Assembly (NCBI GenBank): GCA_007128895.1
Contig: SKWO01000010.1
Coordinates: forward strand, 1 to 54,603
DNA: 54,603 bases
Source: Gammaproteobacteria bacterium
Lineage (GTDB): Bacteria > Pseudomonadota > Gammaproteobacteria > SKWO01
Direction: 5' to 3'
In this document: positions 1 to 54,603 of the stretch, in pieces
Layout: each line of letters opens with the position of its first letter
Position numbering within the stretch: position 1 is the stretch's first letter
Program-made: the position numbers and the translations under genes
The notes under the pieces: generated by a model
Databases searched by the model: none
Seen by the model: the letters and a program-made list of their open reading frames with translations, nothing else
Told to the model about the DNA's origin: nothing

Positions 1-37
1 ATGGTCAGCAGTTGATGTGTCGCTGAGGAGCGTTGAG

Positions 38-790
38 ATGAGAGCAATCCGCCCCCTTTTCACGCCCCTGCTGCTGATCACGCTGCTGCTGTCCAGCCTC
101 GCCGCAGCGGCCCAGGAGCCGGCTGGCCATGCCACTGCGGTGGCCGGCGAGGTCACCGTCTTCGACGCCGTCGGTGCGGCCATCCGCACCTTGCAGCGCG
201 GCGACCCGGTCTACGTCGGCGACACCGTGGCGACGGCGGTCGATGGCCGTGTGCGCCTGACCTTCAGCGACGGTGGCGCGATGACTCTGCGCCCCGGCAC
301 GCGGCTGCTGATCGAGAGCTACCAGTACAACAATGAGCCGGAGACGGACAACCAGGCCACCCGGCTGTTGCGTGGTGGCCTGCGCGCTGTCACCGGCGCC
401 ATCGGCGAAGGGCGTCACGAGAGCTACACTCTGGAGACGCCGGTCGCCACGATGGGGATACGCGGCACCGACTTCCTGGCCCGCTTCTGTCAGGGTGATT
501 GCGTTGATCTACAGCAGATCGGCATCGACCCACCGCTCGACGGCCTCTATACCCACACCCATGCAGGCGCAACGCTGGTCGGGACACTCCTGGTGCCGGC
601 GGGCCACTCCTCCTACACCGACATGACCGGGTTGAGCCAATTGCTGCCGCTACCGCCGGCGATCCTGCTCCAGGACCCGGAGCTGGAGGGCGGTGGAGTC
701 GAACAGCCGGATGAGGTCGATCAGCCGGATATGGAGACGTTCGACATTCCGGCGCAGGAGCACGGTACCCGCTACCTCGACTGCCGCTGA
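38..790 (+). CDS. Periplasmic FecR-domain protein
   Basis: This is a 250-residue secreted protein with a FecR domain. A signal peptide is visible (positive MRAIRPL, then a leucine-rich core ending near SLAAAA), followed by a FecR-type beta-rich region at about residues 25-160 (RGDPVYVGDTV, LRPGTRLLIE, LETPVATMGIRGTDF). The ORF track begins at GTG 17. I prefer ATG 38 because GAGGAG lies about 7 bases upstream and the signal peptide begins cleanly there. The protein ends in an acidic tail without a membrane anchor. Its stop is 2 bases from the next start, so it is almost certainly co-transcribed with the CHASE2 cyclase. No ECF sigma factor or TonB receptor is nearby, so this is not a classical FecIRA system. 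The domain call is firm; the role as an accessory to the cyclase is inferred. Confidence 0.85.
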   Translation: MRAIRPLFTPLLLITLLLSSLAAAAQEPAGHATAVAGEVTVFDAVGAAIRTLQRGDPVYVGDTVATAVDGRVRLTFSDGGAMTLRPGTRLLIESYQYNNEPETDNQATRLLRGGLRAVTGAIGEGRHESYTLETPVATMGIRGTDFLARFCQGDCVDLQQIGIDPPLDGLYTHTHAGATLVGTLLVPAGHSSYTDMTGLSQLLPLPPAILLQDPELEGGGVEQPDEVDQPDMETFDIPAQEHGTRYLDCR

Positions 791-792
791 CC

Positions 793-3012
793 ATGTCGGT
801 CGCGCGGCTGCGCCGCTGGGCTGCCCTGGTCGGACTGCTGCTGGTGGTCGCCCTGATGGCGGCACGGCTCGGCTGGGTGGCCGGGTTCGATCAGCCGCTT
901 GAGCGGCTGGAGCTGGTGACCTACGACCTGCGCATGCAGGCCAATGCCCGGATGCGCCACGGCGCCGAGCCGCCTTCGACGCCGATCGTCATCGTCGATA
1001 TCGATGAGCGCTCGCTGCAACGCGAGGGCCACTGGCCGTGGTCGCGCCAGCGCATGGCCGAGCTGCTCGACCGGCTCTTCGCCGCCGGTGCGGCGGTGGT
1101 CGCCTTCGATATCCTCTTTGCCGAGCCGCAGCGCAATCCGGTTGATGCGGTGGCTGCGGCACTGGGCGAACAGCCCGCGCTGATCGACGCCATCACGCCG
1201 CTGGCCGACCAATTGGACGGTGATCGACGCTTTGCCGAGGCGATGGCAGGTGAGGAGGTGGTGCTGGGCTACGTCTTCAGTCCGGTCGACAGGCTGCGCG
1301 TCGGTCAGCTACCTCCTCCCCTGCCGCTGACGCAGCCCGCGCTGGTCGCCGAGCTGGGCATGCCGGCGGAGCAGGGCTACACCGCCCCGCTGCCGATTCT
1401 GGCTCAGGCCGCGGCGGCCAGCGGTTTCTTCAGTATCGTGCCCGACGCCGACGGGCTGGTGCGGCGGGTGCAGTTGCTGGCCCGGCTGGACGACCAACTC
1501 TACGGCGCGCTGGCGGTGGAGACGGTGCGCCAGTTCCTCTTCTTCGACGAGCTGCATCTGGAGGTGGCGAGGATCGGCGAGTCGCAGCAGATCGAGCAGA
1601 TCTGGCTCGATGCCGACCTGATCGTACCGACCGATGGCCACGGACGCATGCTGATCCCCTATCGCGGACCGCGCGGCACCTTCCCCTATCTCTCGGCCGG
1701 CGAGCTGCTGAGCGGCGGGGCGCAGGACGCTATCCCCGACGGCGCTATCGTGCTGGTCGGCACCACCGCGCCGGGCCTGTTTGATCTGCGGGCGACGCCG
1801 ATGGGGCCGGTCTTCCCCGGCGTCGAGATCCAGGCCAACGTGGTGGCGGCGCTGCTCGACGGCGACTTTCTGGTTGTGCCGTCGTGGGCCAAGGGCGCCA
1901 ACCTGGTGATCGGGGTCGTACTGGGCATCCTGCTGGCGCTGCTGCTGCCGCGTCTGGCCCCGCTGGCCATTGCGCTGGTCCTGTTGGTCACCCTGGTGCT
2001 GCTGGTCGTCTTGACCGAGACCTTCTGGCTACGGGCCGGGCTGATCCTCGACCTGGCGACGCCGATGCTGATGGTGGTGGTGCTGGTGATGCATAACTTG
2101 CTATGGGGGTTTTTCTTCGAGGAGCGGGCCGAGCGTCAACTAAAGGAGATGTTCGGCCAGTACGTGCCGCCGCAGCTGGTTGAGGAGATGAGCGAGCACC
2201 CGGGCGATTTCGGCTTCGAGGGGCAGTCCAAGGAGCTGAGCGTCCTCTTCGCCGACATTCGCGGCTTCACTACCCTATCCGAGTCGCTCCCGGCTGATGA
2301 GCTGAAGCGGCTGCTCAACCGCTTCTTCACGCCGATGACGCGGATCATCTTCGACCACCGCGGCACCATCGACAAGTACATCGGTGATCTGGTGATGGCC
2401 TTCTGGGGGGCGCCGGTCGACGATCCTGAACACGCCGCTCACGCCATCGAGGCGGCGCTGACGATGCTGGCCGAGACCGAGCGGCTGAGCGCCGAGTTCA
2501 CGGCCCAAGGCTGGCCGCCGGTCGCGATCGGCATCGGCATCAACAGCGGGCCGATGAACGTCGGCGACATGGGCTCGGAGTACCGCCGCGCCTACACCGT
2601 GCTGGGCGATGCGGTCAACCTCGCCTCGCGGTTGGAGGGCACGACCAAGTACTACGGCGTCGGCCTGGTGGTGGGGGAGCGCACCCGCGCGCTGGCCGGG
2701 GAGCGTTTCGTCTGGCGCGAGCTGGATCGGGTGCGGGTCAAGGGCAAGCAGCAGCCGGTCCACGTCTACCAGCCGGTCTGCCGTGCCGAGGAGGCGACGG
2801 CGGCGCTGCATGACGAGCTGGCGCAGCTTGAGGCGGCGTTGGCCGCCTACCGTCGGCAGCAGTGGGAGGCGGCCGAGGCGGCCTTCACGGCGCTGCAGCA
2901 GGTGCAGCCGACGCTCGACCTCTACGCGCTCTATCTGGAGCGGATCGCCGAGCTGCGCCGCGAGCCGCCGCCGGCCGATTGGGATGGCAGCTGGGTGCGC
3001 ACGGAGAAGTAG
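793..3012 (+). CDS. CHASE2-domain adenylate cyclase (class III)
   Basis: This 739-residue membrane-bound class III nucleotide cyclase should convert ATP to cAMP in response to a periplasmic signal. The order is an N-terminal membrane helix (about 8-28), a periplasmic CHASE2 domain (about 30-340), a bundle of membrane helices (about 370-440) and a cytoplasmic cyclase domain (about 480-650). The catalytic set is visible: metal-binding Asp in LFADIRGFTTLSE and IGDLVMAFWGAP, the adenine-recognising Lys of KYIGD and Asp of LGDAVN, and the Asn and Arg of NLASRLE. This predicts an active adenylate rather than guanylate cyclase. The C-terminal 90 residues are helical and may be a TPR-like tail. It follows the FecR gene by 2 bases, and its stop lies 1 base from the end of the convergent ATPase gene. 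Confidence 0.92.
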   Translation: MSVARLRRWAALVGLLLVVALMAARLGWVAGFDQPLERLELVTYDLRMQANARMRHGAEPPSTPIVIVDIDERSLQREGHWPWSRQRMAELLDRLFAAGAAVVAFDILFAEPQRNPVDAVAAALGEQPALIDAITPLADQLDGDRRFAEAMAGEEVVLGYVFSPVDRLRVGQLPPPLPLTQPALVAELGMPAEQGYTAPLPILAQAAAASGFFSIVPDADGLVRRVQLLARLDDQLYGALAVETVRQFLFFDELHLEVARIGESQQIEQIWLDADLIVPTDGHGRMLIPYRGPRGTFPYLSAGELLSGGAQDAIPDGAIVLVGTTAPGLFDLRATPMGPVFPGVEIQANVVAALLDGDFLVVPSWAKGANLVIGVVLGILLALLLPRLAPLAIALVLLVTLVLLVVLTETFWLRAGLILDLATPMLMVVVLVMHNLLWGFFFEERAERQLKEMFGQYVPPQLVEEMSEHPGDFGFEGQSKELSVLFADIRGFTTLSESLPADELKRLLNRFFTPMTRIIFDHRGTIDKYIGDLVMAFWGAPVDDPEHAAHAIEAALTMLAETERLSAEFTAQGWPPVAIGIGINSGPMNVGDMGSEYRRAYTVLGDAVNLASRLEGTTKYYGVGLVVGERTRALAGERFVWRELDRVRVKGKQQPVHVYQPVCRAEEATAALHDELAQLEAALAAYRRQQWEAAEAAFTALQQVQPTLDLYALYLERIAELRREPPPADWDGSWVRTEK

Positions 3013-3013
3013 C

Positions 3014-5248
3014 CTACTCCGCCACCACTCGCAGCAGTTGCTCGATGTCGATGTGGCCGGCGACCAGCTTGGTGATACCGTCCTGCATCAGGGTGCGCAT
3101 GCCCTCGTCGAGGGCGGCCTGCTTCAGCTCGGTGGCGGTGGCGCGGTGGTAGATCAGGTCGGTGATGCGCGGCGAGGTAGTCAGCAGTTCATGGATGCCG
3201 ACCCGGCCACGGTAACCGGTCTGGTGGCAGGCGTCACACCCCTTGGCGCGGTGCAGGGTCAGTGTGTCGGGCAGTGCCAGCTCCTTCAGCCACTGTGTTC
3301 CGTAGTAGCGTTCGATGCGGGTGCGCTCTTCGGCGCCGGCGGTGTACGGCTCGCGGCAGTCGGGGCAGAGGGTGCGTACCAGGCGCTGGGCGAGCACGCC
3401 GAGGAAGGCGTCGGCGAAGCTGACCGGGTCAAGGCCAAGGTCGAGCAGTCGCACCACGGTCTCTGCGGCCGAGTTGGTGTGCAGGGTGGAGAAGACCAGG
3501 TGGCCGGTCAGCGAGGCCTCCACACCGGCGTGGGCGGTCTCCTTGTCGCGCATCTCGCCGATCATGATCACGTCGGGGTCGGCGCGCAGGAAGGCGCGCA
3601 GCGCGTTGGCAAAGGTAAAGCCGGTCTTGGCGTTGACCTGAACCTGTTGTAGCCCCGGCTGGGTGATCTCCACCGGGTCTTCGGCGGTCCATATCTTGCG
3701 GTCCGGGCTGTTGATGCGGCCAAGCACGGCGTGCAGCGTGGTCGTCTTGCCCGAGCCAGTGGGGCCGACCACGAGGAAGATGCCGTGCGGGTGGGCGATG
3801 GCATTCTCGAGCTGTGTCATGTTGCGCGGGCTGAGGCTGAGCTTCTCCAGCGGCAGCGGCTCGGAGGCGGCGAGGATGCGCATGACCACGCTCTCGCCGT
3901 TGACCGTGGGGATCGTCGCCACGCGCAGCTCCAGCGGCTGGCCGCGAAAGCGCACCACCAGCTTGCCGTCCTGCGGCTTGCGCCGCTCGGAGATGTCGAG
4001 CTGCGCCATGATCTTGATGCGTGAGACGACGGCGCGGATGTGGGTGGAGGGGATCTGCAGCGCGGCACGGCAGACCCCGTCGACGCGCAGCCGCACCACC
4101 GAGGGCGCGCGCCCCTTGCCCGGCTCGATATGGATATCGGAAGCGTTGGCCTTGTAGGCGTCGTGGATCAGCCGGTTGACCAGCTGGATGACGGTCGCCT
4201 CGTTCTCGTCGACCTGGGTCTCGATCTCATCCGCCTCGGCCTCGTCCGACTCCTCCTGCAGCTTGCCGACCAGCTCGGAGATATCGGCGCCGGGGTTGGT
4301 GCCGATCTCCTGACCGAGAAAGCGCAGGATGTCCTCCGGCAGACCGACGCGAAAGACATACTCGCTGGCCGCCAGAACGTTCTGGATCTCCATGATGCGT
4401 TCGGCATCGGAAGGGTCGTCGATGAGGAGGGTCACCTCATCGCGGTCACCGGCCACCGGCACCCAGAGCTGCTTGCGCAGGTACGCCTCGTTGATGCCGC
4501 GCAGCAGCTCGCGCGGGATCTCCACGGCCGGGTCATAGGCCATGTACGGCACCTGATAGTAACGCTCCAGCGAGGCGCCGATCTCCTCGGCGCTGATCCC
4601 CAGTTCGTGGCGCAGCAGATCGGTGATCCGGATACGCTCCTGCTTCGCGCGCTGGAGCAGCGCATCCAGCTGTGGTCGACTCAGGCGCTGCTGTGCCACC
4701 AGCCAGTCATACGGCCCGCTGGTCGCCTGCAGATCGTTGCGAAAGCGCTGGCCGAGCACGTTGGCCAAGCGCTGGGCCAGCGCCACATCGTCATCGCTGA
4801 AACTGCCGCCATCGCGGTGGTTGAGGACCTGCAGCACGCCGAGAAAGACATCGCCCGACTTGACCGGCACCACCACCATCGAACGGGTGCGAAAGCCGGT
4901 GAGGCGGTCAAACGAGCTGTCGAACTGCAGACTTGGATGGATGCGCGCCAGCGCCTGGGCGTCGTGTACATCGTCGATGCGCAGCGGCTGCTGGTTGAGC
5001 GCGACATGGCCGGCAATCGAACTGTTCGACAGCGGCACCCGAATCTCGTTGGTGTCCCCGCCACTCTTGAACAGCGAGACGATCTCTCGATCACCCCGGC
5101 TGCGCCGGTAGAGGGTCAGCCGCTCGGCCTGCAGCAGCTCCAGCAGACGCGGCTCCAGCTCACTCAGCAGCTTCGGCAACTCGCCGTGATCGTGGATCCG
5201 CTCAATCAACTCGGCCAGCAAGGCCGCATGGTGTTCGCTCATCCCCAT
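3014..5248 (-). CDS. GspE/PilB-family ATPase with N-terminal GAF domain
   Basis: This 744-residue ATPase belongs to the type II secretion/type IV pilus family. It starts with a GAF domain (about 20-170), continues with an MshEN-like domain (about 180-300) and ends in the T2SSE ATPase domain. Visible motifs are Walker A GPTGSGKTTT (near residue 495), the Asp-box LRADPDVIMIGEMRD, the His-box STLHTNSAAETV, and a tetracysteine zinc site (CPDC near 628, CDAC near 667) typical of assembly ATPases rather than PilT. The MshEN region lacks a clean LGxxLVxxG repeat, so cyclic-di-GMP binding is doubtful. AGGAG lies 9 bases before the ATG at 5248. A second in-frame ATG occurs 6 bases downstream. No other pilus or secretion gene is in the window, so the partner machine is unknown. 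Confidence 0.88.
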   Translation of the reverse strand: MGMSEHHAALLAELIERIHDHGELPKLLSELEPRLLELLQAERLTLYRRSRGDREIVSLFKSGGDTNEIRVPLSNSSIAGHVALNQQPLRIDDVHDAQALARIHPSLQFDSSFDRLTGFRTRSMVVVPVKSGDVFLGVLQVLNHRDGGSFSDDDVALAQRLANVLGQRFRNDLQATSGPYDWLVAQQRLSRPQLDALLQRAKQERIRITDLLRHELGISAEEIGASLERYYQVPYMAYDPAVEIPRELLRGINEAYLRKQLWVPVAGDRDEVTLLIDDPSDAERIMEIQNVLAASEYVFRVGLPEDILRFLGQEIGTNPGADISELVGKLQEESDEAEADEIETQVDENEATVIQLVNRLIHDAYKANASDIHIEPGKGRAPSVVRLRVDGVCRAALQIPSTHIRAVVSRIKIMAQLDISERRKPQDGKLVVRFRGQPLELRVATIPTVNGESVVMRILAASEPLPLEKLSLSPRNMTQLENAIAHPHGIFLVVGPTGSGKTTTLHAVLGRINSPDRKIWTAEDPVEITQPGLQQVQVNAKTGFTFANALRAFLRADPDVIMIGEMRDKETAHAGVEASLTGHLVFSTLHTNSAAETVVRLLDLGLDPVSFADAFLGVLAQRLVRTLCPDCREPYTAGAEERTRIERYYGTQWLKELALPDTLTLHRAKGCDACHQTGYRGRVGIHELLTTSPRITDLIYHRATATELKQAALDEGMRTLMQDGITKLVAGHIDIEQLLRVVAE

Positions 5249-5347
5249 CCCGTTTGTCTCCTGCTTGTGCGTCGGATTTTAACACGGTTGTACAGACGCA
5301 AGGCGATGGCCGATAATCTCACCTTTTACGCCTAATCAAATATCAAA
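5249..5347. promoter_or_regulatory. Divergent promoter region, GAF-ATPase / traB-like gene
   Basis: This 99-base gap separates divergent genes. On the plus strand, TTGTAC (5288-5293), an 18-base spacer and GATAAT (5312-5317) form a plausible sigma-70 promoter about 30 bases before the TraB-family ATG. On the minus strand, TAAAAT lies about 30 bases before the ATPase start, but its -35 is poor. Both assignments are by eye. Confidence 0.4.
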
Positions 5348-6556
5348 ATGACCGACGCTGCCGTTCAGGGGCCGATGCGCGTGGTGCGTGTCGGTGAGAC
5401 CGAGATCACCTTGCTGGGCACGGCCCACGTCTCCCGTACCAGTGCCGAGGAGGTGGCGCGGGTGCTGGCGGAGGGTGACTTTGATGCGGTGGCGGTGGAG
5501 TTGTGTCCGGCGCGCCACTCGGCGCTGACCCGCCCTGATGTCTGGGGACAGACCGATCTGTTTCGGGTGCTGCGTGATGGGCGGGCCGGGATGCTGGCGG
5601 CGAGCCTGGCCTTGGGCGCCTATCAGCAACGCCTGGCCGAGCAGTTCGGCATCGAGCCGGGGGCGGAGATGCGTACGGCGATCGACGGGGCGCTTGAGCG
5701 CCATCTGCCGGTGCTGCTGATCGACCGCGACATTGGCGTGACGATGAAACGGGTCTATCGCAACGTGCCGTGGTGGCAGCGCTTTGGCCTGCTCGGCGGG
5801 CTGCTCGGCAGCGTGGTGTCGCGCGAGCAGGTGAGCGAGGCGGAGATCGAGCGGCTCAAGGAGGGCGATATCCTGGAGACCACCTTCGCCGAGTTTGCCG
5901 ACCGTGACAAGGCGCTCTACGGCCCGCTGATCGATGAGCGTGACCGCTATATGGTGGCGCGGCTGTGCGAGGAGGCGCAGGAGGGCGGCCATCGCCGAAT
6001 TCTGGCGGTGGTCGGCGCCGGCCATCTGGCCGGCATGGCCGGTTATCTGGAGCAGGGCGCCGGCTGTGATCAGCCGCGCGAGCAGCAGCGCGCGCTGGAG
6101 CAGTTTCCGGCGCCGGCGCGCTGGCCGAAGGTGCTGCCGTGGCTGATTGTGGCGATCATCCTGGCCGGTTTTGCCATCGGCTTCTCGCGCAGCCCGGAGC
6201 TGGGCCGGATGATGGTGTGGGACTGGATTCTGATCAACGGGGTGCTCTCGGCGCTGGGGGCGACGATTGCCGGCGCCCACCCGGTGACGATCATGGCTGC
6301 CTTTCTGGCCGCGCCGTGGACCTCGCTCAATCCGATGATCGGCGCCAGTATGGTGGCCGGGGCGGTCGAGGTCTGGCTGCGCAAGCCAAGGGTGGAGGAC
6401 TTTCACCGTCTGCGCAGCGACGTGACCACGTGGCGCGGTTGGTGGCGCAACCGCGTCTCGCGAACCCTGCTGGTCTTCTTCCTGGCCGGTTTCGGCTCCT
6501 CGATCGGCACCTACGTTGCCGGCTTTCGCATCTACGACCGGCTGCTGGGAGGCTGA
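5348..6556 (+). CDS. TraB/GumN-family membrane protein
   Basis: This 402-residue protein belongs to the TraB family, related to enterococcal pheromone-shutdown TraB and distantly to Tiki-like proteases. The N-terminal soluble domain carries the family signature GTAHVSRTS near residue 20, conserved acidic and histidine positions (VAVELCPARHSAL), and VVGAGHLAGM near residue 220. The C-terminal third has four hydrophobic segments (about 262-280, 285-307, 312-345, 375-395). The biochemical role of bacterial TraB proteins is unsettled, so I give only the family. The start ATG has no strong Shine-Dalgarno sequence. The next gene begins with a GTG 2 bases after this stop, so the two form an operon. 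Confidence 0.85.
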   Translation: MTDAAVQGPMRVVRVGETEITLLGTAHVSRTSAEEVARVLAEGDFDAVAVELCPARHSALTRPDVWGQTDLFRVLRDGRAGMLAASLALGAYQQRLAEQFGIEPGAEMRTAIDGALERHLPVLLIDRDIGVTMKRVYRNVPWWQRFGLLGGLLGSVVSREQVSEAEIERLKEGDILETTFAEFADRDKALYGPLIDERDRYMVARLCEEAQEGGHRRILAVVGAGHLAGMAGYLEQGAGCDQPREQQRALEQFPAPARWPKVLPWLIVAIILAGFAIGFSRSPELGRMMVWDWILINGVLSALGATIAGAHPVTIMAAFLAAPWTSLNPMIGASMVAGAVEVWLRKPRVEDFHRLRSDVTTWRGWWRNRVSRTLLVFFLAGFGSSIGTYVAGFRIYDRLLGG

Positions 6557-6557
6557 C

Positions 6558-7397
6558 GTGGCCGATCTGCAACTGCTGCTGTGCAGCGACCTGGACCGCA
6601 CCCTGATCCCGAATGGCGCCCAGCCGGAGTCGTCGGGGGCGCGGGATCGGCTGCGGGCGCTGGCGGCCCGTGACGATGTGCAGCTGGCCTACGTCAGCGG
6701 GCGTCACCGCGCCTTGATCGAGGAGGCGATCGAGACGTGGTCGCTGCCGCTGCCGGACTACGCGATCGGCGATGTCGGCACCACGATCTACCGCGTCGCT
6801 GAAGACGGCTGGTCACCGCTGCCCGGCTGGCAGGCGCAGATTGCCCCGGACTGGCAGGGGCGCGACGGTGCCGCGCTGGCCGGGCTGCTTGAGGGCATCG
6901 ACGGTCTGACCCTGCAGGAGGCAGAGAAGCAGAACCGCTTCAAGCTCAGCTACTACGCGGCGCTTTCGGGCGACAGCACGGCGCTGTTGGCCGAGGTGGC
7001 GCGGCGGCTGGCGCAGCATGGTATTCGGGCCAAGTCGATCTGGAGTATCGATGAGGAGAAGGGGGTGGGGCTGCTCGATGTCTTGCCGGCCAGCGCCGAC
7101 AAGCTGGCGGCGATCCGCTACCTGATGGCCGAACTCGGTGCCGATGAACAGCAGACCCTCTTTTCCGGCGACAGCGGCAACGATCTGGAGCCGCTGACCA
7201 GCGGGCTGCAGGCGGTGCTGGTAGCCAACGCTGCGCCGGAGGTGCGTGAGGCGGCGCTGGCCGGGGCGGCCCAACCGCAGCGCCTCTATCTGGCCACGGG
7301 CGGCTTTCTCGGCATGAACGGCCATTACAGCGCCGGGGTGCTGGAGGGGGTGGCTCACTTCATGCCGGCGCTTGGGCGCTGGCTGGCCGATGGCTGA
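6558..7397 (+). CDS. HAD-IIB hydrolase, sucrose-phosphate phosphatase-like
   Basis: This 279-residue phosphatase is of the Cof/SPP-type HAD superfamily. The nucleophile motif is CSDLDRTLIPNG at the N-terminus, followed by VSGRHRALIEEAI (motif II region) and the C-terminal Mg-binding SGDSGNDLEPL. The arrangement resembles sucrose-6F-phosphate phosphatases and glucosylglycerol-phosphate-type enzymes. No sucrose-phosphate synthase is in the window, so the substrate is unproven. The ORF track starts at 6516 inside traB. I use GTG 6558 because GGGAGG precedes it by about 5 bases and it gives the normal short N-terminus. The 3' end overlaps the next gene by 8 bases. Confidence 0.8.
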   Translation: MADLQLLLCSDLDRTLIPNGAQPESSGARDRLRALAARDDVQLAYVSGRHRALIEEAIETWSLPLPDYAIGDVGTTIYRVAEDGWSPLPGWQAQIAPDWQGRDGAALAGLLEGIDGLTLQEAEKQNRFKLSYYAALSGDSTALLAEVARRLAQHGIRAKSIWSIDEEKGVGLLDVLPASADKLAAIRYLMAELGADEQQTLFSGDSGNDLEPLTSGLQAVLVANAAPEVREAALAGAAQPQRLYLATGGFLGMNGHYSAGVLEGVAHFMPALGRWLADG

Positions 7398-8481
7398 GGC
7401 GGCCGCACTTCTATGGCGTGAAGGTCGCCTGCGTGCCGTCGGCGCGTGGACCGTGGACGGATTGGGCGCCCAGCCGCCGGGGCTGCCACCCGGTGCGGCG
7501 GTGGGGGCCGTGGACGCCGCTGCACTGGCGGCGCTGGATACGGCCGGGGCGCTGTGGCTGCTGCGGCTGAGTGAGCAGGCCGGCGGCGTCGCGATCGAGG
7601 GGCTGGCCGGGGCGCGTCAGGAGCTGCTCGAGCGGGTGCGCGAGAGCCGTGCACGCATGGCCCCGGCACGCCCGGTGCGGGACGAGGAGGGGATTCTGCC
7701 GACGACCGGCCGTCAGGTTGTTGCCCGGCTGGAACGGGCCCACGCCTTTCTCGCCTTCATCGGCGAGACGACCGTGGTCGCGGCCAGGCTGGTGCGCCGC
7801 CCCGGACGGATGCCGTGGCGTGAGGTCTTGGGGCTGATCCACAGCGCCGGGGTCGCTGCACTGCCGATCGTCGGCCTGCTCGCCTTTCTGATCGGCGTGG
7901 TCATCGCCTACCAGGGCGGCCAGCAGCTCAAGCTGTACGGTGCCAATATCTTCATCGTCGAACTGGTGGCACTGACCACGCTGCGCGAACTGGGGCCGCT
8001 GATTGCCGCGATCATCGTGGCCGGGCGCACCGGCTCGGCGTGGACCGCGCAAATCGGCACCATGCAGGTGCGCGAGGAGGTCGACGCGCTGCGTACGCTG
8101 GGTATCAGCCCGGTCGAGCGGTTGGTGCTGCCGCGCCTGCTGGCACTGCTGATCGCGCTCCCGCTGCTGACCGTCTTTGCCGACCTGCTCGGCGTCTTTG
8201 GCGGCATGTTGATCGCCTGGCTGGTGCTCGGCGTCAGCCTGTCCGACTTCATCGCCCGCTTTCCCGAGGTGGTCTACCCGAGCGCCTTTCTGGTCGGCGT
8301 CGGCAAGGCGCCCTTCTTCGCTGCGATCATCGCTCTGGTCGGTTGTTTCGAGGGCTTTCGCGTCAGCGGCGGTGCCGAGAGTGTCGGGCGTCATACCACG
8401 CTGAGCGTGGTGCAGGCGATCTTTCTGGTGATCGTCGCCGACGCCCTCTTTTCCGTGCTCTTCAGTTGGCTGAATCTGTGA
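7390..8481 (+). CDS. MCE transporter permease (MlaE family) with fused STAS domain
   Basis: This 363-residue inner-membrane permease belongs to an MCE-type phospholipid ABC transporter. Residues 1-105 form a STAS (MlaB-like) domain, including the hydrophobic LDTAGALWLLRL stretch. Residues 150-360 are an MlaE permease with about five membrane helices and the family motifs LRELGPLIAAIIVAGRTGSA and EEVDALRTLGISP. In E. coli the STAS partner MlaB is a separate protein; here it is fused, as in many other Proteobacteria. The ATG at 7390 overlaps the HAD gene. The TTG at 7372 in the ORF track is less likely. The stop overlaps the ATPase start (TGATG), indicating translational coupling. Confidence 0.9.
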   Translation: MAEAAALLWREGRLRAVGAWTVDGLGAQPPGLPPGAAVGAVDAAALAALDTAGALWLLRLSEQAGGVAIEGLAGARQELLERVRESRARMAPARPVRDEEGILPTTGRQVVARLERAHAFLAFIGETTVVAARLVRRPGRMPWREVLGLIHSAGVAALPIVGLLAFLIGVVIAYQGGQQLKLYGANIFIVELVALTTLRELGPLIAAIIVAGRTGSAWTAQIGTMQVREEVDALRTLGISPVERLVLPRLLALLIALPLLTVFADLLGVFGGMLIAWLVLGVSLSDFIARFPEVVYPSAFLVGVGKAPFFAAIIALVGCFEGFRVSGGAESVGRHTTLSVVQAIFLVIVADALFSVLFSWLNL

Positions 8482-9254
8482 TGGAGCGGGTCGTCGAGGT
8501 CGCCGGGCTGGTCAATCGCTTTGGTGACGAGGTGGTCCACGACGGCCTCGATCTGACCGTCGAGGCGGGGGAGGTGGTCGGTCTGGTCGGTGGCTCCGGC
8601 TCGGGCAAGACCACCTTGCTGCGCACCCTGTTGATGCTGCAGCCGCCTCAGGCCGGGCGGGTGGCGCTCTACGGTCAGGCGCTGACCGACCTCGACGCCG
8701 CCGGCGCCGACCGGCTGCGCCGCCGCTTCGGGGTGCTCTTTCAGCAGGGGGCTCTGTTCAGTTCGCTCACGGTGCGCGAGAATGTCGCCATGGTGCTGCA
8801 TGAACACAGCTCGTTGCCGGCTGCGCTGATCGATGAGGTCGCCGCGCTCAAGGTGGCCCTGGTCGGCCTGCCGCCGCAGGCGGCCGAGCGCTACCCGCGC
8901 GAGCTCTCCGGGGGCATGGTCAAGCGGGCGGCGTTGGCGCGTGCGCTGGCGCTCGATCCCGATCTGCTCTTTCTGGATGAGCCGACCGCCGGGCTCGACC
9001 CGCAGAGTGCGGCGGCCTTTGATACCTTGCTGCGCCAATTGCAGCGCGCGCTCGGCCTGACCGTGGTGATGGTGACCCACGATCTCGATTCGCTCTGGGC
9101 GGTGACTGATCGGGTCGCCTTTTTAGGGGAGCGGCGGGTGCTGGCCCAGGCCCCGATGGCCGAGTTGGTGCACCATGACCATCCGCTGATTCGAGACTAC
9201 TTCAGCGGCCCGCGTGGCCGCGCCGCCGGGGAGGCCGCATGCGCAGCGGTATGA
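8481..9254 (+). CDS. MCE transporter ATPase (MlaF-like)
   Basis: This 257-residue ABC ATPase powers the MCE lipid transporter. It has Walker A GGSGSGKTTL (about 36-45), Q-loop VLFQQGALFSSLTV, the signature LSGGMVKRAALARAL (the SGGM-KR variant typical of MlaF/Ttg2A) and Walker B LLFLDEPTAGLDP, followed by the switch His in VMVTHD. The ORF track extends to 8040 in a shadow reading of the permease. The true ATG at 8481 overlaps the permease stop. The last 16 bases overlap the MCE-protein gene, consistent with a single operon and fixed stoichiometry. Confidence 0.93.
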   Translation: MERVVEVAGLVNRFGDEVVHDGLDLTVEAGEVVGLVGGSGSGKTTLLRTLLMLQPPQAGRVALYGQALTDLDAAGADRLRRRFGVLFQQGALFSSLTVRENVAMVLHEHSSLPAALIDEVAALKVALVGLPPQAAERYPRELSGGMVKRAALARALALDPDLLFLDEPTAGLDPQSAAAFDTLLRQLQRALGLTVVMVTHDLDSLWAVTDRVAFLGERRVLAQAPMAELVHHDHPLIRDYFSGPRGRAAGEAACAAV

Positions 9255-10162
9255 ACCACACGCTGGTCGGCGCCTTTGTGCTGCTGCTGGGCGGCCTCTT
9301 CGTCGCCGTGGTGCTGTGGCTGACCGTCGGTCTGGAAAAGCGTCAGTTCGATTACTATGTGGTCTACTCCGAAGAGTCGGTGGCGGGGCTGAACCTGCGT
9401 GCGCCGGTGCGTTATCGCGGGGTCGAGATCGGTCGGGTGGGGAGCATTGCGCTGGACCCGGACGACCCGCGCCGAGTGCGTCTGGTGCTGGAGGTCTTCG
9501 CCGGTACGCCGCTGCGCGCCGATACCGAGGCGGTGCTGACGACCCAGGGGCTGACCGGGCTGGCCAGCCTGGAGCTCTCCGGCGGCACGCCGGAGGCGCC
9601 GGTGCTGCCGCAACGGCGCAGCGAGCCGTACCCTGAATTGGTGGCCGGACCGTCGCTGATCGCCCGGCTCGACCGTGCGGTGGGTGCCGTGGTCGATGAC
9701 GTGGCCCGCCTCTCTGAACGGCTGGAGCGGTTGCTGGACGATGAGAACCTGGCCAATCTGGCTGCTACGCTGGAACACTTGGGGCGATTCAGTGCCCATT
9801 TGGCCACCCACGGTGAACAGGTCGGTGACGTGGTGGCTCAGGCCCACGACGCCTTTGTATTGGCGGCACGTGCGGCGCAGGGGCTGGAGCGGACACTGCA
9901 TCGGATCGATCAGGCCGCTGCGGGTGTCGAGCAGGCCGGCACGGCGCTGGCCCGCAACAGCGAGACGGTAGGGACGGTGCTGGTGCAGAGCGCCACCGAG
10001 TTGCGCCTGCGCGGCAATGAGACCGCGGTGGGGCTGGAGGTGGGTCTGGAGGAGGTGCGGCGCCTGGCGCTTCGCCTGGAGCGGTTGGCCGAGTCGCTGG
10101 AGCGTGAGCCGCAGCGCCTGCTCTTTGGTGCGCCGCAGCCGGCGCCGGGGCCGGGGGAGTGA
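9239..10162 (+). CDS. MCE-family substrate-binding protein (MlaD-like)
   Basis: This 307-residue protein has one N-terminal membrane helix (HTLVGAFVLLLGGLFVAVVLWL) and a periplasmic MCE domain (about 38-120, with VRYRGVEIGRVGSI and LTTQGLTGLASLEL). A long helical, coiled-coil-rich C-terminus runs from about 145 to 295. MCE proteins form hexameric rings that carry phospholipids through the periplasm. At 307 residues it is longer than E. coli MlaD (about 183), and the helical tail resembles the longer MCE proteins that build a needle. It overlaps both neighbours by a few bases. No MlaC-like periplasmic carrier gene follows; a lipoprotein gene does. Confidence 0.9.
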   Translation: MRSGMNHTLVGAFVLLLGGLFVAVVLWLTVGLEKRQFDYYVVYSEESVAGLNLRAPVRYRGVEIGRVGSIALDPDDPRRVRLVLEVFAGTPLRADTEAVLTTQGLTGLASLELSGGTPEAPVLPQRRSEPYPELVAGPSLIARLDRAVGAVVDDVARLSERLERLLDDENLANLAATLEHLGRFSAHLATHGEQVGDVVAQAHDAFVLAARAAQGLERTLHRIDQAAAGVEQAGTALARNSETVGTVLVQSATELRLRGNETAVGLEVGLEEVRRLALRLERLAESLEREPQRLLFGAPQPAPGPGE

Positions 10163-10770
10163 TGGCAATGCGTAGGGTCTGGGTTGTGGTGCTGCTCTTT
10201 TTGTCGGGCTGCAGTGTGCTGCCCGATCGGTCGCCGGGTGCGGCGCCGACCGAGTACCGCCTGCACGCCGAGGTGGTCGAACGGCTCGACTCGGATGGCC
10301 CGGTTCTGCTGGTGATGCCGATCAGGGCCGTGCCGGGGTTGGATAGCCGTAGTATTCTGTACCTGAACGAACCGCACCGGGCACAGGGTTACCGGGATGC
10401 GCGCTGGGTCGATACCCCGGCGCGTCAGCTGGAGCCGCTGCTGGTCGCCGCCGCTGAGGGAAGTGGCGGTTTTCGTGCCGTGGTGGCAGGGCGGGGCGCC
10501 GGTACCGGCGGGGCGGATGTCTTGCGCCTGGACAGCGATCTGTTGGCACTGCAGCAGGAGTGGCTGGATGGACGTGACCAGGTGCGGATCGCGTTGCGCG
10601 TCACCCTGAGCCGCCCGGCGAGCGGGCAGGTGGTCGCCAGCCACCGGTTGGCGCAGCAGGTGGCTCTGAACGGTGTGGGGGCCGAGGCGGCGGTCACCGC
10701 GTTCAATCGCGCCCTGCCTGCCCTGCTGGAGACGCTGGGTGACTGGCTGGTAGAACAGATTAACGAATGA
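10162..10770 (+). CDS. ABC-type transport auxiliary lipoprotein (PqiC/LetC-like)
   Basis: This is a 202-residue predicted outer-membrane lipoprotein. A short signal peptide ends in the lipobox LSGC near residue 17, followed by a single domain of the ABC transport auxiliary component family that accompanies PqiB-like MCE systems (YLNEPHRAQGYRDARWVD region). It is predicted to dock the MCE machine at the outer membrane. Three possible starts occur within 9 bases: GTG 10159, ATG 10162 and ATG 10168. GGGGGAG precedes them, and I choose 10162, which overlaps the previous stop by one base. The +2 residue after the Cys is Ser, compatible with outer-membrane sorting. Confidence 0.82.
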   Translation: MAMRRVWVVVLLFLSGCSVLPDRSPGAAPTEYRLHAEVVERLDSDGPVLLVMPIRAVPGLDSRSILYLNEPHRAQGYRDARWVDTPARQLEPLLVAAAEGSGGFRAVVAGRGAGTGGADVLRLDSDLLALQQEWLDGRDQVRIALRVTLSRPASGQVVASHRLAQQVALNGVGAEAAVTAFNRALPALLETLGDWLVEQINE

Positions 10771-10789
10771 GACAAGCAAGGAGTGGGTC

Positions 10790-11431
10790 GTGTTTGAGAT
10801 CGTGAAGGCCGGTGGCATCCTGATGGTGCCGATTCTGCTCTGCTCGGTGGTGGCGCTGGCCATCATCGGCGAGCGGCTGTGGTCGTTGCAGCGCGGGCGG
10901 GTCACCCCGGGCGATCTGCTGGCCCGGGTCTGGCACCGCCATCGGGTGCGTGAGCTCGACCGCAAGGAGATCGATTCCCTGCGCGACAGTTCACCGCTGG
11001 GTCGGGTGCTGGCGGCCGGGCTGGTCAATCGTGACCATCCGCGCGAGGTGATGAAGGATGCGATCGAGGAGACCGGTCGCCAGGTGGCGATGGAGCTGGA
11101 ACGCTACCTCAACACCCTCGGCACCATCGCCTCGATCACGCCGCTGCTTGGCCTGCTCGGCACGGTCATCGGCATGATCAAGGTCTTCTCCGCGATCACC
11201 GCCGAAGGGGTGGGCAACCCCACCGTGCTGGCCGGCGGTATCTCCGAGGCGCTGATCACCACCGCCACCGGCCTCTCGGTGGCGATCCCGGCGCTGATCT
11301 TCTACCGCTATTTCCAGGGCCGCGCCGATGAGCTGGTGATGGTGATGGAGGAGGAGGCGCTGAAGCTGGTCGAGGTGATCCACGGTGAGCGCGAGCAGGA
11401 CGACGACTTCCGCGCCGGAGGGGTGGCGTGA
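10790..11431 (+). CDS. exbB: MotA/TolQ/ExbB proton channel protein
   Basis: This 213-residue inner-membrane protein belongs to the ExbB/TolQ family and forms a proton-driven motor with the next gene product. Three membrane segments are visible (about 8-27, 113-135 and 155-178), with the conserved cytoplasmic stretch TLGTIASITPLLGLLGTV. The start is a GTG with AAGGAG about 7 bases upstream. Placement directly before exbD and msbA-lpxK-kdsB is the known arrangement in Pseudomonas and relatives. There the pair is usually annotated ExbB/ExbD, and its TonB or other partner is not encoded nearby. Confidence 0.92.
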   Translation: MFEIVKAGGILMVPILLCSVVALAIIGERLWSLQRGRVTPGDLLARVWHRHRVRELDRKEIDSLRDSSPLGRVLAAGLVNRDHPREVMKDAIEETGRQVAMELERYLNTLGTIASITPLLGLLGTVIGMIKVFSAITAEGVGNPTVLAGGISEALITTATGLSVAIPALIFYRYFQGRADELVMVMEEEALKLVEVIHGEREQDDDFRAGGVA

Positions 11432-11847
11432 ATCTGCGTCCCGGCCGCCGGCGCAACCCGCCCGACCTCAACCTGACGCCGCTGATCGACGTCGTCTTTC
11501 TGTTGCTGATCTTCTTCATGGTCTCGACCACCTTCAGCCGCGAGGCGGAGCTGACCATCGAACTGCCGGAGGCCGAGGGCGAACAGGCCGTGGTCGAGCG
11601 CGACGTGGTCGAGATTGTCATCGACACCAGTGGCCAGTTCTACATCAACGGCCAGCAGGTGGTCTCGACCCACGTCGAGGTGGTGCGCCGCGCCCTGCGC
11701 GAGGCCGGTCAGGCGCTGAACGATCCGCGCATCGTCATCAGCGCCGATCGCAATACCCCGCACCAGGCCGTGGTGACGGCGATGGATGCGGCCCGGCAGC
11801 TCGGCTATGTCAATCTGACTTTTGCGACCCGGACCGGGAATGAGTGA
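11428..11847 (+). CDS. exbD: ExbD/TolR biopolymer transport protein
   Basis: This 139-residue ExbD/TolR-family protein has one N-terminal membrane helix (LTPLIDVVFLLLIFFMVST) that carries the essential motor Asp in PLIDVVF. A periplasmic domain follows (about 45-135, with VVISADRNTPHQAVVTAMDAA). It starts with a GTG overlapping the exbB stop by 4 bases. Its own stop lies inside the msbA start region (ATGAGTGA), so exbB, exbD and msbA are likely translationally coupled. The family assignment is secure; the cellular partner is inferred. Confidence 0.93.
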   Translation: MNLRPGRRRNPPDLNLTPLIDVVFLLLIFFMVSTTFSREAELTIELPEAEGEQAVVERDVVEIVIDTSGQFYINGQQVVSTHVEVVRRALREAGQALNDPRIVISADRNTPHQAVVTAMDAARQLGYVNLTFATRTGNE

Positions 11848-13600
11848 CCGGGAGGGGGGCGTCGCCATCTATCGACGCCTGCTGGGCTACGTCTTTCCTG
11901 TTCACTGGAAGGTCTTCGCCCTGGCCGTGGTGGCGATGGCGGCAGTGGCCGCGACGGCGACCGGGCTGGCCGCCCTGATGAAGCCACTGATGGATGGCAG
12001 CTTCGTCGAGCGCGATCCGGATGTGATTCGGATGATCCCGATCGCCCTGATCGGCCTCTTTCTGGTGCGTGGCATGGCCGAGTTCGCAACGCGCTACGGC
12101 ATGAGCTGGATTGCACGCAAGGTGATTCTGCAGCTTCGTGGCGAGGTCTTCGACAAGCTGTTGCTGCTGCCGGTGGGTTACTTTGATCGTAATGCCTCGG
12201 GCGATCTGATCACCAAGGCCTCCTACCATGTCGAACAGGTGGCGGCGGCCACGACCAGTGCGGTGACGTCACTGGTCAAGGATACCCTGATGGTGATCGG
12301 GCTGGTCGGCTGGATGATCTGGCTGAATGCCACACTGGCGCTGATCATCCTCTGTGTTGCTCCGCCGCTGGCACTGATTGTGAGCCAGGTCAGTCGCCGT
12401 TTCCGCACCCTCAGTCGACGTATTCAGACCTCGATGGGTGATGTCGTGCGGGTCTCCGGAGAGGCGATCGAGGCACACCGCGAGATTCGCATCTTTGCTG
12501 GAACCCGCTTCGAACGTAACCGGTTCGGGCGGGTCAATGAGTACAATCGCCGCCAGCACATGAAAAGCGTGCTGACCGATGCCATCAGTACCCCTGTGGT
12601 GCAGATGATCGTTGCGGTTGCCTTCGCTTTCATCGTCTATATGGCTACACTCCCGGCAATGCTGGAGGAGATTACCGCTGGTACCTTTGTCTCCTTCATG
12701 GCAGCGATGATGTTGCTGGCCCAGCCGATCCAGCGCCTGCTCAAGGTCAATGCCGAGCTGCAGAAGGGGATTGCCGCCGCCGAGAGCCTGTTCGACTTTC
12801 TCGATCAGGCGCCGGAGCCGGACCACGGCACCCGCCGCCTGACGCGTGCCCGCGGTGAGCTGGCCTTCGAGGGGGTGGCCTTCGCCTACGACCAGGACAA
12901 GGGGCGGGTGCTTGACGGCATCGATCTGACCATCGGTGCTGGCGAGACGGTCGCCTTCGTCGGCCGCTCCGGCAGCGGCAAGTCGACCCTGCTCAAGCTG
13001 TTGCCGCGTTTCTACGAGGTCGATGAGGGGACGATCCGGCTCGACGGCATCGATACCCGCGAGCTGACCCTGGCCTCGCTGCGCGAGCAGATCTCGTTGG
13101 TGAGCCAGGATGTGACCCTGTTCAATGCCACCGTGGCGGAGAACATCGCCTACGGACGGCTCGATCGGGTCAGTGAGGCGGAGATTGTCGCGGCGGCCGA
13201 GGCCGCGCACGCGATGGAGTTCATCCGCAGCCTGCCGCAGGGGTTGGAGAGCCGGGTCGGTGAAAACGGCGTGTTGCTCTCCGGCGGCCAGCGCCAGCGG
13301 CTGGCGATCGCCCGTGCCGTGCTCAAGGATGCGCCGATCCTGATCCTCGATGAGGCGACCTCGGCGCTCGACACCGAGTCGGAGCGCCATATCCAGGCCG
13401 CGCTCGACCGCCTGATGGAGAACCGCACCACGCTGGTCATCGCCCACCGCCTCTCGACCATCGAGCGGGCCGACCGCATCGTGGTGCTCGACCACGGCCA
13501 GGTGGTCGAGGTCGGCAGCCACGCCGAGCTGATCGCGCGTGACGGCCGCTACGCGGCGCTGCATCGGCTGCAGTTCGCCATCGGCCAGGACGAGGCGTGA
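11840..13600 (+). CDS. msbA: Lipid A export ATP-binding/permease protein MsbA
   Basis: This 586-residue half-transporter with six membrane helices flips core-lipid A across the inner membrane. The membrane domain spans about residues 20-310 and the nucleotide-binding domain 340-580. Motifs are Walker A GRSGSGKSTL, signature LSGGQRQRLAIARAV, Walker B ILILDEATSALD and the switch region IAHRLST. I use ATG 11840, which overlaps the exbD stop, rather than the ORF-track start at 11822. The next gene is lpxK, overlapping by 4 bases. That context separates MsbA from general multidrug exporters. Confidence 0.95.
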   Translation: MSDREGGVAIYRRLLGYVFPVHWKVFALAVVAMAAVAATATGLAALMKPLMDGSFVERDPDVIRMIPIALIGLFLVRGMAEFATRYGMSWIARKVILQLRGEVFDKLLLLPVGYFDRNASGDLITKASYHVEQVAAATTSAVTSLVKDTLMVIGLVGWMIWLNATLALIILCVAPPLALIVSQVSRRFRTLSRRIQTSMGDVVRVSGEAIEAHREIRIFAGTRFERNRFGRVNEYNRRQHMKSVLTDAISTPVVQMIVAVAFAFIVYMATLPAMLEEITAGTFVSFMAAMMLLAQPIQRLLKVNAELQKGIAAAESLFDFLDQAPEPDHGTRRLTRARGELAFEGVAFAYDQDKGRVLDGIDLTIGAGETVAFVGRSGSGKSTLLKLLPRFYEVDEGTIRLDGIDTRELTLASLREQISLVSQDVTLFNATVAENIAYGRLDRVSEAEIVAAAEAAHAMEFIRSLPQGLESRVGENGVLLSGGQRQRLAIARAVLKDAPILILDEATSALDTESERHIQAALDRLMENRTTLVIAHRLSTIERADRIVVLDHGQVVEVGSHAELIARDGRYAALHRLQFAIGQDEA

Positions 13601-14568
13601 GCCGACTGGCGGCGCTCTGGCAGCGGCGCACCCCGTTGCTCTGGCCGTTGCTGCCGCTGGCGGCGCTCTTTCTGGCCGTGACCACCCTGCGGCGCGCCCT
13701 CTATCGGCGCGGTCTGCTGCGTAGCGTGCGGCTGCCGGTGCCGGTCGTGGTGGTGGGCAATATCACCGTCGGCGGCACCGGCAAGACGCCACTGTTGATC
13801 CATCTGGCCGGTGAACTGGTGGCGCGTGGCTATCGGGTGGGGGTGGTCAGCCGTGGCTATGGTGGGCAGGGCGGCCCCAGGCCGCGCCAGGTGACCCCAG
13901 AGAGCGACCCGTTGGCCGATGGGGATGAACCGGTACTGATCGCGCGCCGCTGCGCGGTGCCGGTGGCCGTCGGTGTGGATCGGCCCGCGGCCGCGCAGTT
14001 GCTGGTCGACGCCGGCTGCAACCTGATTCTCAGCGACGACGGCCTGCAGCACTACCGACTGGCGCGCGACGTCGAGATCGCGGTGATCGATGGCGAACGG
14101 GGCCTCGGCAATGGCTGGCCGCTGCCGGCCGGTCCGCTGCGTGAGCCGCCGGCACGGCTGGCTTCGGTCGATGCGGTAGTGGTCAATGGCACTGCGCAGC
14201 CCGGGGCTCTGGCGATGACGCTGGTGCCGGGACGGCTCTGTCGCGTGAGCGACCCCAATGACTGCCGCGCGCTGGCGGAGCTGGCCGGCAGTCGGGTCCA
14301 TGCCGTGGCCGGTATTGGCCATCCGGCGCGCTTCTTCGCCACCCTGCGGCGGGCCGGCCTGACGGTGGTGGAGCACCCGTTTCCGGATCACCACCCCTTT
14401 CGCGCCGAGGAGATCCGCTTTGGCGATGCGGGCGTGCCGGTACTCATGACCGCCAAGGATGCGGTAAAATGTGGCTCTATTGCAGGGCCCGAGCACTGGT
14501 ATCTTGAGGTGACGGCGCAACCTGATCCGAAGCTGGTCGAGCAACTGCTCGAAGCCCTGGGGAGTTGA
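13597..14568 (+). CDS. lpxK: Tetraacyldisaccharide 4'-kinase LpxK
   Basis: This 323-residue kinase phosphorylates the 4' position of the lipid A disaccharide precursor at the inner membrane. An N-terminal hydrophobic helix (about 14-30) anchors it. The P-loop [14 protein letters not shown] lies near residue 50-65. Conserved LpxK features include [22 protein letters not shown] (catalytic Asp region) and [10 protein letters not shown]. The GTG start overlaps the msbA stop by 4 bases. The position between msbA and ycaR-kdsB matches enterobacteria and pseudomonads. Confidence 0.95.
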
Positions 14569-14572
14569 TGCG

Positions 14573-14752
14573 ATGAACAAGCAGTTGCTGGAGATTCTGG
14601 TCTGTCCCGTCTGCAAGGGGCCGCTGCTCTGGAAGCCTGAGGCAGCCGAGCTGATCTGCAAGGGCGACCGTCTCGCCTTTCCGGTGCGGGACGGTATTCC
14701 GGTGATGCTGGAAGAGGAGGCGCGCGCCCTGCCCGCGGACGAAGAGGTCTGA
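14573..14752 (+). CDS. ycaR: Trm112/YcaR family small protein
   Basis: This 59-residue protein is not in the ORF track. It reads [18 protein letters not shown] and continues with [20 protein letters not shown], the UPF0434/Trm112 family pattern. A CxxC pair at 11-14 and a further Cys at 29 indicate a zinc-ribbon-like fold. E. coli YcaR lies at the same place between lpxK and kdsB. Eukaryotic and archaeal Trm112 activates methyltransferases; the role of bacterial YcaR is not established. The start lies 4 bases after the lpxK stop, with GGGGAG overlapping the end of lpxK. Confidence 0.92.
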
Positions 14753-14760
14753 GCAGTCCG

Positions 14761-15519
14761 GTGGCCACCCCCTTCCGCGTTCTTATCCCGGCGCGCTACG
14801 CCAGCAGCCGTCTGCCCGGCAAGCCGCTGCTTGAACTGGCCGGTCGTGCGCTGGTCTTGCGCGTCTGCGATGTGGCGGCGGCGAGCGGGGCCAGCCGTGT
14901 CGTGGTGGCGACCGACGATCGGCGCATCGCCGACTGTGTCGAGGCCGCCGGCTTCGAGGCGTGCATGACGGCCGCTGACCATCCCTCCGGCAGTGACCGC
15001 CTGGCCGAGGCAGCGGCGCTGCTCGGCCTGGCAGCCGATGAGATCGTGGTCAACCTGCAGGGGGACGAGCCGTTCGTGCCACCGGCCCTGCTCCGCCAGG
15101 TCGCCACCAACCTCCACGCCCATGCCGAGGCGCAGGCCGCGACCCTGGCCACGCCGATCACCGAGCTCAGCGACTTTCTCGACCCCAATGTGGTCAAGGT
15201 GGTCTGCGATCGTGCCGGCTTTGCCCACTACTTCTCCCGGGCGCCTATCCCGTGGCCGCGCACGGCGTTCAGCGACGGGGCCGAGCAGTTGCCAGCAGGG
15301 CTGGGCTGCCGTCGTCATCTGGGTATCTACGCCTACCGGGTCGCCACACTGCAGCGCTTTGTCGCCGATGCACCGGCCCCGACCGAGGCGGCCGAGCTGC
15401 TTGAGCAGCTGCGCATCCTCTGGCATGGGGGGCGTATCCATGTGGCCGATGCCTGCGCCTTGCCAGGGCCCGGCATCGACACGCCGCACGACCTGGAGCG
15501 TGCCCGCCAGTGGCTTTGA
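14761..15519 (+). CDS. kdsB: 3-deoxy-manno-octulosonate cytidylyltransferase KdsB
   Basis: This 252-residue enzyme activates Kdo with CTP to give CMP-Kdo for LPS inner-core synthesis. The nucleotide-binding N-terminus is IPARYASSRLPGKPL, followed by VVVATDDRRI, a conserved VVNLQGDEPFV and the typical FSRAPIPWPR and RRHLGIYAYR blocks. The length fits the family (about 250). The GTG start is 8 bases after the ycaR stop with a distant GAGG as the only ribosome-binding candidate. It belongs to the same operon as lpxK. Confidence 0.95.
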   Translation: MATPFRVLIPARYASSRLPGKPLLELAGRALVLRVCDVAAASGASRVVVATDDRRIADCVEAAGFEACMTAADHPSGSDRLAEAAALLGLAADEIVVNLQGDEPFVPPALLRQVATNLHAHAEAQAATLATPITELSDFLDPNVVKVVCDRAGFAHYFSRAPIPWPRTAFSDGAEQLPAGLGCRRHLGIYAYRVATLQRFVADAPAPTEAAELLEQLRILWHGGRIHVADACALPGPGIDTPHDLERARQWL

Positions 15520-15549
15520 TGATGATGGATGATCAGGAGTGATGGAGCG

Positions 15550-16026
15550 ATGAAGCCGTATCGGATTCTGTTTGTCTGCATGGGCAATATCTGCCGTTCA
15601 CCAACGGCCCAAGGGGTCTTCGAGGCCGCCTTGGCACAGCGTGGGCTCGAGGCGCACTTCGAGATCGACTCGGCGGGCACCCACGACTATCACATTGGCA
15701 CGGCACCCGATGCCCGGGCACGTGAAGCGGCGCTGCGTCGCGGTATCGATATCAGCGGGCTGCGTGGTCGTCAGGTCGATGCCAGTGACTTCGAGCGCTT
15801 CGACATGATTTTGGCCATGGATCGCGACAACCTGCAGCTGCTGGAGGCGCAGTGCCCACCGCAGCATCGGCACAAGCTGTCGCTTCTGCTCTCGCACAGC
15901 GAGACGACCCGCGACGAGGAGGTGCCCGACCCCTACTACGGGGGCCGGGACGGCTTTGAGCGGGTGCTGGATCTGATTGAGGATGCCAGCCAGGCACTGC
16001 TGGAGAAGCTCCCCGCAGGTCGATAA
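15550..16026 (+). CDS. Low-molecular-weight protein-tyrosine phosphatase
   Basis: This 158-residue enzyme of the LMW-PTP family has the P-loop CMGNICRS (Cx5RS) near residue 8 and the general-acid Asp in VPDPYYGG near the C-terminus. Such proteins dephosphorylate tyrosine kinases of exopolysaccharide systems or arsenate-like substrates. Here the position after kdsB matches the Pseudomonas kdsB-ptp order, and no Wzc-like kinase is nearby. ATG 15550 is chosen over the ORF-track start 15529, because an upstream ATG at 15542 is followed at once by a stop and AGGAG lies at 15535-15539. The substrate is unknown. Confidence 0.9.
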   Translation: MKPYRILFVCMGNICRSPTAQGVFEAALAQRGLEAHFEIDSAGTHDYHIGTAPDARAREAALRRGIDISGLRGRQVDASDFERFDMILAMDRDNLQLLEAQCPPQHRHKLSLLLSHSETTRDEEVPDPYYGGRDGFERVLDLIEDASQALLEKLPAGR

Positions 16027-16062
16027 GCACAGCGCCGGATGCGGCCTTTGGCCTTGTCCAGC

Positions 16063-18798
16063 CTACAGGGAGGGTGCCCCTGTGGGCCGTTTTTCGGTTT
16101 CTGCCGGTGGCGGCTCGGTGGCCGCAGGCTTGGGTGTGTTGCCGTTTGACGCCGGCGGGCTGTCGGGCTCGTTCGCCTGAGGCCTCGGAGCCGGAGCCGG
16201 AGGTGCGGCGGGCTCTTGCGCGTTGTCCGCCTTTGGCGCGGCCTTGGCGGTCGCTTCACGTGGCTCGACGGGTGGCTTCTCCGCCTTGGGTGTCTCGTCA
16301 CGGGGTGGCGTGACGGGCTTCTCGACCACGGTCTGCGGTGTCTGCGGCTTTTCAGCCTCGGCCGGTGGCTTTTCCGCCGGTGCGGGGGGCTGTTCGTTAC
16401 GCTCGGCTTTCGGCGCGGTTGCTTCAGCGGCACGCTCGGAGGTCTCGGTGTTGGCCTCGGCCGGGCGGCGCTGCGGACGCTCGCTAGCAGGAGGTTCGGC
16501 CGACTCGGCGGCTTTGGGTTCGCTCACGGTGGCCGATGCATCGTCACCTGCTTTCGTCTCGGGCTCGCTGCGGCGGCTGCGGCGCCGACCGCGCGTCTTT
16601 TCTTCACCCTCGCTGTCGCTGTTGCCGTCCTCCTGGGCGCTTGGCTGCTCCTGGTTGCCCTGAGCGGCTTGTTCATTGGCATTGTCGCCCTCGCCGCTGC
16701 TGCGACGCCGCCGGCGCCCGCCGCGACGTCCACGACGCGAGCGACCACTGCCGCCTTCACCCTTGTCGTCGCTGGCGGCGCTGGCGTCGGACTCCGGGGC
16801 GTTCGCGCGCTCGTTGGCGACCTCGTCGGTCGCCTCGTCGCGGGTCGGCTTCTTGGATGGCCGCTCGGCGCGCGGCGGACGGCCGCTCTCCTTCTCCTTG
16901 GTCTCCTTGCGCTCGGCTTTTTCACCACGGGCGGGGCGTTCGCTAGCCTTGTCGCTGCGCTGGCCCCGCTTGCCGGAACCGCGACGGCTCTCGCCATCGG
17001 CACGGCTGCTGCCGCGCTTGCTATTGCCGCCACGTGCGCCCTTGCCGTCACTTCGGCTTTGCGCCTCTTCGGCGGCTTCGACGCTGTCGCTGTCAAAGAG
17101 GCTCTTCCACAGACGGCGCAGCAGACCCGGCTTGCTCTCCCGGGGGGCTGGTTGGGCCGGGGTGGCCGCTGCCGGGGCCAGTGCCTCCGGTGGCGGGGCA
17201 GCCGGGGTGATCAGCTTGACCGCCGGCTCGGCGGCGCGGGCCACCGGGCTGTCGCCGATCTCGACCGGCTCGCTGTGGTCGGTGGCCAGCTCATAGCTGG
17301 GCAGGCTGTCCTCGTCGGCGGGGAGTTCATCGCTACGCAGACGCTGGACCTCGTAGTGCGGGGTCTGCATGGTGCTGTTGGGAATCAGCACGATGGAGAC
17401 GCGCTGGCGCTCTTCGATGCGGTTGAGGATCGGGCGCTTCTCGTTGAGCAGGAAGGCGGCAACGTTGACCGGAAGCTGGGCCACGATGCGGCCGGTGCTC
17501 TCCTTGCAGGCCTCTTCCTCGATCACCCGCAGGATGGAGAGGGCGAGTGACTCGACGGTGCGGATGGTGCCGTGGCCGTTGCAGCGCGGGCAGACGTTGT
17601 CGCTCGATTCGCCGAGCGACGGACGCAGGCGCTGACGCGACATCTCAAGCAGACCGAAGCGCGAGATGCGGCCGACCTGGACACGGGCGCGATCCATCTT
17701 CAGCGCCTCGCGCAGGCGGTTTTCCACCTCGCGCTGGTGGCGGGCCGGGGTCATGTCGATGAAGTCGATGACGATCAGCCCGCCGAGGTCACGCAGCCGT
17801 AGTTGGCGGGCGATCTCGTCAGCCGCTTCGAGGTTGGTGTTGAAGGCGGTCTCCTCGATGTCCGCCCCCTTGGTGGCACGCGCCGAGTTGATGTCGATCG
17901 AGACCAGCGCCTCAGTGTGGTCGATGATCAGCGAGCCGCCGGAAGGCAGACGGACCTGGCGCAGATAGGCGGTTTCGATCTGGCTCTCGATCTGGTAGCG
18001 GGTGAAGAGCGGGATGGTCTCCTCGTAGAGCTTGACCTTGTTCACGTACTGGGGCATGACCAGCCCCATGAAGTCGCGTGCCATCTTGTAGATGCGCGGT
18101 TCGTCGATGATCAGCTCGCCGATGTCGGAGCGCAGGTAGTCGCGGATGGCGCGGATGACAACGTTGCTCTCCTGGTAGATCAGTTGCGGCGCCGGATGCT
18201 TGTCGGCGGCGTCCTTGATCGCGGCCCACAACTGCAGCAGGTAGTTGAGATCCCACTGGCACTCTTCCGCGCTCTTGCCGACGCCGGCCGTGCGCAGGAT
18301 GATGCCCATGTCGTCGGGGATCTCGAGGTTGCTGAGGACGTCGCGCGCCTCGCTGCGATCGTCGCCTTCGATGCGGCGTGAGACGCCACCGGCACGCGGG
18401 TTGTTGGGCATCAGCACCAGGTAACGACCGGCCAGACTGATGAAGGTGGTCAGCGCCGCGCCTTTGGTGCCACGCTCCTCCTTGTCGACCTGGACGATCA
18501 GCTCCTGGCCTTCACGCAGGACATCCTTGATGTTGATCTTGCCGCTGAGGTCGGCGTCCGGGTGGAAGTAGTCGCGAGCGACCTCTTTCAGTGGCAGGAA
18601 GCCGTGGCGTTCGGAGCCGTAGTCGATGAAGGCGGCTTCCAGGCTGGGTTCGATGCGGGTGATACGACCCTTGTAGATGTTGGCTTTTTTCTGTTCGCGG
18701 TTGGCGCTTTCGATATCCAGGTCGTAAAGGCGTTGTCCATCGACCAGGGCGACGCGCAACTCTTCCGGATGCGTCGCGTTGAAGAGCATTCTTTTCAT
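16063..18798 (-). CDS. rne: Ribonuclease E
   Basis: This 911-residue endoribonuclease is the scaffold of the RNA degradosome. The catalytic half contains an S1 domain (about 35-120, [19 protein letters not shown]), the Mg-binding aspartates in SIDINSA (near 303) and IDFIDMTP (near 345), and the zinc-link CPRCNGHG (near 404). These positions match E. coli RNase E closely. From about 510 onward the protein is low-complexity and rich in Lys, Arg, Glu, Ala and Pro, as expected for the disordered scaffold, with a Pro/Glu/Ala-rich end. The ORF track runs open to 20145. The real start is MKRMLFNA at 18798, because everything upstream is a shadow of rluC and the leader. Confidence 0.95.
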
Positions 18799-19299
18799 TG
18801 TTGTCTCTCGGCCACTCAGCCGCATGTGCGGGCGGCCGGTCCCGGGTGGACAGGGCAGAGCAAGAGGCAGGGGCGGACGTGGGCGCATGGCCGGCCCGAC
18901 ATCGATGCGCGACTCACGCGCACCGCAGACGTTCTGCCGCTTGTTGATCCGGCAGAACGACGGATGATTCCAGACTGCCCCGGATGCACTGTCCGGCGTA
19001 AAGCCGGGTACCGGTGACACCTGCTGGCGCCTGCCGCTGGAGCCGTGTGCTCCCTCTGTCGGCGGCTGCCCGCGGGTGCGGGAGTGTTCTGTTTCATGGC
19101 CGCTCATGGGAAGGGCGAGCGGCAAAAGCCCTGTTGTTCTGACATGCGGTCGGCGGCGCACGACGCCTGGCCAGTCGTTCAGCTTCAGGCGGTGCGCCTT
19201 CAAAGGCATACCGCGCGTTACTATAGCAGCCTTTGACAGGTGCAGCAATTGGATGAATTGGCCCATGCTTCCTTGGGTCGCTGCTGGTATCATTTGGCC
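18799..19299. promoter_or_regulatory. rne 5' leader and divergent rne/rluC promoter region
   Basis: This 501-base gap holds no convincing gene. On the minus strand TTGCTG (19243-19248), a 17-base spacer and TATAGT (19220-19225) form a good sigma-70 promoter for rne. The predicted transcript starts near 19213, giving a leader of roughly 415 bases. In E. coli a 361-base leader lets RNase E feed back on its own mRNA; the similar length here suggests the same control. On the plus strand a perfect TTGACA sits at 19233-19238 for rluC, but I see no clear -10. Confidence 0.55.
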
Positions 19300-20253
19300 A
19301 TGGAAAAGGCCGCACAGGGGACAACGGGGGCGTATACCGTCGAGGTGGGCGGTAACGAGGCCGGTCAGCGTCTCGACAACTTTCTGATCAACCGTCTCAA
19401 GGGTGCTCCGCGCAGCCTGGTCTATCGCATTGTGCGACGCGGTGAGGTGCGGGTGAACAAGGGGCGCATCCGCCCGGACTACCGCCTGGTGGCCGGTGAT
19501 CAGGTGCGCATTCCGCCGCTGCGGCTGGCCGAGCGCGAGGCGCCGGTACGCCCCGGTGATCGCGTGCTGGCATTGATCGAAGCCTCGATCCTCCACGAGG
19601 ATGAGCGGGTGCTGGTGTTGAACAAGCCTTCCGGTATCGCCGTGCACGGTGGTAGCGGTCTGGATTGGGGGGTGATCGAGGCGCTGCGCGCGCTGCGCCC
19701 CGGCCAGTCGCTGGAGCTGGTGCATCGACTGGATCGCGAGACCTCCGGCTGTCTGATGGTGGCCAAACGCCGCTCCGCCCTGCGTACCCTGCACGAGCTT
19801 TTGCGTGGAGGCGGTGTCGAGAAGCGCTACCACGCCTTGCTGCGCGGGGTGTGGCAGGGGGGCGAACGGCGTGTGGTCGCGCCGTTGCTGAAGAATACCC
19901 TGCGCTCCGGCGAGCGGATGGTGCGGGTCGATGAGGCCGGCAAGCCGGCCGAGAGTCGCATCCGATCGCTGCAGTCGTTGCAGGGGGCCACACTGGCCGA
20001 GATACGGCTGGTGACCGGACGCACCCATCAGGCGCGTGTTCATTGTGCCCATATCGGCATGCCGATCGCCGGGGATGCCAAGTACGGTGACGAGGCCTTC
20101 AACGCGCAGCTGCGCGAACAGGGGCTCAACCGGCTCTTTCTGCATGCCCGTTCGCTGCGCCTGCGTTGGCCTGAGGGGGGCGAGCTGGCGGTCGAGGCAC
20201 CCTTGGACAAGGCGCTGCTGGCGGTGGTGCGCCGTCTCGGTGGGCAGCCATGA
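19300..20253 (+). CDS. rluC: 23S rRNA pseudouridine synthase RluC
   Basis: This 317-residue enzyme isomerises uridines 955, 2504 and 2580 of 23S rRNA in E. coli. An N-terminal S4 RNA-binding domain (about 15-75, [12 protein letters not shown]) precedes the RluA-type catalytic domain. The active-site Asp is in [13 protein letters not shown], and the end carries [22 protein letters not shown] 19300 is preferred over 19240 because it gives the usual RluC N-terminus; the ribosome-binding site is weak. Divergence from rne is conserved across gammaproteobacteria and supports RluC over RluD or RluA. Confidence 0.93.
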
Positions 20254-20918
20254 GCTGGCGGCTGATCGTCTTTGACTGGGACGGCACGCTGATGGATTCG
20301 CAGGCGCGCATCGTCGCTTCGCTACGTGCCGCGGCGCGGGATATCGCCGCCCCCGAGCGCAGTGATAGTGAACTGGCCGACGTCATCGGGCTGGGGCTGG
20401 TCGAGGCGTTGCAGCAGCTCTTCCCCGAGCTGGAGCCAGCCGATCAGACGCAGCTGGTGGAGCGCTATCGCCACCACTTTCTCGTTGCCGAGCCGACGCC
20501 GACCCGCCTCTTTGATGGGGTGGGCGAGCTGCTGGCACAGCTGGAAGCGGCCGGCTATCTGCTGGCGGTGGCGACCGGCAAGGCGCGCCGCGGGCTGGAT
20601 CGAGTGCTGGCCGAGACCGGCCTCAAGGGCCGTTTTCACGCCACGCGCTGCGCCGACGAGAGCCGTTCCAAGCCACATCCGCAGATGCTGCTGGAGGTGA
20701 TGGAGCTGACCGGTGTGGCGGCGTACGAGACGGTGATGGTGGGTGATACGGTCTACGACCTGGAGATGGCGCGCCACGCCGGTACGGCGTCGGTGGGGGT
20801 GAGCTGGGGTGTGCATGCGGTCGAGCGGTTGCAGGGCTGCGCGCCGTTGGCCTGTATTGATCGATGGGATGAACTGCCGGCGCTGCTGGCATCGACTCGG
20901 CCCGAGGTGAAAGGATGA
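20250..20918 (+). CDS. HAD-IA family phosphatase (phosphoglycolate phosphatase-like)
   Basis: This 222-residue HAD hydrolase has the nucleophile motif [14 protein letters not shown], a helical cap with [17 protein letters not shown], the conserved Lys region [11 protein letters not shown] and the Mg-binding [16 protein letters not shown]. It overlaps rluC by 4 bases and sppA by 4 bases. The rluC-HAD-sppA order is the same as in Pseudomonas. The substrate is not evident; phosphoglycolate is the common automatic label but is unproven here. Confidence 0.88.
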
Positions 20919-21943
20919 CGGACAAATGGTTGTCAGGTGTGGGCTGGGATCGGCCCGCTGAGAAGTCGAGCCAGACGGCGCAGGCACCCTCGGAGGGTGC
21001 CCCCGGTTGGGAGCGCGAGACGCTCAACAAGCTGCTCTTCGACTCGCTGCAGGAGCAGCGGCGCAAGCGGCGCTGGGGCATCTTCTTCCGTCTGCTCGGT
21101 TTTGCCTACCTCTTTGCGATCGGCTGGCTGCTGTGGCAGGGCAGCGACGGACTGGGCGGCGATGGCGACCGCGGCAAGGGACAGCACACCGCACTGGTGG
21201 AGGTGCAGGGCATCATCGCCGATGGGGCCCAGGCGAGTGCCGATGCGGTGGTCGGCGGGCTGCGGGCGGCCTTTCGCGATCGCAACACGGCGGCGGTGGT
21301 GCTGCGCATCAACAGCCCGGGCGGCAGTCCGGTACAGGCCGGCTACATCAACGATGAGATTCGGCGGCTGCGCGCGTTGCACCCGGAGACCCCGCTCTAC
21401 GCGGTAATCAGTGATCTGGGCGCCTCCGGCGGTTACTACATCGCCGCTTCGGCCGACCAGATCTACGTCAACGAGTCGAGTCTGGTCGGTTCGATCGGTG
21501 TCCTGATGAACGGCTTCGGTTTTGTCGATGCGATCGACAAGCTGGGCATCGAGCGGCGCCTGATGACCGCCGGCGAGCACAAGGGCTTCTTCGACCCCTT
21601 CCTGCCGATGACGGAGGCGGATGAGGCGCATATCCACCAGCTGCTCGATCGGCTGCACGAGCGCTTCATCGAGGTGGTGCGCGAGGGGCGTGGTGAGCGC
21701 CTGACGGGCGATGAGGCGCTGCTTTTCAGTGGTCTGATCTGGTCCGGCCTGGAGAGCATTGAACTGGGGCTGGCGGATGGGCTGGGCAGTGCCAGCTACG
21801 TGGCGCGTGAGGTGGTCGGCGTCGAGCGCATGGTCGATTTTACCCGCCGTCCCCACTACCTGGAACGGATGATCGAACGCCTCGGCATGGTGGTGGCCGA
21901 CCGCCTGGCGACCCATCTCGGCGGGCAGTGGCAGTTGCGTTAA
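20915..21943 (+). CDS. sppA: Signal peptide peptidase SppA-type, S49 family
   Basis: This 342-residue membrane serine protease is of the single-domain S49 type (half the length of E. coli SppA). A membrane helix (about 52-70, FRLLGFAYLFAIGWLLW) anchors a periplasmic protease domain. The catalytic Ser lies in DLGASGGYYIAASADQIYV, and the region GSIGVLMNGFGFVDAIDKLGI and the Lys of AGEHKGFFDPF are typical of the family. It is predicted to degrade cleaved signal peptides. The stop codon lies in one arm of a hairpin shared with the convergent maf gene. Confidence 0.92.
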   Translation: MTDKWLSGVGWDRPAEKSSQTAQAPSEGAPGWERETLNKLLFDSLQEQRRKRRWGIFFRLLGFAYLFAIGWLLWQGSDGLGGDGDRGKGQHTALVEVQGIIADGAQASADAVVGGLRAAFRDRNTAAVVLRINSPGGSPVQAGYINDEIRRLRALHPETPLYAVISDLGASGGYYIAASADQIYVNESSLVGSIGVLMNGFGFVDAIDKLGIERRLMTAGEHKGFFDPFLPMTEADEAHIHQLLDRLHERFIEVVREGRGERLTGDEALLFSGLIWSGLESIELGLADGLGSASYVAREVVGVERMVDFTRRPHYLERMIERLGMVVADRLATHLGGQWQLR

Positions 21944-21962
21944 GGAAGCGTTGCTTCCTTAA
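21940..21962. terminator. Shared hairpin between convergent sppA and maf genes
   Basis: A perfect 10-base inverted repeat (TTAAGGAAGC, loop GTT, GCTTCCTTAA) lies between the two genes. The sppA stop TAA is in the left arm and the maf stop TAA in the right arm. GGAATTTT follows on the plus strand, so a long U-run is missing. It probably acts as a bidirectional terminator or mRNA 3'-end protector. Confidence 0.6.
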
Positions 21963-22543
21963 GGAATTTTCACGCCGGCTGTTTGCAGCATCGTGACCAG
22001 ACGGATCAGCGGCAGGCCGATCAGGGCGTTGGGGTCGTCGCCCTCGAACCGTTCGAGGAGGGTGACGCCCAGGCCCTCGGCCTTGCACGCGCCGGCGCAG
22101 TCGTACGGCTGCTCGCGGTCGAGGTAGCGCGCGATGGTGGCGTCGTCGAGACGGCGAAAGTGGACCCGGAAGGGGACGCAATCGAGCTGAAACGAGCCGT
22201 CGCGGGCGTCGAGCAGACAGAGGCCGGTGAGCAGCTCGCTGCAGCGGCCCGAGGCGCGTCGCAGCTGCTCCTCGGCCCGCTCGCGGCTGCCCGGCTTGCC
22301 GGTGATTTCGCCATCGATGACCGCGACCTGGTCGGAGCCGATGATCAGCGCCTGCGGATGGGCGGCGGCCACGGCCTCGGCCTTGGCGCGGGCCAGTCGG
22401 GTGGCCAGCTCGGTCGGTGACTCATCCGCCAGACGGCGTTCATCGACCTGCGGTGCGGCGCAGGTGAAGGGCAGGCCGAGCCGCTCCAGCAGGGCGCGGC
22501 GGTAGGGTGAGGTGGAGGCCAGGACCAGTGGGCGGTTCATCAT
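21959..22543 (-). CDS. Maf-family nucleotide pyrophosphatase (YceF-like)
   Basis: This 194-residue Maf protein belongs to the YceF-like subgroup, known to hydrolyse 7-methyl-GTP. It starts with LASTSPYRRALLERLGLPF, has the catalytic-region Asp in IIGSDQVAVIDGEITGKPG, and QLDCVPFRVHFRRL. Two adjacent ATGs (22543, 22540) are possible. The first overlaps the stop of the carboxyltransferase gene (ATGA), so it is translated from the pyruvate carboxylase-like operon. In Pseudomonas this gene lies co-linear after sppA and before yceD-rpmF. Here it is on the opposite strand, and yceD-rpmF are absent from this position. Confidence 0.9.
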   Translation of the reverse strand: MMNRPLVLASTSPYRRALLERLGLPFTCAAPQVDERRLADESPTELATRLARAKAEAVAAAHPQALIIGSDQVAVIDGEITGKPGSRERAEEQLRRASGRCSELLTGLCLLDARDGSFQLDCVPFRVHFRRLDDATIARYLDREQPYDCAGACKAEGLGVTLLERFEGDDPNALIGLPLIRLVTMLQTAGVKIP

Positions 22544-24369
22544 TCGATCTCGATCAACGCTTCGTCCGGGGTGACGCTGTCGCCCTTGGCGACATGGATC
22601 GCCTTGATCGTGCCGGCCACCGGCGCCTGCACCTCGGTCTCCATCTTCATCGCCTCGGTGATCAGTACCGGCTGGCCGGCGCTGACGGCATCGCCCGGCT
22701 TGACCAGGATGTCGACCACGCTGCCCGGCATCGAGGCGCTGACGTGGCCGGGCTGGGTGGCGCGTGGGCGGCCGTTGCCGCTGTTGCCGGCGGCAGCGCG
22801 GCCCTCACCATCCGGGGCAAACTCGGCGATCGTCTCCAGCAGTACCTCCTCTGGCTCGCCGTCGACGGTCAGGTAGAAGGGGCGCTGCGCCTGGCTGCGG
22901 TGGCCGGCGCCGGTCAGGCGCACGTGGTAGCTCTCGCCGTGCAAGGTGATGGTGAACTCGGTTGGCGCGGCACGTCGCTCGGCCGACTCGGTCGGCAGCT
23001 CCAATGGCTCTGGAGTCAAGGTGCCGTCCTGGCGCGCCTGCAGGAACTTGCGACCGATCTCGGGGAACATGGCGTAGGTGAGGACGTCTTCTTCCGAGCG
23101 GGCCAACGCACCGATCTCGTCGCGCAGTCGTGCCATCTCCGGCGCCAGACGGTCGGCCGGCCGGCCTTCGATCGGCGGTTCGCCGCCCAGGGCGAGACGG
23201 CGCAGCCCCTCGTCGACCGGGCCAGGCGCGCGGCCGTAACGGCCCTGCAGGTAGAAGCGGGTCTCGTTGGTGATGGTCTTGTAGCGCTCGCCGGTGAGGA
23301 CGTTGAGTACCGCCTGGGTGCCGACGATCTGCGAGGTCGGGGTGACCAGGGGCGGGTAGCCAAGCTCCTTGCGCACGCGCGGGATCTCGGCGAGTACCTC
23401 GTCCATGCGGTCGAGCGCCCCTTGTTCACGCAGCTGGTTGGAGAGGTTGGAGATCATGCCGCCGGGTACCTGATTGACCTGAACCCGGGTGTCGAGGCCG
23501 GTGAACTCGCTCTCGAAGCGGGCGTACTTGCGCCGTACTTCGCGGAAGTAGAAGCCGATCTCCTGCAGCAGTTCGAGATCCAGGCCGCTGTCGTACGGGG
23601 TATCGCGCAAGGCGGCGACCAGGCTCTCGGTGGCGGCGTGGCTGGTGCCGCCGGAGAAGGCCGAGATCGCCGTGTCGATGCCGAGTGCGCCGTGCTCGAT
23701 CGCCTTGTACTGGCAGATGGCGGAGAGGCCGGCAGTGGCGTGCGAGTGGATGTGCAGCGGGATCGGCACCGCACCGGTGATCGCCGTGGTCAGCTCGGCG
23801 GCGACCTGAGGGGTGAGCAGGCCGGCCATGTCCTTGAGAGCCAGGCTGTCGCAGCCCATGGTATGCAGCTCACGCGCCTGCTGGACAAACTGTTCTACGG
23901 TGTGAACCGGGCTGGTGGTGTAGCAGATCGTCCCTTGGGCATGTTGCCCGGTGGCCTTGACCGCCTCGATCGGTACCTGCAGGTTGCGCAGGTCGTTCAT
24001 CGCGTCGAAGACGCGGAAGATACTGACGCCATTGGCGGCGGCCCGCTCGATGAAGGCGTGGACCACGTCGTCCGGGTAGTGGCGGTAGCCGAGCAGGTTC
24101 TGGCCGCGCAGCAGCATCTGGATCGGTGTGTTGGGCAGCGCCGCGTGCAGTGCGCGCAGCCGCTCCCACGGGTCTTCCTGCAGAAAGCGGACGCAGGCGT
24201 CGAAGGTGGCGCCGCCCCACGCCTCCAGCGACCAGAAGCCGACCCGGTCGAGGCGCTCGCAGATCGGCAGCATGTCCTCGGTACGCAGGCGGGTGGCGAT
24301 CAGCGACTGGTGGGCGTCGCGTAGAACGGTATCGGTGATGCGGACTTTTGGCATGACGTCAGTATCCAT
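22540..24369 (-). CDS. pycB: Carboxyltransferase/biotin-carrier subunit: pyruvate carboxylase subunit B / oxaloacetate decarboxylase alpha (OadA-like)
   Basis: This roughly 609-residue subunit carries an HMGL-like carboxyltransferase domain (ITDTVLRDAHQSLIATR, GGATFDACVRF), a conserved carboxylase domain in the middle, and a C-terminal biotinyl domain with TEAMKMETE, where the central Lys takes biotin. Such proteins serve as OadA in Na+-pumping decarboxylases or as the B subunit of two-subunit pyruvate carboxylase. The gene directly upstream is a biotin carboxylase, and no oadB or oadG is present, so pyruvate carboxylase (anaplerotic oxaloacetate formation) is favoured. Possible starts are GTG 24381, ATG 24369 and ATG 24354; none has a strong ribosome-binding site. 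I use 24369, which overlaps the biotin carboxylase gene by 11 bases. Confidence 0.88.
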   Translation of the reverse strand: MDTDVMPKVRITDTVLRDAHQSLIATRLRTEDMLPICERLDRVGFWSLEAWGGATFDACVRFLQEDPWERLRALHAALPNTPIQMLLRGQNLLGYRHYPDDVVHAFIERAAANGVSIFRVFDAMNDLRNLQVPIEAVKATGQHAQGTICYTTSPVHTVEQFVQQARELHTMGCDSLALKDMAGLLTPQVAAELTTAITGAVPIPLHIHSHATAGLSAICQYKAIEHGALGIDTAISAFSGGTSHAATESLVAALRDTPYDSGLDLELLQEIGFYFREVRRKYARFESEFTGLDTRVQVNQVPGGMISNLSNQLREQGALDRMDEVLAEIPRVRKELGYPPLVTPTSQIVGTQAVLNVLTGERYKTITNETRFYLQGRYGRAPGPVDEGLRRLALGGEPPIEGRPADRLAPEMARLRDEIGALARSEEDVLTYAMFPEIGRKFLQARQDGTLTPEPLELPTESAERRAAPTEFTITLHGESYHVRLTGAGHRSQAQRPFYLTVDGEPEEVLLETIAEFAPDGEGRAAAGNSGNGRPRATQPGHVSASMPGSVVDILVKPGDAVSAGQPVLITEAMKMETEVQAPVAGTIKAIHVAKGDSVTPDEALIEIE

Positions 24370-25774
24370 GGTGGGCGACAAGGGCGGCTGCGATGGCAGC
24401 GGCCAGTTCGTTGCGTGAGCGGCGCACCGAGTAGTCGGTCAGCTCCGGGTGGGCCTCGACGAAGCCGGTATTGAAATGGCCGGAGGCGAAGGTCGGGTCG
24501 TCGAGGATGGCTCGATAGTAGGGGACCGTGGTCTTGATCCCGTAGACGCCAAGATCGTCGAGCGCGCGCCGGGCACGGCGCAGCAGCGCCTCCCAGCTGG
24601 GCGCCCAGACGATCAGTTTGGCGCACATCGAGTCGTACCACGGCGGGATGGTGTAGCCGGTGTAGATCGCCGAGTCGATGCGGACACCGGGGCCGCCGGG
24701 GGCGAAGTAGCGGGTGATGCGGCCGTAGCTTGGCAGAAAGCCGTTCTTCGGGTCTTCTGCGTTGATGCGAAACTCCATGGCGAAGCCGCGGCAGGTCACC
24801 TCGGCCTGGGTGAAGCCCAGCGGAAGACCGGCGGCGATGCGCAGCTGCTCCTGAACGATGTCGATGCCGGTGACCGCCTCGGTCACCGGGTGTTCGACCT
24901 GCAGCCGGGTGTTCATCTCCATGAAGTAGAACTCGCCGCTGGCGTCGAGCAGGAACTCGACGGTGCCGGCGTTGGTGTAGCCGACCTCGCGTGCGGCCTG
25001 CACGGCCAGTTGACCGACCTTTTCTCGCTGCGCTTCACTCAGCTGGGGTGAGGGTGCGATCTCGATCAGCTTCTGGTGGCGGCGCTGGATCGAGCAGTCG
25101 CGCTCGAACAGGTGGATGGCGTTGCCGTGGCTGTCGGCGAGGACCTGTACCTCGATGTGGCGCGGGTCGACGATGCACTTTTCCAGAAAGAGCTCGGTGT
25201 TGCCGAACGCCTTGCCGGCTTCGGAGATGACGCGCGGGTAGTGGCTGCGCAGCTCGGCTTCACTGTCGCAGCGGCGGATGCCGCGACCGCCGCCGCCGGC
25301 ACTTGCCTTGAGCATCACCGGGTAGCCGATCTGCGCGGCGGCCGTGACGGCCTCGTCGAGCGAGGTCAATCCCTGGGTGCCGGGGGTGACCGGCACGCCG
25401 GCACGGATCATCAGCGCGCGCGCGGCGGTCTTGTCGCCCATGGTACGGATCACGTCGGCGCTGGGGCCGACGAACAGGATGCCGCGGCGGCGGCACGCCT
25501 CGGCCAGTTCCGGGTTCTCCGACAAGAATCCATAGCCGGGGTGAAGGGCGTCGCAGCCGGTGGCGGCCGCCAGATTGACCAGACGGTGGACGTTGAGATA
25601 GCCGGCGACCGTGTCCGGGCCGAGACAGTGGGCCTCGTCGGCCTTCTTGACGTGCAGCGCATGGCGATCCGCCTCGGCAAAGACGGCGACCGACGTAATG
25701 CCCATCTCGGCGCAAGCGCGCGCGATGCGGACGGCGATTTCGCCACGGTTGGCGATGAGCAGTTTGCGAATCAC
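24359..25774 (-). CDS. pycA: Biotin carboxylase subunit (pyruvate carboxylase subunit A / AccC-like)
   Basis: This 471-residue ATP-grasp enzyme carboxylates the biotin of the partner subunit. It has the N-terminal IANRGEIAVRIARACAE, the glycine-rich ATP loop KASAGGGGRGIR, the conserved ERDCSIQRRHQKLIE and MEMNTRLQVEHPVTEAVTG. It begins with GTG at 25774 and has a poor ribosome-binding site. The close pairing with a carboxyltransferase/BCCP gene, rather than accB, indicates pyruvate carboxylase instead of acetyl-CoA carboxylase. Automatic pipelines may still call it AccC because the families are very similar. Confidence 0.9.
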   Translation of the reverse strand: MIRKLLIANRGEIAVRIARACAEMGITSVAVFAEADRHALHVKKADEAHCLGPDTVAGYLNVHRLVNLAAATGCDALHPGYGFLSENPELAEACRRRGILFVGPSADVIRTMGDKTAARALMIRAGVPVTPGTQGLTSLDEAVTAAAQIGYPVMLKASAGGGGRGIRRCDSEAELRSHYPRVISEAGKAFGNTELFLEKCIVDPRHIEVQVLADSHGNAIHLFERDCSIQRRHQKLIEIAPSPQLSEAQREKVGQLAVQAAREVGYTNAGTVEFLLDASGEFYFMEMNTRLQVEHPVTEAVTGIDIVQEQLRIAAGLPLGFTQAEVTCRGFAMEFRINAEDPKNGFLPSYGRITRYFAPGGPGVRIDSAIYTGYTIPPWYDSMCAKLIVWAPSWEALLRRARRALDDLGVYGIKTTVPYYRAILDDPTFASGHFNTGFVEAHPELTDYSVRRSRNELAAAIAAALVAHHGY

Positions 25775-25811
25775 GAAGGGGTTTCCGGGCTCTGCAAGGG
25801 GTCTGTGGATA

Positions 25812-25828
25812 GTTAACGGAGGGTTAAC
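25812..25828. promoter_or_regulatory. Paired GTTAAC palindromes, possible operator
   Basis: Two GTTAAC hexamers at 25812-25817 and 25823-25828 are spaced exactly 11 bases apart, one helical turn. They lie between the biotin carboxylase start and the putative small RNA. Each hexamer is itself a palindrome, so the pair reads the same from either side. The binding factor is unknown. Confidence 0.35.
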
Positions 25829-25849
25829 GCGGAGCTGCTAGACTGACGC

Positions 25850-25939
25850 TTGAAATGCTGCCACTGGGTACCTGATGGGTCTGGTGGTTGCATTTCTATC
25901 CCCTCGTTTTGGCGGCTCGCATGAGCCGCCATTTTTTTT
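25850..25939 (+). ncRNA. Putative small RNA or terminated leader RNA
   Basis: A roughly 90-base stretch has the architecture of a bacterial small RNA. A long stem forms from GAAATGC (25852-25858) with GCATTTC (25890-25896), extended across a 2x2 internal loop by CCAC (25861-25864) with GTGG (25884-25887). A pyrimidine-rich single-stranded linker follows, then a strong terminator. A candidate -10, TAGACT, lies at 25839-25844, but the -35 is weak. No gene upstream runs in this direction, so the terminator must end an RNA starting inside this gap. It could instead be a leader controlling the 26040 gene. I do not recognise the family. Confidence 0.5.
25911..25939 (+). terminator. Rho-independent terminator
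   Basis: GGCGGCTC (25911-25918), tetraloop GCAT and GAGCCGCC (25923-25930) form a perfect 8-base stem, followed by A and eight T residues (25932-25939). It works only on the plus strand, because the minus strand lacks a T-run after the stem. It lies about 100 bases before the ATG of the propeller gene. Confidence 0.85.
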
Positions 25940-26039
25940 GCGGCTGGCGCCACCCTGCTTTTCATTGTAGGTCAGTCGGCAAGAAACCGAAACCGATCTT
26001 GGGCTAGAATTGATCTCTCGAATCAGGAGAGGGAGCGAC

Positions 26040-26969
26040 ATGGGGCTGCAACTGGTCGATCTCGTCTGTGTGGGTGATGAGGCCGCGCACAACGCCTTTA
26101 CCGATCTGGTCCACTTCCTGGGGCGCTACTGGCTGGTCTACCGTGAGGGCAGCGGTCACGTCTCCCCGGATGGGACGATTCGTGTCTGTGCCTCTGAAGA
26201 TGGCCGGCTCTGGTCAACCGTGGCGCGGATTGAAGAGGTGGGCGAGGATCTGCGCGATCCCAAGCTCTCGGTGACCCCGGATGGCCGGCTGATGCTGATT
26301 GCGGCCAGCGTCGTGCGTCCTTCCGGTGGGCCGATAGTGCTGCACAATCTGGTCTGGTTCTCTCGCGATGGCCGTGAGTGGGGCGAATCGACCGCGGTCG
26401 GTGAGCGCGACCTTTGGTTGTGGCGGGTGACCTGGCAGGGGGATCGGGCCTGGGGCATCGCTTACAGCACCGGCCATTATCGCCACCAGACGCGCTTTGT
26501 TCGGCTCTATACCAGTGTCGACGGCATCAGTTTTGCGCCGCTCGGACGGCAGATCTACCAGGGCGGCTATCCGAGCGAGCACGCCCTTCTCTTTGCCGGC
26601 GATGGCACGGCGTGGTGTCTGCTGCGCTGTGACGATGAGGCGAATACGGCGATGATCGGCCACGCGCGCGAGCCCTATGCGCAGTGGCAGTGGCGGCCGG
26701 TTGGGATGCGTCTGGGCGGTCCGCAGATGATCGCTGACGGCGCCGGGCAGGCACTGGTCGCGGCACGTCTGTATGAGGGGAAGACACGCACCGCGCTTTG
26801 CACGCTCGATCTGGCCTCGGCCACCCTGAGCGAGCAGCTGGTGTTGCCATCGGGGGGAGATACCAGCTATCCCGGTGTGGTCGCCGTCGATGGCGGTTGG
26901 CTGGTCAGCTACTACTCGGCGCACGAAGGGCCGTGCCGCGTCTATGTGGCGCGCGTGGCCCGAAACTGA
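26040..26969 (+). CDS. Sialidase-like Asp-box beta-propeller protein, unknown function
   Basis: This 309-residue protein has no signal peptide or membrane helix. At least three Asp-box-like motifs repeat: SEDGRLW (about 52-58), SRDGREW (108-114) and TSVDGISF (158-165). This indicates a BNR/sialidase-type beta-propeller. WLVYREG and YPSEHALLF resemble positions near the active site of exo-sialidases, but I cannot assign a catalytic set, and a cytoplasmic sialidase would be odd. The start ATG 26040 is supported by AGGAGAGGG about 8 bases upstream. It begins a tight run of four genes transcribed away from the carboxylase operon. The fold is likely; the function is unknown. Confidence 0.75.
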   Translation: MGLQLVDLVCVGDEAAHNAFTDLVHFLGRYWLVYREGSGHVSPDGTIRVCASEDGRLWSTVARIEEVGEDLRDPKLSVTPDGRLMLIAASVVRPSGGPIVLHNLVWFSRDGREWGESTAVGERDLWLWRVTWQGDRAWGIAYSTGHYRHQTRFVRLYTSVDGISFAPLGRQIYQGGYPSEHALLFAGDGTAWCLLRCDDEANTAMIGHAREPYAQWQWRPVGMRLGGPQMIADGAGQALVAARLYEGKTRTALCTLDLASATLSEQLVLPSGGDTSYPGVVAVDGGWLVSYYSAHEGPCRVYVARVARN

Positions 26970-26981
26970 GGGGTGGATATC

Positions 26982-27293
26982 ATGTTCAAGCTGGTCTTTT
27001 TCGTGCCTGAAAGCCACCTGGAGACGGTCAAACAGGCCGTCTTCGATGTCGGCGCCGGGCGCATGGGCGACTATGAGCACTGCTGCTGGCAGGTCGCGGG
27101 GCAGGGGCAGTTTCGCCCACTGGCCGGGAGTCAGCCCTTTATCGGTCGGCAGGGCGAGGTGGAGCAGGTGGCCGAGTATCGGGTCGAGATGGTCTGCGAC
27201 GGGGCGGTGATCGAAGCCGCCGTGGCGGCGCTGCGGGCGGCCCATCCCTACGAGGAGCCGGCCTTCGATGTCTGGCGTCTGGAGGCTTTCTGA
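26982..27293 (+). CDS. Stand-alone PII-like/NIF3-insert (YqfO C-terminal) domain protein
   Basis: This 103-residue protein resembles the PII-like ferredoxin-fold domain inserted in YqfO/NIF3 proteins (COG3323). It starts MFKLVFFVPESHLETVKQAVF, has GRMGDYEHCCWQ and ends with AHPYEEPAFDVWRL, all hallmark blocks. Stand-alone copies are widespread, but their ligand or partner is not established. The ATG at 26982 follows GAGGGG. A GTG 9 bases upstream is an alternative. Its stop overlaps the start of the next gene (TGATG), so the pair is translationally coupled. Confidence 0.85.
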   Translation: MFKLVFFVPESHLETVKQAVFDVGAGRMGDYEHCCWQVAGQGQFRPLAGSQPFIGRQGEVEQVAEYRVEMVCDGAVIEAAVAALRAAHPYEEPAFDVWRLEAF

Positions 27294-28762
27294 TGCGTCG
27301 TCTGCTGGTGATGGTCGTGTTGCTGGTGGCTGCCTGGCCGGCCCAGGCGGCGATCGACTGGGTCACGTCGTATGAATCCGGGTTGGATGAGGCCGAGCGA
27401 CAGGGACGGCCGGCACTGCTCTATTTCGACGCCGGCTGGTGCAGCTGGTGCCACCGCTGGCTGGAGGGGGCGTTGGCCGACCCGCGCGTGGCGGCACTGA
27501 TTGAGCAGCGTTTCGTGCCGATCAAGGTCGATTACGACGCCCGTCCTGACCTGGTTGAGCGCTATCGGGTGACTGGCCTGCCCTTCACCGCCGTGGTCGA
27601 GGCCGACGGCGCCGTGCGTCTGGGTTTTGTCGGTCTGGTGGCCACGGACGATCTGTTGCGTCGGCTCGAGGATGAGGTGGGGGGGCGGCGTGATGCCGAG
27701 CTGCGCCTGGCGGCCTTTCCGCCGATCCGGCCGGCTTCGCTGGATGAGGCGGGCTATGCCGTCTTCGAGGAGGCCTTTCTGGAGGCGCTCGAACGGCTCT
27801 ACGATGCCGAGCGCGAGGCGCTTTGGGGGCTTTTTGAAACCGGCCTGAGCCTGAAATGGCCGCAGCCGATGACGTGGCTCTGGCTGGAAGAGCGCGGTCT
27901 GTGGCCTGAGCGCCACAGGGCGGCGCGACAGGGGGAGGTGGCGCGGCTGTGGGATGGCGTCGATGGCGGCTTCTTTCTCTATCGCGATGTCACTCCGCCG
28001 CTGGACCATCTGGAGACGGCCAAGCTGCTCGAGCCGAACGCCTGGATGACCGCCTGGCTCTCCAACGGTAGCCGGCGCGAGACACGCCATGCGGCGGCTT
28101 CGGCACTGCTCTATATCCATTCGACCCTGCGCGAACATGGGACCGGCGGGCTGTTTCAGGCCCAGCGCGCCGATGCTGCCTACTATGCCTTGCCGGCGGC
28201 CGAGCGGCTGCGCCGCGAGCCGCCGGTGGTCGACCCGGTGCAGCGGGCCGACAGCAACGGGCTGGCCGTGGTGGCGCTGGCCTGCGCCGTGCGCCGGGGG
28301 GCGCCACAGCGTACGGTGCTCGACCTGGCCACCGGCGCGCTCGACTTTCTGCTCGAGGAGATGGTCGAGGGCGGACGGCTTTATCACTACCGCGAGGCCG
28401 GTCAACTGACCGAGTCGGCCTTCGCCCTCGATCTTTTTGCCGTGCTGGCTGCCGGTCTGGCCCTGGATGCGCTGCAGCCGGAGGCCGGCTGGCTGGCGCG
28501 CCTGCAGCCGATCGCGGAGCAGGCTGCCGATTGGCTGGCGGAGGCGGATGAGGCGGTCTGGTCGAATCGACTGGCCGGCTGGGTGGCTTGGGTCGCCGTG
28601 CAGGCGCGTTTCGATCTGCCGGAGGGGAGTGTCGAGCGTGCGCTGCAGCAGCTTTCGCTCGGGGCGGAGACCTTGCCGGACGAGTTGATCCCCGGGCTGG
28701 CCGCTTGGCGGCTCCGGCTGCAGCCGGAGCGATTGTCGCTCGCCGGTTGCTGGGGGCGATAG
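27293..28762 (+). CDS. Secreted thioredoxin-fold DUF255/YyaL-like protein
   Basis: This 489-residue protein begins with a signal peptide (MRRLLVMVVLLVAAWPAQAA). A thioredoxin-like DUF255 domain with the redox motif CSWC (Cys50, Cys53) and a cis-Pro region TGLPFTAVV follows. The remaining 330 residues are helical and contain DGVDGGFFLYRDV near residue 220, resembling the alpha/alpha-barrel part of YyaL/SPATA20 proteins (VDGGFF...HFEKM). At 489 residues it is shorter than YyaL (about 690), and it is exported, which YyaL is not. It may be a periplasmic disulfide-active protein acting on an unknown partner. The annotation rests on fold-level similarity. Confidence 0.78.
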   Translation: MRRLLVMVVLLVAAWPAQAAIDWVTSYESGLDEAERQGRPALLYFDAGWCSWCHRWLEGALADPRVAALIEQRFVPIKVDYDARPDLVERYRVTGLPFTAVVEADGAVRLGFVGLVATDDLLRRLEDEVGGRRDAELRLAAFPPIRPASLDEAGYAVFEEAFLEALERLYDAEREALWGLFETGLSLKWPQPMTWLWLEERGLWPERHRAARQGEVARLWDGVDGGFFLYRDVTPPLDHLETAKLLEPNAWMTAWLSNGSRRETRHAAASALLYIHSTLREHGTGGLFQAQRADAAYYALPAAERLRREPPVVDPVQRADSNGLAVVALACAVRRGAPQRTVLDLATGALDFLLEEMVEGGRLYHYREAGQLTESAFALDLFAVLAAGLALDALQPEAGWLARLQPIAEQAADWLAEADEAVWSNRLAGWVAWVAVQARFDLPEGSVERALQQLSLGAETLPDELIPGLAAWRLRLQPERLSLAGCWGR

Positions 28763-28764
28763 GC

Positions 28765-29187
28765 GTGGGTCGCGGCGCTCTCTTCTCTCCGTTGATCGGG
28801 GTGCTTGTGCTGTTGCTGGTGCTGCTGATGGTCGTGCTGATGATCCGGTTTGGCTCTGACGGTGGGGCGCCGGCGCAGGTGGAGGTGCCGCCCGAGGCGT
28901 GGCAGCGCGAGCTGGTGCAGCAGCAGGCGCGCATGGCGGCGGTGGCCGACGAGGTCGAGCGTGAGACGGCCCGGCTGCAGGGGGAGATCGCCGACCTGAT
29001 GGCGGACAATCGTGCGCGCCATCGTCGTCTGGCAGATGTGATCCAACGGCTGGAGACGGTGGAGGGCGCGTCGGTGGCACCGCTGCGCCGCGAGGCGGAG
29101 CAGGCACAGCAGCAGCTCGACCACGCCTACCATGAGCTCCAGGAGCGCCAACGCCGGCTGGAACAGGTCTCCGGCGGCCTGCCGTAA
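28765..29187 (+). CDS. Single-pass membrane coiled-coil protein, unknown function
   Basis: This 140-residue protein begins with a strong membrane helix (SPLIGVLVLLLVLLMVVLMI, about 8-27). After a short linker comes a long helix rich in Gln, Arg and Glu (about 48-135), predicted to form a coiled coil. The ORF track runs from 28588, but that part is a shadow of the DUF255 gene. GTG 28765 lies 2 bases after its stop and yields a sensible N-terminus. I recognise no family. Topology suggests that most of the protein lies on one side of the inner membrane as a rod. It is probably co-transcribed with the DUF255 gene. Confidence 0.65.
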   Translation: MGRGALFSPLIGVLVLLLVLLMVVLMIRFGSDGGAPAQVEVPPEAWQRELVQQQARMAAVADEVERETARLQGEIADLMADNRARHRRLADVIQRLETVEGASVAPLRREAEQAQQQLDHAYHELQERQRRLEQVSGGLP

Positions 29188-29200
29188 GCGTCTCCCGTGC

Positions 29201-29230
29201 TTGACCGAAGCGGTCGGGATTGGGTAAATT
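29201..29230 (+). promoter_or_regulatory. Probable sigma-70 promoter of ilvBHC
   Basis: TTGACC (29201-29206), an 18-base spacer and TAAATT (29225-29230) precede ilvB. The predicted transcript starts near 29237, leaving about 34 bases before the GTG start. That is too short for the peptide attenuator known from enterobacterial ilv operons. Confidence 0.55.
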
Positions 29231-29270
29231 CAAAGGTTCCGTCTAAATTCACCGATTGGAGAGTCGCCAA

Positions 29271-30989
29271 GTGGAACTATCGGGTGGCGAGATCATCGTT
29301 CAGTTTCTCAGGGATGAGGGGGTCGAGTACGTCTTCGGCTATCCGGGTGGAGCCGTGCTCCACATCTATGACGCCATCTACAAGGTCCCGGAACTCAACC
29401 ACATTCTGGTGCGCCATGAGCAGGCCGCCATCCATGCCGCCGACGGGTACGCTCGTTCTACCGGCCGTCCTGGTGTGGCCCTGGTCACCTCCGGCCCCGG
29501 TGCGACCAATGCGGTGACCGGCATCGCCACCGCCTTCATGGACTCGATCCCGATGGTGGTCATCACCGGCCAGGTGCCGACCTCGGTGATCGGTTCGGAC
29601 GCCTTCCAGGAGGTCGATTCGGTCGGCATTACCCGCCCCTGTGTCAAGCACAACTTCCTGGTCAAGGATGTACGCGACCTGGCCGAGACGCTGAAGAAGG
29701 CGTTCTACATCGCCACCACCGGCCGCCCCGGACCGGTCGTCGTCGATGTGCCCAAGGATGTCACCGACCCGAACGTGAAGGTGCCGTACAAGCATCCCAA
29801 GCGGGTCTCGATGCGCTCCTACAATCCGGTGGTCAAGGGCCACACCGGGCAGATCAGGAAGGCGGTCGATCTGATCCTGTCGGCCAGGCGGCCGATGATC
29901 TATACCGGCGGCGGCGTGGTGCTGGCCGATGCCGCCAAGGCGTTGATCGACTTCGCCCACCTGCTCGGCTACCCGGTGACCAGTACGCTGATGGGGCTGG
30001 GTGCCTTCCCGTCGAATGATCGCCAGTTCCTTGGCATGCTCGGCATGCACGGGACCTATGAGGCGAACATGGCGATGCACGGTTGCGACACCCTGATCGC
30101 CATCGGAGCCCGTTTCGATGATCGCGTCACCGGCGATCTGCAGAAGTTTTGCCCCGATGCGCGCATCGTCCATATCGACATCGATCCATCGTCGATCTCG
30201 AAGAATGTGCGTGTCGATGTGCCGATCGTCGGCAGTGTCGAGAACGTGCTCAAGGATCTGGGCAAGCTGATCCGCGACAGCGAGCGCAAGCCGAGCCAGA
30301 ACGCGCTGACCAGCTGGTGGAAGCAGATCGACGCCTGGCGCAGCAAACAGTGCATGGCGTACGACCGCGACAGCGCGCTGATCAAACCGCAGCGGGTGCT
30401 CGAGACGCTGCGCGAGGTGGCCGGCGAGGCGCTCTTTGTGACCTCCGATGTGGGTCAGCACCAGATGTGGGCAGCGCAGTACCTGGCCTTCAACAAGCCG
30501 CGGCGCTGGATCAACTCGGGCGGGCTCGGCACCATGGGCTTCGGTCTGCCGGCGGCGATGGGGGTCCAGTTTGCCCACCCGGATGCGCAGGTGGCTTGCG
30601 TCACTGGCGAGGGCAGCATCCAGATGAACATCCAGGAGCTCTCGACCTGCCGTCAGTACGGCCTGCCGATCAAGATCATCAATCTGAACAACCGCTACCT
30701 CGGCATGGTGCGCCAGTGGCAGGAGTTCTTCTATGAGGGGCGCTACTCGATGTCCTACATGGAGGCGCTGCCTGACTTTGTCGCGCTGGTCGAGGCGTAC
30801 GGCCATGTCGGCATGCGCATCGAGCAGCCGGGCGACATCGAGGGGGCGCTGCGCGAGGCGTTCAAGCTCAAGGATCGGCTGGTCTTCCTCGATTTCATCA
30901 CCGACCAGACCGAGAACGTCTATCCGATGATTGCCGCCGGAAAGGGGCACAACGAGATGCAGCTGGCACCGGAACGGGAGTTGGCCTGA
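29271..30989 (+). CDS. ilvB: Acetolactate synthase large subunit (biosynthetic)
   Basis: This 572-residue thiamine-diphosphate enzyme makes acetolactate or acetohydroxybutyrate for branched-chain amino acids. The N-terminal domain contains YPGGAVLHIYDAI and the catalytic Glu in VRHEQAAIHAADGYAR. The C-terminal cofactor motif is TGEGSIQMNIQEL followed by NLNN. The FAD-binding middle domain is present. I choose GTG 29271 (GGAG 9 bases upstream) over the TTG at 29256. The next gene is the regulatory subunit, overlapping by one base, so the enzyme is AHAS and not a catabolic acetolactate synthase. Confidence 0.95.
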   Translation: MELSGGEIIVQFLRDEGVEYVFGYPGGAVLHIYDAIYKVPELNHILVRHEQAAIHAADGYARSTGRPGVALVTSGPGATNAVTGIATAFMDSIPMVVITGQVPTSVIGSDAFQEVDSVGITRPCVKHNFLVKDVRDLAETLKKAFYIATTGRPGPVVVDVPKDVTDPNVKVPYKHPKRVSMRSYNPVVKGHTGQIRKAVDLILSARRPMIYTGGGVVLADAAKALIDFAHLLGYPVTSTLMGLGAFPSNDRQFLGMLGMHGTYEANMAMHGCDTLIAIGARFDDRVTGDLQKFCPDARIVHIDIDPSSISKNVRVDVPIVGSVENVLKDLGKLIRDSERKPSQNALTSWWKQIDAWRSKQCMAYDRDSALIKPQRVLETLREVAGEALFVTSDVGQHQMWAAQYLAFNKPRRWINSGGLGTMGFGLPAAMGVQFAHPDAQVACVTGEGSIQMNIQELSTCRQYGLPIKIINLNNRYLGMVRQWQEFFYEGRYSMSYMEALPDFVALVEAYGHVGMRIEQPGDIEGALREAFKLKDRLVFLDFITDQTENVYPMIAAGKGHNEMQLAPERELA

Positions 30990-31483
30990 TGCGACACATC
31001 ATCTCCATCCTGATCGAAAACGAGGCCGGGGCCCTCTCGCGCGTGGCCGGCCTCTTCTCCGCGCGTGGCTACAACATCGAGACGCTCAGCGTGGCACCGA
31101 CCGAGGACCCGACTCTGTCGCGCATGACCCTGATTACCCGCGGTTCGGACGAGATCATCGAGCAGATTACCAAGCAGTTGAACAAGCTGATCGACGTGGT
31201 CAAGGTGCTCGACCTGACCGAGGGCGCCCACCTCGAGCGCGAGCTGATGCTGATCAAGGTACGCGCCACCGGCGGCGAGCAGCGTGACGAGATCAAGCGG
31301 CTGGCCGACATCTTCCGTGGGCGCATCATCGATGTCACCGAGACCACCTTTACCATCGAACTGACCGGCACCTGGGACAAGCTTGACGGCTTCATCCAAG
31401 TGCTCGATCCGGCGCTGATTCTGGAGACGGTGCGAACCGGCGTGGCCGGCATCGCACGGGGAGAGCGATCACTGCGCGCATGA
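30989..31483 (+). CDS. ilvH: Acetolactate synthase small (regulatory) subunit
   Basis: This 164-residue regulatory subunit confers valine feedback inhibition on the large subunit. An N-terminal ACT domain (about 1-78, MRHIISILIENEAGALSRVAGLFSARGYN) is followed by the typical C-terminal domain with IIDVTETTFTIELTGT. Its ATG overlaps the ilvB stop (TGATG). The length and sequence are canonical. Confidence 0.95.
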   Translation: MRHIISILIENEAGALSRVAGLFSARGYNIETLSVAPTEDPTLSRMTLITRGSDEIIEQITKQLNKLIDVVKVLDLTEGAHLERELMLIKVRATGGEQRDEIKRLADIFRGRIIDVTETTFTIELTGTWDKLDGFIQVLDPALILETVRTGVAGIARGERSLRA

Positions 31484-31505
31484 GTACCGCGGCCGCTCGT
31501 GGTAA

Positions 31506-32609
<1,104 letters not shown>

Positions 32610-32625
32610 TCGGTCAGGAGGCTGC

Positions 32626-33396
32626 ATGAGCGACGGCGGCGGTCATCAGAGGCGGCGGCGGGGGATCTACCTGCTGCCCAACCTGTTCACCACGGCCGCG
32701 CTCTTTGCCGGCTTCTACGCGATCATCGCGGCGGTTGGCGGCCGCTTTACCGAGGCCGCCGCCGCCATCTTCGTGGCCATGGTGCTCGACGGGGTGGACG
32801 GTCGCGTAGCACGCCTGACCAACACCCAGAGCGCCTTCGGTACCGAGTACGACAGTCTGGCCGACATGGTCTCATTCGGCGTCGCACCGGCACTGGTGAC
32901 CTTTCTCTGGCTGCTGCACGATACCGGCAATCTCGGTTGGCTGGCCGCCTTTGTCTACACGGCCGGTGCGGCCCTGCGCCTGGCTCGCTTCAATGCCCAG
33001 GTCGCCACCGCCGACAAGCGCTACTTCCAGGGGTTGCCCAGCCCCGCGGCGGCGGCGCTGATTGCCGGGCTGGTCTGGCTGGGGGCGAGCTACGAGGAGC
33101 CGGGCCTGGGTTGGACGCCGCTGGCCATCGTGCTGCTCATCGCGGCCGGCCTGTTGATGGTCAGCAACTTCCGCTACCACAGCTTCAAGCAGCTCGACAT
33201 GCGCGGGCGGGTGCCGTTCATGACCCTGCTCGTGGTGGTGCTGCTCTTTGTCCTGATCGCGCTCGACCCGCCGCAGATTCTCTTTGCCGGCTTTCTGCTT
33301 TACGCCATGTCGGGGCCGGTGCTGACGCTGCTCCATCTGCGTCGCCACCGCCAGGAGCGGCGCGGCTCGGATGACGGGGCGCCGCCGTCAAGTTGA
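32626..33396 (+). CDS. pssA: CDP-diacylglycerol-serine O-phosphatidyltransferase
   Basis: This 256-residue integral membrane enzyme makes phosphatidylserine, the precursor of phosphatidylethanolamine. The CDP-alcohol phosphotransferase signature is clear (DGVDGRVARLTNTQSAFGTE followed by YDSLAD), as are FNAQVATADKRYFQGLPSPAA and several membrane helices. It is the Bacillus-type (type II) enzyme rather than the E. coli peripheral form. CAGGAGG precedes the ATG. Linkage to ilvC is conserved in Pseudomonas and relatives and has no obvious metabolic reason. Confidence 0.94.
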   Translation: MSDGGGHQRRRRGIYLLPNLFTTAALFAGFYAIIAAVGGRFTEAAAAIFVAMVLDGVDGRVARLTNTQSAFGTEYDSLADMVSFGVAPALVTFLWLLHDTGNLGWLAAFVYTAGAALRLARFNAQVATADKRYFQGLPSPAAAALIAGLVWLGASYEEPGLGWTPLAIVLLIAAGLLMVSNFRYHSFKQLDMRGRVPFMTLLVVVLLFVLIALDPPQILFAGFLLYAMSGPVLTLLHLRRHRQERRGSDDGAPPSS

Positions 33397-33428
33397 CGCG
33401 GCGGCTGCGCCATGGGCGCGACAAAATT

Positions 33429-33457
33429 TTGACATATCGGGGCGCCGTCGCTAAGCT
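33429..33457 (+). promoter_or_regulatory. Probable sigma-70 promoter of fleQ
   Basis: A perfect TTGACA (33429-33434), a 17-base spacer and TAAGCT (33452-33457) lie just before fleQ. The predicted start would fall about on the ATG at 33464, and no Shine-Dalgarno sequence is visible. The mRNA may therefore be leaderless, or the -10 may be misplaced. Confidence 0.45.
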
Positions 33458-33463
33458 GGCGCC

Positions 33464-34861
33464 ATGTCTCATACCCTGCTCCTGCTCGAAGAAGACCCGG
33501 CCCGTCGCCACGAGCTGGCGACGGTCCTGCACTTTGCCGACTACCGGGTCGTTGCGGCCGATCGCGCCGGCGTCGTCGATGGTTGGCCGGGCGAGGGCGA
33601 GGCCGCCGACGAGGCCGGTGCGGTCGATCTGATCCTGCTGGGCAGCGGTTTTTCCGTCGATTGGCAGCCAGAGCTGTTGGCGACGGTGCAGGGTTGGGGG
33701 GTCGATGCACCGCTGGTGCTCTGCCATGCGGGTGGCGGGCGTTGGCATCCGCGGGTACAGGCAGCGGCGGTCGGCGAACTGCGCTGGCCTCTGCGACAGG
33801 TGGAGCTCGCCGAGCTCTTTGCCCGCCTCGGTCGGCAGCGCGAGCAGTCGGTGCTCTGGGCGCGCAGTGGCGAGCGTGAGTTGGCGCAGCGTCTGGCAGG
33901 AAGCAGTGCGGCGATGGCACAGGTGCGTAACATGATCGCCAAGGTGGCACGCTCCGATGCCAGTGTGTTGATCCTGGGTGAGTCAGGCACCGGCAAGGAG
34001 ATTGTCGCTCGTGCGCTGCACGCCTGTTCCGATCGCTTTGAACACCCCTTTGTCCCGGTCAATTGCGGGGCCATCCCCCCTGAGCTGCTCGAGAGCGAGC
34101 TCTTCGGCCATGAAAAGGGGGCCTTTACCGGGGCCTTTACCACCCGCCAGGGCCGCTTTGAGCTGGCCGAGGGCGGGACGCTCTTCCTCGATGAGATCGG
34201 CGACATGCCTTTGCCGATGCAGGTCAAACTGCTGCGCGTGATCCAGGAGCGGGTCTTCGAGCGGGTCGGCAGCAACCGTTCGCTGCCCACCGATGTGCGC
34301 ATCATTGCCGCGACCCACCGCAACCTTGAGGCGCTGATTGAGGAAGGGCTCTTTCGCGAAGACCTCTACTACCGCCTCAATGTCTTTCCGATCGAGGTAC
34401 CGCCGTTGCGCGAGCGGCGTGGTGACATCCCTGAGCTGATCGAGGTCTGGAGTCGTGAGATGCATCGGCGCGGTTATCAGCCTGTGACGCTGGATGGCGC
34501 GGCGCGCGCCGCGTTGGCGGCCTATGATTGGCCGGGTAATGTGCGTGAGCTGGGTAACGTCATCGAGCGGCTCACCATCATGCACCCGGGGGGGCAGATC
34601 ACCCCCGCCGAGCTGCCGGAACGGCTGCGTCTGGCCACGGCCGATACCGACCCGGTAGGCGGCGTGGTTGCGGATGAGGGGGCGGCCCTGTTGCCGGTGG
34701 GTGGCCTCGACCTGAAGAGCCATCTGGCCTCGATCGAGTCGTCACTGATCCGGCAGGCGCTGGAGCAGGCCGGTGGTGTGGTCGCTCAGGCAGCCCAGCT
34801 GCTGGGTGTGCGTCGAACGACCCTGGTGGAGAAGATGCGCAAGTTCGGCATGCAACGCTGA
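33464..34861 (+). CDS. fleQ: Flagellar master regulator FleQ (sigma-54 activator)
   Basis: This 465-residue enhancer-binding protein heads the flagellar cascade. The N-terminal receiver-like domain is degenerate: the phosphoacceptor position reads DLILLGSGF, with Gly where Asp would be, as expected for FleQ. The AAA+ domain has Walker [16 protein letters not shown] (about 172), the sigma-54 loop [20 protein letters not shown] and [16 protein letters not shown] Fis-type helix-turn-helix closes the protein ([19 protein letters not shown]). The segment aligned with the cyclic-di-GMP motif LFRS of P. aeruginosa FleQ reads LAQR here. The location before fleSR and fliE supports FleQ over NtrC-type regulators. 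Confidence 0.93.
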
Positions 34862-34922
34862 TATTTTGACGGACGCGTCGCACAGGTGGCGCTGCCTCCT
34901 TTTCAATCAGTGTGTTGTGTTT

Positions 34923-34939
34923 TGGCATGACCGTTGCTT
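34923..34939 (+). promoter_or_regulatory. Sigma-54 promoter of fleSR
   Basis: TGGCATG (34923-34929), 4 bases and TTGCTT (34934-34939) match the -24/-12 consensus, with the key GG and GC exactly 12 bases apart. It lies 35 bases before the fleS start and directly after the FleQ gene. This fits the known class II promoter activated by FleQ. Confidence 0.88.
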
Positions 34940-34973
34940 TAGCTCTGGGAGTTCAGTAGAGGTCGCCAGAAGC

Positions 34974-36167
34974 ATGACGGAGGAGCCGCGCGCACAGATG
35001 AATCAGCCGTCGATCGCCGATATGGGGCAATTGGCTCAAGCCTTTGCCCACTTCAATCAGCTCTCGGACGACCTGATCCACAGCTATGCCGAACTGCAGG
35101 CGCAGATCGAGACGCTGCAGCACGAGCTGCATCAGGCGCACGAGGATCGCCGCAGCGAGGCGGAGCAGCGCGAGCGGCTGGCGCGCCGCCACGATGCGCT
35201 GCTGGACGCGCTGCCGGCCGGCGTGGTGGTGATCGACGGTAGCGGTACGGTGCAGTCGTCCAATCCGGCCGCGCGCGATCTGCTCGGCGAGCCGCTCAAC
35301 GGCGCCGCCTGGCGTGCTGTGATCGGGCGTGCCTTCATGCCGCGCCCCGACGATGGGCCGGATGTCTCTCTGGCCGATGGTCGACGCGTCAATATCTCGA
35401 CATGCCCGCTCGGGGGCGAGGCAAGCCAGATCGTGCTGCTGGTCGAGGTGACCGAGAACCGGCGCCTGCAGGCACTGCTCGAGCGGCAGAAGCGGCTGGG
35501 TGAGATGGGGCAGATGGCCTCCTCGCTGGCGCACCAGATCCGCACGCCGATCGCTTCGGCGCTACTCTATTGCTCGCACCTTCAGCGCCAGGGGCTGGGG
35601 GATGAGGAGCGGTTGCGCGTGGCCGACCGACTGGTCAACCAGATGCGCCACTTGGAGCGGCTGGTCAACGACATGCTGGTCTTCGCCCGTGGGGGTGGCG
35701 GTGGTCGGGCGCCCGTCGTACTCGGTGATCTGCTGGAGGCGCTGCGCCAGCAAGTGGCGCTGCAGCCGGAGGGTGCCGAGCGGGTGGCCTTCCATATCCC
35801 GGATGGCGGGGCGCAGGTGCTCGGCAACGGCGAGCTGCTGCAGAGCAGTCTGCACAACCTGGTGACCAATGGTCTGCAGGTTGCCGAGCGGGTCGAGGTC
35901 CGCGTTGAGCGGGTGACGCTGGCGGCTGGCGAGGGGATCGATATCCGGGTCGAGGACAACGGCCCAGGCGTCGATCCGGCCCATGTCGAGCGGCTCTTCG
36001 AGCCCTTTTTCACCACTCGCCAGGGCGGGACCGGTCTTGGTCTGGCGGTGGTGCGCGCGGTGGCTCGCTCCCACCACGGCGACGCCTGGTACGAGCCGCG
36101 CAGCGAGGGCGGCAGCCGCTTCATTGTGCGGCTACCGCTGTGGACCCCAACATCGGCGAGCGATTGA
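34974..36167 (+). CDS. fleS: Flagellar sensor histidine kinase FleS
   Basis: This 397-residue cytoplasmic histidine kinase has no membrane helix. An N-terminal helical region and PAS-like domain (about 65-165, DALPAGVVVIDGSGTV) precede the HisKA phosphoacceptor SSLAHQIRTPIAS (about 183-195) and the HATPase with VEDNGPGVD and GGTGLGLAVVRAVARSHHG. The ORF track runs from 34773 inside fleQ. ATG 34974, downstream of the sigma-54 promoter, is preferred; a second ATG at 34998 is possible. With FleR it forms the two-component pair controlling class III flagellar genes. Confidence 0.92.
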   Translation: MTEEPRAQMNQPSIADMGQLAQAFAHFNQLSDDLIHSYAELQAQIETLQHELHQAHEDRRSEAEQRERLARRHDALLDALPAGVVVIDGSGTVQSSNPAARDLLGEPLNGAAWRAVIGRAFMPRPDDGPDVSLADGRRVNISTCPLGGEASQIVLLVEVTENRRLQALLERQKRLGEMGQMASSLAHQIRTPIASALLYCSHLQRQGLGDEERLRVADRLVNQMRHLERLVNDMLVFARGGGGGRAPVVLGDLLEALRQQVALQPEGAERVAFHIPDGGAQVLGNGELLQSSLHNLVTNGLQVAERVEVRVERVTLAAGEGIDIRVEDNGPGVDPAHVERLFEPFFTTRQGGTGLGLAVVRAVARSHHGDAWYEPRSEGGSRFIVRLPLWTPTSASD

Positions 36168-36177
36168 GCAGGAGCCC

Positions 36178-37575
<1,398 letters not shown>

Positions 37576-37593
37576 GCAACGGAGTTCACGGCG

Positions 37594-37932
37594 ATGAGTG
37601 ACAACATGGCGATTCAGCAGGTGTTGGCGCAGATGCGCAGCCTGCAGGCGCAGGCGGGCGGTGCGACACCGCCCGCAGCGGCGCCGACGGCGGCCGACCC
37701 CACCGCAGCCGGTAACTTTGCCGAGCTGCTGAAGCAGTCGGTAGCGCGGGTCAACGAGCTGCAGCAGGAGTCCGATACGCTGCGCACGGCGCTCGAACTG
37801 GGCGACCCCAACGTCAGCCTGCCGCAGGTGATGATTGCCTCGGAAAAGGCCAGTGTCGCCTTCCAGGCCACCCTGCAGGTACGCAATAAACTGGTTGAAG
37901 CGTACAAAGAAATCATGAACATGCCGGTATGA
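37594..37932 (+). CDS. fliE: Flagellar hook-basal body protein FliE
   Basis: This 112-residue protein links the MS ring to the rod. The conserved C-terminal half is visible (LGDPNVSLPQVMIASEKASVAFQ and VRNKLVEAYKEIMNMPV). The N-terminus is Ala/Pro-rich. It begins 18 bases after fleR, with GGAG upstream. I found no sigma-54 promoter of its own in the fleR 3' end, so it is probably transcribed with fleSR. Confidence 0.94.
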   Translation: MSDNMAIQQVLAQMRSLQAQAGGATPPAAAPTAADPTAAGNFAELLKQSVARVNELQQESDTLRTALELGDPNVSLPQVMIASEKASVAFQATLQVRNKLVEAYKEIMNMPV

Positions 37933-37949
37933 TGGGAGTGGATTGAGGC

Positions 37950-39674
37950 ATGGAACAGGCGATCCCACAAGCGCAGGCGCAAGGCGTCGATGAGACCGGT
38001 CAGCAGCCGCAGAACGCACTGGACCGCTTTCTGACCTTGCCGCCCGGACGCCAGGCGGCGCTGCTGGTCGCCGTGGCGGCCTCGATCGCGGTGATCGTGG
38101 CGGTGGTGCTGTGGGCGCGCCAGCCTTCCTATGCCTTGCTTTTTGGCAACATGCCGGAGCGGGATGCCGCGCAAGTGGTCGAGGCCCTGCGCGCGGCCAA
38201 TGTGCCCTACCGTCTGGATGAGCGCAGTGGCCAGATCATGGTGCCGGCCCGCCATGTCCACGAGACGCGCCTGCAACTGGCCGCCCAAGGGCTGCCGCAG
38301 GGGGGCGCCCGGGGGTTCGAGTTGCTGGATACCGATCAGGGATTTGGTGTCAGCCAGTTCATGGAGACGGCGCGCTACCACCGGGCGATCGAGGGGGAGC
38401 TGGCCCGCTCCGTGATGACGTTGCGCGGCGTGGAGAGCGCTCGGGTCCACCTCGCCCTGCCACGCCAGACGGTCTTTGTGCGTGATCGCCAGAAGCCGAG
38501 TGCGTCGGTGCTGGTCCACCTCTCTCAAGGGCGCGGGCTGAGCCATGAGCAGGTGGATGCGATCATCCATCTGGTGGCTGCCTCGATTCCCGAGATGGAG
38601 CCGGAGCAGGTGACCGTGGTCGACCAGCACGGCCGCCTGCTGACCGGCAATCGCGACCGTGATCCGAGCATCGGCCGCAACGAGTTTCAGTTCGAGTACG
38701 CACGTCGCCTCGAACAGAATTTCATTGCGCGTATCGAACACATTCTGGCGCCGGTCGTCGGGGCGCAGGGGGTGCGCGCCCAGGTGGTCGCCGATATCGA
38801 CTTTTCCGAGACGGAGAAGACCCAGGAGCTGTTCAATCCGGATATGCCGGCGCTGCGCAGCGAGCAGATCGAAGAGGAACGGTCGACCGGACGGGCGCCG
38901 GGCGGTATCCCGGGCGCGCTCTCGAATGAGCCGCCGGCGGCCGGTGTGGCGCCGGAGGTGGCGGCCGACGGTGCCGGTGTGCTTGGCAGTGGCGGTACGG
39001 AACGCAGCCTCAACCGCGCCACGCGCAATTTCGAGCTGGACAAGACGATCAGCCATACCCGTCTGGCCAGCGGCACGGTACGGCGTCTCTCGGTCGCTGT
39101 GGTGGTCGACGATCACGCCGTGCTCGACGAGGAGGGGCAGCTCCAGCGGCAGCCGCGGGATGCCGCCGAGATCGAGCGGATTACCGCGCTGGTCCGGGAT
39201 GCGGTCGGCTTTGATCCGCGACGTGGCGACACGGTCAGCGTGATCAACGCCTCCTTCGCCCTCGAAGAGGCCGAGCCGTTCAGCGTGCCTATCTACCAGC
39301 AGCCGTGGTTCCACGAGGTACTCAAGGGGCTCTTTGCGCTGATCGTGGTGCTGGTGGTGGCCCTGGGCGTACTGCGGCCACTGATCCGTGGCATCCTGGC
39401 GCCGCCGGCGCCGCCCGCCGAGGCGGGTGCCGGCAGTAGCCGAGGGGCCGGTGGTGAAGGCCGCGCGCTCGGACCGGACGGTGAGCCGCTGGAGGACGAT
39501 CAGGTGACCCTGAGCGGAGGCGCAGAAGGGGGGACTGCCGCCGCCGCGATGCGTCGCCGCAAGGAGCCGGAGTACGATCCGTACGAGGAGTATCTCAAGG
39601 CGACCAAGGAGATCGTCACGCAGGATCCCAAGAAGGTGGCCCAGGTGGTTCGCACCTGGCTGCAGGAAGAGTAG
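37950..39674 (+). CDS. fliF: Flagellar MS-ring protein FliF
   Basis: This 574-residue MS-ring subunit has two membrane helices (about 28-50, ALLVAVAASIAVIVAVVLW; and about 453-475, LFALIVVLVVALGVL). Between them are the periplasmic ring-building domains with ESARVHLALPRQTVF and the conserved NFELDKTISHT. The cytoplasmic C-terminus ends VRTWLQEE, the FliG-binding segment. Length and order are normal. Confidence 0.95.
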   Translation: MEQAIPQAQAQGVDETGQQPQNALDRFLTLPPGRQAALLVAVAASIAVIVAVVLWARQPSYALLFGNMPERDAAQVVEALRAANVPYRLDERSGQIMVPARHVHETRLQLAAQGLPQGGARGFELLDTDQGFGVSQFMETARYHRAIEGELARSVMTLRGVESARVHLALPRQTVFVRDRQKPSASVLVHLSQGRGLSHEQVDAIIHLVAASIPEMEPEQVTVVDQHGRLLTGNRDRDPSIGRNEFQFEYARRLEQNFIARIEHILAPVVGAQGVRAQVVADIDFSETEKTQELFNPDMPALRSEQIEEERSTGRAPGGIPGALSNEPPAAGVAPEVAADGAGVLGSGGTERSLNRATRNFELDKTISHTRLASGTVRRLSVAVVVDDHAVLDEEGQLQRQPRDAAEIERITALVRDAVGFDPRRGDTVSVINASFALEEAEPFSVPIYQQPWFHEVLKGLFALIVVLVVALGVLRPLIRGILAPPAPPAEAGAGSSRGAGGEGRALGPDGEPLEDDQVTLSGGAEGGTAAAAMRRRKEPEYDPYEEYLKATKEIVTQDPKKVAQVVRTWLQEE

Positions 39675-39689
39675 GGGAGCAGCAGCGGC

Positions 39690-40712
39690 ATGGCGGAACA
39701 GGCGGTCAAGGAAGAGAAGGTGCTCAACGGGTCGGAGCGTTCGGCGATCCTGCTGATGACGCTCGGCGAACAGGACGCGGCGACCCTGCTCAAGCACCTC
39801 AATCCCAAGGAGGTGCAGCGCATCGGTGAGGCGATGGCGTCGATCGGGCCGATCTCGCGCAAGATGGTCAACGATGTGCTGGAGGCCTTTCTCGATGCCG
39901 CCGGTGTGCATACCAGCCTTGGGGTTGGCTCCGAGGACTACCTGCGCAGCATCCTGACCGAGGCGCTCGGCGGCGACAAGGCGGCCGGCCTGATCGACCG
40001 GATCCTGCTTGGGCGCTCCTCCAAGGGGCTGGAGACGCTCAAGTGGATGGACCCGCGCGCGATCGCCGAGGTCATCCGCCTCGAGCACCCGCAGATCATC
40101 GCCATTGTGCTCTCCCATCTGGAGTCGGATCAGGCCGCCAATGTGCTCTCGGCCCTGCCGGACAAGATGCGTCCCGATATCCTGATGCGCATCGCCACCC
40201 TCGACGGTATCCAGCCCAGTGCGCTGCACGAGCTCGACGACATCCTCGAACAGCAGTTCTCCGGTCAGTCCGACAACATCAAGTCGTCGACCATCGGCGG
40301 GGTGAAGACGGCGGCCGACCTGCTCAACTTCCTCGATACGGCGATCGAAGGCGAGTTGATCGAGTACGTCAAGGAGACCGACGCCGAACTGGCCGAGAAG
40401 ATCGAGGATCTGATGTTCGTCTTCGCCAACCTGGGCGAGATCGACGATCGCAGCATGCAGACGCTGCTGCGCGAGGTGGAATCCGAGACCCTGATCACGG
40501 CGCTCAAGGGGGCCGACGAGCAGGTCAAGGAGAAGGTCTTCCGCAACATGTCCAAGCGTGCCGGCGAGATGCTGCGCGACGACCTGGAGGCGAAGGGGCC
40601 GGTGCGTCTGAGCGATGTCGAGGGGGCGCAGAAGGAGATCCTGGCGATCGCTCGCCGCCTGTCCGAGTCGGGCGAGATTTCGCTGGGCGGCGCGGGCGAG
40701 GAGTATGTCTAA
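39690..40712 (+). CDS. fliG: Flagellar motor switch protein FliG
   Basis: This 340-residue rotor protein converts stator force into rotation and binds FliF and FliM. It shows the N-terminal LNGSERSAILLMTLGEQDAA, the middle-domain EHPQIIAIVLSHL (EHPQ motif) and the C-terminal charged helix region DDRSMQTLLREVESETL. It begins 15 bases after fliF and overlaps fliH by 8 bases. Confidence 0.96.
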   Translation: MAEQAVKEEKVLNGSERSAILLMTLGEQDAATLLKHLNPKEVQRIGEAMASIGPISRKMVNDVLEAFLDAAGVHTSLGVGSEDYLRSILTEALGGDKAAGLIDRILLGRSSKGLETLKWMDPRAIAEVIRLEHPQIIAIVLSHLESDQAANVLSALPDKMRPDILMRIATLDGIQPSALHELDDILEQQFSGQSDNIKSSTIGGVKTAADLLNFLDTAIEGELIEYVKETDAELAEKIEDLMFVFANLGEIDDRSMQTLLREVESETLITALKGADEQVKEKVFRNMSKRAGEMLRDDLEAKGPVRLSDVEGAQKEILAIARRLSESGEISLGGAGEEYV

Positions 40713-41469
40713 GGGTGGCCGGGTCGTGCCGGCGGAGCGGCTGACCGCGTACGAGCGCTGGGAGTTGCCGCTGTTGGACGCGGAGGCGTTCGACGAGCCG
40801 GAGTCGGTTGAGGCGCCGGAGCCACCGGATCTGCCGACGGCCGCCGAGATCGAGGCGATCGAGCGTCAGGCCTATGAGGAGGGCTTCGCACGCGGGCTGC
40901 GCGAAGGCACCGACCAAGGGCTGGAGGAGGGGCGCCAACGCGGCCATGCGGAAGGGGTCGAGGCCGGCCACCAGGAGGGCCATGAAGCCGGTTTTGCCGA
41001 GGGGCTGGCGGCGGGCAAGAAGGAGCTCGATGCCCGTCTGCACCGTCTGGACCAGATCCTCGGCGCCTTCACCGAGCCGTTTCGCGAGCTCGATGCGGTG
41101 GTCGAGGAGGAGTTGAGCGAGTTGGCGATCACCATTGCACGGCAACTGGTTCGGCGCGAGCTGCATGCCGATCCCGGCCAAGTGGTGGCTGTAGCGCGCG
41201 AGGCGATGAACGCACTGCCTTCAGCGGTGCGTCAGGTCACGATCCACCTGCACCCTGACGATGCCAAGCTGGTGCGTGACGCGTTCGGTGAGGCGTCGTC
41301 GAGTGAGGAGCGCCACTGGTCGATTCGTGAAGAGCCTGGCCTGACTCGGGGGGGGTGCCGTCTGAGCAGTGAGATCTCCTCTGTCGATGCGACGGTGGAG
41401 CGGCGCTTGACGGCGATTGTCGCCAACCTGCTCGGCGGCGAGCGTGAGGGCGATGGACAGTCAGCCTGA
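40705..41469 (+). CDS. fliH: Flagellar export regulator FliH
   Basis: This 254-residue protein regulates the export ATPase FliI. A middle segment (about 55-110) carries the FliH-typical series of GxxxG repeats ([23 protein letters not shown]). The C-terminal domain has [15 protein letters not shown] and [13 protein letters not shown]. The ORF track starts at 40615 inside fliG; ATG 40705 overlapping the fliG stop is the natural start. It overlaps fliI by 17 bases. Confidence 0.92.
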
Positions 41470-42802
41470 CCGCAAGCGGGCGCAGCGCTGGGCCGGCCGA
41501 CTCTCCGGGCGGCGCGAACGGCTGCAGGAGCCACCGGCACTGCTGGCCGAGGGGCGGCTGGTGCGCATGGTGGGGCTGACCATGGAGGCGGTCGGCTGCG
41601 AGCTCGATGTCGGGGCACGTTGCTTTGTTCAGGGGAGCAGTGGCGCCCAGCCGGTCGAGGCCGAGGTCGTCGGCTTTGCCGGTGATCGCCTCTACCTGAT
41701 GCCGACCGGTCCGATCCACGGCATCGGGCCCAACGCCCGTATCGTGCCGACCGGCCAGATGTATGAGGCCGCGGTCGGTGAGGCGCTGCTCGGGCGGGTG
41801 CTGGACGGGGCCGGGCGACCGCTCGATGGGCGACCGCTGCCCCATTTGTACGACCGCATGCCGCTCTCCGGCCATCCGATCAATCCGCTCGAACGTCAGC
41901 CGATTGAGATGCCACTTGATGTCGGTGTGCGTGCCATCAATGCCATGCTGACCGTCGGGCGAGGCCAGCGCATGGGGTTGTTTGCCGGCAGCGGCGTCGG
42001 CAAGAGCGTTCTGCTCGGTATGATGACCCGCTACACCACCGCCGATGTGGTGGTGGTGGGGCTGATCGGTGAGCGTGGCCGTGAGGTCAAGGAGTTCATC
42101 GACAACATCCTCGGGCCGGAGGGGCTGGCCCGCGCCGTCGTCGTTGCCGTGCCGGCCGACCACACGCCGGTGATGCGCATGCACGGCGCTTCGCTGGCCA
42201 CCAGCATTGCCGAGTACTTCCGTGATCGTGGCCACAACGTCTTGCTGCTGATGGACTCGTTGACCCGCTACGCCCAGGCGCAGCGGGAGATCGGGCTGGC
42301 CATCGGCGAGCCGCCCGCTACCAAGGGCTATCCGCCTTCGGTCTTTGCCCGGCTGCCGCAGCTGGTGGAGCGGGCCGGCAACGGTGCGGTTGGTGGCGGG
42401 TCGATCACGGCCTTTTATACGGTGTTGACCGAAGGGGACGATCAGCAGGACCCGATCGCCGATTCGGCCCGCGCCATCCTCGATGGCCACATTGTTCTGT
42501 CGCGCGACCTGGCCGAGTCGGGCCACTTCCCGGCGATCGATATCGAGGCCTCGATCAGTCGGGTGATGAACGAGATCGCCGACCCGGACCACCTGGAGGC
42601 GGCGCGACGTTTTCGGCGGGTCTGGTCGAGCTACCAGCAGAACCGTGACCTGATCAACATCGGCGCCTATGCGGCGGGGAGTGATCCGGTGATCGATGAG
42701 TCGATTGCGCGTATGCCGGGGATGCTCGACTTTCTGCGTCAGGATATCGGTCGGCAGGTGACGCTGGAGCAGAGCCTGCACGACCTCAGGACGCTCTGGT
42801 AA
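41453..42802 (+). CDS. fliI: Flagellum-specific ATPase FliI
   Basis: This 449-residue ATPase energises substrate loading at the flagellar export gate. Walker A is [11 protein letters not shown] (near 184), followed by [15 protein letters not shown], the catalytic and Walker B region [20 protein letters not shown] and [14 protein letters not shown]. The protein resembles the F1 beta-like fold. The start ATG 41453 lies inside the fliH end; the ORF-track start 41417 is unlikely. Confidence 0.95.
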
Positions 42803-42808
42803 TCCTCC

Positions 42809-43246
42809 ATGGCACGCAAGCGATCGATGGAGACCCTGCAGCGACTTGCCGACAAGCGTGAGCAGGCCGCGGCACGTGCCATGGCCGATGCGCTGCGCCA
42901 ACTGCAGGAGCAGCGTGGTCGCATGGAGGGGCTGAGCGGTTTTCGCCAGGAGTATGCTCAGCGCCTGATCGAGAATGGGCGGCAGGGAATGGGGGTCAAT
43001 CGGCTCAGGGACCACCAGCGCTTTCTCGAGCGGCTCGATGAGGCGCAGTTGCAGCAGGTCGAGGCGATTCGGCGCGCCGAGGAGGCGTGCACCCAGCAGC
43101 GCCAGCTCTGGATGCTGGCGCGGCGCAACAGCGCCACCTACGACCGATTGGCCGAGCAGTATCGGCAAGCCGCCCGGCACGAGGCGGAACGGCGCGAGCA
43201 GCGCGAGACCGACGAGCACGCGACTCGCCACCACGCGAACGATTGA
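42809..43246 (+). CDS. fliJ: Flagellar export chaperone FliJ
   Basis: This 145-residue protein is almost entirely helical and highly charged, as expected for the coiled-coil FliJ that fits into the FliI ring. It contains RLADKREQAAARAMADALRQ and the QQVEAIRRAEEACTQQRQLW region. It begins 6 bases after fliI with no strong ribosome-binding site. Assignment rests on composition, length and position. Confidence 0.88.
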   Translation: MARKRSMETLQRLADKREQAAARAMADALRQLQEQRGRMEGLSGFRQEYAQRLIENGRQGMGVNRLRDHQRFLERLDEAQLQQVEAIRRAEEACTQQRQLWMLARRNSATYDRLAEQYRQAARHEAERREQRETDEHATRHHAND

Positions 43247-43256
43247 GTCGGCGGTC

Positions 43257-43272
43257 TGGCACATTCCTTGCT
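43257..43272 (+). promoter_or_regulatory. Sigma-54 promoter of fliK
   Basis: TGGCAC, 5 bases and TTGCT span 43257-43272, with GG (43258-43259) and GC (43270-43271) exactly 12 bases apart. It lies 46 bases before the fliK start and just after the fliJ stop. In P. aeruginosa fliK is a class III gene under FleR and sigma-54, which this agrees with. Confidence 0.88.
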
Positions 43273-43317
43273 GATTTCCATTGCAAAGCGATCAATCGCA
43301 CAGTGATGGAGAAGGCG

Positions 43318-44565
43318 ATGTCCCAGATCATGCAGATGTTCATGGCCGAACGCAGCCCGATGAGCGCCGCACCGGCCCCGGCCAGGGGGCGTGAACCGGG
43401 CGCCAGTGAGGGCGCGTCGGGTGAGTTCTCGGCCCTCTTTGCCGGCTTCACGCAGCGAGCCCCATCCACGTCCGCTCGGTCGGAGGGTGGTGCCTCCGGG
43501 CGGCCGAGTGAAGCGCCGGTCGATCTTGAACAGCGACTTGCCGCGGTCGGCGAGGCCTTGCCGCCGAAACTGGGCGAGCAGCTGCCGCCTGAGCTGAAGG
43601 TGCGTCTGACCGAGCTGGTGGAAGTACTTCCTGACGAGGAGATGCAGGCGTTGCTGGCCTTGCTGCACGGCTTGCCGGACGACCCAGCGGCGGCGCTGAC
43701 CCAGCTGAAGTCACTGGCCACTGGGGGTGGTGCCGTGGCAGTGATGGCCGATTATCTGGCCCATGGGGCGGGTGATCGTGCGGCTATGTTGCAGCGGCTG
43801 GCCGAGCTGCGGCCGTCCGAGGATGAAGCTGTGCTTCGGGGGCTGCGGGTAACGCGCGCGGAAGGTGATCGGGGTGAGGAACGGCGCCTCGAACTGGCCG
43901 CGCGCCCCGAGCTGTCCGAGCGGCCAGGGGTCGGGGAGAAGCGTGAGTTGCCGGCTGCGCAGGGGCGTGGGGTGGGTGTCGTCGTGGCGGATGCCGTGGC
44001 GGCCGCTCGCGCGACTGCCACCGGCGGTGAGGGGCAGTCGGCGGGCCAGCAGGGTGAAGGGCAGACGCGCGGGTTTGGTGCGCAGCTCTTGCCGTCCACC
44101 CCGGCAGCGGCGCAAGCGCAATTGGCTGCGCCGATCACCGTGCCCCCAGGCCAGCCGCAGTGGGGACAAGCGGTCGGTGAACGTCTGGTCTGGATGGTCG
44201 GGCAGAAGATCCAGCAGGTGCAGATCCAGCTCAATCCACGCCATCTCGGCCCGCTGGATATCCGGGTCAGTGTCGAGCGTGATGTGGTCAACGTCAATTT
44301 CAACGCCCAGCATGCGGTCACCCGGGAGGCGCTGGAACAGGCTCAGCCGAGGTTGCGCGAGCTGCTGGCCGGCCAGGGGTTGACCTTGGGCGAATTCGGC
44401 GTCTCGCAACAGTCGTTGGCCGGGCGTGATCAGCCTGGCAGTCGTGGCGAGGGTGCTGCCGCCGCCGGGCACCAGCCGGGTAACGGTGGGGAGAGCACCG
44501 AAGAGGAGGAGCTGGCCCGACCGCTGCGGATAGTCAAGGATGGGCTGATTGATTATTATGCGTGA
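43318..44565 (+). CDS. fliK: Flagellar hook-length control protein FliK
   Basis: This 415-residue secreted ruler protein has a variable, Pro/Ala/Glu-rich N-terminal part and the conserved C-terminal Flg_hook domain (about 270-365), seen in VQIQLNPRHLGPLDIRVSVE and NVNFNAQHAVTREALEQA. It starts at ATG 43318, preceded by GGAGAAGG. ATG 43306 in frame is an alternative, but the ORF-track start at 43087 lies in fliJ and upstream of the sigma-54 promoter. Confidence 0.9.
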   Translation: MSQIMQMFMAERSPMSAAPAPARGREPGASEGASGEFSALFAGFTQRAPSTSARSEGGASGRPSEAPVDLEQRLAAVGEALPPKLGEQLPPELKVRLTELVEVLPDEEMQALLALLHGLPDDPAAALTQLKSLATGGGAVAVMADYLAHGAGDRAAMLQRLAELRPSEDEAVLRGLRVTRAEGDRGEERRLELAARPELSERPGVGEKRELPAAQGRGVGVVVADAVAAARATATGGEGQSAGQQGEGQTRGFGAQLLPSTPAAAQAQLAAPITVPPGQPQWGQAVGERLVWMVGQKIQQVQIQLNPRHLGPLDIRVSVERDVVNVNFNAQHAVTREALEQAQPRLRELLAGQGLTLGEFGVSQQSLAGRDQPGSRGEGAAAAGHQPGNGGESTEEEELARPLRIVKDGLIDYYA

Positions 44566-44584
44566 GCGGGCTGGCCCGCCCGCT
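44565..44584. other. Hairpin between fliK and fliA
   Basis: AGCGGGC (44565-44571), TGGCCC and GCCCGCT (44578-44584) form a perfect 7-base inverted repeat directly after the fliK stop. No T-run follows, so it is at most a weak terminator or an attenuating hairpin before fliA. Confidence 0.4.
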
Positions 44585-44610
44585 TACCCATCCCACCACA
44601 GGTAGGGTCC

Positions 44611-45315
44611 ATGTACGCGCGCAAGAGCCAGGATGAACTGGCCGAACTGGTCGATCGTCACGGAGTACTGGTCAAGCGGATCGCCTACCACCTGGTGGCG
44701 CGGCTGCCGCCAAGCGTGGCAGTCGATGATCTGATCCAGGCCGGCATGGTCGGGCTGATCGATGCCGCCCGTCAGTACGATGCCTCACAGGGGGCGGCCT
44801 TCGAGACCTACGCCACGATCCGCGTGCGCGGCGCCATGCTGGATGAACTGCGGCGCAATGACTGGGCGCCGAAGTCGGTTCATCGGCGCAGTCGTGAATT
44901 GGCCGAGGCGATCCGCCGGGTCGAGGCCGAACACGGACGCGAGGCGCGTGACAGTGAGGTGGCCGAGGCCTTGGGGATCAGCCTCGACGAGTACTGGCAG
45001 ATCCTGCAGGAGAGCAGCAGCTGCCGCATGTTCAGCTTCTCCGATATGAGCGATGATAGCGACGGTCCCGAAGGGGTGCGCAACCGTGCCGACGAAGGGC
45101 CGGGACCGGAGGGTGAGACCGAGCGTGATCAGTTTCGGGACCGGCTGGCCGGGGAGATCGATCGACTGCCAGAGCGCGAGCGGCTGGTGGTGGCGCTCTA
45201 CTACGATGAGGAGCTCAACCTGAAGGAGATCGGTGCGGTGCTGGGCGTGACGGAGTCGCGCATCAGTCAGATACTGAGTCAGGCACATCATCGGCTGCGC
45301 GCCCGGCTGAGCTAG
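44611..45315 (+). CDS. fliA: Sigma-28 factor FliA (RpoF)
   Basis: This 234-residue sigma factor is of the flagellar type. Regions 2 to 4 are visible: [48 protein letters not shown] and [17 protein letters not shown]. The C-terminal region 4 helix-turn-helix reads [21 protein letters not shown]. It transcribes late genes such as flagellin and chemotaxis genes, none of which are in the window. The start ATG is preceded by GGTAGGG. It usually follows flhF-fleN; here it follows fliK directly. Confidence 0.95.
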
Positions 45316-45335
45316 CGCTTCCCGAGTCGGCTGGT

Positions 45336-45364
45336 TCGACAGCCTCGCCGGCATCGGGTAAAGT
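45336..45364 (+). promoter_or_regulatory. Probable sigma-70 promoter of galU
   Basis: TCGACA (45336-45341), a 17-base spacer and TAAAGT (45359-45364) lie in the 92-base gap before galU. They match 5 of 6 and 4 of 6 consensus bases. This separates galU-pyrF from the flagellar transcript. Confidence 0.55.
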
Positions 45365-45407
45365 AGCGACGAGCAACCTCAGAATACAAGCTGAACAGGC
45401 GTCCTTC

Positions 45408-46298
45408 ATGAAGAGCAAGAACCTGATCAACAAGGCGGTCTTTCCAGTCGCCGGACTCGGTACCCGGTTTCTCCCGGCGACCAAGGCCAACCCCAAGGAG
45501 ATGCTGCCGATCGTCGACAAGCCACTGATCCAGTATGCAGTGGAGGAGGCGGTCGAGGCCGGCATTACCCAGATGATCTTCATTACCGGGCGCAACAAGC
45601 GCTCGATTCCGGACCACTTCGACAAGGCATACGAACTGGAGGCCGAGCTCGAGGAGCGCGGCAAGAACCAGTTGCTCGAGATCGTGCGCAGCATTATCCC
45701 CGACCACGTCACCTGCATCTATATCCGCCAGGCGGTCACCCTGGGCCTGGGCCACGCCGTCCTCTGCGCCCGCCCGGTGGTCGGCAACGAGCCTTTTGCC
45801 GTGCTGCTGGCCGACGACCTGATGCATAACCCCGATGGGCGCGGTTGCACCGGCCAGATGGTCGACGCCTTCAATACCCATGGCAGCAGTCTGCTGGCGG
45901 TGCAGACCGTGGCGCCAGAGCATACCGACCGCTACGGCATTGTCGATGCCGAGAGCTGGCAGCCGCGCCTGAGCCGGGTGCGCGATATCGTCGAAAAGCC
46001 GGCGCCGGCCGATGCACCTTCCACCCTGGGTGTGGTTGGCCGCTATATCCTGACCCCGCGCATCTTCGATCGCCTCGAAGAGACGCCGCGTGGTGCCGGT
46101 GGCGAGATCCAGCTGACCGATGCGATCGCCATGCTGCTCAAGGAGGAGGAGGTGCTGGCCTACGAGTTCGAGGGCAAGCGCTACGACTGCGGTGACAAGC
46201 TGGGCTATCTGAAGGCAACCGTCGAGTTCGGTCTGCAGCACGAGGAGCTGGGTGACGGCTTTCGTGATTACCTGCGCCGGTACGCAACGGCACTATGA
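45408..46298 (+). CDS. galU: UTP-glucose-1-phosphate uridylyltransferase GalU
   Basis: This 296-residue enzyme makes UDP-glucose for LPS, exopolysaccharide and trehalose or sucrose synthesis. The nucleotide-binding N-terminus is [21 protein letters not shown], followed by [27 protein letters not shown] and the sugar-binding region [20 protein letters not shown]. The length is canonical. It overlaps pyrF by 4 bases. The ribosome-binding site is weak. Confidence 0.95.
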
Positions 46299-47056
46299 GC
46301 GGCGTCACCGTGCAGCAGGCCACTGGTCCCCGTGTCATCGTGGCACTCGACTACCCGGATGCGGCCTCGGCACTGGCGCTGGCCGACCGGCTCGACCCGT
46401 CCCGCTGCCGGGTCAAGGTCGGCAAGGAGCTCTTTACCCGCGGCGGTCCGGCACTGGTGGAGCAGCTGATCGGCAAGGGCTTTGACCTCTTTCTCGATCT
46501 CAAGTATCACGACATCCCCAACACGGTGGCCGGTGCCTGCCGGGCGGCGGCGGATCTGGGCGTCTGGATGGTCAATGTCCATGCGCTGGGTGGCCGGCGC
46601 ATGATGGAGGCGGCGCGGGAGGCGGTCGCCCATGCCGAGCGGCCGCCGATCCTGCTCGCGGTGACCATCCTCACCAGCCTGGGGGAGGGCGATCTGCGTG
46701 AAATCGGGTTGGAAGACAGTGCCGGTGACAGTGTGGTGCGCTTGGCTCGGCTGGCGCACCGCAGCGGCATGGATGGCGTGGTCTGCTCACCGCGCGAGGT
46801 ACGCCTGCTGCGGCGCAACTTGAACCAGGCCTTCTGTCTGGTGACGCCGGGGATTCGCCCAGTCGGTGCTGGCGCCGATGATCAGGTGCGGGTGATGACA
46901 CCGGGGGATGCGATCCTGAGCGGGTCGGACTATCTGGTCATCGGGCGCCCGGTGACGGCGGTGGCTGACCCGCTGGCTGCGCTCGATGCGATCACGGCCG
47001 AGGTCGATCAGGCGCTGGTTCGCCGCCACGGTGACGACGCCGCTGCCAGCGAGTGA
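46295..47056 (+). CDS. pyrF: Orotidine 5'-phosphate decarboxylase PyrF
   Basis: This 253-residue enzyme catalyses the last step of UMP synthesis. The active-site cluster [15 protein letters not shown] (Asp-Lys-x-x-Asp type) is present, along with [25 protein letters not shown] and the phosphate-binding end [10 protein letters not shown]. It is slightly longer than E. coli PyrF (245) at the C-terminus. The ATG overlaps the galU stop. Confidence 0.95.
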
Positions 47057-47062
47057 GCCGCC

Positions 47063-47290
47063 ATGACCGGTGAGTCGGCGACGTCCGGGGTGCATTGCCA
47101 CAACTGCCGCCACTTCTATATCACCTGGGATGAGCGTTTCCCTTACGGCTGTGAGGCGCTCGGCTTCAAGGGGCGTTTTCTGCCCTGTCTCAGCGTGCGT
47201 AACGCCTCTGGCTTCAGCTGCCTCTACTTTGAGCCGAAGACCGCCCCGCCTCGCCCACCGTCGACCCTGCCCGGAACGATCATCTGCTGA
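47063..47290 (+). CDS. Small conserved Cys-rich protein, unknown function
   Basis: This 75-residue protein has five or more cysteines arranged as CHNC near the N-terminus, then YGCEALGF, LPCLSV and SGFSCLYFEPK. The pattern suggests a small metal-binding fold. Similar small proteins are found in many gammaproteobacteria, and some databases label them uracil-DNA glycosylase; nothing in this sequence supports that enzyme. The ATG is 6 bases after the pyrF stop, and its stop touches the end of the convergent phosphorylase gene. Function unknown. Confidence 0.75.
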   Translation: MTGESATSGVHCHNCRHFYITWDERFPYGCEALGFKGRFLPCLSVRNASGFSCLYFEPKTAPPRPPSTLPGTIIC

Positions 47291-49765
<2,475 letters not shown>

Positions 49766-49941
49766 GCTGTTTCCTTGCCATCTGATGTCTCCTTCTGATG
49801 GTAACGAAGTCCGAGGCGATTTGTAAGGGGTTTGATGGCGTCGGCGAGCGGTGTCATCGGCGTGCAACGTGCAGGTTGCACGATTGCAATTGTCCGATTG
49901 ATCGACTAGTGTCAGAAGGGTGATACGACAAGGAGAGGCCG
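49766..49941. promoter_or_regulatory. Divergent glgP/hoxF regulatory region
   Basis: For glgP, TTACAA (49821-49826, minus strand), 17 bases and TACCAT (49798-49803) form a plausible promoter. For hoxF, TTGCAA (49884-49889), 17 bases and TAGTGT (49907-49912) are possible. Between them lies a perfect inverted repeat, CGTGCAAC-N6-GTTGCACG (49861-49882), touching the hoxF -35 and likely an operator. No sigma-54 element is visible. Confidence 0.5.
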
Positions 49942-51747
49942 ATGGAGTCGCTTGACGACGAAGGGGTAGTGCTGCGGGTCGGGGAGGTCGCCGCGCGGCA
50001 TGGCGACGACCCCCACCGCCTGGTCCAGATCCTGCGTGATGTGCAGGCCGCGCTGCACCATGTGCCGGCGGCGGCGCTTGATGGTCTGGCTCAGCGGTTG
50101 GGTCTGGCGCGTGTCCAGGTTGAGGGGGTGGCGACCTTCTACAGCCACCTCAGCGCCACGGCACGTGGCCACTACCACTTTCTGTTCAGCGATGGTTACA
50201 CCGACCGTATGCTCGGGCGCGAGGCGCTGGTCGAGCAGCTCTGTGCTGCCCTGGGCGTCGAGCGCGGCGTGCCGTCGGCGGACGGCCGGGTGACGATCGA
50301 GGATACCGCCTGCACCGGCCTCTGCGACCAAGGGCCGGCCGGGCTGGTCAATGGCCGGCCGCTGAGCGGCCTCGGGCCGATGCGGATCGAGACCATCGCC
50401 GGTCTGGTCAAGCTCGGTGTGCCGGTCGACGAGTGGCCGCAGGAACTCTTCGACGTGGCCGACAATATCCACCGCCGTGACCTTCTTTTGGCGGGGCCGA
50501 TCCAGTCTGGCGACGGGGTGCGTGCCGTGCTCGAGCGCGGCGCCGAGGCGACCCTGGCCGAGGTCGAGCGTGCCGGCCTGCGCGGCCGTGGCGGTGCTGG
50601 CTTCCCGACCGCACGCAAGTGGGGCTTCTGCCGCCAGGCGGAGGCCGACGAGCGTGTCGTCGCCTGCAACGCCGACGAGGGCGAACCCGGTACCTTCAAG
50701 GACCGTGTGTTGCTGCATACCCAGCCAGATCTGGTCTTCGAAGGGATGACCGTTTGCGCCCGGGTCATCGGCGCCCGACGCGGTCTGGTCTATCTGCGGG
50801 GCGAGTATGCCTTTCTGCGTGAGCCACTCGAGGCGGTGCTCGCCGAACGTCGCCGGCAGGGGCTGCTCGGCAAGGCGATCCTCGGCGCGGAGGGGTTCGA
50901 CTTTGATATCGAGATCCACCTCGGCGCCGGTGCCTATATCTGCGGCGAGGAGTCGGCGATGATCGAATCGCTTGAGGGCCACCGCGGCACGCCGCGCATC
51001 CGTCCGCCCTTTCCGGTGGTCAGCGGTTATCTCGGTCTGCCGACGGTGGTCGATAACGTCGAGAGCTTTGCCGCCGCCGGGGCGATCGCCGCCCATGGTG
51101 GCGACTGGTTTTGCGCCTGTGGCACCGCCGAATCGACCGGAACCAAGCTGCTCAGCGTCGCTGGCGACTGTGCCCGTCCTGGCATCTACGAGTTTCCTTT
51201 CGGCGTCACCGTCGCCGAGGTGCTCGAGGCGTGTGGCGGCAGCGGTGCCCGCGCGGTGCAGGTCGGCGGCCCTTCCGGTACCTGTATCGGCCAGACCGAG
51301 TTCAGTCGCCGCATCGCCTTCGAGGACCTAGCCACCGGCGGCGCCTTCACCGTCTTCGGCCCAGGGCGCGACATGGTCGAGGTGGCGCTGCACCACAGCC
51401 GCTTCTTCGCCCACGAGAGCTGCGGCTTCTGCACACCGTGTCGGGTCGGCACCAGTGTGCTGGCCCAGGGGCTGGAGCGGATCGCCCGTGGTGGGGCAGG
51501 GCGCGCTGATCTTGAACCGCTCAAGCAGTTGTCCGGGGTGATGCGCTCGATGAGCCACTGCGGCCTCGGCATGACCGCGGCCAACCCCTTCATGCAGACC
51601 CTGGAGCGCTTCCCCGAAGACTACGAGGAGCGGCTGGCCGGCGACGACGTGATGCCGGCCTTCGACCTTGACGCGGCGCTGGCCGAGGCGCGTGCGCTGA
51701 GCGGCCGCGACGACGCCCACGCCCACCTGGAGCAGCGCCATGGCTGA
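49942..51747 (+). CDS. hoxF: NAD-reducing hydrogenase diaphorase subunit HoxF
   Basis: This 601-residue flavoprotein carries the NAD(H) site of a group 3d [NiFe] hydrogenase. Residues 1-165 are NuoE-like; only the second cysteine pair (TACTGLC) is visible, and the segment expected to hold the first reads HYHFLFSDG. Residues 170-560 are NuoF-like, with GRGGAGFPTARKW (NAD), NADEGEPGTFKDR (FMN), YICGEESAMIESLEG and the 4Fe-4S motif SCGFCTPCRVG. The length matches Ralstonia HoxF (about 602), and no separate hoxE is present. AAGGAG lies 7 bases before the ATG. Confidence 0.94.
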   Translation: MESLDDEGVVLRVGEVAARHGDDPHRLVQILRDVQAALHHVPAAALDGLAQRLGLARVQVEGVATFYSHLSATARGHYHFLFSDGYTDRMLGREALVEQLCAALGVERGVPSADGRVTIEDTACTGLCDQGPAGLVNGRPLSGLGPMRIETIAGLVKLGVPVDEWPQELFDVADNIHRRDLLLAGPIQSGDGVRAVLERGAEATLAEVERAGLRGRGGAGFPTARKWGFCRQAEADERVVACNADEGEPGTFKDRVLLHTQPDLVFEGMTVCARVIGARRGLVYLRGEYAFLREPLEAVLAERRRQGLLGKAILGAEGFDFDIEIHLGAGAYICGEESAMIESLEGHRGTPRIRPPFPVVSGYLGLPTVVDNVESFAAAGAIAAHGGDWFCACGTAESTGTKLLSVAGDCARPGIYEFPFGVTVAEVLEACGGSGARAVQVGGPSGTCIGQTEFSRRIAFEDLATGGAFTVFGPGRDMVEVALHHSRFFAHESCGFCTPCRVGTSVLAQGLERIARGGAGRADLEPLKQLSGVMRSMSHCGLGMTAANPFMQTLERFPEDYEERLAGDDVMPAFDLDAALAEARALSGRDDAHAHLEQRHG

Positions 51748-52456
51748 CGGCACGATCACCATTGACGGACAGACAGTCCCGTTCACCGAGGGACAGACGA
51801 TCATGCAGGCGGCGGAGGCGGCCGGCGTCTACATTGCCCACCTCTGTCACCACCCGGAGTTTCGCCCGCACGGTAGCTGCAAGCTGTGCACGGTCAAGGC
51901 CGGTGGGCGCCATGTCGCCGCCTGCACCGCGCCGGCCAGCGACGGACTCGAGGTCGAGAACGAGAGCGAGGAGCTGGCCGCCGGGCGCCGTGCCTTGCTG
52001 CAGCTGCTCTTTGTCGAGGGCAACCACTACTGCCCCTTCTGCGAACGCAGCGGCAACTGCCAGTTGCAGGCACTGGCCTACCGCTACGGCATGGTCGAGC
52101 CGCACTTTCCCCACTTCTACCCGCAGCGTGAGGTCGATGCCAGCCACCCCGATGTGGTGTTGGAGCGTAACCGCTGTATCCTCTGCGCGCTGTGCGTGCG
52201 TGCCAGCCGCGACGTCGACGGCAAGCACGTCTTCGACATCGTCGGGCGCGGCATCCACGCCCGCTTGGCGGTCAACAGTGCCAGTGGCCGTCTGGCCGAC
52301 ACCGATCTTGCCCCGGGTGACCGGGCGCTCGAGGTCTGTCCGGTCGGTGCGATCATCGTCCGTGGCCGCGGTTTCGCCGTGCCGATCGGCGAGCGACTGT
52401 ATGACCACCGGCCGATCAATGAGATTGGCAACCGAGTGCCGGAGAGCGAACAATGA
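51740..52456 (+). CDS. hoxU: NAD-reducing hydrogenase diaphorase subunit HoxU
   Basis: This 238-residue electron-transfer subunit is related to the N-terminus of NuoG. A 2Fe-2S site (CHHPEFRPHGSCKLC plus a Cys in VAACTAP), a His/Cys-ligated cluster (HYCPFCERSGNC) and a ferredoxin-like 4Fe-4S site (RCILCALCVRASRDV with EVCPVGAI) are visible. It passes electrons between HoxF and the hydrogenase module. The ATG overlaps hoxF by 8 bases, and the stop overlaps hoxY by 4. Confidence 0.94.
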   Translation: MADGTITIDGQTVPFTEGQTIMQAAEAAGVYIAHLCHHPEFRPHGSCKLCTVKAGGRHVAACTAPASDGLEVENESEELAAGRRALLQLLFVEGNHYCPFCERSGNCQLQALAYRYGMVEPHFPHFYPQREVDASHPDVVLERNRCILCALCVRASRDVDGKHVFDIVGRGIHARLAVNSASGRLADTDLAPGDRALEVCPVGAIIVRGRGFAVPIGERLYDHRPINEIGNRVPESEQ

Positions 52457-52995
52457 GCAAGATCCGCATCGCCACCACCTCGCTGGCCGGCTGCTTCGGC
52501 TGCCACATGTCGATCCTCGATATCGACGAGAAGCTCTTCGATCTGGCCGCTGTGGCCGAGTTCGACCGCTCGCCGATCACCGACATCAAGCAGTGCGGTC
52601 CGTGCGACATCGGCATCGTCGAGGGTGGCGTCTGCAACGCCGAGAACGTCGAGGTGCTGCGTGAGTTTCGCCGCCACTGCAAGGTTCTGATCGCCTGCGG
52701 TGCCTGCGCCATCACCGGCGGTATTCCGGCGCTGCGCAACGGGGTGCCACTGGTCGAATGCATGGCCGAGGCCTATCTCGACGGCATTGGCACCGAGAAC
52801 CCATCGCGCACCGTGCCCAACGACCCGGAGTTGCCGCTGCTGCTGAACCGGGTCCACCCGATCCAGGAGGTGGTCCGTATCGATCACTTCCTGCCCGGCT
52901 GCCCGCCGCCGGCCGAGGCGATCTGGCAGGCGATCAGCGACCTGCTGGCTGGCCGTGAACCGACCCTGAGCTACACCCAACTGCACTACGACTGA
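52453..52995 (+). CDS. hoxY: NAD-reducing hydrogenase small subunit HoxY
   Basis: This 180-residue small subunit carries a proximal 4Fe-4S cluster near the Ni-Fe site. Ligand regions are SLAGCFGCHMSILD, LIACGACAITGG and LPGCPPPAEAIW, with an additional CGPCDIG. There is no Tat signal peptide, as expected for a cytoplasmic, bidirectional enzyme. It overlaps hoxU by 4 bases and precedes hoxH by 10. Confidence 0.95.
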   Translation: MSKIRIATTSLAGCFGCHMSILDIDEKLFDLAAVAEFDRSPITDIKQCGPCDIGIVEGGVCNAENVEVLREFRRHCKVLIACGACAITGGIPALRNGVPLVECMAEAYLDGIGTENPSRTVPNDPELPLLLNRVHPIQEVVRIDHFLPGCPPPAEAIWQAISDLLAGREPTLSYTQLHYD

Positions 52996-53005
52996 CGAGC
53001 CGCCC

Positions 53006-54487
53006 ATGACTACTCTGGAAACTGCCCAAACCGACAAGCCTCTGCGCCGCGTCGCGATCGACCCGGTCAGTCGGGTCGAAGGCCACGGCAAGGTCACCCT
53101 GCTGCTCGACGACGACAACCGCCTGCACCAGGTTCGGCTGCACATCGTCGAGTTTCGTGGCTTCGAGCGCTTCATCCAGGGGCGCCCGATCTGGGAGCTG
53201 CCGGTACTGGTCCAGCGCCTGTGTGGTATCTGTCCGGTCAGCCACCACCTCGCCGCGGCGAAAGCGGTCGACCAGATCATCGGGGTCGACCGGCTGACCC
53301 CGCCGGCGGAGAAGCTGCGCCGTCTGATGCACTACGGTCAGATGCTGCCGTCCCATGCGCTGCACTTCTTCCACCTCGCTTCGCCCGATCTGCTCTTTGG
53401 TTTTGACAGCGAGATTGCCCGGCGTAACATCGTCGGGGTCGCCACCGAGTATCCGGAGATCGCCCGTCAGGGGGTGTTGCTGCGCAAGTTCGGCCAGGAG
53501 GTGATCCGCCATACCGCCGGCAAGCGCATCCACGGCACCGGCGCGATTCCCGGTGGCATGAACAAGTCGTTGAGCGTGGCCGAGCGCGACGAACTGCGGA
53601 GTGAGATCGACCAGGTCGTGACGTGGAGCGAGGCGGCCGTCGCGCTGGCACGCCAGCTCTTCGAACAGAATCAGGCGCTGCACAGCCGCTTCGGCTACCA
53701 CGAGAGCGGTTTCCTCGGTCAGATCCGCGGCGACGGGGCGCTCGAGTTCTACCATGGCGGTCTGCGCGCGCGTGACGCCGACGGCCATACGATTTTCGAC
53801 CATGTCGACTACCGCGACTACAACGACCATATCCACGAGCAGGTGCGGTCGTGGACCTACATGAAGTTTCCCTACCTGCGCGCCCTCGGTAGCGAGGCGG
53901 GCTGGTACCGGGTCGGCCCGTTGGCGCGGATCAACAACTGCGACTTTATCGACACCGAGCGGGCCGAGGCAGCGCGGCGCGACTTCGTCGCCATCGGCAA
54001 CGGGCGACCGATTCACGCACCGCTGGCCTACCACTGGGCGCGGATGATCGAGCTGTTGCACAGCGCCGAGACGATCGCCGCGCTGCTCGACGACGAGGAT
54101 CTACTCAGTGATGATCTGGTCACCCGCGGTGAGCGGCGCGAGGAGGGGGTCGGTGTCATCGAGGCGCCGCGCGGCACCCTCTTCCACCACTACCGCGTCG
54201 ACGAGCACGATACCGTGACGATGGCCAACCTGATCGTTTCGACCACCAGCAACAATCAGGCGATGAACGACGCGGTGCGCCAGGTTGCGCTCGATCACCT
54301 CGACGGTCAGGAGCTGACCGAAGGGCTGCTCAACCACCTCGAGGTCGCCATCCGCGCCTACGACCCGTGCCTTTCCTGTGCCACCCACGCCCTCGGCAAG
54401 ATGCCGCTGGAGGTCGAACTGCTCGACGCCGAGGGGCAGACGCTCGATCGCCTGCAGCGGGACGGCAGTGGCGCGGTGACGCCTTGA
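53006..54487 (+). CDS. hoxH: NAD-reducing hydrogenase large subunit HoxH
   Basis: This 493-residue catalytic subunit binds the Ni-Fe(CN)2CO centre. The N-terminal ligand motif is [10 protein letters not shown] (about 72-81) and the C-terminal one DPCLSCATH (about 453-461). [10 protein letters not shown] is the conserved start region. After the final His about 32 residues remain, the peptide normally removed by the endoprotease HoxW during maturation, so the gene product is a precursor. No hoxW or hyp genes appear in the 116 bases left in the window. All ligand residues are intact. Confidence 0.96.
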
Positions 54488-54508
54488 AGGGGCTTTGTGG
54501 GACCGGTC

Positions 54509-54603
54509 GGCGGGAAGGGCTTGCGTGGGACGCCGTGAACCCATCCCTGGGGGCTTGACTGCGCACGTCCTGTGCGCAGACACCCACGCAAGCCCTTCCC
54601 GCC
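54509..54603. repeat. Nested inverted-repeat element downstream of hoxH (cut by window edge)
   Basis: The outer arms are a perfect 21-base inverted repeat: 54509-54529 (GGCGGGAAGGGCTTGCGTGG plus G) and 54583-54603. Inside are CCCA-TCCC-TGGG (54540-54551) and CTGCGCAC-GTCCT-GTGCGCAG (54559-54579). The whole can fold as a long stem capped by two hairpins. It resembles intergenic repeat families (REP or MITE-like) of gammaproteobacteria more than a simple terminator. It may continue past the window, because the right arm ends on the last base. Confidence 0.8.

Follow-up and report, generated by a model that had tools for sequence, protein, structure and literature searches.

Genomic setting

The window, that is the whole stretch of 54,603 nucleotides that was analysed, contains an intergenic region at 25775-26039 (Table 1). 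On its left lies pycA, which encodes the biotin carboxylase subunit of a two-subunit pyruvate carboxylase and runs away from the region from position 25774; on its right, a gene for a 309-residue protein heads a cluster on the plus strand. Searches of Pfam and NCBIfam with the 309-residue protein gave no match. The next open reading frame of the cluster is likewise without a Pfam match and is followed by that of a thioredoxin-domain protein. The original prediction placed between the divergent genes a 90-base unit and stated that nothing upstream reads in its direction. The plus strand upstream is indeed clear, and the sequence of the unit on this strand, GAAATGCTGCCACTGGGTACCTGATGGGTCTGGTGGTTGCATTTC - TATCCCCTCGTTT - TGGCGGCTCGCATGAGCCGCCATTTTTTTT, is as described.

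Table 1 Features of the intergenic region and its flanking genes, and the possible sibling RNA
Feature	Position	Strand	Remarks
Biotin carboxylase subunit, two-subunit pyruvate carboxylase (pycA)	24359-25774	-	divergent from the RNA unit
Direct repeat GTTAAC-N5-GTTAAC (GTTAACGGAGGGTTAAC)	25812-25828	+	11-bp period; candidate OmpR/PhoB-family response-regulator box
Extended -10-like element TGC-TAGACT (TGCTAGACT)	25836-25844	+	putative, read from the sequence
5' hairpin	25852-25896	+	7 + 9 pairs and an inner helix of 2 pairs; first base is the predicted +1
ORF MGLVVAFLSPRFGG...	25875-25970	+	31 aa + stop; judged non-coding
Linker TATCCCCTCGTTT / UAUCCCCUCGUUU	25897-25909	+	13 bases, single-stranded in MFE and centroid structures
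Intrinsic terminator	25910-25939	+	9-pair stem with GCAU loop, then U8; 3' end may bind Hfq
-10-like element TAGAAT	26005-26010	+	putative, read from the sequence; ~30 bases before the 26040 start
309-aa protein gene	26040-26969	+	heads the same-strand cluster
Possible sibling RNA	L116 ~8230-8293, contig C5, own genome	+	terminator-like site 8266-8286

Structure of the predicted RNA

The transcript of the unit probably comprises 88 nt (25852-25939). Its minimum free energy (MFE) and centroid structures agree in a single 5' hairpin, a linker and a terminator. The pairings GAAATGC/GCATTTC and CCAC/GTGG noted earlier are both formed, as the two halves of this one hairpin. It is a bulged structure of 16 pairs in which T25859 is unpaired opposite T25889 and the segments 25852-25864 and 25884-25896 are 85% complementary; folded alone, it has a free energy of -23.1 kcal/mol. 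The C/T-rich linker that had been noted is unpaired and is the sole long accessible segment of the RNA. The terminator is formed by the stem TGGCGGCTC/GAGCCGCCA with the loop GCAT, followed by the predicted eight Ts at 25932-25939, with nine pairs in the stem instead of eight.

The MFE of the complete RNA is -42.9 kcal/mol, compared with a mean of -23.9 kcal/mol for shuffled sequences (z -6.2), and none of 200 shuffles was as stable. An equally stable fold was obtained with one of 3000 GC-matched 88-mers from the same genome. Among the 74 terminator-like sites of the genome, this hairpin is the strongest at the same upstream offset (z -5.5).

Promoter region

The pairing of the hairpin begins at G25852, 7-8 bases past the extended -10-like element, and from the position of this element we infer that transcription starts at about 25851-25852, with the first hairpin base. 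Upstream of the element there is no good match to a -35 hexamer, and a stricter scan for two-hexamer promoters found none for the unit. The GTTAAC repeat ends 10 bp before the -10. In its perfect form it occurs once in the 1.65-Mb genome, the nearest other copy having one mismatch. Direct-repeat sites with an 11-bp geometry have been described for ArcA/PhoB, regulators of the OmpR/PhoB family (PMC3798270). The repeat is a lead, a candidate box to which an activator of this family might bind. Four Trans_reg_C proteins are encoded in the metagenome-assembled genome (MAG), which is about 81% complete; one scores as PhoB, one as OmpR-like and one as TorR/ArcA-like, and an unassigned one is encoded beside the locus on contig C5 described below.

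A sigma-54 promoter was also considered; the only candidate, a poor GG-N10-GC element (GG-TTAACGCGGA-GC) at about 25822-25835, was rejected by eye. Adjoining the GTTAAC repeat, TGTGGATAG at 25803-25811 is one base off a DnaA box (TGTGGATAA), probably by chance.

Leader and peptide alternatives

The original prediction offered two readings of the unit, an Hfq-type small RNA (sRNA) or a leader that ends transcription before the 26040 cluster. According to the second, the unit would be an attenuator or an unclassified riboswitch whose terminator represents the off state and whose hairpin is switched to an antiterminator by a ligand or a ribosome. Its position upstream of the 26040 gene in the same direction fits such a role, as does the ability of 25857-25863 (GCTGCCA) to pair with 25910-25916 (TGGCGGC). 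This 7-pair alternative is the only possible antiterminator, however, and in a nascent transcript that reaches the terminator loop the best forced antiterminator has -19.2 kcal/mol, 7.8 worse than the -27.0 kcal/mol of the hairpin. In addition, the -10-like TAGAAT is probably part of a separate promoter of the 26040 gene, and the cluster is not recognisable as a biosynthetic operon. An Rfam search of the window yielded sub-threshold matches only, with no family, and hence no riboswitch or leader, at its gathering threshold, in agreement with the earlier failure to match the unit to a known riboswitch. Disfavoured by the energy of the antiterminator and by the promoter candidate, the terminating leader is unlikely.

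Open frames are present, and a small protein or leader peptide might be translated either from the 31-residue frame beginning with MGLVVAFLSPRFGG, as had been suggested, or from a frame starting with TTG at 25850. Against their translation, the codon log-likelihoods are -8.1 and -13.4, corresponding to roughly -0.26 and -0.57 for each codon, compared with +0.32 for the genes of the genome, and neither start is preceded by a Shine-Dalgarno sequence. The 31-residue frame extends across the stem and the T tract of the terminator, and the TTG frame would be leaderless. A peptide gene is thus very improbable, and the suggestion of a leader peptide was abandoned.

Homologue searches

When 94 genomes were searched by BLASTN with the intergenic region, only chance pieces of 20-29 bases came up, and a plasmid search with the same region returned none. 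The regions upstream of 31 gammaproteobacterial pycA orthologues contain no comparable unit, so that synteny yields no homologues. A covariance model built from the structure of the single sequence found no homologue in two sets of genomes from the class (274 and 369), one from the phylum (399) and one made up of relatives of a close pycA match (113); the sets are overlapping draws, with no order-level relative of this genome among them. Scores of 34.8, 34.2 and 33.1 bits, the highest obtained outside the genome, appear to be background. In the phylum sample, unrelated terminators of operons reach 33-34 bits, near the 34.8 bits of locus L098. The matches in the class, the phylum and the L006 relatives were mostly operon terminators at background score, except for two sets of sRNA candidates, in family f53 and in genome G178. 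Because the searched genomes yielded no homologue, neither conservation nor covariation supports the reading as an sRNA. The candidate is probably restricted to its own lineage, as far as these genomes go.

In genome family f53, a conserved sRNA candidate occurs at L098 (1495-1690, minus strand) and L261-L266, in genomes G052, G296, G300, G306, G297, G299 and G302. It has an invariant block, ACCCCGTCCTTCCCTCCCCACATT, with an invariant pairing partner, GGAAGGA, and a terminator; in most members a sigma-54-like TGGCACG-N4-TGC lies about 60-80 bases upstream. The candidate is absent from Rfam, and L098 scores 33 bits against mmgR, the cut-off of which is 41. Hairpin, CU-rich linker (CCTTCCCTCCCCACATT) and terminator are arranged as in the 25852-25939 RNA, for which L098 provided the best outside match of the model, whereas the long invariant block and the upstream sigma-54-like promoter are missing from the window. 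The likeness is not separable from background, and a model that included the C5 locus and L098 recovered only the f53 family. The G178 candidates are two tandem siblings (L101, 1501-1589 and 1696-1771; genome G178/G278, contig C121), each with a hairpin GTGACG...CGTCAT, the linker TTCTTCTTTACCCTC and a terminator, preceded by a sigma-54-like GG-N10-GC element.

The best Rfam match of the intergenic region, with 22.1 bits and the anti-Shine-Dalgarno linker aligned, was to suhB/mmgR (alpha-r8; RF00519), an alphaproteobacterial sRNA family. In Sinorhizobium this RNA is Hfq-dependent and regulated by the nitrogen and carbon status of the cell (PMC7143759). Both RNAs have a length of about 77-88 nt, a 5' stem, an unpaired C/U-rich anti-Shine-Dalgarno stretch and a Rho-independent terminator. 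The unpaired motif is a trait of suhB/mmgR that is present in TATCCCCTCGTTT, but it is generic. The 25852-25939 RNA differs in its longer 16-pair hairpin, the sequence of its linker and its gammaproteobacterial host, and no sigma-54 or NtrC promoter was seen. Its score is far from the gathering score of 41. Sub-threshold matches to the family occur in 64 of 185 gammaproteobacterial genomes, none of which reaches the cut-off, and in its own genome the RNA ranks second of seven such matches, behind one of 23.1 bits. Membership is refuted at the family's own threshold and the weak match is background; homology to suhB/mmgR is scarcely credible.

A second locus of similar design

A matching linker was found at one other of the 74 terminator-like sites, L116:8266-8286. 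This C5 locus, TTTTATCCCCCTCGCTTGCGGCCTCGCCATGAGGCCGCTTTTTTT, has the linker and the terminator loop in common with the 25852-25939 RNA: TTTTATCCCCCTCGCTT aligns with TTTCTATCCCCTCGTTT, and then GCGGCCTCGCCATGAGGCCGC with TGGCGGCTCGCATGAGCCGCCA. A linker alignment that reaches this score arose in 2.2% of the shuffled sets; from random 22-mers, 0.009 are expected. The hairpins differ, and the C5 locus obtains only 20.1 bits with the model of the whole RNA. The two loci may be paralogous or convergent. The C5 locus is situated between two minus-strand genes, on the opposite strand to both; that at 8292-8726 was judged by eye to resemble a gene for an RsbW-type anti-sigma kinase, and that at 7463-8155 encodes an OmpR-type response regulator.

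The occurrence of the design twice in the genome bears on a further alternative, namely that the unit is a decayed or fortuitous structure, with hairpin and terminator persisting untranscribed after the gene or element to which they belonged was lost. The lack of homologues in the genomes searched and a promoter that is weak by consensus are what such a remnant would have. Besides the C5 locus, the intact 9-pair stem with T8 and the intact 16-pair hairpin argue against decay, as do the exactly fitting distance of the -10 and the coherence of all parts; a remnant seems rather unlikely.

The linker and candidate targets

The linker is complementary to GA-rich Shine-Dalgarno sequences and is a candidate seed. 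A hybrid histidine kinase gene (L118:10647-13001, minus strand) has a Shine-Dalgarno region to which the linker is perfectly complementary over 11 nt (ACGAGGGGATA). An equal match is obtained with 5% of shuffled linkers and with 13% of genomic 13-mers rich in pyrimidines. The C5 linker has a perfect 11-base complement in the Shine-Dalgarno region of a gene whose product was judged by eye to resemble a GGDEF protein, a match equalled by 13% of shuffled C5 linkers. When targets were ranked by energy, the real seed, with a top value of -26.4, did not stand above shuffled seeds, the top values of which went down to -27.3. The complementarity of the linker to targets is only weakly above chance.

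It is conceivable, although quite improbable, that the two loci encode sibling sRNAs with the common seed UAUCCCC(C)UCG which jointly repress the hybrid histidine kinase, the GGDEF protein and a chemotaxis receptor. With one sRNA beside the gene of an OmpR-type response regulator and the other under an OmpR-type box, they would form a new lineage-specific two-component/sRNA circuit.

Proposed function and significance

Of the two readings originally offered, the Hfq-type sRNA is retained. It is the best supported reading because of the orphan intergenic site, the placement of the promoter, the unpaired C/U-rich linker, the U8 terminator, the Hfq protein encoded in the genome (at L212, 91% identical to E. 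coli Hfq over 68 residues) and the C5 locus. With moderate confidence, we consider 25852-25939 to be a stand-alone gene of a trans-acting, Hfq-dependent sRNA. The promoter, which has an extended -10 but lacks a -35, would be weak, and a response regulator occupying the GTTAAC repeat would probably help RNA polymerase to start there, at about 25851-25852. Transcription would end at the intrinsic terminator, giving the 88-nt RNA. The hairpin, formed from the first nucleotide on, would shield the 5' end, and Hfq would bind the U8 tail and the terminator stem. The exposed linker, UAUCCCCUCGUUU, could then repress the translation of some mRNAs by pairing with their GA-rich ribosome-binding sites. 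By analogy, occlusion of the ribosome site appears to be the likeliest mode of action, and the targets are putative. The second RNA of like design on contig C5 may have overlapping targets.

OmrA/B, MicF and MgrR are Hfq-dependent sRNAs controlled by OmpR-family regulators of enterobacteria. Like the candidate, they have a stand-alone intergenic gene, a terminator with a U-rich tail and a single-stranded seed, and they too have a response-regulator box near the -35 position, where the 25852-25939 RNA has a candidate box; they are not related to it in sequence.

If it is transcribed, the RNA is one more sRNA missing from the catalogues, and it comes from a gammaproteobacterial lineage that has been sampled poorly. 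The general picture remains unchanged; the regulator would be of an ordinary kind and restricted to its lineage. Possible control through a response-regulator box, together with the sibling RNA, would make up a modest, testable circuit. The case would also illustrate that sRNA regulators may be confined to a single lineage and overlooked by family libraries.
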